Source of the DNA: Bacteroidota bacterium
Lineage (GTDB): Bacteria > Bacteroidota > Bacteroidia > Bacteroidales > FEN-979
Reading direction: 5' to 3'
Length of the DNA: 64,000 nucleotides
NCBI GenBank assembly: GCA_026391835.1
Contig: JAPLDF010000025.1
Span: 1 to 64,000, forward strand
Shown here: positions 1-64,000 of the stretch, piece after piece
Layout of the letters: each line of letters opens with the position of its first letter
Position numbering within the stretch: the stretch's first letter is position 1
Notes under the pieces: generated by a model
Database searches by the model: none
What the model was told of the DNA's origin: nothing
What the model saw: only the letters and a program-made list of their open reading frames with translations
Position numbers and translations under genes: made by a program

Positions 1-115
1 TCATCGGGCAAAACAGGGTGGTATGGCTGGGTCAAATCAGCCGTTGACCTCCAATTAATTCACTTTTCTGATACTAAAATTCAGAATAAAACGAAGTGAT
101 TCTGCAAAAAACCGT

Positions 116-123
116 TATATTTG
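116..123 (+). promoter_or_regulatory. putative Bacteroidota -7 box TATATTTG (TAnnTTTG)
   Basis: Exact TAnnTTTG match 20 bp upstream of the 143 ATG; no clear -33 TTG seen. Confidence 0.4.
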
Positions 124-142
124 CGATTACAATCGCTAAACA

Positions 143-1267
143 ATGATAAACCGAATTATATTAAATGAAATTTCAGAGAAACTGGATAGCGGTAAGGCAA
201 TTTTGCTCTTCGGTCCAAGACAAACCGGGAAAACAACCCTGCTTCAATTGTTGTTCAATGGTAAACCCGGAGTTATGTGGTTGAACGGCGATGAGGCGGA
301 TGTTCAGCAACTGTTTGAAAACGCATCTTCCACGCGATTGAAAACGGTTTTTGGAGAAAATAAAACGATTGTCATTGACGAAGCCCAGAGAATTATCAAT
401 ATCGGTCGTTCACTTAAACTGATCACGGATGAACTGAAAGAAATTCAGGTGATTGCAACAGGTTCGTCCGCATTTGAATTGGCAAACCGGATCCAGGAGC
501 CACTTACCGGACGCAAATGGGAGTATTTTCTGTTTCCCTTATCCTTTGGAGAAATGGCAGCCCATCATGGTATCATGCAGGAAAAAAGAATGATACCTCA
601 CCGGCTCGTGTATGGATGCTATCCTGAAATCGTAAATAATCCCGGGAAGGAAAAGGAAATTCTGAAACAGCTTACGGACAGTTTTCTTTATAAGGATATA
701 TTAATGATCGACGGTCTGCAAAAGCCGGCGAAAATTGTTGCCCTTCTGCAGGCTTTATCTTACCAGATAGGGAACGAAGTCTCATACAACGAACTTGGAC
801 GGACAATAGGCCTGGATAACCAGACCATTGAGAAATATATTGACCTGCTGGAAAAAACCTATGTCATATTTCGTGTGGGGGCCTTGAGCAGGAACCTGCG
901 GAAGGAACTCAAGCGCGGGCGAAAAATTTATTTTTATGACAATGGCGTGAGGAACGCACTGATTGCCCAGCTTGGTTCCATTGAGGCCAGATCCGACAAA
1001 GGAGCGCTATGGGAGAATTACCTGATGGCCGAGCGGCGAAAATTTTTAGCCTACCGGGGAATGTGGGTAAATTCGTATTTCTGGCGAACCCAGGACCAAC
1101 AGGAAATAGATTATGTTGAAGAGACGGATGGTATTTTCCAGGCCTGGGAATTTAAGTGGAACCCTCAGTCACGGGCTCGTTTGTCAAAAACATTTGCCAA
1201 CGCCTATCAAAATTCGGAATTCAAGGTGATCACCCCGCTTAATGTTGAGGATTTTTTGACTGTATGA
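143..1267 (+). CDS. ATPase, AAA_14 / DUF4143 family
   Basis: 374-aa ORF; Walker A GPRQTGKTTLL, VIDEAQR Walker B, C-terminal FYDNGVRNALI...WENYL...YFWRTQDQQEIDYV typical of DUF4143 ATPases. Confidence 0.9.
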   Translation: MINRIILNEISEKLDSGKAILLFGPRQTGKTTLLQLLFNGKPGVMWLNGDEADVQQLFENASSTRLKTVFGENKTIVIDEAQRIINIGRSLKLITDELKEIQVIATGSSAFELANRIQEPLTGRKWEYFLFPLSFGEMAAHHGIMQEKRMIPHRLVYGCYPEIVNNPGKEKEILKQLTDSFLYKDILMIDGLQKPAKIVALLQALSYQIGNEVSYNELGRTIGLDNQTIEKYIDLLEKTYVIFRVGALSRNLRKELKRGRKIYFYDNGVRNALIAQLGSIEARSDKGALWENYLMAERRKFLAYRGMWVNSYFWRTQDQQEIDYVEETDGIFQAWEFKWNPQSRARLSKTFANAYQNSEFKVITPLNVEDFLTV

Positions 1268-2037
1268 TCAATGCAGCCCCTTCACCCTCGGCTTCCCCGC
1301 CACAAAATCCTTCAGGTAAAAGCCAGGTTCTCAAACTGGCCCAGCCGGAATTTTTCCCCGGCAAGGCCGGCCATGAACTTCGCCGAGGCCTGGAATCCGT
1401 CAATGAAACGGGCATTTGGATGACTACCCAGGGCGGGTTTGCATTTATCTGCTCCTTCACCGCCAAAAAAGACAGTATTGTCGGCCAGGTATTCCTGGAA
1501 TGAAAATTCATCAATAATTTCGGCCAGTACCCCCCTGATTTCATTGCCTTCGGCGTCATACAACGCACCGTAAACTTCCATACGCCTTGCATCGATCATG
1601 GGACACAACAGGGTGATATTGCTGGAATGACCATTGACAAATGACGAATGACAAATGACAGGATCTGCAGTCTCCCCGTCATTTGTCATTCGTAATTCGT
1701 AATTCGTAATTCGTAATTCCTCCTTCATCCCCACACTCATCGCCTGCAACGTCGGCACCGCGATCATGGGTTTGTCGAGCGCATAGCAAAGTCCTTTTGC
1801 AGTAGCCACCCCGATCCGAAGGCCGGTATAGGAACCCGGTCCCATGCTTACCGCAATGGCATCGAGGCCGCTGAAGGGGATGCATGAAGATTTTATAAGT
1901 TCATCAATGAAAGTTGTGAGCATCGCGGAATGAACGTTCCGTGCCGAGGACTCTTTGATTCCAAGAAGTGTTGCATCCCGGAAAAGGGCCACGGAACAGA
2001 CCTCCGTGGCAGTTTCAATGCAGAGGATCAGTGCCAT
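1268..2037 (-). CDS. tsaB: tRNA threonylcarbamoyladenosine biosynthesis protein TsaB, C-terminally frameshifted (intact ORF 1312..2037; displaced tail 1268..~1324)
   Basis: MALILCIETATEVCSVALF..., MGPGSYTGLRIGVATAKGL, CPMIDARRMEVYGALYD; tail GFYLKDFVAGKPRVKGLH* lies in another frame after the ORF stop. Confidence 0.9.
1631..1720. repeat. heptad (7-bp periodic) inverted repeat inserted in tsaB
   Basis: TGACAAATGACGAATGACAAATGACA ... GTCATTTGTCATTCGTAATTCGTAATTCGTAATTCGTAATTCC; ATTCGTA units and a hairpin of opposing arms. Confidence 0.85.
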
Positions 2038-2040
2038 GCA

Positions 2041-3426
2041 CTATTTCTCTTTCTCCTTGGCGAACAGGTCTTTTTTATCAACCTTCTTCACCTTGTCACC
2101 ATCCTTGAGGAGCTTTGACACAGCGCTATATGGAGCGGTTATGATCTCATCACCTACCTTCAGCCCTTTGACGATCTGGATATAGGTGTTGTCCTGGATC
2201 CCTGTTTTAACATCAATTTTTTTGGCAATGCCATCACTCAGGATAAAGATGCACTCCTGGATTTTGTCATTTTTCTTTGCAGAGGAAACAACCTCAACAT
2301 CCTCATCACCGTCAGCCTTTTTTGTTTTATTTTTTTCATTGAATTTGGCGAGGCTGTCTTTTGCGATGCGGGTGGTGACAGCCTGGATGGGAACAGTGAG
2401 CGTATTCTCTGCAGTTTCTGTCTGAATTTCAACGGTACACGACATTCCCGGGCGGAAAGGAGAATAGTTGATGTCTTTTCCGACCAGCAGGTCTTTGTAG
2501 AAGTCTTTCAGGATGTGTATTTTAACATTGAAGTTGGTCACCTGGTCAACACTCACCCCGGTGGTATTGGCGGAGGTGGCGATTTCGGTGACGATCCCCT
2601 TGAATTTCCGGTTCAGGTAAGCATCCACTTCTATCAGTGCGGTGTCGGCCATATTTACCCGGACAATGTCGTTTTCATTGACCTGGACCTCAGCCTCCAT
2701 TTCGTTGAGGTTCGCGATACGCATGATCTCCGTGCCGCTCGAAAACTGTGAAGCACCCGTCACCCGTTCCCCCTGGAGCACGCCCAGTTTTGATACCGTA
2801 CCATCGTTCGGCGCAAATATCGCCGTGCGGGTAAGGTCTTCCCTGGATCTTTTTAAGGCAGCTTCGGAATTTTTTACCATGAACTCGGAAGCCTTGATAT
2901 CCTCTTCCCCGGCAGTCACCTGGGCCTGCGCCACCTGGAATGCCGATTTGGCCTGGTCATACTCGGCCTTCGAGATCACACTTTGCTGGAACAACTTATC
3001 CTGGCGCTCATATGAGAGCCGTGCATTTTCGAATTGCGCCTTTAGCTGGGCAAGCCGTGCCTTTGAATTGGCAAGGTTGGCTTTCTGGGTATTCACCGAA
3101 GCTTCGCTCTGGTCAAACTGCGAAATATAGATCTCGGGATCGATTTTCGCAAGCAGGTCGCCTTTCTTAACCTGGTATCCCTCTTTCACATACAATTCAA
3201 CGACCTCGCCGGAGATGTATGGACTGATCTTGATATCCTTTTCGGGCTGGATCTTGCCGTTGGACGACACCGTTTGGATAATGGTCCTTTTCATCACCTT
3301 TTCTGTGGCAACTTTAATTTCGTCGCTTCCTTTGCCCTTGATTACGGCAGCAACTACAATCATGGCTACTACTGCAACTATGGCAATAATAATCCATATC
3401 TTCTTTTTTGAAATTTTGCTGGTCAT
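2041..3426 (-). CDS. efflux transporter periplasmic adaptor (HlyD/MacA/RND-MFP family)
   Basis: N-terminal TM, VSSNGKIQPEKDIKISPYISGEVVELYVKEGYQVKKGDLLAKIDPEIY, coiled-coil hairpin, GLKVGDEIITAPYSAV. Confidence 0.9.
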   Translation of the reverse strand: MTSKISKKKIWIIIAIVAVVAMIVVAAVIKGKGSDEIKVATEKVMKRTIIQTVSSNGKIQPEKDIKISPYISGEVVELYVKEGYQVKKGDLLAKIDPEIYISQFDQSEASVNTQKANLANSKARLAQLKAQFENARLSYERQDKLFQQSVISKAEYDQAKSAFQVAQAQVTAGEEDIKASEFMVKNSEAALKRSREDLTRTAIFAPNDGTVSKLGVLQGERVTGASQFSSGTEIMRIANLNEMEAEVQVNENDIVRVNMADTALIEVDAYLNRKFKGIVTEIATSANTTGVSVDQVTNFNVKIHILKDFYKDLLVGKDINYSPFRPGMSCTVEIQTETAENTLTVPIQAVTTRIAKDSLAKFNEKNKTKKADGDEDVEVVSSAKKNDKIQECIFILSDGIAKKIDVKTGIQDNTYIQIVKGLKVGDEIITAPYSAVSKLLKDGDKVKKVDKKDLFAKEKEK

Positions 3427-3444
3427 TGAAAAAAGTGTTATTGA

Positions 3445-4905
3445 TTATTCACGATCAATCTTAATGGGATTCCCCATATAGAATTCAAGGATGGTCGTTT
3501 TGAAAATAAAGTCATATTTGGCCTGAAGCAATTGCGACTCGGCCAGGGTAAGGTCTTTCTTTGAGTTGTTGTAATCGAAGGAGGTCATCACCCCGACGTC
3601 GAACTTTTGCTGGGCATATTTGAATGCCTCTGCCTGGGCGTTCACCTTTTCCTGCGAAGCAGAATATTTCTGAAGTGATGAAACCGCATCGGCATAAGCC
3701 TGCTCTATGATTTTACGCAGGTCGCGTGTTTTAATTCCCAGGTCGAGTTCAGCCTGCGATTTTTGAATCTTCGCCTGGCTGATGGCATTGCGGCCCGTCC
3801 ATCCGTTGAAAATAGGGACGTTCAGGTAAAAGCCGACCGACTGGTTGCTGTTGTCCCTGAGCTGGTCGGTGAAGGCCTGGACCCTGTATGAATGGTTGAT
3901 CTGGGGCATCAGCACAGGTTCTTTCGTGTATGCTGTAAAACCAATCGGCGTGTAGGTGGTATCGGCAGGCTTGTTCGGATCGACCTGCTGCGATACCCCC
4001 GAATATCCTGTACCCCACGAGCCGCTCAGCGAAAGCGTTGGCTGCACATAACCCCGTGCAATCGAGAGTCTTTTTTGAGCACTTTCCACCCGGAGTTCGG
4101 CACTTTTGATCTCGGGCCGCGTCTTCAGCGCATGCTCGAAGATAATATCCGCCGTAACTTTTTCATTCGGCGCCTGGACAGCTTTGAGCAAGGGTTTCTC
4201 CACCTTGAAGTCTTTCACAACGGGAATGTCGATCAGCTGCTGCAGCGAAAGATAGGAGATATACAACCGGTTTTCGCAATCGACCACGTTCAGTTGTTCG
4301 GTGGCTTTCTGTGCCTGGATGTTCAGCAAATCCCCCTTTGCCGTGGAGCCCGCGGCTACCATTTTTTCCATCCGTTCCGACTGGGAGGTGGTGATCCTGA
4401 GCTGTTCCTTTGCCACGTCCAGCAACTCCATGTTAAACAGGATGTCGAGGTAAAACCCTGCAACCGATAGCGAGATGCTGTTTTTGATCACATCCAGGTC
4501 GTACTTGCTGGCAAGGAGGTTGATTTTGTTTTCTTTAAGGGCGTTTAATTTCTGAAGCCCCGAAAACAGGGTGACATTGCTGGCAATGTAAAAGTTGTTG
4601 GATCGTACCGTATTGGTGGCAAATGTGTTGGTGTACTGGTCGATCGTTTGTCCGAAATTCCACACATTGGTTCCGTTGGCATTGAGATTTGGCAACATGT
4701 TCAGGCCGCTCTGCAGCAGCCCCTCCTTGTTGCTTTCAACGGTAAGCAGTTGTTTGTTGATGTCGAGGTTGTTTTCGAGGGCGTAGTTGATGCAATCTTC
4801 GAGGGTCCATATTTTTTGAGCATGACCGCTCCCCGAAATTCCCAGAAGCGCAATAAACAAAAAGGCCGGAAGCCAGAACTTAAATTGATACGCTTGCATT
4901 TTCAA
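3445..4905 (-). CDS. TolC family outer membrane efflux protein
   Basis: Signal peptide; WTLEDCINYALENNLDINKQLLTVES; NVPIFNGWTGRNAISQAKIQ; FDVGVMTSFDYNNSKKDL. Confidence 0.9.
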   Translation of the reverse strand: MKMQAYQFKFWLPAFLFIALLGISGSGHAQKIWTLEDCINYALENNLDINKQLLTVESNKEGLLQSGLNMLPNLNANGTNVWNFGQTIDQYTNTFATNTVRSNNFYIASNVTLFSGLQKLNALKENKINLLASKYDLDVIKNSISLSVAGFYLDILFNMELLDVAKEQLRITTSQSERMEKMVAAGSTAKGDLLNIQAQKATEQLNVVDCENRLYISYLSLQQLIDIPVVKDFKVEKPLLKAVQAPNEKVTADIIFEHALKTRPEIKSAELRVESAQKRLSIARGYVQPTLSLSGSWGTGYSGVSQQVDPNKPADTTYTPIGFTAYTKEPVLMPQINHSYRVQAFTDQLRDNSNQSVGFYLNVPIFNGWTGRNAISQAKIQKSQAELDLGIKTRDLRKIIEQAYADAVSSLQKYSASQEKVNAQAEAFKYAQQKFDVGVMTSFDYNNSKKDLTLAESQLLQAKYDFIFKTTILEFYMGNPIKIDRE

Positions 4906-5015
4906 AGGGTTTAAGAGAGTTCAAAATTAGTGATTTTACCTTTCACCGGAGCATTAAGACGAAGAATTTGCAATTTGGTTACAAACCGGTGTTTTCCCAA
5001 TTCAATATTATTTTC

Positions 5016-5023
5016 TATTTTTG
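5016..5023 (+). promoter_or_regulatory. putative -7 box TATTTTTG upstream of atpB
   Basis: TAnnTTTG match 29 bp upstream of the ATG; -33 not clear. Confidence 0.4.
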
Positions 5024-5051
5024 CACTATTAATTGAATCGCAAGTGGTTTT

Positions 5052-6212
5052 ATGACAGCATCCGGATCGTACATGCCAGCGCTACGCTTTTTGACCCTCA
5101 GCCTTATTTTCGGGGTTCTCCTGGTATGCAGGAGCTTTGCATCCGTGCAGGATCAGACCTCGCTTGTTCCTGCCAGTGACAGCGTTTTTGAACATCCGGG
5201 CAAGTCTGAAGGCCATGCCTCCGGAAAGTTCAATGCCGGCGAAATGATCATGGAGCATGTGGTTGACAACCACGAATGGCATGTTGCCGAGATCGGCAGT
5301 ATGCATTTGACGATTCCCCTCCCGGTCATTTTACTGTATGACGGTAAATTATTTACTTTTTGTTCAAGCAGGTTCCACAATGAAGCGCACAGCTACATGG
5401 GGTTTAAGCTTGAACAGGAAGGGCCTCACAAAGGCAAGATTGTCAGGGCCGGGCAGGATGAACACCCGGTGGCCGGCAGCCCGGCAGTGTATGATTTTTC
5501 GATCACAAAAATAGTCCTGGCCATTTTGATGAGCTCACTTTTGCTGGTGCTGGTTTTTGTTTCCGTTGCCAGGGCTTATACCCGCAACAGGGATAAGGCC
5601 CCCAGCGGCCTGCAGTCACTCCTTGAGCCATTGATCATCTTTATCCGCGATGACATTGCAAAAAGCTCCATCGGCGAAAAAAAGTACGAGAAGTTCATGC
5701 CTTTTTTACTGACCGTTTTCTTTTTCGTCTTTTTCAACAACCTGTTCGGGCTGATACCGTTTTTCCCGGGAGGTGCAAATGTAACCGGCAACATTGCCGT
5801 TACACTGGTGCTGGCCGTTTTTACCTTCATTATTACCACAATTAACGGGAACAAGCACTACTGGGTGGATATCATCAATACTCCCGGCGTTCCCTGGTGG
5901 CTGAAGTTCCCGGTGCCATTGATGCCGGTTGTGGAGATCATCGGGATCATCACCAAACCGTTTGTATTGATGATCCGTCTTTTTGCCAACATTACCGCGG
6001 GGCATATCATCGTGCTTGGATTCATTAGCCTGATCTTTATTTTCGGTGAGATGAATGCCGCCATCGGGTACGGCGTTTCGGTATTTTCCGTTGCTTTCAT
6101 GATATTTATGAACCTGCTGGAACTGCTGGTTGCGTTCATACAGGCATATGTGTTTACGTTGTTGTCGGCGCTCTATTTCGGATTGGCGACGATTGAACCG
6201 GAACACCATTGA
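5052..6212 (+). CDS. atpB: F0F1 ATP synthase subunit a (with long N-terminal extracytoplasmic extension)
   Basis: MPFLLTVFFFVFFNNLFGLIPFFPGGANVTGNIAVTL...IGIITKPFVLMIRLFANITAGHIIV...LLELLVAFIQAYVFTLLSALYFGLA. Confidence 0.97.
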   Translation: MTASGSYMPALRFLTLSLIFGVLLVCRSFASVQDQTSLVPASDSVFEHPGKSEGHASGKFNAGEMIMEHVVDNHEWHVAEIGSMHLTIPLPVILLYDGKLFTFCSSRFHNEAHSYMGFKLEQEGPHKGKIVRAGQDEHPVAGSPAVYDFSITKIVLAILMSSLLLVLVFVSVARAYTRNRDKAPSGLQSLLEPLIIFIRDDIAKSSIGEKKYEKFMPFLLTVFFFVFFNNLFGLIPFFPGGANVTGNIAVTLVLAVFTFIITTINGNKHYWVDIINTPGVPWWLKFPVPLMPVVEIIGIITKPFVLMIRLFANITAGHIIVLGFISLIFIFGEMNAAIGYGVSVFSVAFMIFMNLLELLVAFIQAYVFTLLSALYFGLATIEPEHH

Positions 6213-6599
<387 letters not shown>

Positions 6600-6610
6600 C
6601 AGCAACAACA

Positions 6611-6651
6611 GGTTCTTTACGGGTCAACGGTTGGTTGGTCCGTAAAGGACT
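6611..6651 (+). promoter_or_regulatory. intercistronic stem-loop between atpE and atpF
   Basis: Perfect 8-bp stem CTTTACGG (6615-6622) / CCGTAAAG (6640-6647), extendable with wobble pairs. Confidence 0.6.
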
Positions 6652-6684
6652 TTATTCAATCAGAAACATTAAAAGCAAAAAGAT

Positions 6685-7179
6685 ATGGAATTAATCACTC
6701 CGGGACTGGGACTGATTTTCTGGATGACACTGGCGTTCTTATTCCTGGTGTTCGTTCTTGGAAAATTTGCCTGGAAACCCATCCTCCAGATGCTCAAGGA
6801 ACGGGAGACTTCCATCCACGAAGCCCTGAATGCCGCAAACCAGGCAAGGGAAGAGATGAAGCAGCTGAAGTTCAGCAATGAACAACTCCTGCAGGAGGCG
6901 AAAAACGAAAGGGATGCCCTGTTGAATGAAGCCCGCAAAGTGAGGGACAGGCTGCTTGAAGAGGCAAGGATCAAAGCCGGTGAAGAGGCTTCACGCATCG
7001 TTGAAGCTGCCAAGGCAAGCATCAACAATGAAAAGATGGCAGCCATGACCGAGTTGAAAAACCAGATTGCCGAGAGTTCACTCACCCTCGCCAAGTTCAT
7101 TTTAAAGCGCGAACTCACAGATCCCAGGAAGCAGGAAGAGTATGTCCAGGAATTAATTAAAGAAATTAAATTCAACTAA
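6685..7179 (+). CDS. atpF: F0F1 ATP synthase subunit b
   Basis: PGLGLIFWMTLAFLFLVFVLGKFAWKPILQMLKERE followed by long charged helix. Confidence 0.96.
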   Translation: MELITPGLGLIFWMTLAFLFLVFVLGKFAWKPILQMLKERETSIHEALNAANQAREEMKQLKFSNEQLLQEAKNERDALLNEARKVRDRLLEEARIKAGEEASRIVEAAKASINNEKMAAMTELKNQIAESSLTLAKFILKRELTDPRKQEEYVQELIKEIKFN

Positions 7180-7184
7180 CCGCA

Positions 7185-7745
7185 ATGAATGTTTCTTTGG
7201 TAGCGGAGCGTTATGCAAAAGCACTGTTTGAACTTGCGCTTGAAAAGGGCGCGGTTGAGGAGGTATACCAGGACAGCCTGATGATATCATCCGTGTGCGG
7301 AAGCAGCAGGGAGTTGAGGTTGTTGCTGAAAAGCCCCATTATCAATTCAGGGAAAAAACTGACCATCATCCGGGATATCTTCGGCAAGGATATTAACAAT
7401 CTTACCCTCACCTACCTGCTCATCATGGTACGGAAGAACAGGGAGTCGTTCATTCCCGCCATCGCTGTCAAACTGGTTGAACTCTACCAGGCCTATAAGA
7501 ACATCCTCACGGTTCATTTTTCATCGCCGGTCTTGCCCGACGCCGAAACACGGAAACAGGTGCTTGAACTGATGAAGAATTTTACCCATTCGGATATCGA
7601 CCTGAAGGCCGAAATTGATGAATCTCTCATCGGCGGCTTCGTGCTGAACTGGAATGACAAGCAGTATGATGCAAGTATCCGCAGGGAAATAGACGACATG
7701 CGCATTGCAATGGCAAAAATTAATTTATATAAAAAAGGATTTTAA
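7185..7745 (+). CDS. atpH: F0F1 ATP synthase subunit delta
   Basis: VAERYAKALFELALEKG; C-terminal IGGFVLNWNDKQYDASIRREI; operon position. Confidence 0.96.
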   Translation: MNVSLVAERYAKALFELALEKGAVEEVYQDSLMISSVCGSSRELRLLLKSPIINSGKKLTIIRDIFGKDINNLTLTYLLIMVRKNRESFIPAIAVKLVELYQAYKNILTVHFSSPVLPDAETRKQVLELMKNFTHSDIDLKAEIDESLIGGFVLNWNDKQYDASIRREIDDMRIAMAKINLYKKGF

Positions 7746-7810
7746 AAAGACAGCGATTCCGGTTTTCACCATTTCGCTGTTTCATCAATTCGCTATTAAA
7801 ATTTTAACCT

Positions 7811-9400
7811 ATGGCTGATATTAAACCCGCAGAAGTTACGGCAATTTTACGCAGGGAACTGGCCGGTTACCAGAGTGAAAAAGAGCTTGAAGAAGTTGGC
7901 GTCGTGTTGACGGTAGGCGACGGAATTGCCCGCATCTATGGCATGAACAACGTCGAAAGCGGGGAGTTGATCGAGTTTGAAAAAAACGGGCTGAAGGGGA
8001 TCGTACTCAATCTTGAGGCTGACAATGTCGGCGCCGTTCTGCTTGGTGATTACCTTGAAATAAAAGAAGGTGACATCGTAAAACGTACCCGCCGCATCGC
8101 CTCCATTGAAGTCGGTGAAGGGTTGCTCGGCCGGGTCATCAACACCCTTGGCGAACCCATCGACGGCAAGGGCAAGATCGAAGGTGTGCGTTATGAAATG
8201 CCGCTCGAACGGAAAGCCCCCGGGGTTATCTATCGCCAGCCGGTAAATCAGCCCCTGCAGACCGGGATAAAACCCATAGATGCCATGATCCCGATCGGCC
8301 GCGGACAACGTGAGCTGATCATCGGCGACCGCCAGACCGGCAAAACCGCCATTGCCATTGATACCATCATCAACCAGAAGGAGTTTCATGCCAAGGGAGA
8401 AACCGTTTACTGCATCTATGTTGCCGTAGGCCAGAAGGGTTCGACGGTTGCAAACATTGTAAAAACACTCGAAGAAAAAGGAGCAATGGCCTACACTGTC
8501 GTTGTCTCTTCAACAGCTTCCGATCCGGCTGCCATGCAGTATTACGCACCGTTTGCCGGCGCCGCCATCGGTGAATTCTTCCGCGATACGGGCCGGCCCG
8601 CACTCGTGATCTACGATGACCTTTCAAAACAGGCTGTCGCCTACCGCGAAGTCTCCCTCCTGCTCCGCCGCCCTCCCGGACGCGAAGCCTATCCCGGTGA
8701 TGTGTTCTACCTCCACTCCCGGTTGCTCGAACGTGCTGCAAGGGTTATCTCTTCAGATAAAATTGCGGCCCAGATGAACGACCTCCCGGAAACCCTGAAA
8801 AGCATGGTCAAAGGCGGTGGTTCGCTTACCGCCCTGCCGATCATCGAAACACAGGCAGGCGACGTGTCGGCTTACATCCCCACCAATGTGATCTCCATCA
8901 CCGACGGACAGATATTCCTGGAAACAGCGCTGTTCAATGCAGGTATCCGCCCCGCCATCAACGTGGGGATCTCGGTGTCGCGCGTCGGCGGAAATGCCCA
9001 GATCAAATCGATGAAAAAAATCGCCGGCACGCTTAAACTCGACCAGGCTGAATACCGCGAACTTGAAGCATTTTCAAAATTCGGGTCAGACCTCGATGCC
9101 GCTACGAAAGCAGTGCTCGACAAAGGCGCCCGCAACGTGGAAATCCTGAAACAACCCCAGTATTCCCCGATGCCTGTTGAAAAACAGGTTGCCATCATTT
9201 TCTGCGGTACACGCGGATTGTTGCGGAACATCCCGGTCAGGAGCATCAACAATTTTGAGACGGAATACCTGCATTTTATGACCGAAAATCACCAGGAAGT
9301 CCTCAGCAATTTGAAGGCCGGGAAACTGCTGGATGAAGATCTGAAAATCATGGAACAGGTTGCAAAAGAACTTTCCAAAAAATACGAGGAAAAGAAATAA
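7811..9400 (+). CDS. atpA: F0F1 ATP synthase subunit alpha
   Basis: [51 protein letters not shown]. Confidence 0.99.
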
Positions 9401-9409
9401 GAGACTTAA

Positions 9410-10300
9410 ATGGCCGGACTGAAGGAAGTACGTATTCGGATTGCATCGGTTAAATCGACCCAGCAGATTACCAATGCCATGAAAATGGTGGCGGCCTCCA
9501 AGTTGCGCAAGGCACAAATGGCTATCATCAAATTGCGCCCCTATGCCGCCAAGCTCAGGGAAATACTGCAAAACCTGAGTGCATCGATCGGCAGTTCCGA
9601 CGAAAACGTATTTTCCCAGGAACGCAAACCCGAAAAGATTTTGCTGGTTGTTATTGCCTCCAACCGCGGTTTGTGCGGGGCATTCAACTCCAACATCATC
9701 AAGATGGCGGTACACCTCACCGATACGACTTACCGGCCCCAGTTTGCCCGGAACCAGGTTGATTTTATCACCATCGGCCGCAAAGCCACAGAATATTTTC
9801 GTAAAAGAAAATACAATGTCACCGAATCGCACGATGAGCTTTTTGACCAGCTTACTTTTGCCAATGCTTCGGTACTGGCCGAAAAGCTGATGAAGAGTTT
9901 TGCCGGCAAAGAGTACGACCGCATTGATTTGATTTATAACCAGTTCAAAAATGCAGCCGTTCAGCGGCTGATCGTTGAACAATTCCTGCCCATTGCACCA
10001 CCGGAAGTAATTCCCGGTGCAGCGGTAGCTAAAGTGGAGTCGGATTATATTTTCGAACCGGACAAAGAGACCATTGTGCGCGAACTGATCCCGAAAACGT
10101 TGCGCATTCAACTGTTTAAAGCGGTGCTTGACTCGTTCGCATCCGAACAGGGCGCGAGGATGACTGCCATGAACAAGGCCACCGAAAACGCCAAGGACCT
10201 GCTGCGCGATCTCAACATCTCGTACAACAAGGCTCGCCAGAATGCCATTACAAACGCTATCCTCGAAATTGTTTCCGGGGCCGAGGCGTTGAAGGGGTAA
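9410..10300 (+). CDS. atpG: F0F1 ATP synthase subunit gamma
   Basis: MAGLKEVRIRIASVKSTQQITNAMKMVAASKLRKAQ; ARMTAMNKATENAKDLLRDLNISYNKARQNAITNAILEIVSGAEAL. Confidence 0.98.
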   Translation: MAGLKEVRIRIASVKSTQQITNAMKMVAASKLRKAQMAIIKLRPYAAKLREILQNLSASIGSSDENVFSQERKPEKILLVVIASNRGLCGAFNSNIIKMAVHLTDTTYRPQFARNQVDFITIGRKATEYFRKRKYNVTESHDELFDQLTFANASVLAEKLMKSFAGKEYDRIDLIYNQFKNAAVQRLIVEQFLPIAPPEVIPGAAVAKVESDYIFEPDKETIVRELIPKTLRIQLFKAVLDSFASEQGARMTAMNKATENAKDLLRDLNISYNKARQNAITNAILEIVSGAEALKG

Positions 10301-10382
10301 CCCCGCAGTACCCCAAATCATTTCTTCAGGCGCAACTGCAATTAAATTTGTAAATCAATTACTTCCGGTACCAATGTATGCG

Positions 10383-10410
10383 TTGTGCATGCCTTTAGTT
10401 TATATCTTTG
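10383..10410 (+). promoter_or_regulatory. putative Bacteroidota promoter (-33 TTG ... -7 TATCTTTG)
   Basis: TTG at 10383 and TATCTTTG at 10403, 20-bp start-to-start spacing; about 150 bp upstream of the PAS kinase. Confidence 0.55.
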
Positions 10411-10558
10411 TAAAACTCCTTTGGTCTGAAGTAATAGCCGCACGATTTTTTTGATTCTTTTTTAAATAAAGCGTGATGCTTATGTTTCCCTTAAGGGTGT
10501 GCGCCATCTCTGCTTTTAAAACTGTCTGAATTTCTGTATTTTAACTTCATATACTATC

Positions 10559-12562
10559 ATGAACTACCACGACAAAACCAAGGAAGATCTTATCGTTGAG
10601 TTGGAGGAATTGAAGCGTTCGCATTTGGACTTAAAGGCTTCAGCAGAAACGTATCTCCTTGATCTCAGGCTGGCTGAGAAGGCTTTACAGGAAAGTGAAG
10701 AACGGGTCAGGGTATTGTTTGAAGGTGCGCCTGATGCCATTATTTTAGCTGATACCGAAAGTGGTATAATTTCTGACGCCAACAGGTCAGCCTGTCTCCT
10801 TACAGGCAGAAAGCTGGAGGAGATCGTAGGAATGCACCATGAAAAATTATACCCGGTTAATGGACGGGATTATTCAGCCGCCAGGTTTAACATTCATATT
10901 CATGAATCCCTCGTTGCAGAAAAAGCATCTCTCGTCGAACATGTCGTGTCGCGTCCGGATGGAACCCGGATACCGGTTGAAATCCTGGCACAGGTCATCA
11001 AGCTTAAGGATCAGAGAGTTTTAATGGGTACTTTCCGCGACATCAGCGGGCGCAAACATGCGGAAGCAATATTCAGGGATATCATTGAAAAAAATCCGAT
11101 GTCGATTCAAATCCTCGACATGGAGGGGTATACCGTTCAAACAAATTCCGCACACACAAAGCTCTTTGGCGCTAAAACCCCGCAAGACTATTCGATTTTT
11201 AAGGATGCCCAATTGTTGAAACAAGGAATGGGCGTATTGTTTGACCAGATTAAAAACGGGGAAGTTGTGTACTTCCCCGATTCCTATTTCAATGTACATG
11301 ATGTCGACCCTTCATTTCCCAACGTTTCAACCTGGATAAAAGCGATCGGGTTCACATTGAATGACAGTTTCGGGAAGCCTGAGCGCATTGTTTTAATGCA
11401 TGAAAACATTACCGGGAGAAAGCTTGCCGAAGCAATGTTCCAGGATATCATCGATAAAAACCCGATGTCGATTCAAATTGTAGACAAAGATGGAATTACG
11501 CTTCTCGGCAACCCTGCATATACCCTTCTTTTCGGATCGGTTCCTCCTCCGGACTTTTCAATCTTTGATGATCTTCAGCAGAAAAGCCCTGAGCTGCAGA
11601 AATTAATACTGCGTGCGAAAAGTGGTGAAATTGTGCATCTTCCCGATTTGTACTTCAATACCAGGGATGTTTCCCCTGAACTTCCGGATGTTCCACTCTG
11701 GATACGTGCAATTATTTTTCCTTTGAATGACAGCAGTGGAAAGCCCGAGCGTTTTGTTCTGATGCATGAAAATATCACCGAACGCAAACTGGCGGAAAAC
11801 GAGATCATGAAGCTGAATGAATCCCTTGAACTTCGTGTGGCCGAAAGAACCAGCCAGCTTGACGCCATCAACAGGGAACTCGCGTTTCACCTCAGTGAAG
11901 TTGAGCAGTTTACCTACATTGCCTCCCATGACCTGCAGGAGCCGTTGCGAACGCTCACAACCTATACCCAGCTTATCAATGAGGAATATGCCGGGAAACT
12001 GGATGCCGACGGGAACAAATACATCGAGTTCATTTCCGGCTCGGCGAGCCGGATGAGGGCCCTGGTAACGGCGCTTCTCGAATATTCCCTGTTGGGCAAA
12101 GAGGCCGTGCTGGCCTCGGTTGACTGCAACCAGGTTATTGGTGAAGTCCTTGCAGATATGGCAGATTCTATCGCAAGAAGCAATGCATGCATCCGCTTTG
12201 AGAAACTCCCGGTTTTAAACTGCTATGAAACAGAATTAAGACAATTATTCCAGAACCTTATCAACAATGCGGTTAAATTCCGGAAAAAGGAGGTTCACCC
12301 GAAAATCAACATTTCAGCTGAATATCTGTTGAATGCATGGCGCTTTTCCGTTGAGGACAATGGCATTGGCATCGCGGAAAAAGATAAAGAGAAGATTTTC
12401 ACCATCTTCAAACGGATGCACAACCGGAATGAATACGAGGGAACAGGCATCGGCCTGGCCCATTGCAAAAAAATAGTGGAAATGCATGGCGGAAAAATCT
12501 GGGTGGAATCCACCCCCGGAAAGGGGAGCAAGTTTATTTTTACCATCCCCAGGCGTGTATGA
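10559..12562 (+). CDS. multi-PAS sensor histidine kinase
   Basis: Three PAS-like segments, IASHDLQEPLRTLTTYTQ H-box, NLINNAVKF N-box, DNGIGIAEKDKEKIFTIFKRMH, GTGIGLAHCKKIVEMHGGKIWVES. Confidence 0.93.
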   Translation: MNYHDKTKEDLIVELEELKRSHLDLKASAETYLLDLRLAEKALQESEERVRVLFEGAPDAIILADTESGIISDANRSACLLTGRKLEEIVGMHHEKLYPVNGRDYSAARFNIHIHESLVAEKASLVEHVVSRPDGTRIPVEILAQVIKLKDQRVLMGTFRDISGRKHAEAIFRDIIEKNPMSIQILDMEGYTVQTNSAHTKLFGAKTPQDYSIFKDAQLLKQGMGVLFDQIKNGEVVYFPDSYFNVHDVDPSFPNVSTWIKAIGFTLNDSFGKPERIVLMHENITGRKLAEAMFQDIIDKNPMSIQIVDKDGITLLGNPAYTLLFGSVPPPDFSIFDDLQQKSPELQKLILRAKSGEIVHLPDLYFNTRDVSPELPDVPLWIRAIIFPLNDSSGKPERFVLMHENITERKLAENEIMKLNESLELRVAERTSQLDAINRELAFHLSEVEQFTYIASHDLQEPLRTLTTYTQLINEEYAGKLDADGNKYIEFISGSASRMRALVTALLEYSLLGKEAVLASVDCNQVIGEVLADMADSIARSNACIRFEKLPVLNCYETELRQLFQNLINNAVKFRKKEVHPKINISAEYLLNAWRFSVEDNGIGIAEKDKEKIFTIFKRMHNRNEYEGTGIGLAHCKKIVEMHGGKIWVESTPGKGSKFIFTIPRRV

Positions 12563-12634
12563 CGCCTGTTTACTGCAACCTCAACGTGGATTAAAATAGA
12601 TATTTTCATCCATTCCCGCTTCCGTCAACCACTT

Positions 12635-12706
12635 CATTGTATGCATTGGTTGCATTGTTTTCATTGTATGCATTGTTTTCATTGTATGCATTGCTTGCAT
12701 TCCCGT
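12635..12706. repeat. 9-bp tandem array (CATTGnnnn, 8 units)
   Basis: CATTGTATG CATTGGTTG CATTGTTTT CATTGTATG CATTGTTTT CATTGTATG CATTGCTTG CATTCCCG. Confidence 0.9.
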
Positions 12707-12721
12707 AAATCAGTACCTTTG
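12695..12721 (+). promoter_or_regulatory. putative ferritin promoter (-33 TTG in repeat tail, -7 TACCTTTG)
   Basis: TTG at 12695, TACCTTTG at 12714-12721, 19-bp spacing, 23 bp before the ATG. Confidence 0.65.
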
Positions 12722-12743
12722 TTTCAATTAAACCAACAGTCAT

Positions 12744-13283
12744 ATGATCAGCAAAAACGTAGAAAAAGCAATAAACGAGCAGATCAAACGCGAAGAACAC
12801 TCTTCACGCATATACCTGTCAATGGCCTCCTGGGCCGAACGGAACGGCTATCCCGGCGCAGCCAACTGGCTGTATGTCCAAACCGAGGAAGAACGGATCC
12901 ATATGCTTAAACTGGTTCATTACATCAACGACCGTGGCGGTACGGCCGTCATACCGGCACTGGATGCCCCGGATGCGACATTCAAATCGCTGCCCGATGT
13001 CTTTCAGCAGGTGCTGAAACACGAAGAGTACATATCTGCTTCGATCAACGACCTGTACGCTACCTGCACCAAGGAGAAGGATTTTACTTCGGCAAATTAC
13101 CTGCAATGGTACATTACGGAGCAGATCGAGGAGGAGAGCACCGTGCGCAGCATCCTGGATCAGATCAAACTTGCCGGAAGCGACAAGGGCGGCCAGTTCA
13201 TGATGGACAAGGAATTTGCGGCCATGGCCACGGCCAAGCGGGCTGCCATGGCAATCAGCGGCGGCGCTAACGCAGTAACTTAA
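12744..13283 (+). CDS. ferritin
   Basis: NEQIKREEHSSRIYLSMASWAERNGYPGAANWLYVQTEEERIHMLKLVHYINDRGG...QWYITEQIEEESTVRSILDQIKL. Confidence 0.96.
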   Translation: MISKNVEKAINEQIKREEHSSRIYLSMASWAERNGYPGAANWLYVQTEEERIHMLKLVHYINDRGGTAVIPALDAPDATFKSLPDVFQQVLKHEEYISASINDLYATCTKEKDFTSANYLQWYITEQIEEESTVRSILDQIKLAGSDKGGQFMMDKEFAAMATAKRAAMAISGGANAVT

Positions 13284-13821
13284 CCAGTTTGTTGTACCAG
13301 GTACGTCCGTACTTGCGGATCAATGCCCCTTCCAGGAACTGGTAAAGGGGTATTTTTTCGTTATGTCCCTTAATCAGTGCCTTCTGGCAGATGGGCCATT
13401 TGTGGTAGTTGAGCAAATCATTTACCGCGGTGGTTTTGATACGGATAGGGTAGAGGTTGCATGAGATGGGCTTGGCAAAAGGGATCTTCTTTTCCTGGAA
13501 AGCCTTTTCAATGGCACACCGGGCGATGCCATTCTCAAAGTAGACAAAAGCACACTCCTTCCCGTGAACCAGCGGGGTTACAAACTTTCCCTCCGCGTCA
13601 TAATCGAATACCCCGAGGTTCTCCACTTCTTCGATTCCCTCCTTCACCATAAAGGGCTTGATCTCATCGATATAATCTTCGAGCAGGGAGATCTCTTCCT
13701 CATCCAGCGGTGCACCGGCATCCCCCTCAACACAGCATGCGCCCTTGCACTTCTCCATATCGCAACAAAAAAAGACATCTTTTATGTCGTCAGAGATCAG
13801 GGTGTTTTCGAGGTAGATCAT
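13267..13821 (-). CDS. DUF3109 family protein
   Basis: CCDMEKCKGACCVEGDAGAPLDEEEISLLEDY; CAFVYFENGIARCAIEKAF; KPISCNLYPIRI. Confidence 0.88.
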   Translation of the reverse strand: MIYLENTLISDDIKDVFFCCDMEKCKGACCVEGDAGAPLDEEEISLLEDYIDEIKPFMVKEGIEEVENLGVFDYDAEGKFVTPLVHGKECAFVYFENGIARCAIEKAFQEKKIPFAKPISCNLYPIRIKTTAVNDLLNYHKWPICQKALIKGHNEKIPLYQFLEGALIRKYGRTWYNKLVKLLR

Positions 13822-13836
13822 GGTTGGTTAATTTAG

Positions 13837-13863
13837 GAATGCAAACAATGCAAACAATGCAGG
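13837..13863. repeat. 9-bp repeat (CATTGTTTG family, minus orientation) upstream of the DUF3109 gene
   Basis: GAATGCAAACAATGCAAACAATGCAGG = revcomp of CCTGCATTGTTTGCATTGTTTGCATTC. Confidence 0.85.
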
Positions 13864-14034
13864 TAAAACGAAGTTGTTAACAAGGGGTTTACTTTTTGGT
13901 TTTTGGCGGATTAAGCGAAAATTGAAATTGAAAGATAATGTTATCAAAGATAGAGGTTTTGCACTGGACATGGAAATAGTTTCCGTTTATCGATGCCGAA
14001 AAGTAAAAAACACATATTAAAAATAATCGATCGT

Positions 14035-14508
14035 ATGGCCAATACATATACACAAATTCACATCCAGGTAATATTTTCAGTGCAGTCTCGTGAGTGTATC
14101 ATAAGAAAAGCCTAGAAAAATGAACTTTACAAATATATAACGGGAATTATCCAGAACCATAATCATAAAATCATGGCAATTAATGGTATGCCTGATCATC
14201 TTCATGTGTTTTTTGGAATGAGGCCTACCCAGTCATTGTCCGGTTTGATGCAGGATATAAAGGGTGATTCTTCCCTTTGGATTAATAAAAAAGGATTTGT
14301 TCGAGGGCGATTTTCATGGCAGGAAGGATATGGAGCCTTTTCATACAGTAAATCGAATGTGGATAATGTCATTGACTACATTAAAAATCAGGATGTACAC
14401 CATCAAAAGAGAACATTTATTGAAGAGTATCATGATTTTTTGAAAAAATTCGGGATTGATTTTGACGAGCAATATATTTTTAAACCTGTAGAATGGGTTG
14501 AGGATTAA
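14035..14508 (+). pseudogene. IS200/RAYT-like Y1 transposase remnant with in-frame TAG at 14113-14115
   Basis: In-frame MANTYTQIHIQVIFSVQSRECIIRKA*KNELYKYITGIIQNHNHKIMAINGMPDHLHVFFGM; HxH motif (HLH), WQEGYGAFSYSKSNVDNVIDYIKNQDVHH. Confidence 0.85.
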
Positions 14509-14515
14509 GCAAATT

Positions 14516-14642
14516 TGTGCCTTTAGGCACCGGATGTGGGTAGAATATTGTGTAAGGATCTGCTTATTACGTCCCGGATGGGACGTAATATTCTAACTGC
14601 CAACCAATTTGCTACCCATATACAATCCCTGACGGGATTGAT
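14516..14642. repeat. REP-like palindrome cluster next to the RAYT-like remnant
   Basis: GTGCCTTTAGGCAC; ATTACGTCCCGGATGGGACGTAAT (perfect 10-bp stem); AATCCCTGACGGGATT; TAGAATATT/AATATTCTA outer arms. Confidence 0.8.
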
Positions 14643-14659
14643 GATAAATAAATTACACT

Positions 14660-14985
14660 TTATTTATATTTCCAGTTTCGTGTCTTCCCCTCCGCAGACC
14701 ATTCTACTGTTGTTGCTACTCTTTTTTTTCGGGTTGCCTCTGTTTTGGCTTCGTTGATCCACATGACATACTCCTTCCGCTGGGAATAGGAGAACTTGTC
14801 AAAAAACACCTGTGCCGCCAGGTTTTTACCGAGGGCTGCAAGGAGATCGTCGGGAACCACAAGTTCAGCTTTCTCTTTATCAGTAGGCTTTTTAGGAGTT
14901 ACCTTCACCCCCTGGTCATTCAGTTTCCTGGCTTCGCGAATTCAGCGGAAACCTCGATGTATTGGTCAATGCGTTTATCCTTCAT
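14660..14985 (-). pseudogene. YdeI/OmpD-associated family protein, internally deleted and frameshifted
   Basis: N-terminal MKDKRIDQYIEVSAEFAKP then out-of-frame EARKLNDQGVKVTPKKPTDKEKAELVVPDDLLAALGKN...WINEAKTEATRKKRVATTVEWSAEGKTRNWKYK. Confidence 0.8.
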
Positions 14986-16052
14986 GGCAGTTGGGATATC
15001 ATTTTCTTTGACGGTTTATACCGCCGCCAGAATTTAAATCTTGTGACGGAAGTTAAGTAAAAAAGCTGCCTGGCTCCGGGGATGCGAAGTAAATAATGGA
15101 AGATGCGGTAAGATATTACCATCACGGCAAAGGTAATGACCCAGCCGGTAAGTGTGACGCCGGTTTGCGCCCAGCCATTGTGCGCCGGGATGGTGATGAA
15201 CCCGGCCACCCATTGCCAGAACCAGGCCATAATGCCCATGTTGAGCAGGCACATGATGCCGATGATGTAGCCGTGGGCTGTTTCAATGGCGCGTTTTGGG
15301 CAGTCGTTCATGCAACGCATGCAGCTTTCGCAGCGGTATGACCAGAATGGACGGTTGTCAACCGTGAGGATCGCCTTTACGGGGCAGTTGTTGATGCAGA
15401 GGTCGCATTTGTCGCAGGCATCGGTTGCGTAAAAGGATTTGGCCAGGATAAACCGGCCGACAAAAAAATAACCGACGCTTACCGGGGATATCAGCAAATC
15501 CTGGATAATATCGCGGAACGCGGTATATACCTTTTTCCCGGAGAGAATCCTGTCGGCAAATTTCTCCGTGATGCCTTTGCAATGTGCATAAATCGATTCC
15601 ACCACCTTTCCCTTCAGGCCCGGGTGAAAGGAGATCCAGTTTGAGGGCAGGTCGATGGAACGAAGCCCTACGATCCGGTAGCCCTTCAGCAACAGCACCA
15701 GGGCTGAAAGCCAAAGCGCCAGGCCGCTCAGCCCGGGAAGATACCATTTTGACAACTTCATCCCCGCCCGGGTGTTCACCAGGAAGGCGCTGTTCCCGTT
15801 CGATCGCGGGAAACGGAAAATGAAATACATCATGGCCGGGGGATAGTTGAATCCATGGGTGGGGGAGACAAATCCCACCAGCGATCCCGGCGGTGGCGGA
15901 GCGATGTTTTTACGGTCGATCCTTGCGATATCGGTCGTTTCGGCCGGGATATTCTTCTCCTTTGCAACCTCCGCGAACCAATGGGCCACATTCCGGGCGT
16001 TGCCGGTGCCGGAAAAGAAATAGATCAGGAGTGCTTGTTCCATGAAGAACAA
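14982..16052 (-). CDS. EFR1-type protein: flavodoxin-like domain plus 2x[4Fe-4S] ferredoxin
   Basis: LLIYFFSGTGNARNVAHWFAEVA; CDKCDLCINNCPVKAI, CESCMRCMNDCPKRAIE; C-terminal TM segments. Confidence 0.88.
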   Translation of the reverse strand: MFFMEQALLIYFFSGTGNARNVAHWFAEVAKEKNIPAETTDIARIDRKNIAPPPPGSLVGFVSPTHGFNYPPAMMYFIFRFPRSNGNSAFLVNTRAGMKLSKWYLPGLSGLALWLSALVLLLKGYRIVGLRSIDLPSNWISFHPGLKGKVVESIYAHCKGITEKFADRILSGKKVYTAFRDIIQDLLISPVSVGYFFVGRFILAKSFYATDACDKCDLCINNCPVKAILTVDNRPFWSYRCESCMRCMNDCPKRAIETAHGYIIGIMCLLNMGIMAWFWQWVAGFITIPAHNGWAQTGVTLTGWVITFAVMVISYRIFHYLLRIPGARQLFYLTSVTRFKFWRRYKPSKKMISQLP

Positions 16053-16218
16053 AAGTAATTATTTTTTAGCGCACCAAAAATATCTTCCAGGGGCCGGTTT
16101 CCTGAACCTGGGTCAGGGTTGATTTCATTTACTGGGTCATTGAACTGAAAACATTATTTACTTATGATCAACAGAGTAACCAGTAATTGAGTATATTTGG
16201 AATCCAAATTGATCAATA

Positions 16219-17409
16219 ATGAATATTTTATATGAAATTTCTGCCAGGCTGCAGGAAGCGGTAAAGGTTGACTTTATTAGAAAAATCATTGATAAATTTG
16301 ATGAACCCGACCGGCTGATTGGGATCAAAGGACCAAGGGGTGTCGGCAAAACGACGCTACTGCTTCAATATTTGAAGTTGCACCAACATGATAATAAGAT
16401 CCTTTATATTTCGCTGGATGATCTTTATTTCACAGAAAATTCTTTTCTTGAAACGGCAGATGCTTTTATAAAAAATGGCGGCAATATTTTGTTGGTCGAT
16501 GAGGTCCATCACTATGAAAATTGGGCAAAAGAACTAAAAAATGCCTACGACAGGTATCCGGAATTAAAAATTATATTCACCGGCTCGTCGATGTTGCGTA
16601 TTGAATCGTCGCGGGGTGATCTTTCTCGTCGTGCAGTGATTTATTTTATGCAGGGGCTATCTTTGCGCGAATATATATGTTATACCGGGGGGCCTGAATT
16701 TCCGGTTTTTACCCTTCCACAGATTATGCAGGATCATCAGCACCTGGCTGAAATGGTATGGACCAGGATCAGGCCCATACAAAAGTTCAATGAATACCTT
16801 CAGCATGGCTGTTTTCCATTTGCATCCGAAAACATGGCTACCTATCCGTTGCGGCTGAAAGAAATTGTAAATGTTATACTGGAAGCAGACCTTCCTTACA
16901 TGGCAGAAATTGATTATTCGAAAATAGATAAAATAAAACAACTTTTATACATTATAAGCCGGAGTGTTCCGTTCAAACCCAATATAATCAAACTGGCCGA
17001 ACGCATCGGGATTGCACGTAATACCCTGAAAAACTATCTGCATTACCTTTCTGATGCAGGTTTGATCCACCTGATCTATAGCAATTCAAAAGGAATAAGC
17101 ATGCTTACCAAACCAGAGAAAATTTACATGTCAAATCCCAACCTGCTTTTTGCACTTGGATCATCAGGAACAGAGAAGGGAAACCTAAGAGAAACCTTTT
17201 TTGTAAACCAATTATCCACCAGTCATACTGTGCAATACCCAAAACAAGGCGATTTCATGATTGATGACAAATATATTTTCGAAATAGGCGGGAAAAACAA
17301 GGACAATTCTCAGATTAAAGACATTGAGAATGCTTTTCTTGCGCTCGATGATCTCGAATCAGGTTCGCTCAATCGAATTCCGTTGTGGCTTTTTGGATTT
17401 TTATATTAA
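16219..17409 (+). CDS. ATPase, AAA_14 / DUF4143 family (second copy)
   Basis: GIKGPRGVGKTTLLLQYLKL, NILLVDEVHHYENW, FTGSSMLRIESSRGDLSRR. Confidence 0.92.
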   Translation: MNILYEISARLQEAVKVDFIRKIIDKFDEPDRLIGIKGPRGVGKTTLLLQYLKLHQHDNKILYISLDDLYFTENSFLETADAFIKNGGNILLVDEVHHYENWAKELKNAYDRYPELKIIFTGSSMLRIESSRGDLSRRAVIYFMQGLSLREYICYTGGPEFPVFTLPQIMQDHQHLAEMVWTRIRPIQKFNEYLQHGCFPFASENMATYPLRLKEIVNVILEADLPYMAEIDYSKIDKIKQLLYIISRSVPFKPNIIKLAERIGIARNTLKNYLHYLSDAGLIHLIYSNSKGISMLTKPEKIYMSNPNLLFALGSSGTEKGNLRETFFVNQLSTSHTVQYPKQGDFMIDDKYIFEIGGKNKDNSQIKDIENAFLALDDLESGSLNRIPLWLFGFLY

Positions 17410-17443
17410 ATACCGGTACCAGAAAAATACAAATCTGCTTCGC

Positions 17444-19237
17444 ATGAGAACCCACTTTGTCCTGGTTTTAGTAACCATTTTGTTGATGAATTCCTGTTCC
17501 GGACCAGTATCGCGCAGGGATACAGCATGGACTGCCGACACTGCGGCCGTCAACAGGATGAATGACAAGATTTCCCTTCGTGAAATCACAAATCCTGATA
17601 GCGCAATGAACGTAGTTCTTCGTGCAACGGCATTGGCGAGGAAGATCGACTATCCCGCCGGATTGGCCTGGGCATTGTTTGAACATGGAAACCTGCTGTA
17701 CCAGGAAAACAGGTACAATGAGGCGATTGAAAAATACACGGCGGTGTTGAAAATGGCAAAGCAGATGCACATGACGTTGCTTTCTGCCGACTGCCTGGAG
17801 CGCATGGCCAGTGTACACCTTGCAACAGATGATCCGTCCCTGGCGCTTAAATTATACTATGATGCCCTGGTGCTCTATGAAAAGATCCCCGACAGCCTGG
17901 GCATTGCCAAAGTATACAACATCCTGGGGATCTATAAAACCGACACGAAAGAATATGACTCTGCAAAGGTTTACTTCGGGAAGGCGATTGCCATCAATGA
18001 ACACAAAAACCAGCAGTATCCCCTGATTGAAAACCGGGGAAACCTGGCCTGGATGCATGAAAAAATGGGGGATTTTAAAAAGGCGGAACAGATCTTCAAC
18101 GAAATAGTGGTTGAACTTACCGGTATGAAAGACAGCCTGAGCCTGCCGACGACCTATTTTAACCTGGCCACGCTGTACCAGGAGAAAAAGAAGTTCGACA
18201 CCACCCTCATATTCCTTGATAAAGCGTTGCGCATTGCAGAACCGGTGAAAGATACAATTCTTCTGTCCTCGCTGTACGGGAACAAAGGGGAGATTTTCTT
18301 TAAAATGGGGAAATATGATTCTGCTTCATGGTATTTAAAAAAATCGATAACATGTTCCGGGGCGATTGACGATGTTGAAACGGAGGCCCAGGCACTATCC
18401 TGGCTACTCAAGGTTGATTCGGTTACCGGGGATTTTAAAAAAGCCTTTGAGACCGGTAAAAGAATATTCGTATTAAATGATTCCGGTTTTCACCGGAAAC
18501 TTCGGAGCGAATTGAAAACCTCTGAGTTGCGTTATGAGAATGAACATCGTAAGGTTGCCATGGAACTTCAGCGCCAGAGAATCGAAACGGCCGGCAGGGA
18601 ACGCAAATTATTCATGATATTGTTCATCCTTTCAATAGCTGCCGGAGCCCTTATTGGCCTGGTTCTTGTCCTTGAACGAAAAAACAACAGGAAAAACAAG
18701 CAGATCAACCAAAACAGCTTAATGATCAATGATCTTCGGGTTGATAAAATCCTGAAGAACCAGGAAGTCGATCGGCTGAAAATGGAACAGGTCGAAACAG
18801 AACTGAAAAGCAGGGAACGGGAACTGGTCTGCAATGCATTGATGATCGAACAAAAAAATGAGTTCCTGAACGATATCAATAAAAAAATCCAGGATTTATA
18901 TCTTGAGCAACCCGACGTTGCCAAGGCGAAAATTGTGAACGAACTCATCACCTCAATAAAATTGCAGCTGAATAAGTCGGGAGAGGCAGACCTGTTCAAC
19001 CAGCAATTTGCCGTTGTTCATGAGAAATTCTATGCTGACCTGAAAAAAGCTCACCCGGGGCTTACCAGGTCTGAGATTAAATTTTGTGCCTATTTGCGGC
19101 TGAATCTTTCCGGGACCCAAATCTCAAACAGCCTGAACGTCACACCCGAAGCCATTAAAAAGACCAGGTACCGGATAAGGAAAAAACTGAGTCTTTCCCC
19201 GGAATGTTCCCTTGAAGATTATATTTCGGGATTTTAA
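17444..19237 (+). CDS. TPR-repeat, single-TM lipoprotein-like regulator with C-terminal LuxR-like HTH
   Basis: MRTHFVLVLVTILLMNSCSG lipobox-like start; TPR motifs; TM LFMILFILSIAAGALIGLVLVL; coiled coil; TRSEIKFCAYLRLNLSGTQISNSLNVTPEAIKKTRYRIRKKL. Confidence 0.85.
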   Translation: MRTHFVLVLVTILLMNSCSGPVSRRDTAWTADTAAVNRMNDKISLREITNPDSAMNVVLRATALARKIDYPAGLAWALFEHGNLLYQENRYNEAIEKYTAVLKMAKQMHMTLLSADCLERMASVHLATDDPSLALKLYYDALVLYEKIPDSLGIAKVYNILGIYKTDTKEYDSAKVYFGKAIAINEHKNQQYPLIENRGNLAWMHEKMGDFKKAEQIFNEIVVELTGMKDSLSLPTTYFNLATLYQEKKKFDTTLIFLDKALRIAEPVKDTILLSSLYGNKGEIFFKMGKYDSASWYLKKSITCSGAIDDVETEAQALSWLLKVDSVTGDFKKAFETGKRIFVLNDSGFHRKLRSELKTSELRYENEHRKVAMELQRQRIETAGRERKLFMILFILSIAAGALIGLVLVLERKNNRKNKQINQNSLMINDLRVDKILKNQEVDRLKMEQVETELKSRERELVCNALMIEQKNEFLNDINKKIQDLYLEQPDVAKAKIVNELITSIKLQLNKSGEADLFNQQFAVVHEKFYADLKKAHPGLTRSEIKFCAYLRLNLSGTQISNSLNVTPEAIKKTRYRIRKKLSLSPECSLEDYISGF

Positions 19238-19413
19238 CTGATTTACGGCTGCCATATTTTTAGTTGTCCGCTTTTTGTCCCCCTGACAGCGGTATATTAT
19301 TACCTGAAAAAAAATATTTTTGCTTTTTGAAAACCGCCGCTTTGGGAGAAATCCCCGGGCAACAGTTATTTACTTTTTTATGTCGCGATAAATCGATGTA
19401 CCAAATTAAAAAA

Positions 19414-22400
19414 ATGAATATGAAAAAAGCACTTTCCCTAATCTTGTCTCTTTTGCTGTCATTGCCAATGATGGCCCAGCAATGGACACAAAACCTTCCC
19501 CTGGATAAAGCCGGGAATGGAAGCCTGACACTCCACGATATGCAAAAAGCATTCAACGACTATTGGGCTCCCTTCAACGTGAAGGATGGGAAATATATCA
19601 ATGCAAATGGTGAATTGGTGAAAGCCCAGGGCTGGAAACAATTCAAGCGCTGGGAGTGGTACTGGGAGAACCGGGTAAATCCTGTAACCGGTGAATTCCC
19701 AAGTACTTCGGCATGGGAGGAATTGCAAAAATTCCAGGCCGATCATCCCGGATCAATCCAAAGCGCTTCAGGAAACTGGACATCAGCAGGGCCAACAGAA
19801 TCTCCAGGCGGATATGCCGGGTTGGGGAGGATAAACAGTGTTGCTTTTCATCCTACCGATAACAATATAATTTATACTGGCGCTGCTTCAGGAGGATTGT
19901 GGAAGACCACTGATGGTGGATCGACGTGGAGTGTTCTGAATGACAACCTTGCTGTTTTAGGTGTTAGTGATATATGTATAAATACAGGTTCACCCAACAT
20001 CATTTACATTGCGACAGGCGACAAAGACGGAGGCTCTGTTTGGAGTTTAGGAGGAGGCCAGGCTCGTGATAACAATAGCATCGGCATTATGAAATCAACC
20101 GATGGCGGAGCAACCTGGAACACAACCGGGTTGTCGTTTGCAACAAGCAGTCAGAAAGCAGTATTCCGCCTGCTCATGGATCCGGGCAATAACAACACTT
20201 TATATGCTGCCACTTCTTCGGGCTTGTATAAAACTACTGATGGAGGAAGTAATTGGAACAATATCTATTCTGCACAGATATTTTGCGACCTGGAATTCAA
20301 ACCAGGTACACCGTCAACAATTTACGGATCAAATAAAAGCGGAGATATTTACCGTTCAATAGACGCTGGAACAACCTGGACAAGCAGGCTTAGCACCACT
20401 TTTCTCAGGGTAGAAATGGCTGTTTCGCCAGCCAATGCCAATTATGTGTATGCAGTAATGCAAGACAACGCAACTCCTGATGAAAGCCCTGTATATAAAT
20501 CTACCGACGGAGGGGATAATTTTACCCGTGTTTTTACTTCCACAACCAAAAGCCTTTTAGGCTACGAATGCAATGGTTCGGATGTCAATAAAACTCAAGC
20601 CAGTTATGACCTTACTATTTCTGCTGACCCAACCGATGCCAATATTGTTTTTGTTGGCGGGATTAATGTTTGGAGATCAACAGATGGTGGAAGTACATGG
20701 AATATAAACACGCATTGGTCAAACACATGCAGTGGTACAGCTACAACAGTTCATGCAGACCAACATTGTCTTGCCTATCAGCCTGGTTCAAACCATCTTT
20801 TTCTGGGTAATGACGGAGGATTATATAAAACTACAGATGGTGGTGGCTTGTGGACATTTATCGGAAGTGGGATAGTTAGTTCGCAAGTATACAGAATAGG
20901 CGTTTCTCAAACAGTAGCCTCAGAAGTAATTGACGGATTACAGGACAATGGCACAAAGGTATTGTCGGGAGGAACCTGGGCCGATGTAAAAGGTGGAGAT
21001 GGAATGGAATGTATCATCGATTATACAAATGCAAACATACAGTATGGAACATATGTACAAGGCCAGATAGACAGAACCTCTGATCACTGGGCGAGTCGTA
21101 CGGCCATAGAACCAGCTGCTGCCGGATCAGGAGCCTGGGTGACTCCCTACATAATTGATCCGACCAATAACCAAACCTTGTATGCAGGATATGCTGATGT
21201 GTGGAAAACTACCAATAGCGGAACAAGCTGGACTCAAATTTCGACAATGAACACGTCAAATAAGATCCGTTCCATGGCGATTGCAGCTTCAAATACACAG
21301 GTTTTATATGTAGCTGATCCAGTAACGATGTGGAAAACAATTGACGGGGGAACGAGCTGGACCAATATTACGGCCGGATTGCCTGTAAGCACCAATGATA
21401 TTACCTACATTTCTGTTAAGGCGGACGACCCGCTTACTGTATGGGTCGCATTTGGTGAATATAATGCAAGTAAGGTCTATCAAACAACAGACGGAGGAAC
21501 GATCTGGACTGATATTTCAGCTGGACTTCCTTCAATACCTGTTATGTGCGTAATTCAAAATAAGCAATCAACATCAAGGGTGGATTTATATGCTGCTACA
21601 GATGTAGGGGTGTTTGTTAAAGCAGGGACTGCTGACTGGCAGATGTTCATGTCAGGGTTACCAAATGTGTTAACAACAGAACTTGAAATTTATTACGATG
21701 CCAATCCGGGAAACAGCAAGATTTATGCAGGAACCTATGGGCGCGGTATGTGGGTAAGCGACCTGTATGAATCAGGCATATTAAACCCGGCCAATGTGGC
21801 AGCAACGGCAAGCAGCGACACCCGAATTGATATTGCCTGGTCGCTTGTATCCGGAAATAATGTGATGCTTGCCTTCAGCACTTCGCCCACATTTGGCACG
21901 CCGGTAAACGGAACCACCTACACAACAACTATTCCCGGAGGGGGAACAGTACTTTACAATGGCGGCAATACAACCTTTAATCATACATCCCTGAATCCAA
22001 ATACGACCTATTACTACAAAATATGGTCCTATGACGGTAGTAAGAATTATTCTTCGGGAATTACAGCAAACAAGTCGACTTTTTGTACCCTGATCAGCGC
22101 CTTTCCCTGGATTGAAGGTTTTGAAGGAGGGGTAATTCCAAATTGCTGGACCCAGGAATATGTTAACGGGACAAACGCATGGAGTATTCAAGCCTCCGGA
22201 ATAAATGGTCATCCATCAGGAGCGCATGGTGGGACAAAAATCGTTCGTTGCAACGTACTCGTTTCCGGGGCAGGATATATAACAAAATTTGTTACACCGG
22301 CATTGCAGCTCTCATCAGTAGCATCCCCTTTTCTTACATTTTGGCATACACAGGATTTTTGGAGTCCCAACCAGGATGAGCTAAGGGTATACTATAAAAC

Positions 22401-24825
22401 TTCGGAAGAAGGAGCCTGGAATTTATTGGCTTCCTACACCAATTCGATTGCCAGCTGGACAAAGGAATCCATATCTCTGCCAAATGCTTCATCGGCCTAT
22501 TTTATTGCATTTGAATCCACTGTAAATGCTGGTTATGGCGTTTGTATTGATGACATCAGCGTATCCACTTCCCTGGCAGATTTTACTGCCAGCGGAAACC
22601 TAAGTTGTACGGGAAGTCTTACTGTAAATTTTACCGATAACAGTTTTGGTCCTAACGGTTCCTGGGCCTGGGATATTGACAACAACGGCACAACCGATTA
22701 TACAACGCAAAACCCAACGCACACATACAGCAGTCCGGGACTTTATTCGGTAAAACTGTCAGTAAACAATGGAGTTGCAGATACAATTAAGGAAAACCTG
22801 ATCCTTGTGATGAGCAGTGAGCCAACCGTAAACACGGGTTGTACTCTTGCTTCCAACAGCAATAACGGAAACGGTTATGGAATCGGGATTTTCAGATTTG
22901 CCTTGGGGAATATCGATTACACCACCTCAAATAATGATGGCTATTATCAAAATTATACATGCTCCAAATGGACCCGGCTGGAGTTAAATAAATTATACAA
23001 TATTACTATCAGGACTGGTACTTCTAACAATGAAGGCGCAAAGGTTTACATCGACTTTAATGATAACGGAACCTTTGAAGCCGGTGAGGCAGTGGTTTCA
23101 TTTCCGGCTAATAAAGATGGTACACGAACCCTGTCATTTACAACACCATCTTCCGGGGTTGTACTGGATAAAGGGCTTAGGCTAAGTGTACTGTCCAGAT
23201 TCGGTTCCATCCCGTCAACAGCTTGCGATATAAGCACCTATGGCCAGGCGGAAGATTATACCGTGTATTTTATCACCGATGCCACCTGGACAGGCACGGC
23301 AAGTACCGACTGGCATACACCAGGCAACTGGAGCTACAATGTTGTACCCGGCACAGGTATCAATACTTTGATTCCTACAGGCCTTTCCCATTATCCTGTT
23401 TTGACAGCAGATGTGACCTGTAAAAATCTCTATATACAATCCGGGGCATCTGTTACCGTAAATCCCGGCAAGGCACTCACAGTCAATGGCACGCTGAAAA
23501 ACTATTATGGTTATTCCGGTCTCCTCATTAAATCCGATGCAACAGGAACCGGTTCCCTGATCCATACAACGGCCAATGCAGATGGAACCTTCGAACGCTA
23601 CATGAACAATGCCGACTGGACAAATAGCAATGACGGATGGCATTTTCTTAGTTCTCCTGTCTCTTCACAGCCTGTAAGTCCTGCTTTCACGGCCGATCCC
23701 TATGATTTCTATTGCTGGTATGAACCGCAAAACCTGTGGGTGAATTTTAAGAATACCACCACTGCTCCAACCTGGAATACCGCCAATGGCTCCACCAATT
23801 TTACCGTGGGAAAAGGATACCTCGCCGATTATGATGCGGAAGGGGTTAAATTGTTTACAGGAAAACTGAATGTTGCGGATGAGGCAGTTTCAGGCCTTGC
23901 CATCACCGGCGGCGGAACGAACCGGAGCTGGCACCTGCTGGGCAACCCGTTTGGAAGTGCACTCACCTGGGATGCCTCCGGGGCCTGGGCCCTGAACAAC
24001 ATCTCGGGAGTCGCAAAGATCTGGAATGAGGCCAACCAAAGCTATTCCGATCTGACATCCTCCCCGCCTAGCATCATTCCCGCAACAAATGGTTTCATGG
24101 TCCAGGTAAACACGGGAACCGGCAGTCTTGTATTGCCGGCTGCAAAAAGGGTGCACTCTTCCGTGCCATTCTATAAATCAGCAACAGGAGGTCTTCTGCT
24201 CAAGGCTGTCAGTATTGCTGAAGGCAATGCCCAGGAAAGCCGGGTCATTCTCAATCAGGATGCCACCACAGGGTTTGACCTGATGTACGACGGGGAATTC
24301 CTTGCCGGACATGCCCCGGGGTTTTATTCGCTGGTAAATGGTCAGAAACTTTCGACCAATTCCATACCCTCAATAAACCTGCAGACAGAAATTCCATTTG
24401 GTTTTATCAAAAACGCCGGAAACGATTTCCGCATTGAAGTCACCGGTGTTGAAACCTTGAATGAAAAGGCTTACTTACAGGATTTAATGACCGGCACAGT
24501 GACCGATCTCAGTCTGCATACCTTTTATGCCTTTACATCTTCGGAGGGAGACAATCCGGACAGGTTCCTGCTGAAATTCGGCAATGTCGGCATTCCCGGC
24601 CACGAACAGCATTACCTGCGGGCCTGGTACAGCCAGGACAAACTATTCCTTTCGAATACAGGTGGCGAGGCATTTGTTGAAATATACAATATGGCCGGAC
24701 AGCAGGTATACCAGTGTACGGCCTGCAGCAACCCGGTTCAGCTATCACTTGGGGCCGGTATCTACTTTGCCAGGGTGACCTCGAAACAGCAGGTTAAAAC
24801 AGTGAAATTTATTGTAGGACAATAA
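19414..24825 (+). CDS. secreted BNR/sortilin(VPS10)-like repeat protein with PKD domain and T9SS C-terminal sorting domain
   Basis: Signal peptide MKKALSLILSLLLSLPMMAQ; many TTDGGSTW BNR repeats; PKD WDIDNNGTTDYTTQNPTHTYSSPGLYSVKLSV; C-term AFVEIYNMAGQQVYQ...LGAGIYFARVTSKQQVKTVKFIV. Confidence 0.92.
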   Translation: MNMKKALSLILSLLLSLPMMAQQWTQNLPLDKAGNGSLTLHDMQKAFNDYWAPFNVKDGKYINANGELVKAQGWKQFKRWEWYWENRVNPVTGEFPSTSAWEELQKFQADHPGSIQSASGNWTSAGPTESPGGYAGLGRINSVAFHPTDNNIIYTGAASGGLWKTTDGGSTWSVLNDNLAVLGVSDICINTGSPNIIYIATGDKDGGSVWSLGGGQARDNNSIGIMKSTDGGATWNTTGLSFATSSQKAVFRLLMDPGNNNTLYAATSSGLYKTTDGGSNWNNIYSAQIFCDLEFKPGTPSTIYGSNKSGDIYRSIDAGTTWTSRLSTTFLRVEMAVSPANANYVYAVMQDNATPDESPVYKSTDGGDNFTRVFTSTTKSLLGYECNGSDVNKTQASYDLTISADPTDANIVFVGGINVWRSTDGGSTWNINTHWSNTCSGTATTVHADQHCLAYQPGSNHLFLGNDGGLYKTTDGGGLWTFIGSGIVSSQVYRIGVSQTVASEVIDGLQDNGTKVLSGGTWADVKGGDGMECIIDYTNANIQYGTYVQGQIDRTSDHWASRTAIEPAAAGSGAWVTPYIIDPTNNQTLYAGYADVWKTTNSGTSWTQISTMNTSNKIRSMAIAASNTQVLYVADPVTMWKTIDGGTSWTNITAGLPVSTNDITYISVKADDPLTVWVAFGEYNASKVYQTTDGGTIWTDISAGLPSIPVMCVIQNKQSTSRVDLYAATDVGVFVKAGTADWQMFMSGLPNVLTTELEIYYDANPGNSKIYAGTYGRGMWVSDLYESGILNPANVAATASSDTRIDIAWSLVSGNNVMLAFSTSPTFGTPVNGTTYTTTIPGGGTVLYNGGNTTFNHTSLNPNTTYYYKIWSYDGSKNYSSGITANKSTFCTLISAFPWIEGFEGGVIPNCWTQEYVNGTNAWSIQASGINGHPSGAHGGTKIVRCNVLVSGAGYITKFVTPALQLSSVASPFLTFWHTQDFWSPNQDELRVYYKTSEEGAWNLLASYTNSIASWTKESISLPNASSAYFIAFESTVNAGYGVCIDDISVSTSLADFTASGNLSCTGSLTVNFTDNSFGPNGSWAWDIDNNGTTDYTTQNPTHTYSSPGLYSVKLSVNNGVADTIKENLILVMSSEPTVNTGCTLASNSNNGNGYGIGIFRFALGNIDYTTSNNDGYYQNYTCSKWTRLELNKLYNITIRTGTSNNEGAKVYIDFNDNGTFEAGEAVVSFPANKDGTRTLSFTTPSSGVVLDKGLRLSVLSRFGSIPSTACDISTYGQAEDYTVYFITDATWTGTASTDWHTPGNWSYNVVPGTGINTLIPTGLSHYPVLTADVTCKNLYIQSGASVTVNPGKALTVNGTLKNYYGYSGLLIKSDATGTGSLIHTTANADGTFERYMNNADWTNSNDGWHFLSSPVSSQPVSPAFTADPYDFYCWYEPQNLWVNFKNTTTAPTWNTANGSTNFTVGKGYLADYDAEGVKLFTGKLNVADEAVSGLAITGGGTNRSWHLLGNPFGSALTWDASGAWALNNISGVAKIWNEANQSYSDLTSSPPSIIPATNGFMVQVNTGTGSLVLPAAKRVHSSVPFYKSATGGLLLKAVSIAEGNAQESRVILNQDATTGFDLMYDGEFLAGHAPGFYSLVNGQKLSTNSIPSINLQTEIPFGFIKNAGNDFRIEVTGVETLNEKAYLQDLMTGTVTDLSLHTFYAFTSSEGDNPDRFLLKFGNVGIPGHEQHYLRAWYSQDKLFLSNTGGEAFVEIYNMAGQQVYQCTACSNPVQLSLGAGIYFARVTSKQQVKTVKFIVGQ

Positions 24826-24841
24826 TTAACAACAGCAGGAC

Positions 24842-25066
24842 ATGAAAGTTAAATACATTCATCTGATCATTTTTGGTTTTTGGTTTTTTTCCTGCGTACA
24901 GGTATTTGCCCAGGCGCCACCGCCACCACCTGATGGAGCAAAGGGTTCCGCAAACAACAAGGCTCCGGGCGGAGGTGGCGCCCCGTTGGACGCGAGCCCG
25001 TTTGTCCTGCCCTTGCTTGCTGCCGGGTATGGGGCCGTAAAATGGTACAGGGCCCGGGTGGAATAG
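24842..25066 (+). CDS. small secreted protein with PID-CTERM-like C-terminal sorting motif
   Basis: Signal peptide; APPPPPDGAKGS...APGGGGAPLDASPFVLPLLAAGYGAVKWYRARVE (Gly/Pro + PLD + hydrophobic helix + basic tail). Confidence 0.7.
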   Translation: MKVKYIHLIIFGFWFFSCVQVFAQAPPPPPDGAKGSANNKAPGGGGAPLDASPFVLPLLAAGYGAVKWYRARVE

Positions 25067-25131
25067 CTTAACTTTTCGTAAGTTTGACGCTTGGTTCTAC
25101 CTTCCGGCCGGTGTTGGCTTAATCGAATCGA

Positions 25132-28100
25132 ATGGCATTCCTGTATTTTTTCCCTGAGAACAAAGTTATTCGTGAATCATTGCGGGTGATTCTGTTATTT
25201 TCCTGGATCATGATCGCGGCATTTGCCGGTGCCGGCAACTTGAATCGCATTAGTAAAAGCACTTCCCAGCCTTGGTTTAACCATCTCACCAAAGAAAACG
25301 GCCTGCCCTCCAATACGGTTTATTGCGCCATCCAGGATTTCCAGGGATATATCTGGATTGGCACGACAAACGGCCTGGCCAGGTACGACGGCCATGACAT
25401 GAAAATCTTCCGCTCCATCCCGGGCGACAGCACTTCTCTTGTTGATAATATCGTTTATACCCTTTGCCAGGCAAGCGATTCAATGATCTGGATCGGCACA
25501 GGGAACGGGCTGAGCATCTACAACCCGTTTACCCGAAGCCTGCGGAATTTCCCGTTTGACAGGAAGAGACCCGGAGGTTTTCCGACACAGCGCGTAAATG
25601 GATTCTTCGAACTGTCAAAAGGGTCTGTGTGGATCGGTACGATGGAGGGGATGGTGCATGCAACCGGCAATGGAAGTCATTTCAGGCAGGTAAAGATAAA
25701 TGACTGTATTAAACCGGAAGACCGGGAGTACTCTTTTAACATTGTCACAGGCATCATTCCCCATCCCCGGAACCACAGGGCCTTCCTGGTTGGCACCGGC
25801 ATGGGGCTGGTTCTGTTCGATACCGTCACAAGCAGGATCATCCGGAAATATGACGGCCCTCCCGGTGTTGAATTGATCATCAGGGAGATGTTCCTCGATT
25901 CAAGCAGGTTGATCTGGGCATGCGGATGGGGTGTCGGGGTGGGGTGCTTCGACCTGGAGAAGGAGCAATGGAAAATCCATTCGCCCGAAAAGTGGGGGAT
26001 CACCATATTGAAAATGATGCCCAGGTCGCGCGACGAACTCTGGCTTGCAACAGATGACAGGGGGCTGGGTGTTTTCAATAAAAAGACGGGAGCATTCTCT
26101 TTTATTAAAAGTGATCCGAAAAATCCATGGTCCATCTCTTCCGACATGATCCAGGGGATGTCGTATTTCAACAACCGCCGCGACTTCTGGATCTGGGGCA
26201 ACGGGATCGACATGGAAAACAAGGATTTTTGTTCGTTTCAGCAGGTAAGGGTTCCCTATAAATTCTGGTGGATTTGTGATTTTTATAAAGAGCCGGCAAC
26301 AGGAAAATTATTTGTTGGGGCTTATGAGTGTAAGGGGATGCCTGTGCTCGATACGAAAACGCAGTCGTGGAGCCTGGTCCCATGCGACCAGCCGCTTTCC
26401 CGGCACGCCCTCTCCGTCACCGGGTTCTGCAACGATTCACAGGGGCGGCTGTGGGTAGCCACGCGCAACAACCTGTGTTATTATGAACCGAAACGGAAAA
26501 TCCTGAAGCTGTTCCGTACCCTGGATGGAAAACCACTTCAACTGACCGACCAGGTGGTTTATGGCCTCAATGAGGACCGGGAGGGTAATTTATGGGTGGG
26601 AACCCGCTTTGACGGAGTTGTAAGGATCAATAAAACCCGCGATAAGGCAGATTATTTCAGGCATATTCCCGGCGACGACCATTCTCTCCTGGCCGGAACC
26701 CATTATGCAGGAATCCAGACCGACCGCTTCAACCGGGTATGGCTGGGGTGCAGGTACGGTGTGAGCATCTATGATCCGGAAACAAAGATGTTCGACAACA
26801 CCCTTATGGATACCCTGGCTAAATACGGCATCAGGAAAACATGGATCAATGGCGTTGAAAAGGACTCGCTGGGCCGGATCTGGCTTTCAGTAGCGGGTGC
26901 CGGCCTGGTGCGGATTGAGATCCGTGCTGGCAGATCCTATGGGATCAGGTTGTTTTATTCAGGCAATGGGATTAACGACCCCGAAACAGGGTGGATTGCA
27001 AAAGATGACGGGGGTAATTTCTGGGTAACAAACTCCGGTTTGCTTCAGGTTGATCCATATCGCGAACGGTTTACAATTATCGACAACCAGAACGGGCTTC
27101 ACCAGGTTCCCGGCAGTTCGGGGAAGATTTATGTTGATCATGACGGAATTGTTTACGTGGGCGATTCCACCGGCTTTGAGATGAAAAATGTCAGCGATAT
27201 ACGGACACCTGAAAAAGTCATCCTCAATGTTGTCTTCGAATCCCTTGAAATCAACGGAAAGGTTGCCCCTGAAACCCTTTACCGGAAAAGCCCCGGCAGG
27301 ATGACCCTGCAGGCCGGCCAGAATAACCTTACCTTCCACTATACGGCAATCTGTTTTCACCATACCGGGGAGATCCATTACCGGTATAAGCTACTGGGGT
27401 ATGACCGTGAATGGATCTATACCGAAACATCCCGCGAAGCCCGCTATACAAACCTTCCGCCCGGGAAATATACCTTTGTCGTCGGTGCGACCCGGGGCGA
27501 CGGATGGCAGGTTTGCAGCGAAAAGATACAATTTGTCATCAAACCGTTTTTCTGGCAAACATGGTGGTTTATCCTTCTTTGCATTCTTGCATTGTTTGCA
27601 TTGTTTGTATTCATTTACAGGTACCGGGTAAACCAGCTGTTGAAAGTTGAACGGCTGCGCACCCGTATTGCGACTGACCTGCACGATGATGTAAGTTCTA
27701 CACTGAGCAGTATTTCCATTCTCAGCGACATCGTCGGCAGGCGACCTGACCACCCGAAATCTCCGGGAATGATCGGGGAAATCGGGAGCAGTGCCCGGGA
27801 AATGCTTGAACGGATCGATGACATCATCTGGACGGTGACACCGGCCAACGATAAATTCCAGGACCTGGAGCTGAGGATACGGGAATATGCAATCCCTTTG
27901 TTCGAATCAAAAAACATCCTGTTTCATTTTGACTTCCCCGAAAAACTGGCCGCCCTCAGGTTGCAGATGGAAACCCGGCGCAACGTCTACCTTGTTACCA
28001 AGGAGGCTGTCAATAACCTTATCAAATATGCACAGTGTGAGCATGCCCGTGTCTGTTTCAGTGAAGAACAGGGATACCTGGTTATGGAAATCAGCGACGA

Positions 28101-28248
28101 CGGCATCGGTTTCGACCCGGGCAAACCCACCGGCAGGAATGGGTTGAAAAACATGCTGAAACGGGCAAACCAGATCGGGGGGTCACTGGATATCCGGTCG
28201 CGTCCGGGTGCCGGAACACAAATCATCCTGAAAGTAAAACTCATATGA
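25132..28248 (+). CDS. two-component regulator propeller / Y_Y_Y domain sensor histidine kinase (HisKA_3)
   Basis: GYIWIGTTNGLARYDG propeller blades; YRYKLLGYDREWIYTETSREARYTNLPPGKYTF; TDLHDDVSSTLSSISILSDI; DDGIGFDPGKPTGRNGLKNM. Confidence 0.94.
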   Translation: MAFLYFFPENKVIRESLRVILLFSWIMIAAFAGAGNLNRISKSTSQPWFNHLTKENGLPSNTVYCAIQDFQGYIWIGTTNGLARYDGHDMKIFRSIPGDSTSLVDNIVYTLCQASDSMIWIGTGNGLSIYNPFTRSLRNFPFDRKRPGGFPTQRVNGFFELSKGSVWIGTMEGMVHATGNGSHFRQVKINDCIKPEDREYSFNIVTGIIPHPRNHRAFLVGTGMGLVLFDTVTSRIIRKYDGPPGVELIIREMFLDSSRLIWACGWGVGVGCFDLEKEQWKIHSPEKWGITILKMMPRSRDELWLATDDRGLGVFNKKTGAFSFIKSDPKNPWSISSDMIQGMSYFNNRRDFWIWGNGIDMENKDFCSFQQVRVPYKFWWICDFYKEPATGKLFVGAYECKGMPVLDTKTQSWSLVPCDQPLSRHALSVTGFCNDSQGRLWVATRNNLCYYEPKRKILKLFRTLDGKPLQLTDQVVYGLNEDREGNLWVGTRFDGVVRINKTRDKADYFRHIPGDDHSLLAGTHYAGIQTDRFNRVWLGCRYGVSIYDPETKMFDNTLMDTLAKYGIRKTWINGVEKDSLGRIWLSVAGAGLVRIEIRAGRSYGIRLFYSGNGINDPETGWIAKDDGGNFWVTNSGLLQVDPYRERFTIIDNQNGLHQVPGSSGKIYVDHDGIVYVGDSTGFEMKNVSDIRTPEKVILNVVFESLEINGKVAPETLYRKSPGRMTLQAGQNNLTFHYTAICFHHTGEIHYRYKLLGYDREWIYTETSREARYTNLPPGKYTFVVGATRGDGWQVCSEKIQFVIKPFFWQTWWFILLCILALFALFVFIYRYRVNQLLKVERLRTRIATDLHDDVSSTLSSISILSDIVGRRPDHPKSPGMIGEIGSSAREMLERIDDIIWTVTPANDKFQDLELRIREYAIPLFESKNILFHFDFPEKLAALRLQMETRRNVYLVTKEAVNNLIKYAQCEHARVCFSEEQGYLVMEISDDGIGFDPGKPTGRNGLKNMLKRANQIGGSLDIRSRPGAGTQIILKVKLI
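27581..27615. repeat. 9-bp repeat (CATTGTTTG family) inside kinase TM helix coding sequence
   Basis: GCATTCTTGCATTGTTTGCATTGTTTGTATTC encoding CILALFALFVF. Confidence 0.75.
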
Positions 28249-28341
28249 TTATATGATTGCATCAGCACGTCATATATCGTAATATTGTACACCTCTTTCC
28301 CATTTTGCATTTTGATTTTTCATTTTATACCAGGTTTCTCC

Positions 28342-28977
28342 GTGCCCATCAAAGTTTCCATATACGAAGACAACGACTCCCTTCGGAAAAGCCTCTCACA
28401 CCTGGTGATGGGAACCGACACCATGGAACTTGCCGGCGCCTGGCCCGACTGTGCCACGCTGATGCAAAATTTCGAAGAGGGAAAGCCCGACGTGGTGGTG
28501 ATGGATATCGACATGCCGGGAATGAGCGGGATCGAGGCGTCTGCCATCATCAAGGCCAGTTTTCCCGAGATCCAGATACTGATCTATACCGTATTCAACG
28601 ACCGGCAGAAAGTGTTCGAGGCGCTGTGTTCAGGCGCAACCGGGTACATTCTCAAAAAATCGAATGCCATCCAGATCATCGAAGCAATTACCGATCTCTA
28701 TAACGGAGGCTCCCCCATGACCGGTGAAATAGCCCGCATGGTTATGGAGTTCTTTACAAAAAATCCGCACCCTGCTTCAAACGAATATTCCTTATCACCA
28801 CGGGAGGTGGAGATCCTTGCCTGCATCGTGAAAGGCGACAGTTACAAAATGGTCGCCGATTCCTGCTGCATATCCATCGGAACAGTGAGAACCCACATTA
28901 ACAGCATCTACAAAAAGCTTCATGTCAACTCCAAATCCGAAGCCGTCATCAAAGCCATGAAGGAACGGCTGGTGTAA
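28342..28977 (+). CDS. LuxR/NarL-family response regulator
   Basis: VPIKVSIYEDNDSLRKSL, VVVMDIDMPGMSGIEA; HTH LSPREVEILACIVKGDSYKMVADSCCISIGTVRTHINSIYKKLHV; GTG start inferred. Confidence 0.93.
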   Translation: MPIKVSIYEDNDSLRKSLSHLVMGTDTMELAGAWPDCATLMQNFEEGKPDVVVMDIDMPGMSGIEASAIIKASFPEIQILIYTVFNDRQKVFEALCSGATGYILKKSNAIQIIEAITDLYNGGSPMTGEIARMVMEFFTKNPHPASNEYSLSPREVEILACIVKGDSYKMVADSCCISIGTVRTHINSIYKKLHVNSKSEAVIKAMKERLV

Positions 28978-29044
28978 TACAATCATATCTTTATCCGATT
29001 GCCCTCCCCTTTGTTTCCAGCTATTTTTGACAAAATTTCCTGTC

Positions 29045-30484
29045 ATGAAAAAAATCATTTTCGTTTTAGCTGGTCTTTTAAGTTTTTTCAACCCTGGTTT
29101 TGCCCAGGTATGCATCAGCACCGACGGCAGCGCACCCGACCCTTCTGCCATGCTCGAAGTGCGGTCGTTCAGCAAGGGGTTGCTCCTTCCACGGATGACC
29201 AGCGGCAACAGGCCTGCCACTCCAGCCATGGGACTGGCAATCTACCAGGTTGACAATGGCCCGGGATTGTATTATTATGACGGAGCCGCCTGGCAAAAGA
29301 TGAGCCTGGCAGCATATGATTTCTGGAACCAAAGCGGTTCGGATATCTATTTCAATTCGGGGCGCGTCGGCATCGGCATTACCAACCCCGATTATCATGG
29401 GCTCAATGTCGTAAACTATGCGGGCGGCCGGGGAGCGGTAAGGGGGGCAGCCCAGATCGGGCAGACGGTATATACCATCGGATATCTTGGCCTTGTAAAC
29501 CCGACGGAACTCGCGTTGCCATTGTTTGTGAATTATGCGGGCGTGCTTGGAATCAAACCACCCGTGGGCTCTAACGGGGCTGCCGTTTATGGCTGGAACA
29601 ATGATGTCAATTCAATCAATTACGGCGGGGTGTTCTATGCCGACGGGATTAGCGGAAACACAAACTACGGGGTGTATGCGATTGCTAAAAAGGCCGGTCA
29701 GAATTTCGCCGGCTATTTCAAAGGCAGGGTATCGGTCGAAGGAAACAGCGGCCAGGGAGTTGGCAGCGATTCAACCGAATCGGTCTTCAAATCGCAGGTA
29801 AAGCATTCCCATGCTGTCGATACCAGGGCGGTGGAAGCCATTTCAAAACCCCAGCCGGGGTGGGGGATCGGCATTTACGGAGAAGGCGGCTATGTAGGCG
29901 TTTCCGGCTTTAATGATGCCTCGGGGTATTCATCCACTTCTTATGGGCTGATGGGACAATCCCTCGGTTATGGAGGGACCAGGATCGGCGTTTATGGATA
30001 CGCATATGGAGGGTCCAACGACTGGAGCGCCTATTTTAACGGGAAAGCCTATATCAGCAGTGAACTCCGGATCGGAGCCGAGACCGGCGCAACAGGCTAC
30101 AAGCTGTCGGTCCATGGAAAAATTGCGTGTACCGAAGTGCTGGTCCAGGATATCTCCGCGTGGCCTGATTATGTTTTTAACGAAAACTACCACCTGATGA
30201 GCCTTGAGAGCCTGGAACAAAACATCAGGAATAACGGGCACCTGCCGGGATTCCCATCTGCCGGGGAGGTTGAATCAGAAGGGTTGCACCTGGGATTGAT
30301 GCAAAAGCAGGTAGTCGGGAAAATTGAAGAACTCACCCTCTACACCATTGAACAGGGCAAACTGCTGAATGAACAGGCAAAACTGCTGCAGGAGCAGGGA
30401 ACGGCTCTCCGGGAATTAAAGCAGGAACTGGCGGAATTGAAAAAACAGCAGAAAGAACACCGGCCGGAATCCCATGTTAAATAA
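29045..30484 (+). CDS. secreted tail-fibre-like protein
   Basis: Signal peptide; CISTDGSAPDPSAMLEVRSFSKGLLLPRMT N-module; Gly-rich beta middle; NENYHLMSLESLEQNIRNNGHLPGFPSAGEVESEGLHLGLMQKQVVGKIEELTLY plus coiled coil. Confidence 0.8.
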   Translation: MKKIIFVLAGLLSFFNPGFAQVCISTDGSAPDPSAMLEVRSFSKGLLLPRMTSGNRPATPAMGLAIYQVDNGPGLYYYDGAAWQKMSLAAYDFWNQSGSDIYFNSGRVGIGITNPDYHGLNVVNYAGGRGAVRGAAQIGQTVYTIGYLGLVNPTELALPLFVNYAGVLGIKPPVGSNGAAVYGWNNDVNSINYGGVFYADGISGNTNYGVYAIAKKAGQNFAGYFKGRVSVEGNSGQGVGSDSTESVFKSQVKHSHAVDTRAVEAISKPQPGWGIGIYGEGGYVGVSGFNDASGYSSTSYGLMGQSLGYGGTRIGVYGYAYGGSNDWSAYFNGKAYISSELRIGAETGATGYKLSVHGKIACTEVLVQDISAWPDYVFNENYHLMSLESLEQNIRNNGHLPGFPSAGEVESEGLHLGLMQKQVVGKIEELTLYTIEQGKLLNEQAKLLQEQGTALRELKQELAELKKQQKEHRPESHVK

Positions 30485-30491
30485 CTTCGTG

Positions 30492-33095
30492 ATGAAAACC
30501 AACCTGATATTGCTGCTGATTGCCCTCATTTTTGGTGCTGCCGGGGTTTCAGGGCAGCAGCGCGCATCCGATCTCTACCAGAACCCCGGCACGGATGATT
30601 TTGCGACCATTAAAACGAATGTTGAAAAATATTTCGCCGGGAAAGACAAAGGCAGGGGATCCGGGTATAAACAATGGAAGCGCTGGGAATTTGAGATGGC
30701 GCGGCGTCTTACCCCCGATGGCAAAGTCACCAACTGGACCCTCCGCAACTGGAATGAACATTATGCCTATCTCCGTTCACACGCAAACCTGGATGGGAGT
30801 GACCCCGATGCGACCGGCGGATACTGGGCCGGGCTCGGACCTTTTTCAACCATCAAGGGCGCCGGCCACAACCCGGGTATGGGACGGGTAAACTGCATCG
30901 CCTTTCATCCTTCCGATCCGCAAACCTTCTGGATCGGTGCGCCGGCCGGCGGGCTGTGGAAAACGACCGACGGCGGGGCATCCTGGACTCCCCTCACCGA
31001 CGGTATGCCCAGCATCGGTGTTTCAGGGATTGCGGTTGATTACACCAATCCCGATATCCTGTATATTCTTACCGGCGACGGGGATGGTGGCAATACATAT
31101 TTCACCGGGGTACTTAAATCTACTGATGGCGGAGAAACCTGGATGTCAACCGGGATCAGTGCCCCGGTTCAGAACCAGGTAAGAGGGTACAAGATGATCA
31201 TCCATCCTGCCGATCCGAATATATTATTCGTCGTGTTTAATGCAGGGATTTATAAAACATCAAACGGGGGGCAATCCTGGCAGCGGGTTCAGCCCGGAAA
31301 TTTCCAGGACATTGAATTCAAGCCCGGCGACCCTGCCATCATGTATGCTTCGGGCGGCACCGAATTTTTCCGTTCGTCAAATACCGGGTCATCCTGGGAA
31401 AGACTCCTCTACTCCGGGGTCCCCGAGCATGCAGAACGGATGGCCATAGGCGTATCCCCGGCCAGTCCTTCTGATGTTTACCTGCTTGCCGGTCCGCATA
31501 CCGGGATCGGATCCTTTACCGGGGTTTTCCGCTCCGAAAACAGCGGGATCATCTTCACGCCCAGGACAAAGTATCCCAACATCCTTGGAGCAGACGAATT
31601 TGGGCATGACAGCCTCGACCAGTCATGGTATGATCTTTCCATTGCGGTTTCCCGGGTGAACGTAAACAATGTCATGATCGGCGGAATAAATACCTGGGCA
31701 TCCTCAAACGGGGGTTATGACAGTACCGGCTGGCACCTTACCTCGATGTGGGCGAAAGCTGTTACCGGCTACGGCTGGACACATGGAGATATCCATAACC
31801 TGGACATCAACCCGTTAAACAACAACCTCTATTGCTGCAGCGACGGGGGAGTCTTCCGTTCAACCGATTTCGGCGAAAACTGGACTGACCTGTCCGCCGG
31901 CCTCGCCATCACCCAATGGTACCGCATCGCAGGATTTGAGGGGAATGCCAACCTGGTCATCGGTGGAACCCAGGACAATGGTTCGAATAAATGGGATGGA
32001 GGAACCTCGATGCTGCATATCCTCGGTGCCGACGGGTTCGATTGCATGATTGATGACTATTACAGCAATATCATGTACTATTCGGCGCAATCGGGTGACA
32101 TTTTTAAATCCGTGGACGGAGGGATCACCCCTGTGCAAATCACGCCCCCGGGATCAGCCGGCCCATGGCTGACACCCTACCTGATGGATCCGAATGACCA
32201 CCTGAAACTTTACGGAGGATATGTTGACGGGGTTTATAAAAGTAATTTCGGCGGAGCCAATTGGGTTAATATGGGGGTAAGCGGCTGCAGCGCCATGGCC
32301 ATGGGTACCGACAATTCGAACCGTCTTTATGCCGCTATGGATACGGGACAGCCGGTAAGGGTGCACCGGTTGTGGAGATCAGACAATGGCGGCAGTACCT
32401 GGCTTCAGGTCAGGACGGGGCTTCCCGACATCGACATCACTTTTCTTGCAGTCGATCCCGATAACTCATTAAGCGTTTATGCTGCGTTTCCAGGTTACAG
32501 TGCCGGTGAAAAGGTGTATCATTCAGTGAATGGAGGCGCAACCTGGACCAATATCAGCGGAACGCTGCCCAACGTGCCGGTCCACTGTATCGCGTTCCAG
32601 GACAACAATGGTTCTCCCGGGAATGCGCTCTATATCGGCACCGATATCGGCGTGTTTTACAGGGACGACAACCATACCGACTGGATCCCCTTCAGAAACG
32701 GCCTTCCGACCATCCCGGTTTTCGACCTGGAAATAAACATGACAGGCAGTGTCATTACCGCCGGTACCTTCGGAAGGGGATTGTGGCGTTCGCCGCTGTA
32801 TACCGAATGCCCCGCAGGATACACCCTTACACCTGCCAACAACCCCGGGAATCCGAATTATACCGGGTACCAGTTCTATGAAGCCGGCAACGACATCACA
32901 TCCACAAGAACCATCACCGGCGGGCCAGGCACAGATGTCACCTATAAATCAAATAATTATGTAAAGCTGCTCACCGGGTTTCATGCCCGGGAACACAATG
33001 TATTCCGTGCCACCCTCGGGCCGTGCAATACAGGCACTCCGGGACAGAACACGGTTATCCGGGTAAAAGGCAGGTATGCCGGGGAACTGCCCTGA
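30492..33095 (+). CDS. secreted BNR/sortilin(VPS10)-like repeat protein (paralog of the 19414 CDS)
   Basis: Signal peptide; KQWKRWEFEMARRL N-module; TTDGGASW/STDGGETW repeats; no canonical T9SS CTD at the C-terminus. Confidence 0.88.
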   Translation: MKTNLILLLIALIFGAAGVSGQQRASDLYQNPGTDDFATIKTNVEKYFAGKDKGRGSGYKQWKRWEFEMARRLTPDGKVTNWTLRNWNEHYAYLRSHANLDGSDPDATGGYWAGLGPFSTIKGAGHNPGMGRVNCIAFHPSDPQTFWIGAPAGGLWKTTDGGASWTPLTDGMPSIGVSGIAVDYTNPDILYILTGDGDGGNTYFTGVLKSTDGGETWMSTGISAPVQNQVRGYKMIIHPADPNILFVVFNAGIYKTSNGGQSWQRVQPGNFQDIEFKPGDPAIMYASGGTEFFRSSNTGSSWERLLYSGVPEHAERMAIGVSPASPSDVYLLAGPHTGIGSFTGVFRSENSGIIFTPRTKYPNILGADEFGHDSLDQSWYDLSIAVSRVNVNNVMIGGINTWASSNGGYDSTGWHLTSMWAKAVTGYGWTHGDIHNLDINPLNNNLYCCSDGGVFRSTDFGENWTDLSAGLAITQWYRIAGFEGNANLVIGGTQDNGSNKWDGGTSMLHILGADGFDCMIDDYYSNIMYYSAQSGDIFKSVDGGITPVQITPPGSAGPWLTPYLMDPNDHLKLYGGYVDGVYKSNFGGANWVNMGVSGCSAMAMGTDNSNRLYAAMDTGQPVRVHRLWRSDNGGSTWLQVRTGLPDIDITFLAVDPDNSLSVYAAFPGYSAGEKVYHSVNGGATWTNISGTLPNVPVHCIAFQDNNGSPGNALYIGTDIGVFYRDDNHTDWIPFRNGLPTIPVFDLEINMTGSVITAGTFGRGLWRSPLYTECPAGYTLTPANNPGNPNYTGYQFYEAGNDITSTRTITGGPGTDVTYKSNNYVKLLTGFHAREHNVFRATLGPCNTGTPGQNTVIRVKGRYAGELP

Positions 33096-33130
33096 CCCAC
33101 AAGGAATAAAAACGCTTTGAATGCTTTCAT

Positions 33131-33215
33131 TTATTGCAGTTGGCTTTAGCCAACTGTCTTAAGGTTGGTACAATTCATTGGGCTTTAGCCCCATTGATTG
33201 TTTTTCGTAATATTA
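33131..33215. repeat. REP-like intergenic element, copy A
   Basis: CAGTTGGCTTTAGCCAACTG ... ATTCATTGGGCTTTAGCCCCATTGATTGTTTT. Confidence 0.8.
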
Positions 33216-33412
33216 GTGCAAGTGCCCCGGTGTGGAGAATTATTAATTTAACAGACATCTGAAACAGACTGCAATACATCGTTCTTCGTTTATTTTCTTT
33301 GTTAAAAGCGTTGTATCAAATACTTTTCAACTCTTGATACATATAATTAACAGCCGGGTTTCATCAAATTGATTTTTCCGATACTTTTACAGGCGCTGAA
33401 ACGCCCTGACAC

Positions 33413-36400
33413 ATGTATTACAACTCCTGGTACCGCACCCGTAAGAAAGCGAAGAAAAAATCGCAATCAGGTGCCCCACGGGCCGCATACGGCCAAACAT
33501 GGTGGGGCGAGCAATGGCTCAACGCCCTCGCAAACATTGATTTCGACAACCGTCTTCCGCGGGGGCGGGCTTATGCCGGAAACGGTTCGGTGCTGGAAAC
33601 AAATATCATCGGTAACAACATCAGGGCCAGGGTCGAAGGTAGCAGTCCAAGGCCTTACAGCATCACAATTTCAGTACCCCTGTTTACCTTGGAACAAAAG
33701 AAAAAACTTGTAAGCGGGATAAAACAGGACCCGTTTTTTCTTTCAAAACTGCTGAACCGTGAATTACCCTGGGAGTTGCACCGGCTGGCAATGGACCAGG
33801 GGATCAGGTTGCTTCCATCATCATGGAAGGATTTTATCATGGACTGTTCCTGCCCCGACTGGGCCGTCCCATGCAAACATCTTGCAGCGGTGATTTATGT
33901 GATATCCCGGGAGATCGATGCAAATCCATTCTTGGTATTGCAACTTCATGGGTTGGATTTGATGGATGAGTTGAAAAATGAAGTTGCCGGCCTGACCAGC
34001 CACCAGGAAGAATTGATTCCTGCGGTAGAATCCATGTTGGTCAACAAAGTACCGGAAACTGATTGCAAACCCGATTTCAGCGATGCCGGGTTGCCCGATT
34101 TTTCAAAAATACCGGTTGGAGGAAGCACGCTGCTTTCCCTGATCCCTTCAAAGCCACTATTTTATCACAAGGACTTCAGGGAAGCTCTCCAAACTGCATA
34201 TAAAAACCTTGGAAAGGCTATGCAGAAACGTGTCCCGGTGAACATGATCAAGGAATTGGAAACTGTCGCAGCCCGTCTTAGCTCATTTGATGATACCTGG
34301 GTGCTGGTAAATTCCGACTTCTCCGTTGATGCTGTAGAATTGGTTATTAACGGGAATGATAACCAGGAAGTGCGGATCTCTTTCAGCGACCTTGATGCCT
34401 TGCTTGAATGCCTCGATCCGGTTCATCTCGCAAATAGCAATGATGCCTTGCAGGGCATCGCAATTCACCGTCAGTTTGCCATGGCCCTCGCGGTGAATGG
34501 CGCCATCATTCCACAGATATTGACCGGCAAAGCCGGCATGATGATCCGCTGGATCCCGGCAGTGAATGAAACGGGCCTCCGCGTATTGACAGAAAAGGTA
34601 AAAGCCTTTGCAAATCCCGGCACTGTCTGGATCCGGAGCCTGGGGAAAAAGAAAGTTTATTTCCCATTGAATCCGGAAGAAAACTCCATAATGCTCACCT
34701 CATTGTTCCTGAACCATTACATGGGAGCTTACAGCGGTTTCGACCGGTTGATAGAGAAAAACGGAAACCGGATTCCGGATATGTTTTTCAGGCAAACACC
34801 AGCTTTTTTCAACGAACCCGGAGAAAAACACATCCCGAATACCATCCAGCTCTGGCTGAAACGGCTGCATCTTGGAAAAAAACAATGGATTTCAATGCTC
34901 CGGGTGGAGGAAAGAAAAGGTTGGTTTTACCTGGATATTCTGATAACAAATCGGGAAACGCCGCTTGAGGTACCGGTTCCCCTTGAAATGTTTCTGAATG
35001 AGCAGGAATTTGCCCCTGTCAGGTATGATCTGCTCCGCGATCTGACAGGGCTTGCCGATATTTTTCCCGGGATCGGGTTCTACATTCAAAAACAGGGAAA
35101 ACAATCCATCCAGTTCAACAGCAACGAATTTGTGGATGTTTTTATGCGTATTCTTCCGATGTTACGGCTCCTTGGCATCGAAATGTTGATGCCAAGGGCG
35201 CTGGAAAAACTGTTATCGCCCCGGCCATCCCTGAGGATTACCGCCGGTGCAAAAGGAAAAACGCTGTCATTCGTTAATCTGGAGCAACTGCTTGGTTTCG
35301 AATACCAGGTGGCCCTTGGCGATATGCTGGTTTCGGTTGCCGAATTCAGAAAACTGGTCGGGCGCCTTTCGGGCATCGTGAAAATCAAAGATCAATATGT
35401 GTTGATTTCCAACGACCACCTTGAAAAGATGTTTGCGCAAATTGACAAACCTGTGGGACTTTCCGCCCATGAGCTGTTGAAAACGGCGCTGGCGGAGGAG
35501 TTTCAGGGGGCAAAAGTTGAACTGTCGCCGGAAATCCGAAAATTGATCGCCGGGATATCATCCTCCTCCAAAATCAGTTTGCCGGGCAATCTCATTGCAA
35601 CCCTCAGGCCATATCAGCTGTCAGGATACCGGTGGATAGTGCAAAATGCCTCCATCGGCTTTGGAAGTCTCATTGCCGATGACATGGGCCTTGGCAAAAC
35701 AGTGCAGGTAATTGCCGCCATTTTAAAATTCAAACAGGATGGAAAACTGGAGAAAAGCAAGGTCCTGGTGATTGTCCCAACCACCCTGCTGACCAACTGG
35801 CTAAAGGAGATTGAAAAGTTCGCTCCAACCCTTCACCCCATGATTTATCATGGGGCCTCCCGCCAGCTAATCACCGATGGAATCGATCTGCTCATCACCA
35901 CTTACGGCATGATCAGGAGCGACCTGGCTAAATTCAAGGCAAAAGAGTGGTATGCCGTGGTAATTGATGAAGCCCAGAACATAAAAAATTCCTCCACCGA
36001 CCAAACCAAAGCGGTCAGAGGTTTGAAAACCAGCATCCGCATTGCCATGAGCGGCACCCCTGTCGAGAACCGTCTTTCGGAATACAGGAGTATTATGGAT
36101 TTTGTGAATCCGGGGTACCTAGGATCTGAAAAAGCCTTTGAAACTGAATTTTCAACACCCATCCAGGTGAACCACGACCAGGATAAAGCGGCGCTGTTCC
36201 GCAAGATCACAGCACCGTTTATCCTTCGCCGCTTGAAATCAGATAAAACAATCATCTCCGATCTCCCCGATAAGATAGAAATCAACCACTATTGTTCCCT
36301 GGGCAAAGAACAGGCGGCCTTATACCAGAACGTGGTGAGCAGCGCCATCGAGGATATTGAACAACTCGATGGCATTCAGCGCCGCGGGATGGTACTGAAA

Positions 36401-36997
36401 ATGATTACCGCACTGAAACAAATCTGCAACCACCCCGACAACTTCCTGAAAAAGGGTTCTGCAGATCCTGCACAATCGGGGAAATCATTGATGCTGGTTG
36501 GCCTGCTTACACAAATCCATGATGCCGGCGAAAAAACGCTGATCTTCACCCAGTACAAGGAGATGGGTGACATCCTGGTGAAAATGGTCGAAAAACAGTT
36601 TGGAATGGCCCCCCTGTTCCTGCATGGCGGTACCACGCGCCCCCGGCGCGATGCGCTCGTTGAGGAGTTTCAGAACCGTCGCAGCAAATGGATCTTCATT
36701 CTTTCGCTCAAAGCCGGGGGCACTGGGCTCAACCTCACGGCCGCCAGCCATGTAATCCATCACGACTTGTGGTGGAATCCTGCGGTTGAGGCTCAGGCCA
36801 CCGATCGTGCCTACCGCATCGGCCAGGCAAAAAACGTGATGGTCAACCGGTTGCTTACCCGCGGCACATTCGAAGAAAAGATCGACGACATGCTGAAAAG
36901 TAAAAAGAACCTTGCCAGCCTCACCGTGGCCTCCGGCGAAAAGTGGATTGGCGACTTGTCGAACAAGGAGTTGAAAGAGGTTTTCAGTTTGCCCTGA
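33413..36997 (+). CDS. SNF2-family DEAD/DEAH helicase with N-terminal SWIM zinc finger
   Basis: DCSCPDWAVPCKHLAAVIYVI; LIADDMGLGKTVQVIAAI, VIDEAQNIKN, SGTPVENRLSEY, GGTGLNLTAASHVIHHDLWWNPAVEAQATDRAYRIGQ. Confidence 0.96.
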   Translation: MYYNSWYRTRKKAKKKSQSGAPRAAYGQTWWGEQWLNALANIDFDNRLPRGRAYAGNGSVLETNIIGNNIRARVEGSSPRPYSITISVPLFTLEQKKKLVSGIKQDPFFLSKLLNRELPWELHRLAMDQGIRLLPSSWKDFIMDCSCPDWAVPCKHLAAVIYVISREIDANPFLVLQLHGLDLMDELKNEVAGLTSHQEELIPAVESMLVNKVPETDCKPDFSDAGLPDFSKIPVGGSTLLSLIPSKPLFYHKDFREALQTAYKNLGKAMQKRVPVNMIKELETVAARLSSFDDTWVLVNSDFSVDAVELVINGNDNQEVRISFSDLDALLECLDPVHLANSNDALQGIAIHRQFAMALAVNGAIIPQILTGKAGMMIRWIPAVNETGLRVLTEKVKAFANPGTVWIRSLGKKKVYFPLNPEENSIMLTSLFLNHYMGAYSGFDRLIEKNGNRIPDMFFRQTPAFFNEPGEKHIPNTIQLWLKRLHLGKKQWISMLRVEERKGWFYLDILITNRETPLEVPVPLEMFLNEQEFAPVRYDLLRDLTGLADIFPGIGFYIQKQGKQSIQFNSNEFVDVFMRILPMLRLLGIEMLMPRALEKLLSPRPSLRITAGAKGKTLSFVNLEQLLGFEYQVALGDMLVSVAEFRKLVGRLSGIVKIKDQYVLISNDHLEKMFAQIDKPVGLSAHELLKTALAEEFQGAKVELSPEIRKLIAGISSSSKISLPGNLIATLRPYQLSGYRWIVQNASIGFGSLIADDMGLGKTVQVIAAILKFKQDGKLEKSKVLVIVPTTLLTNWLKEIEKFAPTLHPMIYHGASRQLITDGIDLLITTYGMIRSDLAKFKAKEWYAVVIDEAQNIKNSSTDQTKAVRGLKTSIRIAMSGTPVENRLSEYRSIMDFVNPGYLGSEKAFETEFSTPIQVNHDQDKAALFRKITAPFILRRLKSDKTIISDLPDKIEINHYCSLGKEQAALYQNVVSSAIEDIEQLDGIQRRGMVLKMITALKQICNHPDNFLKKGSADPAQSGKSLMLVGLLTQIHDAGEKTLIFTQYKEMGDILVKMVEKQFGMAPLFLHGGTTRPRRDALVEEFQNRRSKWIFILSLKAGGTGLNLTAASHVIHHDLWWNPAVEAQATDRAYRIGQAKNVMVNRLLTRGTFEEKIDDMLKSKKNLASLTVASGEKWIGDLSNKELKEVFSLP

Positions 36998-37268
36998 GAC
37001 AATCCCTCAACGCCAGGTTATAAGCAGTCTGCCCCTTTTGTACCCTGGCCCGGTAGGATGCCAGTACCTCAGGATCTTTCAGCAGGTTGGTGGCATGCCG
37101 CGATGCATGCTGAAACGTCCAGCGCCAGGAAAGTTGTTTCTTTGTGGGCCTTGCAACGCTCTTTTTGACCGGCATGGTCATGATAAGTTTTTTCCCCCGG
37201 CTCTTCAGGACCACCTGGTACCCGAAAATACCGCTGTAACACTTTGCAAAAAAATTTGTTGTTGGCAT
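36984..37268 (-). CDS. hypothetical protein
   Basis: 94-aa ORF; no recognised domain; overlaps the 3' end of the helicase gene. Confidence 0.45.
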   Translation of the reverse strand: MPTTNFFAKCYSGIFGYQVVLKSRGKKLIMTMPVKKSVARPTKKQLSWRWTFQHASRHATNLLKDPEVLASYRARVQKGQTAYNLALRDCLRAN

Positions 37269-37307
37269 GATTGACAGGTTTAAGTGAATAGATAAAAGTT
37301 CTATTCT

Positions 37308-37612
37308 GCTTAATCGGAGTCAGGGGCAAAAGGTAATACGTGAAATGAATTTTTTTCAGTATTTTATGAAAAGAATACAACAAATCATGCAGACTTATAG
37401 CTGGATTCACCCATCTTTGTATATGCTGTTATATAAGCTTTGTATAAGCTTTATATAAGCTTTGTATAAGCTTTATATAAGCTTGGTATAACCTAAGGAT
37501 AAGACAGCCGCGAAAGATCAGGCATATCAGGATGGTGCCCCCTGGAGGGGAGGAAAAACCCTTTACCATCAGTGTTGGGAATTTACGATTCCCCTGTATC
37601 GCTTAATCGGAG
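37308..37612. repeat. 12-bp direct repeat GCTTAATCGGAG (37308-37319 and 37601-37612) bounding a ~280-bp segment
   Basis: Exact 12-mer on both sides; CAGGGG just inside each end in inverted orientation. Confidence 0.55.
37431..37492. repeat. 11-bp iterons (TATAAGCTTTG/A)
   Basis: TATAAGCTTTG TATAAGCTTTA TATAAGCTTTG TATAAGCTTTA TATAAGCTTGG TATAACC. Confidence 0.9.
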
Positions 37613-37710
37613 AATTGATAAAAAGTGAGGGTTTTACGTTGATTTGTTGAGAACTTTTAATGGAGAAAATTACAGGCCCCTGTAAATACTTAATACTTAA
37701 TTTTTTTGAT

Positions 37711-40700
37711 TCAATCCTTCAGGCACCTGACTGAATAGCCATAGGCCTTGCCATAGTTGTAACCACGATTGACCACTTCATAATCCTTGTCGATATACCT
37801 GTACCATGATACGGTAGCAGAATACTCGGTAACAGATCTGAATGAGGCGAGGTAACGGAGATCATAAAAAGTGCCTTCATAACGCTCGCCAGCTCCCAGT
37901 GCTGTGAATCCGCTTGAATTTGTGGCGCCATAATTCGGTGAGGTCCAGTGTGCATATCCCGCCTCTTTCATCTTTCCACCTGCTACCGCCTGTCCTCCGA
38001 GAAAGGTTACCAGGATGGTCCATTCATCATCTGTGGGCAAATGCCATCCCAAAGGACAAATCCCCTGGATATTTCCCGTTGGTACCGGGCTCCATGAAGT
38101 GGTATTTGATGCACCATTGAGGTATTGGACCATTTCCCCCCATTGATATAAACCGCCGTAAACAGTGCAGTTCGTCTCGGTATTGCTGTAGCAGTATTTC
38201 TCAAAGGTGGCGTTGTTGGTTTGATCAGCGGAGCCGGTAACAAGGGTCCCGAGATTGAGGTTTTGGGCCATCCAGCATTGGTTCCCGATTGAAACGGCCG
38301 TATAAGTCTTTCCGTCGCGTATGTCTGTAAAAGAGGATGGACAACAAACATTGGTTGCCTGGGTAAGGGGTGTAACAGGTGAAGCCATGCAATTGCTGTA
38401 GGCCCATACATACCTTGCATATAAAGTGCTGCAGGTAAGCCCGGTTTCGGTTTTTGAAGTGCCGGTTCCCATATCCTCGGCGGTGGAGTAATCATTGGTT
38501 GTGTTCCACTTATATCCGGAGGCACCGGGAGCGACATTCCAGTTCCAGGTGATCTGGACCTGGGTTGCAATGTGTGTGCCTGGTGAAGGTGCCACCGGAA
38601 GCGGAGTGACTGTAACCGGAAATGTTGCGGCAGTCAGCGCCGGACAACCGGACGGACTGAAATAATTTACAGTTACACTCTTTGTTCCGGTGGTGTTCCA
38701 TGTCACTGCTATGATATTGGAGGCCTCCCCCGAGGTGATCACGCCACCGGCTGAAACAGTCCAGGTATAGCCCGACATTCCCGCCTCTGTCTGGTAAACT
38801 ATTCCGCCCACCCCGACACATGCCGTTGCCTGTCCTGTAATGGTTGGAACCGGGCGGGGGTTCACCAGCACGTTGTAGGTTGCCGGTGGCGAAGCCGAAC
38901 ATCCCGGCGGCGTATAGGAAACACCGACGGTTTGTGTTCCTGCAGTATTCCAGGCCACTGTCACCGTGTTTGACATTGTGTTCCCGCCAGCAGTAATGGT
39001 GCCCCCCGAAGAGATGCTCCACATGTAATTCAGCATGCCCGCCTGTGTTGTATAAACAATCGAATTGTTAACACAGGTTGAACTTGTTCCGCTGATGACA
39101 GGCGTTTGCGGTGTATTCACCATCATGGTCACCTTGTTGGAGGCAACTGGGCCGGCTGCACAGGAGGCGCTCGAGGTAAGGATGCAACGAATGGAATCCC
39201 CGTTGGACGGGGTGTAAGTGTAATTTGCACTGTTTATTCCGACATAGGCACCGTTTACTTTCCACCGGTAAAAGGGCGTTGTTCCACCGTTGACAGGGGT
39301 TGCAGAGAAAGTTACGGATGTTCCTGTACAAACCGGGTTTGCCGATGCTCCCACCGAAACGCCAACGGTGGAATAGGAAGAACAGGTATCTTTCACACAT
39401 CTTACCGACAACCCATAGGTGGTTTCATTATAGTTTTGAATCAGGTATTCACTTTCATTGTAAAGAAAGAGGTTCCTGGCACTGATTGAGCCATCGGGGG
39501 TGGAAGACCAGAACGCGCCACGGGTTGTGAGAACGAGAAAAGAGCCGCTGCCATACCTGTCACCGCCCGGAAGCGCGGTAAATCCGCTGCTGTTGGTGGC
39601 TCCGGCATTCGGAGATGCCCAATGTGCGGTGCCTGCCTCTTTCATTTTTCCTCCAGCCACTGAAGATCCGCCCAGGTAGGTTACCAGCGTTGTCCATTCA
39701 GCATTCGACGGCAGGTGCCATCCCGGCAAACAAATTCCCTGGGTGCCAGCCACCGTAGTGTGTTTCATCATCTCATCCCATTGGTATAAACCGCCATAGA
39801 TATCACAATTGGATTCAAGGTCGTTGTAACAGTACTTCTCAATGATATCGTTATTGGTCTGGTTGCCAGCCCCGTTAATCCTCGTACCGAGATTGAGGTT
39901 TTGCTTCATCCAGCATTGGCTGCCTATTAACAGCGTACTGTAGGTTTTTCCGTCACGGGAATCTGTAATTGACGCAGGACAGGGCGGACATGGGATGGTC
40001 GACTGTGTAAGGATGGTCACAGCCGATGGCCCGCAGGCATTGTAAGCCCAGAGATACCTGGTGTAAGATGTATTGCAGGTAAGTCCTGTTTCTGTTTTCG
40101 TTGTGAAAGTTCCTATAGCAACAGCCGATCCGTAATTATTGGCAGTACTCCACTTGAACCCGGTTGAACCGGGCACTGCACTCCAGGTCCAGGTTATCTG
40201 GTTTACCGATGCAGCATGATTGCCTGCAACCGGGGCAGAAGGCGTTGCAAGTGTTGTCTGCGTCAACAGGGTCGGGGCGGAATTTCCGCATGCATTGTAA
40301 GCCCAAACAAACCGGTTGTAGGCTGTGTTGCAGGCAAGTCCTGTCTCTGTTTTGGTAGTTGTCGTGCCCATGTCGGAGGATGTTGCATAGTTGTTCGTTG
40401 TATTCCACCTGTATCCGGTAGCCCCCGGAACAGAACTCCAGTTCCAGGTGACCTGGTTCTGGGTTGCAAGGTTTGTCCCCGCTGATGGTGCGATGGGTAG
40501 CGGGTTGACAGTTACGGTGGCAGTACCGGCAGTTGACCCGGCACAACCTGCAGCATTTGTATAATTTACCGTTATGGTCTTTGTCCCGGGAGTGGTCCAT
40601 GTAACTGCAATCATGCTTGTTGCACCACCGGAAGTGATCGTGCCACCGGGAGAAACTGTCCAGGTATAACCTGTCATCCCTGGTTCAGTTTGATAGGAGG

Positions 40701-42813
40701 CACCTGCGGATCCTTCACAAACCGATGCCGGCCCGGTTATGGTTGGCACCGGAAGCGGGCTTACTGCAACCGGGTAGGCTGCAGGTATTGTTGAGGAGCA
40801 CCCTGATTGTGTATAGCCAACACCGACGGCCTGGTTTCCGGAAGTATTCCAGGTAACGGTCACAGTATTTGACGCGTCATCTCCCCCCGCCACAATCGTG
40901 CCCCCTGAAGAAACGCTCCAGGTATAATTGACCATGCCGGGCTGGGTGGTGTAAACCACCTGGCTCCCGGTACACACCGAGCCGGGCCCGGTGATGGATG
41001 GCACCGGGTAGGGATTTACAACCATTTCCAGCATATTGGATGTTGCGGGGTTTCCGGTTGAACATGGCAGGCCGGATGTCATTATGCAGGACACCGCATC
41101 GTTGTTTGCCGGAACATATGTATAAGTGCCATTGGTTCCCCCGATGATGTTACTGCCGTTGAGCTGCCATTGGTATGCAGGTGAAGAGCCCCCGTTGGAA
41201 GCAATGGCTGTAAAAATAACCGAAGTGCCCTCACAGACCGGGTTTCCGGATGACCCAATGACAACCCCGGCTGCCATCAGCGGATTTACGGTGACCGAAA
41301 CCGGTGCGGAGGTTGCCGGGTTTCCGGTTACACACGGTGAATTTGAAGTCATTGTGCAGGAAACAGCATCGTTGTTTGCCGGGATATAGGAAAAGGTTGC
41401 ATTGGTTGCACCAGTCACCCCCGCGCCATTTACATTCCACTGGTATGCCGGCAAGGTTCCTCCGTTTACCGGGGTTGCTGTAAAATTCACCGGGGTGTTA
41501 TCACACACTGACGAAGCTGATGAGGCCACGGAAACACCTGCAACCATTGAAGGATTTACGGTCATGGTAACCGGGGCTGCGGTTGCGGGACTTCCTGTGG
41601 CGCACATATAACTGGAAGTGAGGATTACCGACACAACATCATTGTTGGCAGGGGTATATGAGTAGCTGCTGCTGTTGGTTCCAACATTGATACCATTGAC
41701 ATTCCACAGGTACCCGGGCTGGGTTCCGCCATTGACAGGTGAAGCGGTGAAAGTTACAGGAGCGCCGGCGCAGGAAGGATTTCCGGATGGTGTAATGGAA
41801 ACCCCGGCTGAACGAAACGGGTTTACGATCATTGTAACCGGCGTGGCGGTTACAGGATTTCCGGAGGTACAATAGTAACTTGAGGTGAGTACAACCGTTA
41901 CAACATCATTGTTTGCCGGAAAATAAGAGTAGGTACTGCTGTTTGTTCCTGTATTGATGCCGTTTACTTTCCATTGATATCCCGGTTGTGTTCCTCCGTT
42001 CGTGGGTGTGGCCGTGAAAAACACCGGGGTTCCTGTACATACGGGATTGGCAGTTGATGCAATTGACACGTGAACAGTGGGATATCCTGAACAGGTGGTT
42101 ATGAAGCTCACCTCGTTTCCATAGGAAGTTCCGACGCCGTTTGTTGCATAAGCCTTTAAATAATAAACTGTTCCCGGCGACAACCCTGTTAAACTGCTAA
42201 GAAATGTGCCGGTTCCGGAGCCATCTTCCGTTTTGTTGCCGGCCACTGTCGGGTTGGGTGATGTGCTGTAGCAGATTCCCCTGGCCGTTACAGGCGACCC
42301 GCCGTCGGACGAAACCGTCCCCCCGCTGTGAGCGGACCCGGGTGTTATCCCGTACACAGGGGATGTGGTGATGGTGGCAAATGCAGTACCCATCCAGGTA
42401 GGAACAAACGATGCCGAAAGCCGGAGAAATTGCCCGGGAAGCCCGACCGGAACACCTGTATACTGGGTGCCGTTCCAGTAAAGCATGTCGCCGAAATTCA
42501 CGCCCGGGGGAGGAGAAAGAGGCACCCACCGTGTTCCGCTCCAGTAATAGTTGCCGGGAACAACATTGTAGGGCGCAGTGCCTGCAACAGCTGTGTTGTA
42601 TACCTGCAAACCGGCTGCCGGCGAGGTAACCGGACCGGCAACATTGGTAGCTGTCAGCGCAACACGTGGTGGCAATATTCCCTTCACCAGCGATTTCACA
42701 TCAAGCATGGCGGAAGGATCAGGCTGGCTTCCGTCGGCGTTAATGCCAACCTGCCCATGAACAAATGATGTCAGAAAGATCACATATAACAAGAGGAGAA
42801 AGTATTTTTTCAT
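37711..42813 (-). CDS. large secreted protein with Ig-like repeats and two FISUMP domains
   Basis: Signal peptide; about six copies of VxxSANPVCxGTPVxFTATPxNGGTxPxYQWxVNG; ITDSRDGKTYSTLLIGSQCWMKQNLNLGT and FTDIRDGKTYTAVSIGNQCWMAQNLNLGT. Confidence 0.93.
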   Translation of the reverse strand: MKKYFLLLLYVIFLTSFVHGQVGINADGSQPDPSAMLDVKSLVKGILPPRVALTATNVAGPVTSPAAGLQVYNTAVAGTAPYNVVPGNYYWSGTRWVPLSPPPGVNFGDMLYWNGTQYTGVPVGLPGQFLRLSASFVPTWMGTAFATITTSPVYGITPGSAHSGGTVSSDGGSPVTARGICYSTSPNPTVAGNKTEDGSGTGTFLSSLTGLSPGTVYYLKAYATNGVGTSYGNEVSFITTCSGYPTVHVSIASTANPVCTGTPVFFTATPTNGGTQPGYQWKVNGINTGTNSSTYSYFPANNDVVTVVLTSSYYCTSGNPVTATPVTMIVNPFRSAGVSITPSGNPSCAGAPVTFTASPVNGGTQPGYLWNVNGINVGTNSSSYSYTPANNDVVSVILTSSYMCATGSPATAAPVTMTVNPSMVAGVSVASSASSVCDNTPVNFTATPVNGGTLPAYQWNVNGAGVTGATNATFSYIPANNDAVSCTMTSNSPCVTGNPATSAPVSVTVNPLMAAGVVIGSSGNPVCEGTSVIFTAIASNGGSSPAYQWQLNGSNIIGGTNGTYTYVPANNDAVSCIMTSGLPCSTGNPATSNMLEMVVNPYPVPSITGPGSVCTGSQVVYTTQPGMVNYTWSVSSGGTIVAGGDDASNTVTVTWNTSGNQAVGVGYTQSGCSSTIPAAYPVAVSPLPVPTITGPASVCEGSAGASYQTEPGMTGYTWTVSPGGTITSGGATSMIAVTWTTPGTKTITVNYTNAAGCAGSTAGTATVTVNPLPIAPSAGTNLATQNQVTWNWSSVPGATGYRWNTTNNYATSSDMGTTTTKTETGLACNTAYNRFVWAYNACGNSAPTLLTQTTLATPSAPVAGNHAASVNQITWTWSAVPGSTGFKWSTANNYGSAVAIGTFTTKTETGLTCNTSYTRYLWAYNACGPSAVTILTQSTIPCPPCPASITDSRDGKTYSTLLIGSQCWMKQNLNLGTRINGAGNQTNNDIIEKYCYNDLESNCDIYGGLYQWDEMMKHTTVAGTQGICLPGWHLPSNAEWTTLVTYLGGSSVAGGKMKEAGTAHWASPNAGATNSSGFTALPGGDRYGSGSFLVLTTRGAFWSSTPDGSISARNLFLYNESEYLIQNYNETTYGLSVRCVKDTCSSYSTVGVSVGASANPVCTGTSVTFSATPVNGGTTPFYRWKVNGAYVGINSANYTYTPSNGDSIRCILTSSASCAAGPVASNKVTMMVNTPQTPVISGTSSTCVNNSIVYTTQAGMLNYMWSISSGGTITAGGNTMSNTVTVAWNTAGTQTVGVSYTPPGCSASPPATYNVLVNPRPVPTITGQATACVGVGGIVYQTEAGMSGYTWTVSAGGVITSGEASNIIAVTWNTTGTKSVTVNYFSPSGCPALTAATFPVTVTPLPVAPSPGTHIATQVQITWNWNVAPGASGYKWNTTNDYSTAEDMGTGTSKTETGLTCSTLYARYVWAYSNCMASPVTPLTQATNVCCPSSFTDIRDGKTYTAVSIGNQCWMAQNLNLGTLVTGSADQTNNATFEKYCYSNTETNCTVYGGLYQWGEMVQYLNGASNTTSWSPVPTGNIQGICPLGWHLPTDDEWTILVTFLGGQAVAGGKMKEAGYAHWTSPNYGATNSSGFTALGAGERYEGTFYDLRYLASFRSVTEYSATVSWYRYIDKDYEVVNRGYNYGKAYGYSVRCLKD

Positions 42814-42984
42814 AATACCCTGGATTTACTGGAGCGGTTGTGAATGTTGAGAATTTTTAGGTAAATGTATTATATTTTTTAATATACCTGTGAATCAATT
42901 AACAAAAGCTGTTCTGTCAATACTGTGGACCAAAGAGTTAAAATTACTCCCACAGGAAACTCAAAATATGTGGAATGCTATTAT

Positions 42985-43075
42985 ATTTTGCAGCTGGCGT
43001 TTGCCAATCGTTTCAGGTTGAAACAATGCATTGGGCATTAGCCACATTGATTGTTTTCTTTTAATTGTGCCGGGG
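42985..43075. repeat. REP-like intergenic element, copy B (degenerate)
   Basis: GCAGCTGGCGTTTGCCAATCGTTTCAGGTTGAAACAATGCATTGGGCATTAGCCACATTGATTGTTTT aligns with copy A. Confidence 0.75.
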
Positions 43076-43079
43076 TATG

Positions 43080-43134
43080 TTTTTTTATGCAGGGTTGTTC
43101 AATTTGAATAACTTTATGACAAATTAAGCCGGCC
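43080..43134. repeat. hairpin-bearing intergenic repeat, copy 1
   Basis: TTTTTTTATGCAGGGTTGTTCAATTTGAATAACTTTATGACAAATTAAGCCGGCC; near-identical to 49171-49226. Confidence 0.8.
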
Positions 43135-43213
43135 CCGGTTGGTTGCTATGCGCCATTCTGCAAGTTAATATAACGGCAGGGGCTGTAAAAACTTCGTATT
43201 AACAGTGTACATC

Positions 43214-43738
43214 ATGAAAAAGTTTTTTTTTGCATTCATACTTCTTTTTTTATTCCTGGGTTTGTATGGCCAAACCAGGATTAAGCTGCCCGGAGTTTAT
43301 TTGATTGTTTTTAACAACTATCCCCGGTCAAATGAGAATATTTCATTCTCACTGCCATATCCTTTTTCTGATCACAAAAACGTGGTACTGGACTCTGCCA
43401 ATACACACCAGTACCTGATGAAGGTACCTTTGATCAGCGACAGCCTGTTATCGGAATTTATTTACTATGTAATGAAACCAGTGTCACTGGATCAGGCTTA
43501 TAAAAATCCATCGCATGGCACCGAGATATGGTATGGGCTCGTTACCAGTAATTTACGCCTTGATTATTCGGTAATTGGCATTTATTCAAAAAATACAGTT
43601 GATTCCACGAATATTTACATTCTTACAACGTATGCGCTGCATTATCCTGAGAAGAAAAGAAAAGCAAATTTTTCCCAATATGTCGGAGAATCACTAAAGG
43701 TGATGCTCGGGAAATACTACAGACGAAAACATTTATAG
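43214..43738 (+). CDS. hypothetical secreted protein
   Basis: MKKFFFAFILLFLFLGLYGQ signal peptide; no recognised domain. Confidence 0.7.
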   Translation: MKKFFFAFILLFLFLGLYGQTRIKLPGVYLIVFNNYPRSNENISFSLPYPFSDHKNVVLDSANTHQYLMKVPLISDSLLSEFIYYVMKPVSLDQAYKNPSHGTEIWYGLVTSNLRLDYSVIGIYSKNTVDSTNIYILTTYALHYPEKKRKANFSQYVGESLKVMLGKYYRRKHL

Positions 43739-43946
43739 CATTGCCCCAATTCTCTGATATTCCCTCCAAAGAAACAAATACAGGAACTAAACTTGTTATT
43801 TGAAGCAAACAATATTCCCACCCCCGCCGCGCCAAAGATCCCCAACATTGCATACCCGGTCTCGTTATGCGGCATGAAAATAAAAGAAACACTTGGAGTA
43901 TTCCATAATAGTATATACTGTTTGTGGAACAGAACAAAGGAGTCAT

Positions 43947-44177
43947 ATGAAAACACTTTCTTTAAAGTTGGATGATTCAGTTTTCACTGAAACCGAACAA
44001 GTCATCAGCCATATCAAAAAATCCCGTAACAGGTATATCAATGAAGCCCTCGACTTTTATAATAAAGTTCAGAAACGAAAACTCCTGGCTTCCAAATTGG
44101 AAAAGGAATCCAAACAGGTAAGGGATGAATCATTGACAGTTCTTCATGAATTTGAAATGATCGATAATGAAGGCTAA
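43947..44177 (+). CDS. antitoxin, ribbon-helix-helix-like
   Basis: MKTLSLKLDDSVFTETEQVISHIKKSRNRYINEALDFYNK; overlaps downstream MazF-like ORF. Confidence 0.8.
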   Translation: MKTLSLKLDDSVFTETEQVISHIKKSRNRYINEALDFYNKVQKRKLLASKLEKESKQVRDESLTVLHEFEMIDNEG

Positions 44178-44511
44178 ACAATATGAAATCTGGATTGCTG
44201 ATCTTAATCCGGTAATAGGAACAGAACCAGGTAAAACCAGACCTGTTATTGTTGTCCAAACAGATCTCTTAAACAAGCACCATCCATCAACAATAATCTG
44301 CCCTCTAACTACCAATGTCCAAAAGGAAATTGAAAGATTAAGAGTCCATTTAAAAAAGGGTTGTTGCGGATTAAACGACGCATGTGATATAATGGTGGAT
44401 CAGACCCGTACAATTGATAATAAAAGACTGATCAAAAAACTCGGTCTTGCACCATCTGAAATCATATCAGTATTAAAGGAGAACTTGAAAATAATCCTCG
44501 ATTTAGATTAA
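44167..44511 (+). CDS. MazF/PemK-family toxin (endoribonuclease)
   Basis: QYEIWIADLNPVIGTEPGKTRPVIVVQTDLLNKHHPSTIICPLTTN; DIMVDQTRTIDNKRLIKKLG. Confidence 0.93.
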   Translation: MKAKQYEIWIADLNPVIGTEPGKTRPVIVVQTDLLNKHHPSTIICPLTTNVQKEIERLRVHLKKGCCGLNDACDIMVDQTRTIDNKRLIKKLGLAPSEIISVLKENLKIILDLD

Positions 44512-44819
44512 AGCAAAAAACCTACTGGTGGGTGTTTAAAGCGTAAAAACCTGAAATACCATAGGCAATAATCAAACACCACGTTTATTTGCCCAACCAC
44601 ACTATAGCACTCCTGATCATTTCGTAAAATCCAACCTGTTTATTATGTATGAATTATGTAAATAATTCCAATAATTGTGTAATACATACAGGAATAAAAG
44701 CACCCATTTTTGTAAAGTTAAGAACAGCCAGATTTTATAAGCAGATCATCCCGGTGAATTCAAAAAGCCAGGCAGGGTATTGCCGCATATAAACATTAGT
44801 TGAAAGACAAACGAAATTG

Positions 44820-45530
44820 ATGAATAGCGAAAACAGGATTGTTGCAAAGGTTGTAAATGCAGGTAAGGAATACAAGGCAGGCGATACGGTAATTACTGCA
44901 CTGAAAGCAAGTTCTGTTGAATTAAGATCAGGGGAACTTATGCTGATCCTGGGGCCTTCCGGTTCCGGAAAGACAACGTTGCTTTCACTGTTCGGTTGTG
45001 TAATTTATCCAAGTTTCGGAGAGGTATGGATAGACGGCATAAAAGTAAATGAACTTAGTGAAAAGAAACTTGCTGGCATAAGGCTTGAAAAAATTGGTTT
45101 CGTTTTTCAGAAATTTAATTTAATAGCACCGCTTACTGCTCTTGAAAATGTCATGATGCCCCTGGTACTGCAGGGTGTTGCTGATAAAGAGGCCAAAGAT
45201 AAAGCAACTGCCGCTTTGGTAAAAGTAGGCATGGGCGACCGCATGAAGAACCTGTCAAATGACCTGAGCGGCGGTCAGCAGCAACGTGTAGCCATTGCCA
45301 GGGCTTTGGTGATTAACCCCGAGATCATGTTGTGTGATGAGCCAACAGCATCGCTCGATATTGCAAGTGTCGGTATTGTGATGGAGGAATTAAAACAACT
45401 GGCCAAACAAGGCAAGGCAGTGGTAGTTGTAACACACGACACACGGCTTCAGCCATTTGCCGACAGGATAGTGTATGTGCTTGATGGCGGCCTGGTTGAT
45501 AAGCCGGCTGCAGAGGTAATAACGCAGTAA
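44820..45530 (+). CDS. ABC transporter ATP-binding protein (DevA/MacB/LolD-like)
   Basis: LILGPSGSGKTTLLSLFGCVIYPSFGEVWIDG; LSGGQQQRVAIARALVINPEIMLCDEPTASLD. Confidence 0.95.
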   Translation: MNSENRIVAKVVNAGKEYKAGDTVITALKASSVELRSGELMLILGPSGSGKTTLLSLFGCVIYPSFGEVWIDGIKVNELSEKKLAGIRLEKIGFVFQKFNLIAPLTALENVMMPLVLQGVADKEAKDKATAALVKVGMGDRMKNLSNDLSGGQQQRVAIARALVINPEIMLCDEPTASLDIASVGIVMEELKQLAKQGKAVVVVTHDTRLQPFADRIVYVLDGGLVDKPAAEVITQ

Positions 45531-45541
45531 AAAGTTCAATT

Positions 45542-46492
45542 ATGAAAAAAGGTTTCTATGCTTTCGCACTGTTTTTGATTTTTTTTTCATGCAGCAATGC
45601 TGACAAAAAAAAGGAAGCTGCTGATGCAAAGGCAAAGCTTGAAGAATCAAACAACAGGGTGGTTGGTGTTGGTATGATCGTACCGGAAAAAGACATTATA
45701 CAATTGTCATCGCCAGTAAACGGGATCGTGAAGAAAATATTGAAAAGTGAAAATGATTCAGTAAGTGCAGGAACACCGGTACTGGAACTGGACCACCAGC
45801 TGGAAGATGCAAAAGTGAAGCAACTGGGCAGCGAAGTGGCTACGCAGGCAGCCCAGATAAATGGAGACGAGGCGAGCGTGGGTGAATATGAGGCAAAATA
45901 TGAAAATGCCGTCTCTGAACTTCAGCGGATGAAAAGATTACTGGCCAAAGGGGCTGAAACACAGCAGGCGGTAGATGATGCGAATACCAGCCTGAAGTCC
46001 TTTCAATCCAATCTGAAAAGATTGCAGGCTGGTGCTGATGTTTCAAAGAGCCGCTTAAATGAGACAAAAGCCGCATTGCATGTGGCACAGATTGAACGGG
46101 ACCAGAAAATAATTTTATCACCTGTAAATGGCAGAATATTGGAGCTGACGGTTCTCACAGGCGGTTCCGTTGATACGCAGCAATCATTTGCCCAGATCAG
46201 CCCTGAAGGGAAAACAATAGCAGTTTGCGAGATAGATGAGATGTATGCCGCAAAAGTTGCTGTCGGGCAGAAAGGTTGGATCAGGAATGTAGGTTCCCTG
46301 GATACCCTGTCAACCGGAACGGTCTATTTTACCTTTTCCTTCCTGAAAAAGAAATCATTGTTTACCGACCAGTCCGGTGAAAAAGAAGACAGGCGGGTAA
46401 GGACCATTAAAATGCTGCTGGATCAGCCGGAAAAATTGCTGTTGAATGCAAGAATTGAATGTGTTATTGATATTTCCGGTAACCATAAATAA
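45542..46492 (+). CDS. HlyD/DevB-family membrane fusion lipoprotein
   Basis: Lipobox-like LIFFSCSN; VGMIVPEKDIIQLSSPVNGIVKKILKSENDSVSAGTPVLELD; coiled coil. Confidence 0.88.
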   Translation: MKKGFYAFALFLIFFSCSNADKKKEAADAKAKLEESNNRVVGVGMIVPEKDIIQLSSPVNGIVKKILKSENDSVSAGTPVLELDHQLEDAKVKQLGSEVATQAAQINGDEASVGEYEAKYENAVSELQRMKRLLAKGAETQQAVDDANTSLKSFQSNLKRLQAGADVSKSRLNETKAALHVAQIERDQKIILSPVNGRILELTVLTGGSVDTQQSFAQISPEGKTIAVCEIDEMYAAKVAVGQKGWIRNVGSLDTLSTGTVYFTFSFLKKKSLFTDQSGEKEDRRVRTIKMLLDQPEKLLLNARIECVIDISGNHK

Positions 46493-46499
46493 TAACATC

Positions 46500-47627
46500 A
46501 TGTTAAAAATTGCATGGAAATTTATAAAGTTTGATAAGGCCAAGAGCATCGGGGTTATCGTTGGCATTCTTATAAGTACCTTTTTAATAGGCCAGCAGTT
46601 TGGTACCTTCCTGTTTCTCTCCGGCCTGATGGGTGCATTGGCGACAGATGTAAAAGCCGACATCTGGGTTGTCGACAGCAAAACAAATGATGTTAACCAG
46701 CTGGGCAGGCTGGATGTAAGAAATCTCAGGGCAGTGCAGGGAACAAAAGGCGTTAAAGAGGCCTTTCCGCTCATTATAGCAGGCGCTTCTTGCAATTATA
46801 AAAATGGTACCAGTGGTGCAATAACCCTGATTGGCGTAAATGCCAGCCACTTATTAGCTGTCCTTGATAAAGGTAAAATTACGGCCGGAAACACATCCGA
46901 TTTGCAACTGGATGGCGCGGTAAGCGGCGAATATTTTGAAAAGAAAAATTTGGGGGGCAATATTGACCTTGGAACCGAATTTGAAATCAATGGCAAAAGA
47001 GCCTTTTTTGCATTGCAGACAAAGGATTTCCGGGGTTTTGGCAGCAGCTTTTGCGTTACGACCATCGAAAGAGCCCGGTTCTACTCCAATCAATCGGTAA
47101 ATAACATCAGTGCTGTTCTGGTCAACCTGGAACCAGGCCAAAACGTTGATGAGGTTGCAGCTGATATCAATAAAAGTATTTTTGGGGTTCGTGCGTGGCC
47201 GTCTAAGAAGCTTGCCACATCATCTGTCATGAAAATACTGATGAGCAGCGGAATTGCTTTAAGTACCGGGACGCTGATCATCTTTGCGCTGATTTCAGGG
47301 TTTTTTATCATTGGACTGACCATGTATTCTTCTGCGCTTGACCGGTTGAAAGATTATGGAACGTTAAAAGCAATAGGAGCAGGAAATAAATATATAAGCC
47401 GGCTGATTCTTACACAGGCCCTGCTGTTTTCTTTGGTTGGTTTTTTGATCGGCTTATTATTGCTTGAGGTGTTCAGAAGAGGGGTTGCACAATCCGGGCT
47501 GATTTTCTCATTTTCTCCCATCATGTTACTGGCCATGTTCGCAACGATATGCCTGATATCGCTGAGCGGGGCATCATTTGCCCTGAGCAGGATACGCAGT
47601 GTTGAACCGGCAACAGTTTTCAGATGA
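46500..47627 (+). CDS. ABC transporter permease (DevC/FtsX/MacB-like)
   Basis: MLKIAWKFIKFDKAKSIGVIVGILISTFLIGQQ; C-terminal three TMs, DRLKDYGTLKAIGAGNKYISRLIL. Confidence 0.9.
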   Translation: MLKIAWKFIKFDKAKSIGVIVGILISTFLIGQQFGTFLFLSGLMGALATDVKADIWVVDSKTNDVNQLGRLDVRNLRAVQGTKGVKEAFPLIIAGASCNYKNGTSGAITLIGVNASHLLAVLDKGKITAGNTSDLQLDGAVSGEYFEKKNLGGNIDLGTEFEINGKRAFFALQTKDFRGFGSSFCVTTIERARFYSNQSVNNISAVLVNLEPGQNVDEVAADINKSIFGVRAWPSKKLATSSVMKILMSSGIALSTGTLIIFALISGFFIIGLTMYSSALDRLKDYGTLKAIGAGNKYISRLILTQALLFSLVGFLIGLLLLEVFRRGVAQSGLIFSFSPIMLLAMFATICLISLSGASFALSRIRSVEPATVFR

Positions 47628-47642
47628 TCCTGAAGAATTTGC

Positions 47643-49109
47643 GTGATTAACAAGGCTTCTTTTATAAGCAGAGCTTCTCAAAAACCCAAACCGATGTCAG
47701 TAAATAGTTTATTTAAATGCCCGGCTAAACAAGTCATCAACAATGGCATTATTTGCTTTTTAATAAAAGGAAGCTCATTCATGGCATTAACTGTACCAAT
47801 GATATTGCCTGTTCCTGCCATAAGCCAGAACCTACTGACATTAAACCAGGCGATAAACAATGGATTTTTGAACAGGAAAAACATACAGGCCGGCAAATCC
47901 GACCAGGCGATCAGAAGACTTCAGACGGAAGCGCTGTATAAAAAATACTGGCCGCAGGTTTCGGTGGAGTATACTTATTTGTACAATCCTATTTTGCAAA
48001 CATCTATTCTGCCAATCGGCATTTTTAATTCATCTTATCCTCCCGATGCCACCATGAGCCTCCAGTTTGGGACCGCATGGTCGCAAACGGCCGGATTGAC
48101 AGTTACCCAGCCATTGTTTGATTTATCAATACGACAGGATATCAATGAAGCGAAGTTGCAGGAACGTATTGCGGCGGCCTCGCAGGCGCAATCGGAATAT
48201 GACCTGGCCTCCACAATAGCTCAAACATATATCGAAATAAGTTTGCAGGAGTCAAAAATCAAATCAGCCGTTGCCGACACCAACAGGACGTTTATCAGCT
48301 ACAAATTACTGCAGGATAAATTTGTTGAAAAACGTTTGTTAAAATCAGACCTGAATAAATCGCTGATTAACCACAACAATGCAGTACAGCAATTCACAGA
48401 TGACCTGTCAGGGTTGATAGAAGATAAAGTGTATCTGTTGTTCTTAACAGGGGAGACCGCTATTGAAAAATCAGACTTTATAACAGATACCAGCTTTTTA
48501 AAACAATACAAACTGACATCTTCTGGCATACACCCTGCTCCTGAAGCAATACCTGAATTGCAGCAACTGGAATTACAGGCACAGCTGACGGGCATACAGG
48601 CAAAATTGGAACAGGCGAAACGCCTTCCAACGCTTGGTATGAAAGGGTTCCTGGGAGCAAATCAATACACGGATAAATTTGACCCGGCGGCAGCCAATTC
48701 ATGGTTTGGCCTCAGCTATGTTGGCATCGATTTAAAGTTTCCGATCCTGTTTGGTGAGAATGTACATAAAAACATACAGGTACTCCGGCTGAATGCCATA
48801 CAATATAAACAGCAAAAGGAAGATAAATCAGCGCGGTATGCAAAGGATGCCTTTACCTCAAAATTAAAGATGGACCGTGTCCTGATGCAGTTAAAAACAC
48901 AGGAAGAAAACCTTGCACTCAGCATGGAGTCTATTGAAATAACCCGGGCCCGGGTTACGGAGGGGCAGGAATCCGCATCGACCCTGAACCTTGATGAAGC
49001 CAGCCTTCAAAGTCTTAGGGCTGAGTATGAGATGAACAAGCGACAGTTATGGATCAATTGGCTGGACTGCCTGAAGGCGTCCGGCCAGCTTAATATCCTG
49101 TGGAAATAA
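47643..49109 (+). CDS. TolC family outer membrane protein (start uncertain; 47694 or 47781 possible)
   Basis: LTLNQAINNGFLNRKNIQAGKSDQ; VTQPLFDLSIRQDINEAKLQER; coiled-coil repeats. Confidence 0.88.
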   Translation: MINKASFISRASQKPKPMSVNSLFKCPAKQVINNGIICFLIKGSSFMALTVPMILPVPAISQNLLTLNQAINNGFLNRKNIQAGKSDQAIRRLQTEALYKKYWPQVSVEYTYLYNPILQTSILPIGIFNSSYPPDATMSLQFGTAWSQTAGLTVTQPLFDLSIRQDINEAKLQERIAAASQAQSEYDLASTIAQTYIEISLQESKIKSAVADTNRTFISYKLLQDKFVEKRLLKSDLNKSLINHNNAVQQFTDDLSGLIEDKVYLLFLTGETAIEKSDFITDTSFLKQYKLTSSGIHPAPEAIPELQQLELQAQLTGIQAKLEQAKRLPTLGMKGFLGANQYTDKFDPAAANSWFGLSYVGIDLKFPILFGENVHKNIQVLRLNAIQYKQQKEDKSARYAKDAFTSKLKMDRVLMQLKTQEENLALSMESIEITRARVTEGQESASTLNLDEASLQSLRAEYEMNKRQLWINWLDCLKASGQLNILWK

Positions 49110-49170
49110 CGCATCACGACAGCGTCGCAAAAAGGAATGCCGGCAGGAGGATCTCAGTTGCCGGAAATAA

Positions 49171-49226
49171 TTTTTTTATGGCATGGATGTCTAATTTGAA
49201 TAACTTTATGCCAAATTAGGCCGGCC
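49171..49226. repeat. hairpin-bearing intergenic repeat, copy 2
   Basis: TTTTTTTATGGCATGGATGTCTAATTTGAATAACTTTATGCCAAATTAGGCCGGCC. Confidence 0.8.
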
Positions 49227-49350
49227 GTAGTAAAGAAACTCAGCCCCTGCAGCATAGTAGAGGGAATGCCATACGATCCCGTGACCACCGTAAGGGTTTT
49301 GGCTGCAACGTCAGCAGCAGGGAAACAGCAATCATAAACCATAAAAACGA

Positions 49351-51015
49351 ATGAATATGAAAAAAACAATTCTTTTTCTGAGTTTAATAATTCTGTTCGG
49401 CTTCCGGGGATTCCCTCAGACCCATATCAGCGGCAATATTTCAGGCAATGCTACCTGGAATACAACTGGTGCGCCTTATATTATTGACGGGAACACGCTG
49501 ATTCAAACCGGGGTAAAAGTAACAATCGAGGCAGGGGTAACCGTCAAATTTTCCGGCAATACAACATTGCTTATCAACGGAGAGCTGGATGCCCTCGGAG
49601 ATTCCCTGAATCATATCCTCATTACTTCCAATTCTGCCAATCCGAATGCAGGCGACTGGAACAACATTCATTTTAGCTCCACTTCTGTTCCCGCATCGTA
49701 TGATCCTTCCGGAAATTATACAAGCGGGTCCATCATGAAATTTTGTGATATTTTATACGGTGGACAATCGAATCTGGGAATCCTGGAAATAGATAATGCC
49801 GCACCCCACATCGCAAACGACTCAATCATGTATAGCAGTTCTGCCGGGATATACCTGAAAAAAGGCTATTCGAAAATTGAAAATTGCTATGTTTCGGAAA
49901 ATTCCGGGGCAGGCATCTATTCTTCACATGATGGTGTATACAACGACCTTCATATTTCTGATAATTCCATTTTTGATAATGGTGAAGGTGGAATATATGT
50001 TGATGAAATGTGGCAAAACAAGATCTATATTACCAGCAATAAGATCTCAGGAAACCTGGGCGGCGGAATTTATATAAACGCCAGCGGGGGAAGCGGCTCC
50101 GGGACAATTCATATCGTTAAAAATACAATTGATAACAATACTGCGGATCAGGGAGCCGGGATCTCCATATCCAGTGGATTTAACATAGACATTTCCTGCA
50201 ACATCATTGAGCAAAACACTTCCAGCAATGCAGGAAGTGCCATGTATATTGCATCCGGAAACAACCAGTATACGAATGCCATAACCGGCAATTACATTAT
50301 CAACAACACCTCTTCCTTCGGCGATGTAATCTATTTATATTTTATTACCTATTATAATATTTCGATGGATATAAAAAACAATATGATTTACAACAATATA
50401 GCACCCCCGCTTAAATCTGTATTCTATATCGCAGGAAGCAGTTACCCGATCCTTTTTAATATCAGCAACAATACCATTAAGTGGAATACAGGATTTTCTG
50501 CGTTTAACCTGGTTAAATTCAGGGGCAGCATCCATCAGAACAATATTTCTAACAACACAACCTATGAGATTTATAACCAGAACAGTTCCGGCACAGCTGA
50601 TATTGATGCGACCGGGAACTACTGGTATGGATCTCCGGATATCGATGCGAAGGTGTATGATTTTTTTGACAACGGGAATATTTCTGTTGTGAATTATCAG
50701 CCGGTTTTAACCGATTCGGCAATTGTAACCAGCTGTATACCTCCTGTAATTACGGGTGCTGAAACAATCCCGTCAAAAAACACATGTTTCCAGGTTTACC
50801 CGGTTCCTGTCAGGGATGTTCTCATCGTTGAAACATTGCCTGAATATATCGGAAGCAAAGTGATCCTGTGTAATTTAACCGGGCAGGAACTGATCCGGCT
50901 TCAATTGAGGGAATTGAAAACCGGCATTGATACCAGGACCCTGCCAAAGGGAATCTATTTTGTAAAACTTGTAAACGACAGGAAAATTGAAGTCAAAAAG
51001 ATAATAAAGGAATAG
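49351..51015 (+). CDS. right-handed parallel beta-helix protein with T9SS sorting domain (start 49351 or 49357)
   Basis: Signal peptide; NTLIQTGVKVTIEAGVTVKFSGNTTLLINGELDALG; repeating N/G-rich rungs; C-term VYPVPVRDVLIVE...LPKGIYFVKLVNDRKIEVKKIIK. Confidence 0.9.
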   Translation: MNMKKTILFLSLIILFGFRGFPQTHISGNISGNATWNTTGAPYIIDGNTLIQTGVKVTIEAGVTVKFSGNTTLLINGELDALGDSLNHILITSNSANPNAGDWNNIHFSSTSVPASYDPSGNYTSGSIMKFCDILYGGQSNLGILEIDNAAPHIANDSIMYSSSAGIYLKKGYSKIENCYVSENSGAGIYSSHDGVYNDLHISDNSIFDNGEGGIYVDEMWQNKIYITSNKISGNLGGGIYINASGGSGSGTIHIVKNTIDNNTADQGAGISISSGFNIDISCNIIEQNTSSNAGSAMYIASGNNQYTNAITGNYIINNTSSFGDVIYLYFITYYNISMDIKNNMIYNNIAPPLKSVFYIAGSSYPILFNISNNTIKWNTGFSAFNLVKFRGSIHQNNISNNTTYEIYNQNSSGTADIDATGNYWYGSPDIDAKVYDFFDNGNISVVNYQPVLTDSAIVTSCIPPVITGAETIPSKNTCFQVYPVPVRDVLIVETLPEYIGSKVILCNLTGQELIRLQLRELKTGIDTRTLPKGIYFVKLVNDRKIEVKKIIKE

Positions 51016-51150
51016 CGCCCGGGCATTGGTTGTTATTCTGAAACGCCGGGATGCAAATTATCAAAGCGTGATGCCACAATGTCAGAAACAAGAAACTTGA
51101 CTTTTTAAAAAATATACTTATCTTTGGCGTTAGTATCGTACAACGTATCT

Positions 51151-51432
51151 ATGATCAAATCATTTAACTCAAAGGAAACTGAAAAAATCTGGAAAGGATC
51201 AAGGTCCACAAAGTTGCCAAATGAGTTACAGGATATTGCCCGGCGCAAATTGAGAATGTTGAACAACTCTGCTGATTTAAAAGATCTTACAATACCTCCA
51301 TCGAACAGACTTGAGAAATTGCATGGAACCCATAAAGAATTTCACAGTATAAGAATAAATGATCAATGGAGAATTCTCTTCAAATGGATAAATGGGCATG
51401 CTTTTAATGTTGAAATTGTTGATTATCATTAA
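51151..51432 (+). CDS. higB: HigB/RelE-family toxin
   Basis: MIKSFNSKETEKIWKG...PPSNRLEKLHGTHKEFHSIRINDQWRILFKW. Confidence 0.93.
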   Translation: MIKSFNSKETEKIWKGSRSTKLPNELQDIARRKLRMLNNSADLKDLTIPPSNRLEKLHGTHKEFHSIRINDQWRILFKWINGHAFNVEIVDYH

Positions 51433-51443
51433 ATTAAATAACC

Positions 51444-51743
51444 ATGGATAAGCTTGGAAACATACACCCTGGAGAAGTTTTACAAGAAGAGTTTCTTGTT
51501 CCTATGGGAATCACTGCATACAGATTATCACTGGATATTGATATTCCTCAAACAAGAATTAGTGAGATAATAAAGGGTAACAGACGAATTACAGCCGATA
51601 CCGCAATACGGCTAAGTAATTATTTTGGCAATTCAGCTAAATTTTGGTTAGGTCTTCAAAATGATTTCGATGTTGAAGAGGAAATGAAAAAAAGGGGGAA
51701 GGAATTCAAGGCAATAAAAAAGCACAAGATCAATACGGCTTAA
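51444..51743 (+). CDS. higA: HigA-family XRE antitoxin
   Basis: IHPGEVLQEEFLVPMGITAYRLSLDIDIPQTRISEIIKGNRRITADTAIRLSNYFGNSAKFWLGLQNDFDVE. Confidence 0.95.
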   Translation: MDKLGNIHPGEVLQEEFLVPMGITAYRLSLDIDIPQTRISEIIKGNRRITADTAIRLSNYFGNSAKFWLGLQNDFDVEEEMKKRGKEFKAIKKHKINTA

Positions 51744-51768
51744 CATAGAAACAGTAAATTAAAAACCC

Positions 51769-52113
51769 GTGAAGACAAAAAAAGAAATGAAAAGTGAATA
51801 CAAATTGATAAAGTTCAGGGCGGGGATCTACCAGATCATGAACAAATCAGATCACAGGAGTTATCTTCAGGCCTCGTCTGACCTGGACAGGGCTTTTAAC
51901 TCGGATATTTTCCAGTTAAAAGCAGGAATGCATTCCAATAAATCCTTGCAAAAAGATTGGAACAACCTGGGTTCTGAAACCTTTGAATTTAATATTTTTG
52001 ATGAACTTAAAGTGAAAGATGATGTTACCCCGGAAGAGACAAATATGGAATTGGTGGAATTGCTGAAGATGCACATTGCGGAACTGAAAAAGAACGGCCA
52101 ACTTTTATATTGA
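51769..52113 (+). CDS. GIY-YIG nuclease-like protein with degenerate second motif
   Basis: FRAGIYQIMNKSDHRSYLQASSDLDRAFNSDIFQLKAGMHSNKSLQKDWNNLGSETFEFNIFDEL. Confidence 0.65.
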   Translation: MKTKKEMKSEYKLIKFRAGIYQIMNKSDHRSYLQASSDLDRAFNSDIFQLKAGMHSNKSLQKDWNNLGSETFEFNIFDELKVKDDVTPEETNMELVELLKMHIAELKKNGQLLY

Positions 52114-52415
52114 AGTAAAAGGGCCTGATAGTTAATGAACTTTTACCGGGAATACTTTTATTGCAGGTTTTGGGATTGACTGCCTCTTTTTTAACTGTTA
52201 TTTAAAAATGTTGTTTTTTCCCGGTGACAGTTATCTTTTGATTGATCAGAATCATACCAGTGGATTTATCTCTGATACGCAATGACCCTTCCCCGGCCCT
52301 CCATTGACAAATATCAACTCCACCTTTGAGATATTACAGCCCCTGTTTCTTAAAAGCATGTAAATCAGGCATATAATATCTGGATATATTATGTTTTATC
52401 CTATCTTCAGTTAGG

Positions 52416-52441
52416 TTGTTTCATATTAATTTTTAACTTTG
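52416..52441 (+). promoter_or_regulatory. putative nuo operon promoter (-33 TTG ... -7 TAACTTTG)
   Basis: TTG at 52416 and TAACTTTG at 52434-52441, 30 bp before the nuoA ATG. Confidence 0.6.
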
Positions 52442-52470
52442 CCGCCACATCTGTTGTTAAATGATTCACT

Positions 52471-52821
52471 ATGAGTGCTGAAAGTCTTATACTTTTCTTC
52501 ATCGTCGGGGCCTTCCTGGTAGGGTTTGCCATCGTTTTTGCCCATTTTGCCGCGCCCAATTCAACCAACCCCCAAAAAGCGGAACCCTATGAGTGCGGGA
52601 TCCCTACCGAGGGACTTACCTGGCTGCAGTTCAACGTGGGGTACTATTTGTTCGCCATCATTTTCCTGGTGTTTGATGTTGAAAGCGTTTTCATTTTCCC
52701 GTGGGCTGTGGTGATGAAAGAGATGGGAATGACCGCCTTCATTGAGATCGTCATTTTCTTTTTCGTACTCGGACTGGGACTTTTGTATGCCTGGAAGAAA
52801 GGAGCCTTGAAATGGGAATAA
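52471..52821 (+). CDS. nuoA: NADH-quinone oxidoreductase subunit A
   Basis: [45 protein letters not shown]. Confidence 0.96.
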
Positions 52822-53363
52822 AAAATATGAAAGAGGCGGATTTCCGCGACAATGAAACACTTGACCTGTTCAAGGAATCGGGTGGAAACATCCTGATGAC
52901 CACCATTGATGCCGTAATTGACTGGGGACGGTCCAACTCGCTCTGGCCGCTTACGTTTGCAACCAGCTGCTGTGGCATCGAAATGATGGCTACAGGCGCT
53001 TCGCGCCATGATTTTTCCCGCTTCGGGATCGAAGTTTACCGTGCCTCTCCCCGGCAGGCCGACGTGATCGTGGTCGCCGGAACCATTGTCAATAAAATGG
53101 CGCCGGTGCTCAAGCGGTTGTACGACCAGATGTCGGACCCCAAATATGTGATCGCCATGGGCGCCTGCGCTGTTTCAGGCGGTCCGTTCTTTTATAACTC
53201 ATATCACGTGGTGCGTGGTGTTGACCATGTAATCCCGGTGGACGTATATATCCCCGGCTGCCCGCCCCGCCCCGAATCGTTGTTATACGGCGTCATGCAG
53301 CTTCAGCGGAAGATCAAGCTGGAAACCATGGCACATCCCAAGATAACCCAAGATATTAAATAG
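52812..53363 (+). CDS. nuoB: NADH-quinone oxidoreductase subunit B
   Basis: [55 protein letters not shown]. Confidence 0.98.
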
Positions 53364-53376
53364 ATAATTTCCCACG

Positions 53377-53835
53377 ATGGACAACGCAGCATTGAAGGAG
53401 CGTATTCTGGGTCTGGTTCCCGACGCAGAATTCCAGGAAAACAAGCAATTCCTCACCTTCATCATCCCGCCGGCAAAATTTCATGATTTTGCCATCATAC
53501 TGAAGTCTGAGGCTGACCTGGCATTTGATTATCTCTTCTGCCTCTCGGCCGTGGATATGGTGAAATACCTTGAAGTGGTGTACCACCTGGAATCGGTCAG
53601 CCACAAACACCAGCTGGTACTCAAGGTGCGTACCGAAGACCGTGAAAACGGGGCAGTCGACACGGTGTGTGACATCTGGAGAACGGCCGAATTGCACGAA
53701 CGGGAAGCTTACGATCTCATGGGTATCCGTTTCAACAACCATCCCGACCTGCGCAGGTTCTTCCTCGAAGAGGGCTGGATCGGCCATCCGCTTCGCAAAG
53801 ATTATGTTGATGAAGTTAACATCGTAGAATTTTAA
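53377..53835 (+). CDS. nuoC: NADH-quinone oxidoreductase subunit C
   Basis: DIWRTAELHEREAYDLMGIRFNNHPDLRRFFLEEGWIGHPLRKDY. Confidence 0.97.
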   Translation: MDNAALKERILGLVPDAEFQENKQFLTFIIPPAKFHDFAIILKSEADLAFDYLFCLSAVDMVKYLEVVYHLESVSHKHQLVLKVRTEDRENGAVDTVCDIWRTAELHEREAYDLMGIRFNNHPDLRRFFLEEGWIGHPLRKDYVDEVNIVEF

Positions 53836-53838
53836 GGT

Positions 53839-54966
53839 ATGAAAGAAGTCATTAACCTGCCTGTAAAAAATATCGAGGAGGAGGAATACCATATCAACAT
53901 GGGGCCTCAGCACCCCTCCACCCATGGTGTGCTGCGGTTGGTTGTTTCTCTCCAGGGCGAGATCGTGAAAAGTCTGAAGCCTCACTGCGGCTATATTCAT
54001 CGCGGCATTGAGAAGATGTGTGAAAAGGATACCTATCCCCAGATCATCCACCTCACCGACCGGATGGATTACCTTTCGGCGCACATCAACAACCACGCGG
54101 TTTGCCTGCTGGTCGAAAATGCACTCGAGGTTGAAGTTCCCGAACGCGTAAAATATATCCGCACCATCATCGACGAACTCAACCGCATCGCCTCCCACCA
54201 GCTCTGGTGGTGCAGTTTCGGCATGGACATGGGCGGACTTACCTGTTATTTTTACGGCCTGCGCGACCGGGAAAAAATTCTCGATATTTTCGAAGAGTCT
54301 TTCGGTTCCCGGCTGCTGCACAGCTATTACACGCCCGGCGGACTGATGATGGATATTCATCCGAATTTCCAGGCAAACGTCAAAGCCTTTATCAAATATT
54401 TCCGCAAGAAGATCAAGGATTATGATGATCTCCTTACCGGCAACGTGATCATGCAGCTGCGTACCAAAGGTGTCGGGATCCTATCAAGGGAAGACGCGAT
54501 CAGTTACGGCGTTACGGGTCCTTCGGGACGTGCATCGGGCTTTGCATGCGATGTGCGCAAACATCACCCGTACGGCGTTTACGATAAAGTTGACTTCAAG
54601 GAAATCATGGGCACCAAAGGTGATACCTTCGAGCGCTACATGATGAGGATGAATGAGATGCACGAATCGATGAAGATCATTGAACAACTCATCGACAACA
54701 TTCCGGCCGGCGATTATTCGGCGAAGATGAAAGCTGTGATCAAACTGCCTGCAGGTGAGTATTACCAGCGGGTAGAGGCATCGCGTGGCGAACTGGGCGT
54801 ATATTGCATCAGCGATGGCAACAAGACCCCGTACCGCATGAAATTCCGTTCTCCCAACTTCTCGAACCTCAGCGCGCTCGACCATATCAGCCGCGGGGTG
54901 AAGATTGCCGACCTGGTCGCCATTGGTGGTTCCCTTGATTATGTTATTCCGGATATTGACAGATAA
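53839..54966 (+). CDS. nuoD: NADH-quinone oxidoreductase subunit D
   Basis: INMGPQHPSTHGVLRLVVSL; CGYIHRGIEKMCE; GVKIADLVAIGGSLDYVIPDIDR. Confidence 0.98.
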   Translation: MKEVINLPVKNIEEEEYHINMGPQHPSTHGVLRLVVSLQGEIVKSLKPHCGYIHRGIEKMCEKDTYPQIIHLTDRMDYLSAHINNHAVCLLVENALEVEVPERVKYIRTIIDELNRIASHQLWWCSFGMDMGGLTCYFYGLRDREKILDIFEESFGSRLLHSYYTPGGLMMDIHPNFQANVKAFIKYFRKKIKDYDDLLTGNVIMQLRTKGVGILSREDAISYGVTGPSGRASGFACDVRKHHPYGVYDKVDFKEIMGTKGDTFERYMMRMNEMHESMKIIEQLIDNIPAGDYSAKMKAVIKLPAGEYYQRVEASRGELGVYCISDGNKTPYRMKFRSPNFSNLSALDHISRGVKIADLVAIGGSLDYVIPDIDR

Positions 54967-54978
54967 TAATAAGTATCT

Positions 54979-56067
54979 ATGAATTTTAGCCTCTACGACT
55001 TTACGTCATTCAACCAATGGATCGATAAGTTTCTGTACGACCACCTGCCTGCTTTTTGGGCAATTGCCGTGGAAATGGTCATCATTGGGGTGGCCATCCT
55101 GCTCTTTTATGCACTGGTCGGGTTGTTCCTGGTTTATGCCGAACGCAAGGTTTGTGCATTTATGCAGAATCGTGTCGGCCCGAACCGGGTTGGCCCTTAC
55201 GGATTTTTTCAAACCATCGCCGACTTCATCAAGTTGATGCTGAAGGAGTTGATCTACATTAAAAATGCCGACCAGCTGCTGTTTAACCTGGCCCCGTTTA
55301 TTGTGATCATCGCCTCGTTTATGGCCATCGCCGCAATTCCCTTTGCCAAGGGGTTGCATGCCATTGATTTTGACATAGGCGTCCTTTACGTGATTGCCGT
55401 ATCGTCACTGGGAGTGGTTGGTATCCTCCTGGCCGGCTGGTCGAGCAACAACAAATATTCCCTCATCGGCGCCATGCGTTCGGGCGCACAGATTGTTAGT
55501 TATGAACTTTCGGTTGGGTTGTCGCTGGTTACCATTATCATCCTGGCCGGCACCATGCAGTTTTCGGAGATTGTTGAAGGGCAGAGAGACGGGTGGTTCC
55601 TGTTCAAGGGCCATATCCCGGCTTTCATCGCCTTTATCGTCTTCCTGATCTCCAGCACCGCCGAAACCAACCGTGGTCCTTTTGACCTGGCAGAAGCCGA
55701 GTCGGAACTTACAGCCGGTTTCCATACTGAATATTCCGGGATCAAGTTTGCATTTTTCTTCCTGGCCGAATACATGAACATGTTCATCGTGGCATCCATT
55801 GCCGCCACCGTGTTCCTGGGCGGATGGATGCCGTTCCATGTCGGATCCTGGACAGGGTTTAACCATATCATGGATTTTATCCCGCCGTTTGTATGGTATA
55901 TCGGGAAGACCTTCTTTGTCATCTGGGTCATGATGTGGTTCAAATGGACTTTCCCCCGCTTGAGGATCGACCAGCTGCTGACCCTGGAATGGAAATACCT
56001 TTTACCCATCAACCTGGTCAATATTCTTCTTATGGCATTTATCGTATTAATGGGTTGGCATTTTTAG
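54979..56067 (+). CDS. nuoH: NADH-quinone oxidoreductase subunit H
   Basis: [62 protein letters not shown]. Confidence 0.98.
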
Positions 56068-56073
56068 AAAACT

Positions 56074-56556
56074 ATGAACAGCATCTTCGAATACTTTGCA
56101 GATATCTTTCACACGGTGAAATCGCTCCTGACGGGGATGAAGGTAACCGGGAGATACTTCTTTAGCCCGGGGGAAATCGTAACCCAGCAGTACCCGGAAA
56201 ACCGGAAAACACTGAAAATGTACGACCGGTTCAAGGGTGAAGTGATCATGCCGCACAATGATCACAACGAGCACCGTTGCACCGGCTGCGGAATTTGCGA
56301 AACGGCCTGCCCGAATGGCACCATTGAAATCATTCAGGCCAGGATCGACATGCCCGACGGCAAAAAGAAACGCATCATCGACAAACACATTTACCACCTT
56401 GGGATGTGCACCTTTTGCGGGTTGTGTATCAAGGCCTGCCCGTCGGATGCACTGGCCTGGGGACAGGAGTTCGAACATGCGGTATTTGACCGGTCGAAAC
56501 TGACCAAGACCTTGAATCAACCCGGATCTTCCATCATTAAAGATATTGTAGAATGA
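56074..56556 (+). CDS. nuoI: NADH-quinone oxidoreductase subunit I
   Basis: CTGCGICETACPNGTIEI and CTFCGLCIKACPSDALAW. Confidence 0.96.
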   Translation: MNSIFEYFADIFHTVKSLLTGMKVTGRYFFSPGEIVTQQYPENRKTLKMYDRFKGEVIMPHNDHNEHRCTGCGICETACPNGTIEIIQARIDMPDGKKKRIIDKHIYHLGMCTFCGLCIKACPSDALAWGQEFEHAVFDRSKLTKTLNQPGSSIIKDIVE

Positions 56557-57065
56557 CACCAAATCAATTGATGTTTGCGATATTCTCGGCAGTCATTATC
56601 ATTTTTTCCATTCTGACCGTGACGAGCCGCCGCATACTGAGGGCGGCTACCTTCCTGTTGTTCGTACTGGTAGCGACCGGCGGCATGTATTTCCTGCTGA
56701 GGTTTAACTTCCTGGCAGCCATACAGCTGACACTCTATGCAGGCGGTATTGTGGTGCTGATCATTTTTTCGATCCTGCTTACCAGCCACATCGGCGAAAA
56801 ACTGGAAAAGCCGGAACTGAAAAAAATCATCCCTGCTTTCCTGGCTGCAGCCGGCGGTGCATTGATCACCATTGCCACCATCCTGCAATACAATTTCCCG
56901 GTCGAAGTTGTCTCCATGAGCGAGCGCACAAACATCCGTGTGATCGCCAAGAGCCTCATCAGCACCGAAAAATTCGGATATGCCCTGCCGTTTGAAGTGA
57001 TCAGCATCCTGTTGCTGGCCGCCATGGTAGGGGCCATCATCCTGGCTAAAAAACGTAAAGATTAA
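56553..57065 (+). CDS. nuoJ: NADH-quinone oxidoreductase subunit J
   Basis: Hydrophobic subunit; FNFLAAIQLTLYAGGIVVLIIFSILLTS; operon position. Confidence 0.95.
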   Translation: MTPNQLMFAIFSAVIIIFSILTVTSRRILRAATFLLFVLVATGGMYFLLRFNFLAAIQLTLYAGGIVVLIIFSILLTSHIGEKLEKPELKKIIPAFLAAAGGALITIATILQYNFPVEVVSMSERTNIRVIAKSLISTEKFGYALPFEVISILLLAAMVGAIILAKKRKD

Positions 57066-57086
57066 TTCTTATAATACCCGAACGAT

Positions 57087-57404
57087 ATGTTTGAAGGAGT
57101 TCCATTAACCTGGTTTTTGATCACCGGCACCATCATGTTCTTTGTCGGTATTTATGGATTTCTGGTCCGGAAAAACCTGATCACGATCCTCATGTCGACC
57201 GAATTGATCCTGAATTCGGTCAACATCAACTTTGTGGCCTTTAACAAGATCCTCTACCCCGATCACCTGGAGGGAATGTTTTTCAGTATTTTCATCATTG
57301 CCGTTGCGGCAGCGGAAGCTTCGATGGCCATCGCCATCATCATCAACATTTACCGCCGCCTTGTCAACATCGATGTGGAGAAGATGAATGAAATGAAATA
57401 TTAA
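57087..57404 (+). CDS. nuoK: NADH-quinone oxidoreductase subunit K
   Basis: ITILMSTELILNSVNINFVAF; IIAVAAAEASMAIAIIINIYR. Confidence 0.97.
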   Translation: MFEGVPLTWFLITGTIMFFVGIYGFLVRKNLITILMSTELILNSVNINFVAFNKILYPDHLEGMFFSIFIIAVAAAEASMAIAIIINIYRRLVNIDVEKMNEMKY

Positions 57405-57457
57405 AAGCGTGACGCGTGAAGCGTGACGAAATCGTAAATCAAAAATCGTAAATCGTT
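57405..57457. repeat. heptad repeat between nuoK and nuoL
   Basis: GCGTGAC GCGTGAA GCGTGAC G then AAATCGT AAATCAA AAATCGT AAATCGT (7-bp periodicity). Confidence 0.8.
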
Positions 57458-57462
57458 AGCAT

Positions 57463-59388
57463 ATGATCGATTTCAGTTACACCGTTTGGATCCTGCTGAT
57501 TCCCCTTGTGATGTTCGTGGTGGTCGGCCTGTTCGGGAACCGTTTTAAACCGCTGGTCTCCGGACTCGCCGGGACAGCCGGCCTGTTTGTCATGTGGATC
57601 CTGTCGCTGGTCACGGCCTACAAGTATTTTTTCGTACTTGAAAAGGCGGCCGACGGTTCCTTCCAGAAATTCCTGGCCTTCAACATGCGATGGCTGAACC
57701 TCACCGATACGCTGCACATCGACATGGGCGTTCTGCTCGACCCCATCTCGATCATGATGCTGATCGTGATCACCACCGTTTCGTTCATGGTGCATGTATA
57801 TTCAATCGGCTACATGGACGGAGAAAAAGGGTTCATGCGTTTTTTCGCCACCCTGTCGTTGTTCAGCTTCTCCATGCTGGGCCTGGTTGTTGCCACAAAC
57901 ATTTTCCAGATGTATATTTTCTGGGAACTTGTTGGTGTTTCCTCCTACCTGCTGATCGGCTTCTATTACACAAAAGACTCTGCCGTCTCGGCCTCGAAAA
58001 AAGCGTTTATCGTCACCCGTTTTGCCGACCTTGGGTTCCTCATCGGGATACTGATGCTCTCGTTTTCAACCGGCACCTTCGACTTTCTGACCCTCACGGG
58101 CGCCAACAGCCCCGCCTTCTCTTCGGGAACCGGGATCATGTTCCTGGGTTTGTCGTCCATGACATGGTCGATGATCTTTATCTTCATGGGCGGTGCCGGT
58201 AAGTCGGCCATGTTCCCGCTGCACATCTGGCTGCCCGATGCCATGGAAGGCCCGACGCCTGTTTCGGCCCTGATCCATGCCGCCACAATGGTTGTTGCCG
58301 GGGTTTACCTGGTGGCACGGCTTTTCCCCATTTACATATTTGCCGCCCCTGTCGCCCTCGATGTGGTGATGTACGTGGGCGCCTTCAGCTCAATATTTGC
58401 CGCCGTGATCGCCTGCACCCAGTTTGACATCAAACGTGTGCTGGCTTACTCCACCATGTCGCAGATCGGCATGATGATGTTTGCCCTTGGCGTTTCGGGA
58501 TATGGCGGGCATGAAGGACTGGGCTACATGGCATCCATGTTCCATCTTTTTACACACGCATTTTTTAAATCCCTGCTGTTCCTTGGTGCCGGCGCCATCA
58601 TCCATGCCGTTCACAGCAACGTAATGAATGAAATGGGCGGACTGCGGAAATATCTTCCGATCACCCATGCCACCTTCCTCATCGCCTGTATCGCCATCGC
58701 CGGTATTCCGCCATTGTCGGGGTTCTTCAGCAAAGACGAGATCCTGGCCGCCGGCCACGAACGGAGCCTGATGCTGTACTGGGTCGAGATGATCGTTTCG
58801 GGATTGACCGCTTTTTATATGTTCCGCCTCTACTTCTCCATTTTCTGGGGAAAAGAGACCCATTACCACCACATGCCCCACGAAGGGTCAAAGTGGATGA
58901 CCGTTCCCCTGATGCTCCTCTCGATTGGCGCCATGCTGGCCGGATTTATTCCCTTCTCCATGTTTGTTTCATCCGACCGCATCCCCTTCCATTCGGGCCT
59001 TGAAATGAGTATCGCCATTCCGGCGGTGCTGGTCGGACTGATCGGGATCGCCATCGCCACGGTATTCTACCGGAAAGAGACCACCCTTCCCGACAGGATC
59101 TACAATGCGCTGGGTGGCTTCTCAAATGCGGCTTTTCACAAGTTCTACATCGACGAAGTTTACCTGTTCATCACCAAGAAGATCATCTTTAACTATGTTT
59201 CCCGGCCAATAGCCTGGTTCGATCGCCACATTGTCGACGGTTCGATGAACGGGATGGCTTATGTGACCAACGAAGTATCCGACCGCATCAAACGCTTTCA
59301 ATCGGGACAACTGCAGCAGTATGCACTTGTATTTGTTTCGGGCGTGGTGTTGCTCACCTTGTTATTCACCTATTTAATGACCAACTAA
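57463..59388 (+). CDS. nuoL: NADH-quinone oxidoreductase subunit L
   Basis: FWELVGVSSYLLIGFYY; PLHIWLPDAMEGPTPVSALIHAATMVVAGVYLVAR. Confidence 0.98.
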   Translation: MIDFSYTVWILLIPLVMFVVVGLFGNRFKPLVSGLAGTAGLFVMWILSLVTAYKYFFVLEKAADGSFQKFLAFNMRWLNLTDTLHIDMGVLLDPISIMMLIVITTVSFMVHVYSIGYMDGEKGFMRFFATLSLFSFSMLGLVVATNIFQMYIFWELVGVSSYLLIGFYYTKDSAVSASKKAFIVTRFADLGFLIGILMLSFSTGTFDFLTLTGANSPAFSSGTGIMFLGLSSMTWSMIFIFMGGAGKSAMFPLHIWLPDAMEGPTPVSALIHAATMVVAGVYLVARLFPIYIFAAPVALDVVMYVGAFSSIFAAVIACTQFDIKRVLAYSTMSQIGMMMFALGVSGYGGHEGLGYMASMFHLFTHAFFKSLLFLGAGAIIHAVHSNVMNEMGGLRKYLPITHATFLIACIAIAGIPPLSGFFSKDEILAAGHERSLMLYWVEMIVSGLTAFYMFRLYFSIFWGKETHYHHMPHEGSKWMTVPLMLLSIGAMLAGFIPFSMFVSSDRIPFHSGLEMSIAIPAVLVGLIGIAIATVFYRKETTLPDRIYNALGGFSNAAFHKFYIDEVYLFITKKIIFNYVSRPIAWFDRHIVDGSMNGMAYVTNEVSDRIKRFQSGQLQQYALVFVSGVVLLTLLFTYLMTN

Positions 59389-59400
59389 TACCAAAGAATA

Positions 59401-60912
59401 ATGAGTATTCTGACGCTATTTATCATTATACCGGTTCTCACCATAATTGGTATTTTATTAAGCAAATCGCACATGCAGGTGAAATGGGTCGCGGTTGTGG
59501 GGATGAGCCTTCAGCTGCTGAGCGCCATCGGGCTGATCCTGCTCTACCTGGCCGAACGCAGGGCCGGCAACATGGCCGAAGTCCTGTTTGTACAGGACAA
59601 CGTATGGTATGAAACCCTTAACATTCACTTCTATCTTGGAGTGGATGGCGTATCGGTTGCCATGATCGGTTTGACAGCCCTCGTCGTTTTTGCCGGCATT
59701 TTTGCCAGCTGGGACATCGTTGACCTGCCCCGCGAATTTTTCACCTCACTGATCCTCCTGGCGGCAGGGGTTTTCGGGTTTTTCATCTCCCTCGACCTCT
59801 TTACCATGTTCCTCTTTTATGAACTGGCAGTGATCCCCATGTACCTGCTGATCGGCATCTGGGGCAGCGGCCCGCGGCATTATTCAGCCATGAAACTTAC
59901 CCTCATGCTTATGGGTGGCTCAGCTTTCATTCTCTTGGGAATCATCGGGATCTACTTCAACTCCGCTCCCGGGGGAGGCCAGCTTACATTCGACCTGATC
60001 AAAATTTCAAAGCAGAATATTCCCCTGGATGCGCAGCTCTTCCTTTTCCCATTTCTGTTCGTGGGATTCGGGGTGCTGGGTGCCATGTTCCCGTTCCACA
60101 CCTGGTCGCCCGACGGCCACGCCTCGGCGCCCACAGCGGTTTCGATGCTGCATGCCGGGGTACTGATGAAGCTTGGCGGATACGGTTGTTACCGGGTAGC
60201 CGTTTTTCTTCTCCCTGAAGCAGCACACCAGCTGGGCTGGATATTCCTGATCCTTGCAACCATCGGCGTTATTTACGGAGCCCTCGGGGCTGTCTGGCAA
60301 AAAGACCTTAAATACATCAATGCATATTCATCGGTAAGCCATTGCGCCCTGGTGCTTTTTGCCATCCTGATGTTCAACCAGACCGCCATGAACGGCGCCA
60401 TCATGCAGATGATCTCACACGGCATCATGACAGCCCTCTTCTTTGCCCTCATCGGGATGATCTACGGGCGAACCCATACCCGTTTCATCAATGAGATGGG
60501 CGGGCTGATGAAGGTGATGCCTTTCCTGGGCGTTGCCTATGTCATCGCCGGTCTTGCTTCCCTCGGACTTCCGGGATTCAGCGGTTTTGTAGCTGAAATG
60601 ACCATCTTCGTGGGTGCGTTTCAGAATGCCGATACGTTCCATCGCGTTGCCACCATCATTGCGGCTTCGTCCATCGTGGTTACAGCCGTGTATGTGCTCA
60701 GGGTGGTTGGCATCCTGCTCCTTGGAAAAATTAAAAATGAACATTTTGAGACCATCACTGATGCCAGGTGGTATGACAAGATGAGTGTGGTTGCCCTTAT
60801 TTTCGGGATTACCCTGATCGGGATGGCACCCCTCTGGCTTTCGGATATGATCACAGGAGGCCTGGGCCCCATCATGCATAAATTGCTGGCGGCAGCACCG
60901 GGATTGAATTAA
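59401..60912 (+). CDS. nuoM: NADH-quinone oxidoreductase subunit M
   Basis: FYELAVIPMYLLIGIWG; PFHTWSPDGHASAPTAVSMLHAGVLMKLGGYG. Confidence 0.98.
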   Translation: MSILTLFIIIPVLTIIGILLSKSHMQVKWVAVVGMSLQLLSAIGLILLYLAERRAGNMAEVLFVQDNVWYETLNIHFYLGVDGVSVAMIGLTALVVFAGIFASWDIVDLPREFFTSLILLAAGVFGFFISLDLFTMFLFYELAVIPMYLLIGIWGSGPRHYSAMKLTLMLMGGSAFILLGIIGIYFNSAPGGGQLTFDLIKISKQNIPLDAQLFLFPFLFVGFGVLGAMFPFHTWSPDGHASAPTAVSMLHAGVLMKLGGYGCYRVAVFLLPEAAHQLGWIFLILATIGVIYGALGAVWQKDLKYINAYSSVSHCALVLFAILMFNQTAMNGAIMQMISHGIMTALFFALIGMIYGRTHTRFINEMGGLMKVMPFLGVAYVIAGLASLGLPGFSGFVAEMTIFVGAFQNADTFHRVATIIAASSIVVTAVYVLRVVGILLLGKIKNEHFETITDARWYDKMSVVALIFGITLIGMAPLWLSDMITGGLGPIMHKLLAAAPGLN

Positions 60913-60962
60913 CCCCCACCCCAACCACTCCTTCTCAGGGGGAGAGGCGAGGGGAGAGGGCA
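60913..60962. repeat. C-rich/G-rich inverted intergenic element between nuoM and nuoN
   Basis: CCCCCACCCCAACCACTCCTTCTCAGGGGGAGAGGCGAGGGGAGAGGG. Confidence 0.6.
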
Positions 60963-60989
60963 TTGTGAAAACTTAAAAACATAGATACA

Positions 60990-62399
60990 ATGCTGATAAT
61001 GAGACATGAATTGCTGCTGATCGTCATCACGGTAATCTTATTGATTGTCGAAATATTTCTGCCCAACACACAGAAACACAAGATCATCTTACCGGCGATC
61101 CTGATGATGGCTGCTGTAACAGTGCTGGGTTTCTTTCCCGGAACACCCGGGGTGCTGTTCGGGGGCATGTATCAGTCGACACAGCTCACCATGCTGCTTA
61201 AAAACATCCTGAACATTGGTGTGCTCATCATCTTTATTCAGTCGGTCGACTGGCTGAAACAGGACCAGAACAAGGAGAAGATAAGCGAATTTTACCTGTT
61301 GCTGCTCTCTACGCTGATCGGGATGAACTACATGATCTCCTCCGGCGATTTCCTGATGTTTTACATCGGGCTGGAGCTGGCAACCATTCCCGTGGCAGCT
61401 TTGGCAGCCTATGAACGCATGAAGGAAAAATCGGCCGAAGCCGGGGTCAAGTTGATCTTTACCTCCGCACTTTCATCAGGAATCTTATTGTATGGATTAT
61501 CCATGATCTATGGTACGACAGGCACCATGTATTTTACCGATGTAGCCCCGCTGATAACCGGCGCCCCCCTCCAGGTGCTCGCGTTCCTTTTCTTTTTTGC
61601 CGGGATGGCATTCAAAATCTCCCTTGTTCCTTTCCACCTGTGGACGGCCGATGTTTACGAAGGCGCCCCGGTAAACGTTGCATCCTATCTCTCGGTCATA
61701 TCAAAGGGAGCTGCTGTTTTTATTTTCACAATCATCCTGTATACGGTATTTTACAAGATCGCCGTCATGTGGAGCGAGTTGCTCTATGGGATTACCATTC
61801 TTACCATTACAGTTGGCAACCTGTTTGCCATGCGTCAGCAGAACCTCAAACGGTTCCTTGCATTTTCATCCATTGCCCAGGCCGGTTTCATCCTGCTCGG
61901 TATTATCGGACAAAGCCAGCTTGGAATGACGACGGTCATCTATTTTGCCCTGGTCTACATCTTCTCAAACCTTGGCGCATTCGGTGTGGTCGGTATCATT
62001 TCGAACCGTACCGGCAAGGAGAACATCAATGATTACGACGGGCTCTACCGCACCAATCCCAATCTCAGCCTGGTGATGATGCTTTCGCTCTTTTCACTCG
62101 CAGGGATCCCGCCCCTGGCAGGGTTCTTCGGGAAATTTTTCCTGTTCACGGCTGCTGCAAAACAGGGATATTACATCCTCGTGCTGATCGCCCTTGTGAA
62201 CACCATCATTTCATTATATTATTATTTGCTGGTAATCAAAGCCATGCTGCTCAACAACAGCGACCAGCCCATTGCCCGGTTTAAAAGCGACGGGTATACC
62301 CGCATCGGCCTCCTGATGTGTGTGGCCGGCATGGTGATCATTGGTTTCGCCAGTTCAATTTACGAGGTGGTTTACAATTTAAGTTTTGGATTATATTAA
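60990..62399 (+). CDS. nuoN: NADH-quinone oxidoreductase subunit N
   Basis: PFHLWTADVYEGAPVNVASYLSVISKGAAVF; LAFSSIAQAGFILLG; LSLFSLAGIPPLAGFFGKFFLF. Confidence 0.98.
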   Translation: MLIMRHELLLIVITVILLIVEIFLPNTQKHKIILPAILMMAAVTVLGFFPGTPGVLFGGMYQSTQLTMLLKNILNIGVLIIFIQSVDWLKQDQNKEKISEFYLLLLSTLIGMNYMISSGDFLMFYIGLELATIPVAALAAYERMKEKSAEAGVKLIFTSALSSGILLYGLSMIYGTTGTMYFTDVAPLITGAPLQVLAFLFFFAGMAFKISLVPFHLWTADVYEGAPVNVASYLSVISKGAAVFIFTIILYTVFYKIAVMWSELLYGITILTITVGNLFAMRQQNLKRFLAFSSIAQAGFILLGIIGQSQLGMTTVIYFALVYIFSNLGAFGVVGIISNRTGKENINDYDGLYRTNPNLSLVMMLSLFSLAGIPPLAGFFGKFFLFTAAAKQGYYILVLIALVNTIISLYYYLLVIKAMLLNNSDQPIARFKSDGYTRIGLLMCVAGMVIIGFASSIYEVVYNLSFGLY

Positions 62400-62460
62400 C
62401 GTAGAGCCGCGACATGCCGCGGCTGTACAGTATGTGCAGCATGCCGCGGCTTTGCATCGC
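62400..62460. repeat. GC-rich palindromic element downstream of nuoN
   Basis: AGCCGCGACATGCCGCGGCT (7-bp stem) followed by a second GCATGCCGCGGCT half. Confidence 0.75.
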
Positions 62461-62495
62461 AAAAGATACCCCCTTCGGGATAAAAACATAACAAT

Positions 62496-62825
62496 ATGGC
62501 AATATTAAAAGGAAAACACATTATCGCCGAGATAGAGGGAATGCGTTGCACCGTGATCGAAACCGGGGCCGCCCGCGATCGCGCCGAGTTTTTAAAAACC
62601 CTTCTTGCATTCAACGGGTATGAAGTCAAAATGGAAAAGGAAAAAGCAAAGGATGGAACCGAACTTGAAACCTTTGTTATTGGATTAACAGATCTCCTTT
62701 TTAACCCGATGATCAGCCTTTATGAAAGGAAACTTCTCAGAAAAGATGGTTTAACGGTTTCCCCCGGGTACTGGAACCAGATACCTGAGGAGGACACCCT
62801 CCCGTACTGGAAGATCAAACAGTAA
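62496..62825 (+). CDS. conserved hypothetical protein
   Basis: 109-aa ORF MAILKGKHIIAEIEGMRCTVIETG..., ATG after an A-rich leader; no recognised domain. Confidence 0.75.
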   Translation: MAILKGKHIIAEIEGMRCTVIETGAARDRAEFLKTLLAFNGYEVKMEKEKAKDGTELETFVIGLTDLLFNPMISLYERKLLRKDGLTVSPGYWNQIPEEDTLPYWKIKQ

Positions 62826-62830
62826 ACCCC

Positions 62831-63031
62831 ATGCAAAAATTCGCCAAGTATTTCTCCTGGTTCGTAATCCTTTTGTATTTCGTCCTGGGAGTTTATGTGC
62901 TTGTCAGTCCGCGCTTTCAATATCTTTCCAAAGAGATCAAAATCATTTTTGCCCTTTTCCTGTTTCTCTATGGAGGCTTCCGCATGGCGCGTCTCTGGAC
63001 AAAAAACCGTGAAAGAAACGAGGAGCAATAA
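62831..63031 (+). CDS. small membrane protein
   Basis: 66 aa with two hydrophobic segments; 5 bp after the previous stop. Confidence 0.7.
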   Translation: MQKFAKYFSWFVILLYFVLGVYVLVSPRFQYLSKEIKIIFALFLFLYGGFRMARLWTKNRERNEEQ

Positions 63032-63108
63032 AAATTGAAAGGTGCAATAATAAATTTCATAAATTTGTGTTCTTTCTAATGAATTAGCTGATTTTAAGCG
63101 GTAAAGCG

Positions 63109-64000
63109 ATGAAAATCATTGTGAGGATTTCAAGGTACTGTTTGAATCTGGTTGGAATTTCCCTGTTCCTGCTCACTGTATCATGCGGTGGTGGCGCAAA
63201 CCAGAAAAATACCGATACCCCTACCGCCGGAAAAATCAAGGTGGGCGTGGATGATTCATACCGTCTGCTTATTGAGGCAGAAGTGTATACCTTCGAGGCG
63301 ATGTACAAATACACCAGCATCGACACCATCTTCAAAACAGAGGCCGACGTCATCAATGATTTCATGAACGATTCCGTGCCGCTGATCATTGTAAACCGGA
63401 AACTTTCCGACAAGCAGGTTGCCTATCTCAGGGAGCGGCAATACATCCCCAAGACCACAAAAATCGCGATTGACGCAATTGCCCTCATCGTGAACAATGA
63501 GAACCCGGACACTTCACTGTTTTACAGCAGTGTGAAGGAGATCTTCCAGGGTAAGATCACCTCCTGGGGACAGATCGACAAGAAATCAAAACTGAAGGAT
63601 ATAAAAGTTGTTTTTGATAATTTCAAATCAGGCAACCCGCGGTATTTCAAAGAAAAGTTTGGTCTTGATACCTTCCCTTCCACCTGCTTTGCCGCAAAGA
63701 GCAACGCCGAAGTGATCAGTTATGTTGAAAAAAACAAAAACGCCATAGGCGTAATCAGTGTAAACTGGATCAGCGACCCGGCCGACACGGTATCCCATAA
63801 TTTTTTAAAACGCTTTAAGGTGGTGGGCATCGCCCTTGAGGGAGACAACGATCCCGGTACGAAATTTTACCGGCCGTTCCCGGGGTATATTGCCGAAGGA
63901 TCCTATCCGTTCAACCGTGACGTATACTGCATCAATCGCCAGTCATATACCGGACTGGCTCATGGCTTTTCATCATTTATCGCAGGGGAAAAGGGACAGT
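63109..64000 (+). CDS. PstS-like phosphate-binding lipoprotein (partial, runs off the window)
   Basis: MKIIVRISRYCLNLVGISLFLLTVSCGGG lipobox; IDAIALIVNNENPDTSLFYSSVKEIFQGKITSWGQI; NKNAIGVISVNWISD; no stop before 64000. Confidence 0.88.
   Translation, partial: MKIIVRISRYCLNLVGISLFLLTVSCGGGANQKNTDTPTAGKIKVGVDDSYRLLIEAEVYTFEAMYKYTSIDTIFKTEADVINDFMNDSVPLIIVNRKLSDKQVAYLRERQYIPKTTKIAIDAIALIVNNENPDTSLFYSSVKEIFQGKITSWGQIDKKSKLKDIKVVFDNFKSGNPRYFKEKFGLDTFPSTCFAAKSNAEVISYVEKNKNAIGVISVNWISDPADTVSHNFLKRFKVVGIALEGDNDPGTKFYRPFPGYIAEGSYPFNRDVYCINRQSYTGLAHGFSSFIAGEKGQ

Follow-up and report, generated by a model that had tools for sequence, protein, structure and literature searches.

Arrays of 7-bp tandem repeats in a variable loop of the core protein TsaB within a family of Bacteroidales

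Heptanucleotide direct repeats with the unit TAACTGA are known in Beggiatoaceae, Cyanobacteria and some Bacteroidetes, where they are mostly intergenic and sometimes lie in ORFs (PMC4679880). One unit dominates in these repeats, and the ORF cases are mostly hypothetical proteins or cases near gene ends. According to the same paper, which cites Mrazek 2007 on this point, heptads are the commonest class of long repeats. The P6b stem-loop of the tRNA-Leu (UAA) intron in Nostoc contains 7-nt repeat classes that replace each other (PMC4476775). Rickettsia palindromic elements (RPEs) are palindromic repeats of 100-150 bp that occur in frame in protein genes, with inserts at the same locus in orthologues (PMC3767692). 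The coding tandem repeats of Borgs are fast-evolving ORF repeats in disordered regions, with a conserved hot spot; their unit lengths are always multiples of three, and almost every repeat is unique (PMC9879509).

Here we describe 7-bp arrays inside tsaB in a 64,000-nt stretch of a Bacteroidota genome (the window; source genome G000). The features of the locus are listed below.

1312-2037, minus strand: coding region of tsaB, the host gene (241 aa; TIGR03725, T6A_YeaZ/TsaB; predicted fold similar to solved TsaB/YeaZ structures)
1612-1725, minus strand: hypervariable, repeat-filled TsaB loop, residues 105-142 (comparison of 41 family and 80 other Bacteroidota loops; pLDDT 53-56 at residues 111-140)
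1678-1719, minus strand: 5′ array, read on the coding strand as (GAATTAC)4 GAATGAC AAATGAC (7-periodic tract; unit dispersed in the genome)
1661-1677, minus strand: spacer between the arrays, predicted hairpin tip (sequence; RNA fold)
1628-1660, minus strand: 3′ array of GTCATTT/GTCATTC units as read on the coding strand, in inverted orientation to the 5′ array (7-periodic tract; base-paired with the AATGAC units in the predicted fold)
1321-1322, minus strand: position at which 13 nt are deleted in comparison with the intact 3′ copy, with the frame shifted and the conserved C-terminal segment lost (relatives and contig C64 of G000)
143-1267, plus strand: AAA_14-DUF4143 ATPase gene between tsaB and the second tsaB 3′ copy on C64 (Pfam, synteny, contig overlap)

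The TsaB arrays share with the TAACTGA repeats a 7-bp tandem unit, dispersal over the genome, a mostly intergenic position, openness in one orientation and occasional presence in ORFs. Head-to-tail 7-bp units were found far above chance at many, mainly intergenic loci, as in the dispersed heptanucleotide class, with a unit other than TAACTGA; TAACTGA was not among the units listed in a census of the source genome, which is led by AAATCGT, AAGTGAC, AAAAATT and AATTACG. The TsaB site differs in that many unit types replace each other within one core protein. Similar to Nostoc P6b, a single site carries 7-nt units and shows repeated class replacement between related lineages. However, P6b is an intron RNA stem kept by base pairing, whereas the TsaB site is protein-coding and kept by its open frame, and most TsaB arrays form no hairpin. 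Like the RPEs, the TsaB element is in-frame repeat DNA in a conserved protein gene, with inserts at the same locus in orthologues, but it is a 7-bp array whose unit varies by species and which is often non-palindromic, outside the 100-150 bp palindrome rule. The Borg repeats resemble it in their fast evolution within an ORF, their disordered regions and their conserved hot spot; the TsaB unit, in contrast, is 7 nt long, not divisible by three, and dispersed over the genome. No case that combines 7-bp units in a core protein with changes of unit type at constant register and with visible filtering by the reading frame was found in the literature searched, which covered few subscription papers, nor was the motif NYELRITNYEL.

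The window ORF at 1312-2037 scored 142.4 bits against TIGR03725 in a profile search, with a curated TsaB cut-off of 69.3. Its loop is 38 residues long, between SVGM and LLCPMIDARR. Read in sevens on the coding strand, the loop consists of AAGGAGG (AATTACG)4 AATGACA AATGACG, a short spacer and GTCATTT/GTCATTC units. Tandem Repeats Finder reported 7-bp arrays at 1626-1660 and 1677-1719, and the tsaB reading frame is unbroken by them. In the window, AATTCGTAATTCGTAATTC had 6 matches at up to 3 mismatches versus 0.05 expected. The predicted RNA hairpin of the window loop reached −43 kcal/mol over 121 nt (z = −5.3), and no shuffle was as good. The original prediction of inverted, hairpin-forming 7-bp arrays in frame inside tsaB was confirmed in this respect, the hairpin as a predicted structure.

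AlphaFold2, run with 50 sequences, gave a pLDDT above 90 over most of TsaB and of 53-56 at residues 111-140. The low-confidence insert was placed between a helix at residues 96-116 and a strand at residues 141-149. Foldseek with the predicted fold retrieved solved TsaB/YeaZ structures, and in a sequence alignment the gap opposite the insert fell in the equivalent, short loop of E. coli TsaB. A structure prediction had been proposed as a check for a surface loop, and the model, with a poorly predicted segment between well-modelled elements, agrees: the insert is probably a disordered surface loop. The insert had also been called exapted. That term implies a function and is not supported by the results.

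Loops at the same place were compared in 44 genomes of the family, in which 41 loops were readable, and in 80 other Bacteroidota records. As predicted, a short linker is normal in TsaB: loops in the 80 records had 4-19 residues and no clear 7-bp array, with one exception (L064), whose loop type is the same as that of a family member. The presence of the same insertion in distant Bacteroidota TsaB proteins, named beforehand as a sign of native sequence, was looked for, and 79 of the 80 had short, array-free loops. The loop in the window is therefore enlarged, as had been proposed, but by about 20-30 residues rather than about 35. Within the family, clear 7-bp tracts were found in 19 of the 41 loops. 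Their unit types differed and included AATTACG/A, AATGACC, AATTTCA/C, GGTTCCA, AAGGTTC, CCAACTG, GGAGGTC and GCAAAAT. Some family loops hold other repeats instead (PSPTREG-like and LRAQRSN-like translations), and several species have short loops only. The peptides encoded by the arrays are unrelated between species (NYELRIT, FQVPGSR, QLPMTND, GRRSEVR).

All 13 genus loops compared share one 7-nt register, including the decayed-looking loops of G005 and G013. Over the first 28 nt, identity between genus loops was 0.65 unshifted versus 0.21-0.39 at all other shifts. The loop with TTCCAGG is also in the genus register, with AATTTAA AATTCCA GGTTCCA as its first units. Because of this shared register, the array is probably ancestral in the genus, with its units replaced in place, and it is not a fresh insertion in the source genome. 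The isolated insertion of one intergenic repeat, as first proposed, does not fit the presence of different unit types in roughly half of the family's loops and one register within the genus. On a TsaB tree built without the loop, in which many inner branches are weak, the unit types required 16 changes by parsimony, the minimum possible being 11. In other genera, different repeats at the same TsaB site suggest that additional, separate insertions are likely.

The repeat type of the loop is dispersed over the source genome. Allowing at most one mismatch, AATTCGTAATTCGTAATTC had 43 matches on many contigs, while its reversed control had none. A tract census of about 1.26 Mb of this genome found 109 period-7 tracts, and none in a first-order Markov shuffle. 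These tracts split into 83 intergenic, 16 straddling gene edges and 10 in predicted genes (about 90% intergenic or at edges), an approximate split because genes were called by a simple hexamer method. The tsaB arrays are two of the 10 in predicted genes. The claim that the TsaB segment belongs to an intergenic repeat type was thus borne out by both the matches and the tracts. An Rfam scan returned sub-threshold microRNA models only. Period-8 tracts, with a GTCCGCCT-like unit, numbered 39 in the same 1.26 Mb, and other periods from 4 to 13 gave 0-13. This 8-bp tandem class is abundant in the source genome, on its contigs C12, C86, C5, C72 and C51 and at L015 and L025.

For each of five unit types, every loop carrier tested has its unit elsewhere in its own genome. 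Positive genomes numbered 3 of 44 for TTCCAGG, with G017 far ahead, 9 for CCAACTG, 11 for AAGGTTC, 15 for GCAAAAT and 26 for RAATTAC. TTCCAGG alone is nearly private to one genome; GCAAAAT, considered as a second such unit, was rejected on its 15 positive genomes. Since the types other than TTCCAGG are common to related genomes, ancestry could explain much of the match between loop and genome. A comparison over three loci, tsaB, hemW and the NifS-SelD linker, showed units to be more alike within a genome (5.13 of 7 positions) than between genomes (4.49 of 7), with a permutation p of 0.0006 in the family and 0.013 in the genus, relatedness being left in.

Genes are expected to exclude repeats with a unit length not divisible by three, a restriction that stop-free 7-bp units escape. 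Seven and three share no factor, so a stop-free 7-bp unit encodes the same repeating heptapeptide from any starting frame. To score the effect of stops, the TKA triplet of the AATKAC-unit arrays in TsaB and HemW was counted in frame and out of frame. In frame, TTA occurred 15 times and TGA 0 times; out of frame, TTA occurred 17 times and TGA 15 times (Fisher p = 0.0008). The arrays have therefore been filtered as coding sequence. Most TKA units came from intact orthologues, and the result is independent of the window copy.

The window copy of TsaB ends in FENLAFT where relatives have FENLAYFEPFYLKDFVAGKPRVKGL, and the conserved C-terminal FEPFYLKDFVAGKPRVKGL segment of the family is absent from it. 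This early end results from the 13-nt deletion and is unrelated to the loop array; because the C-terminus is truncated, the function of the window gene itself is unsure. Contig C64 (L061, positions 1-482) has another copy of the tsaB 3′ half, in which the C-terminus is intact and which starts at the right edge of the loop. C64 is probably a neighbouring piece of this locus, because its opening 141 bp match window positions 1-141 exactly, on the opposite strand; contamination or a second strain as the source of C64 was dropped on the same identity. The first 125 bp of C64 had no phage match. From the contig sequences, the order of the locus is probably HlyD - tsaB - AAA_14/DUF4143 - tsaB 3′ copy - cupin - ispG. 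In relatives it is HlyD - tsaB - ispG, and the AAA_14-DUF4143 ATPase gene is missing at the corresponding place in the loci examined. The two tsaB 3′ copies diverge with dN 0.067 versus dS 0.242, which indicates that constraint has acted. The locus would be explained if the 3′ half of tsaB had been duplicated in tandem, beginning at the repeat loop, and the ATPase gene had entered afterwards. In G010, a contig (C412, L216) stops within the tsaB loop, which looks like a break of the assembly caused by the repeat. Such repeat loops may break assemblies and gene models.

The repeat loop of TsaB is real and well supported; of the mechanism of its spread and turnover we give our inferred account. 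We consider it likely that a dispersed 7-bp repeat fills a length-tolerant loop of TsaB, as an array ancestral in the genus whose units were replaced in place and whose peptide serves as filler. A member of the dispersed class would occupy the length-tolerant, probably disordered surface loop, and the array was probably at the TsaB site already in the genus ancestor. Its unit sequence would since have been replaced in register by types found elsewhere in each genome, plausibly through replication slippage and exchange with the dispersed arrays. Open-frame selection would remove only those units or phases that place a stop in frame, as was seen for TTA and TGA, and the peptide itself is most likely functionless. 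The insertion of one whole intergenic hairpin repeat into tsaB of the source lineage, with the frame kept, is unlikely. The intergenic element L008 of the same genome does have its parts in the same order as the tsaB element, the G000 arrays are inverted with a strong hairpin, and G000 differs from its relatives in the spacer and the 3′ arm; but relatives in the genus carry arrays at the same site and in the same register. The 3′ arm may still be a later addition in the source lineage. It is also extremely improbable that an mRNA hairpin is the functional part and regulates tsaB expression. Strong hairpins are predicted in G000 and G004, and z is about −3 in G017 and G021, but the loops of G014, G009, G001, G016, G018, G019, G032, G066 and G035 fold no better than shuffles. 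As this holds for most repeat-bearing loops, a hairpin was rejected as their common property; inverted arrays make up just a few of the loops.

TsaB is a known dimerisation subunit, and its loop has been kept open and long in many species, as would be expected of native protein selected for a heptapeptide that serves, for example, in docking or dimerisation, the DNA repeat being a by-product. We regard this as highly improbable, since the peptides are unrelated between species, the same DNA units occur in intergenic, protein-free DNA, and several species have short loops only. Misassembly or a decaying pseudogene, which would leave the in-frame array with little meaning, could be suspected from the frameshifting deletion at the C-terminus, the duplicated 3′ half on the overlapping contig C64 and the G010 contig that likewise ends in the loop. 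Such an artefact is very unlikely: about 19 independent assemblies whose genes are intact show the loop pattern again, the result for in-frame stops is independent of the window copy, and the dN and dS of the 3′ copies point to constraint.

The arrays are more general than a single observation in TsaB, as HemW and the NifS-SelD linker behave alike. The proposed genome-wide search for NYELRITNYEL found the motif also in HemW of the source genome. In relatives, the HemW segment has nearly unchanged length, other units and the same register; a non-repetitive version is found in part of the genus and in the other genera examined. The ordinary sequence is INKDFGSPVYDFF, and the array versions are IISDFGFQISDFF, INYELRITNYELI and IISNFQFPISNYF, all in the same register. 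This pattern suggests overwriting without a change of length, for which point mutation with local slippage would be another account. We propose only tentatively that dispersed 7-bp arrays might undergo concerted evolution and replace coding sequence where it stands, by short-tract templated conversion of core genes rather than by insertion. HemW (G000:C26:43322-44470, L217; relatives L218-L246) has a second variable site with PSPTREG-like repeats. The linker of the NifS-SelD fusion carries 7-bp arrays of differing type in many species of the family; the fusion (G000:C5:203433-204251, L144, L308; relatives L309-L337) was matched in nearly all family genomes.

Repeat DNA can thus be tolerated inside core genes, and here the 7-bp arrays of a core translation gene vary in unit type throughout a genus yet stay translatable. 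The gene thereby offers natural material for work on the spread and exchange of dispersed short repeats and their filtering by the reading frame, and also on the origin of disordered loops in conserved proteins.

Matches to ELQSTNEELQSTNEEL in CheB/CheR-like proteins look like true coiled-coil heptads of the protein and were set aside as not of the TsaB type. A heptad-coded stretch without a stop, DLRFSIYDLRFTNDKLPVRNDTLQMTN, was seen in an FG-GAP-like repeat protein of the source genome (G000:C16:25038-25193, L159). Further 7-bp arrays in the window lie at 6215-6246, 6277-6295 and 57407-57456, the former two in the gap between the genes for F-type ATPase subunit a (5052-6212) and subunit c (6339-6599).
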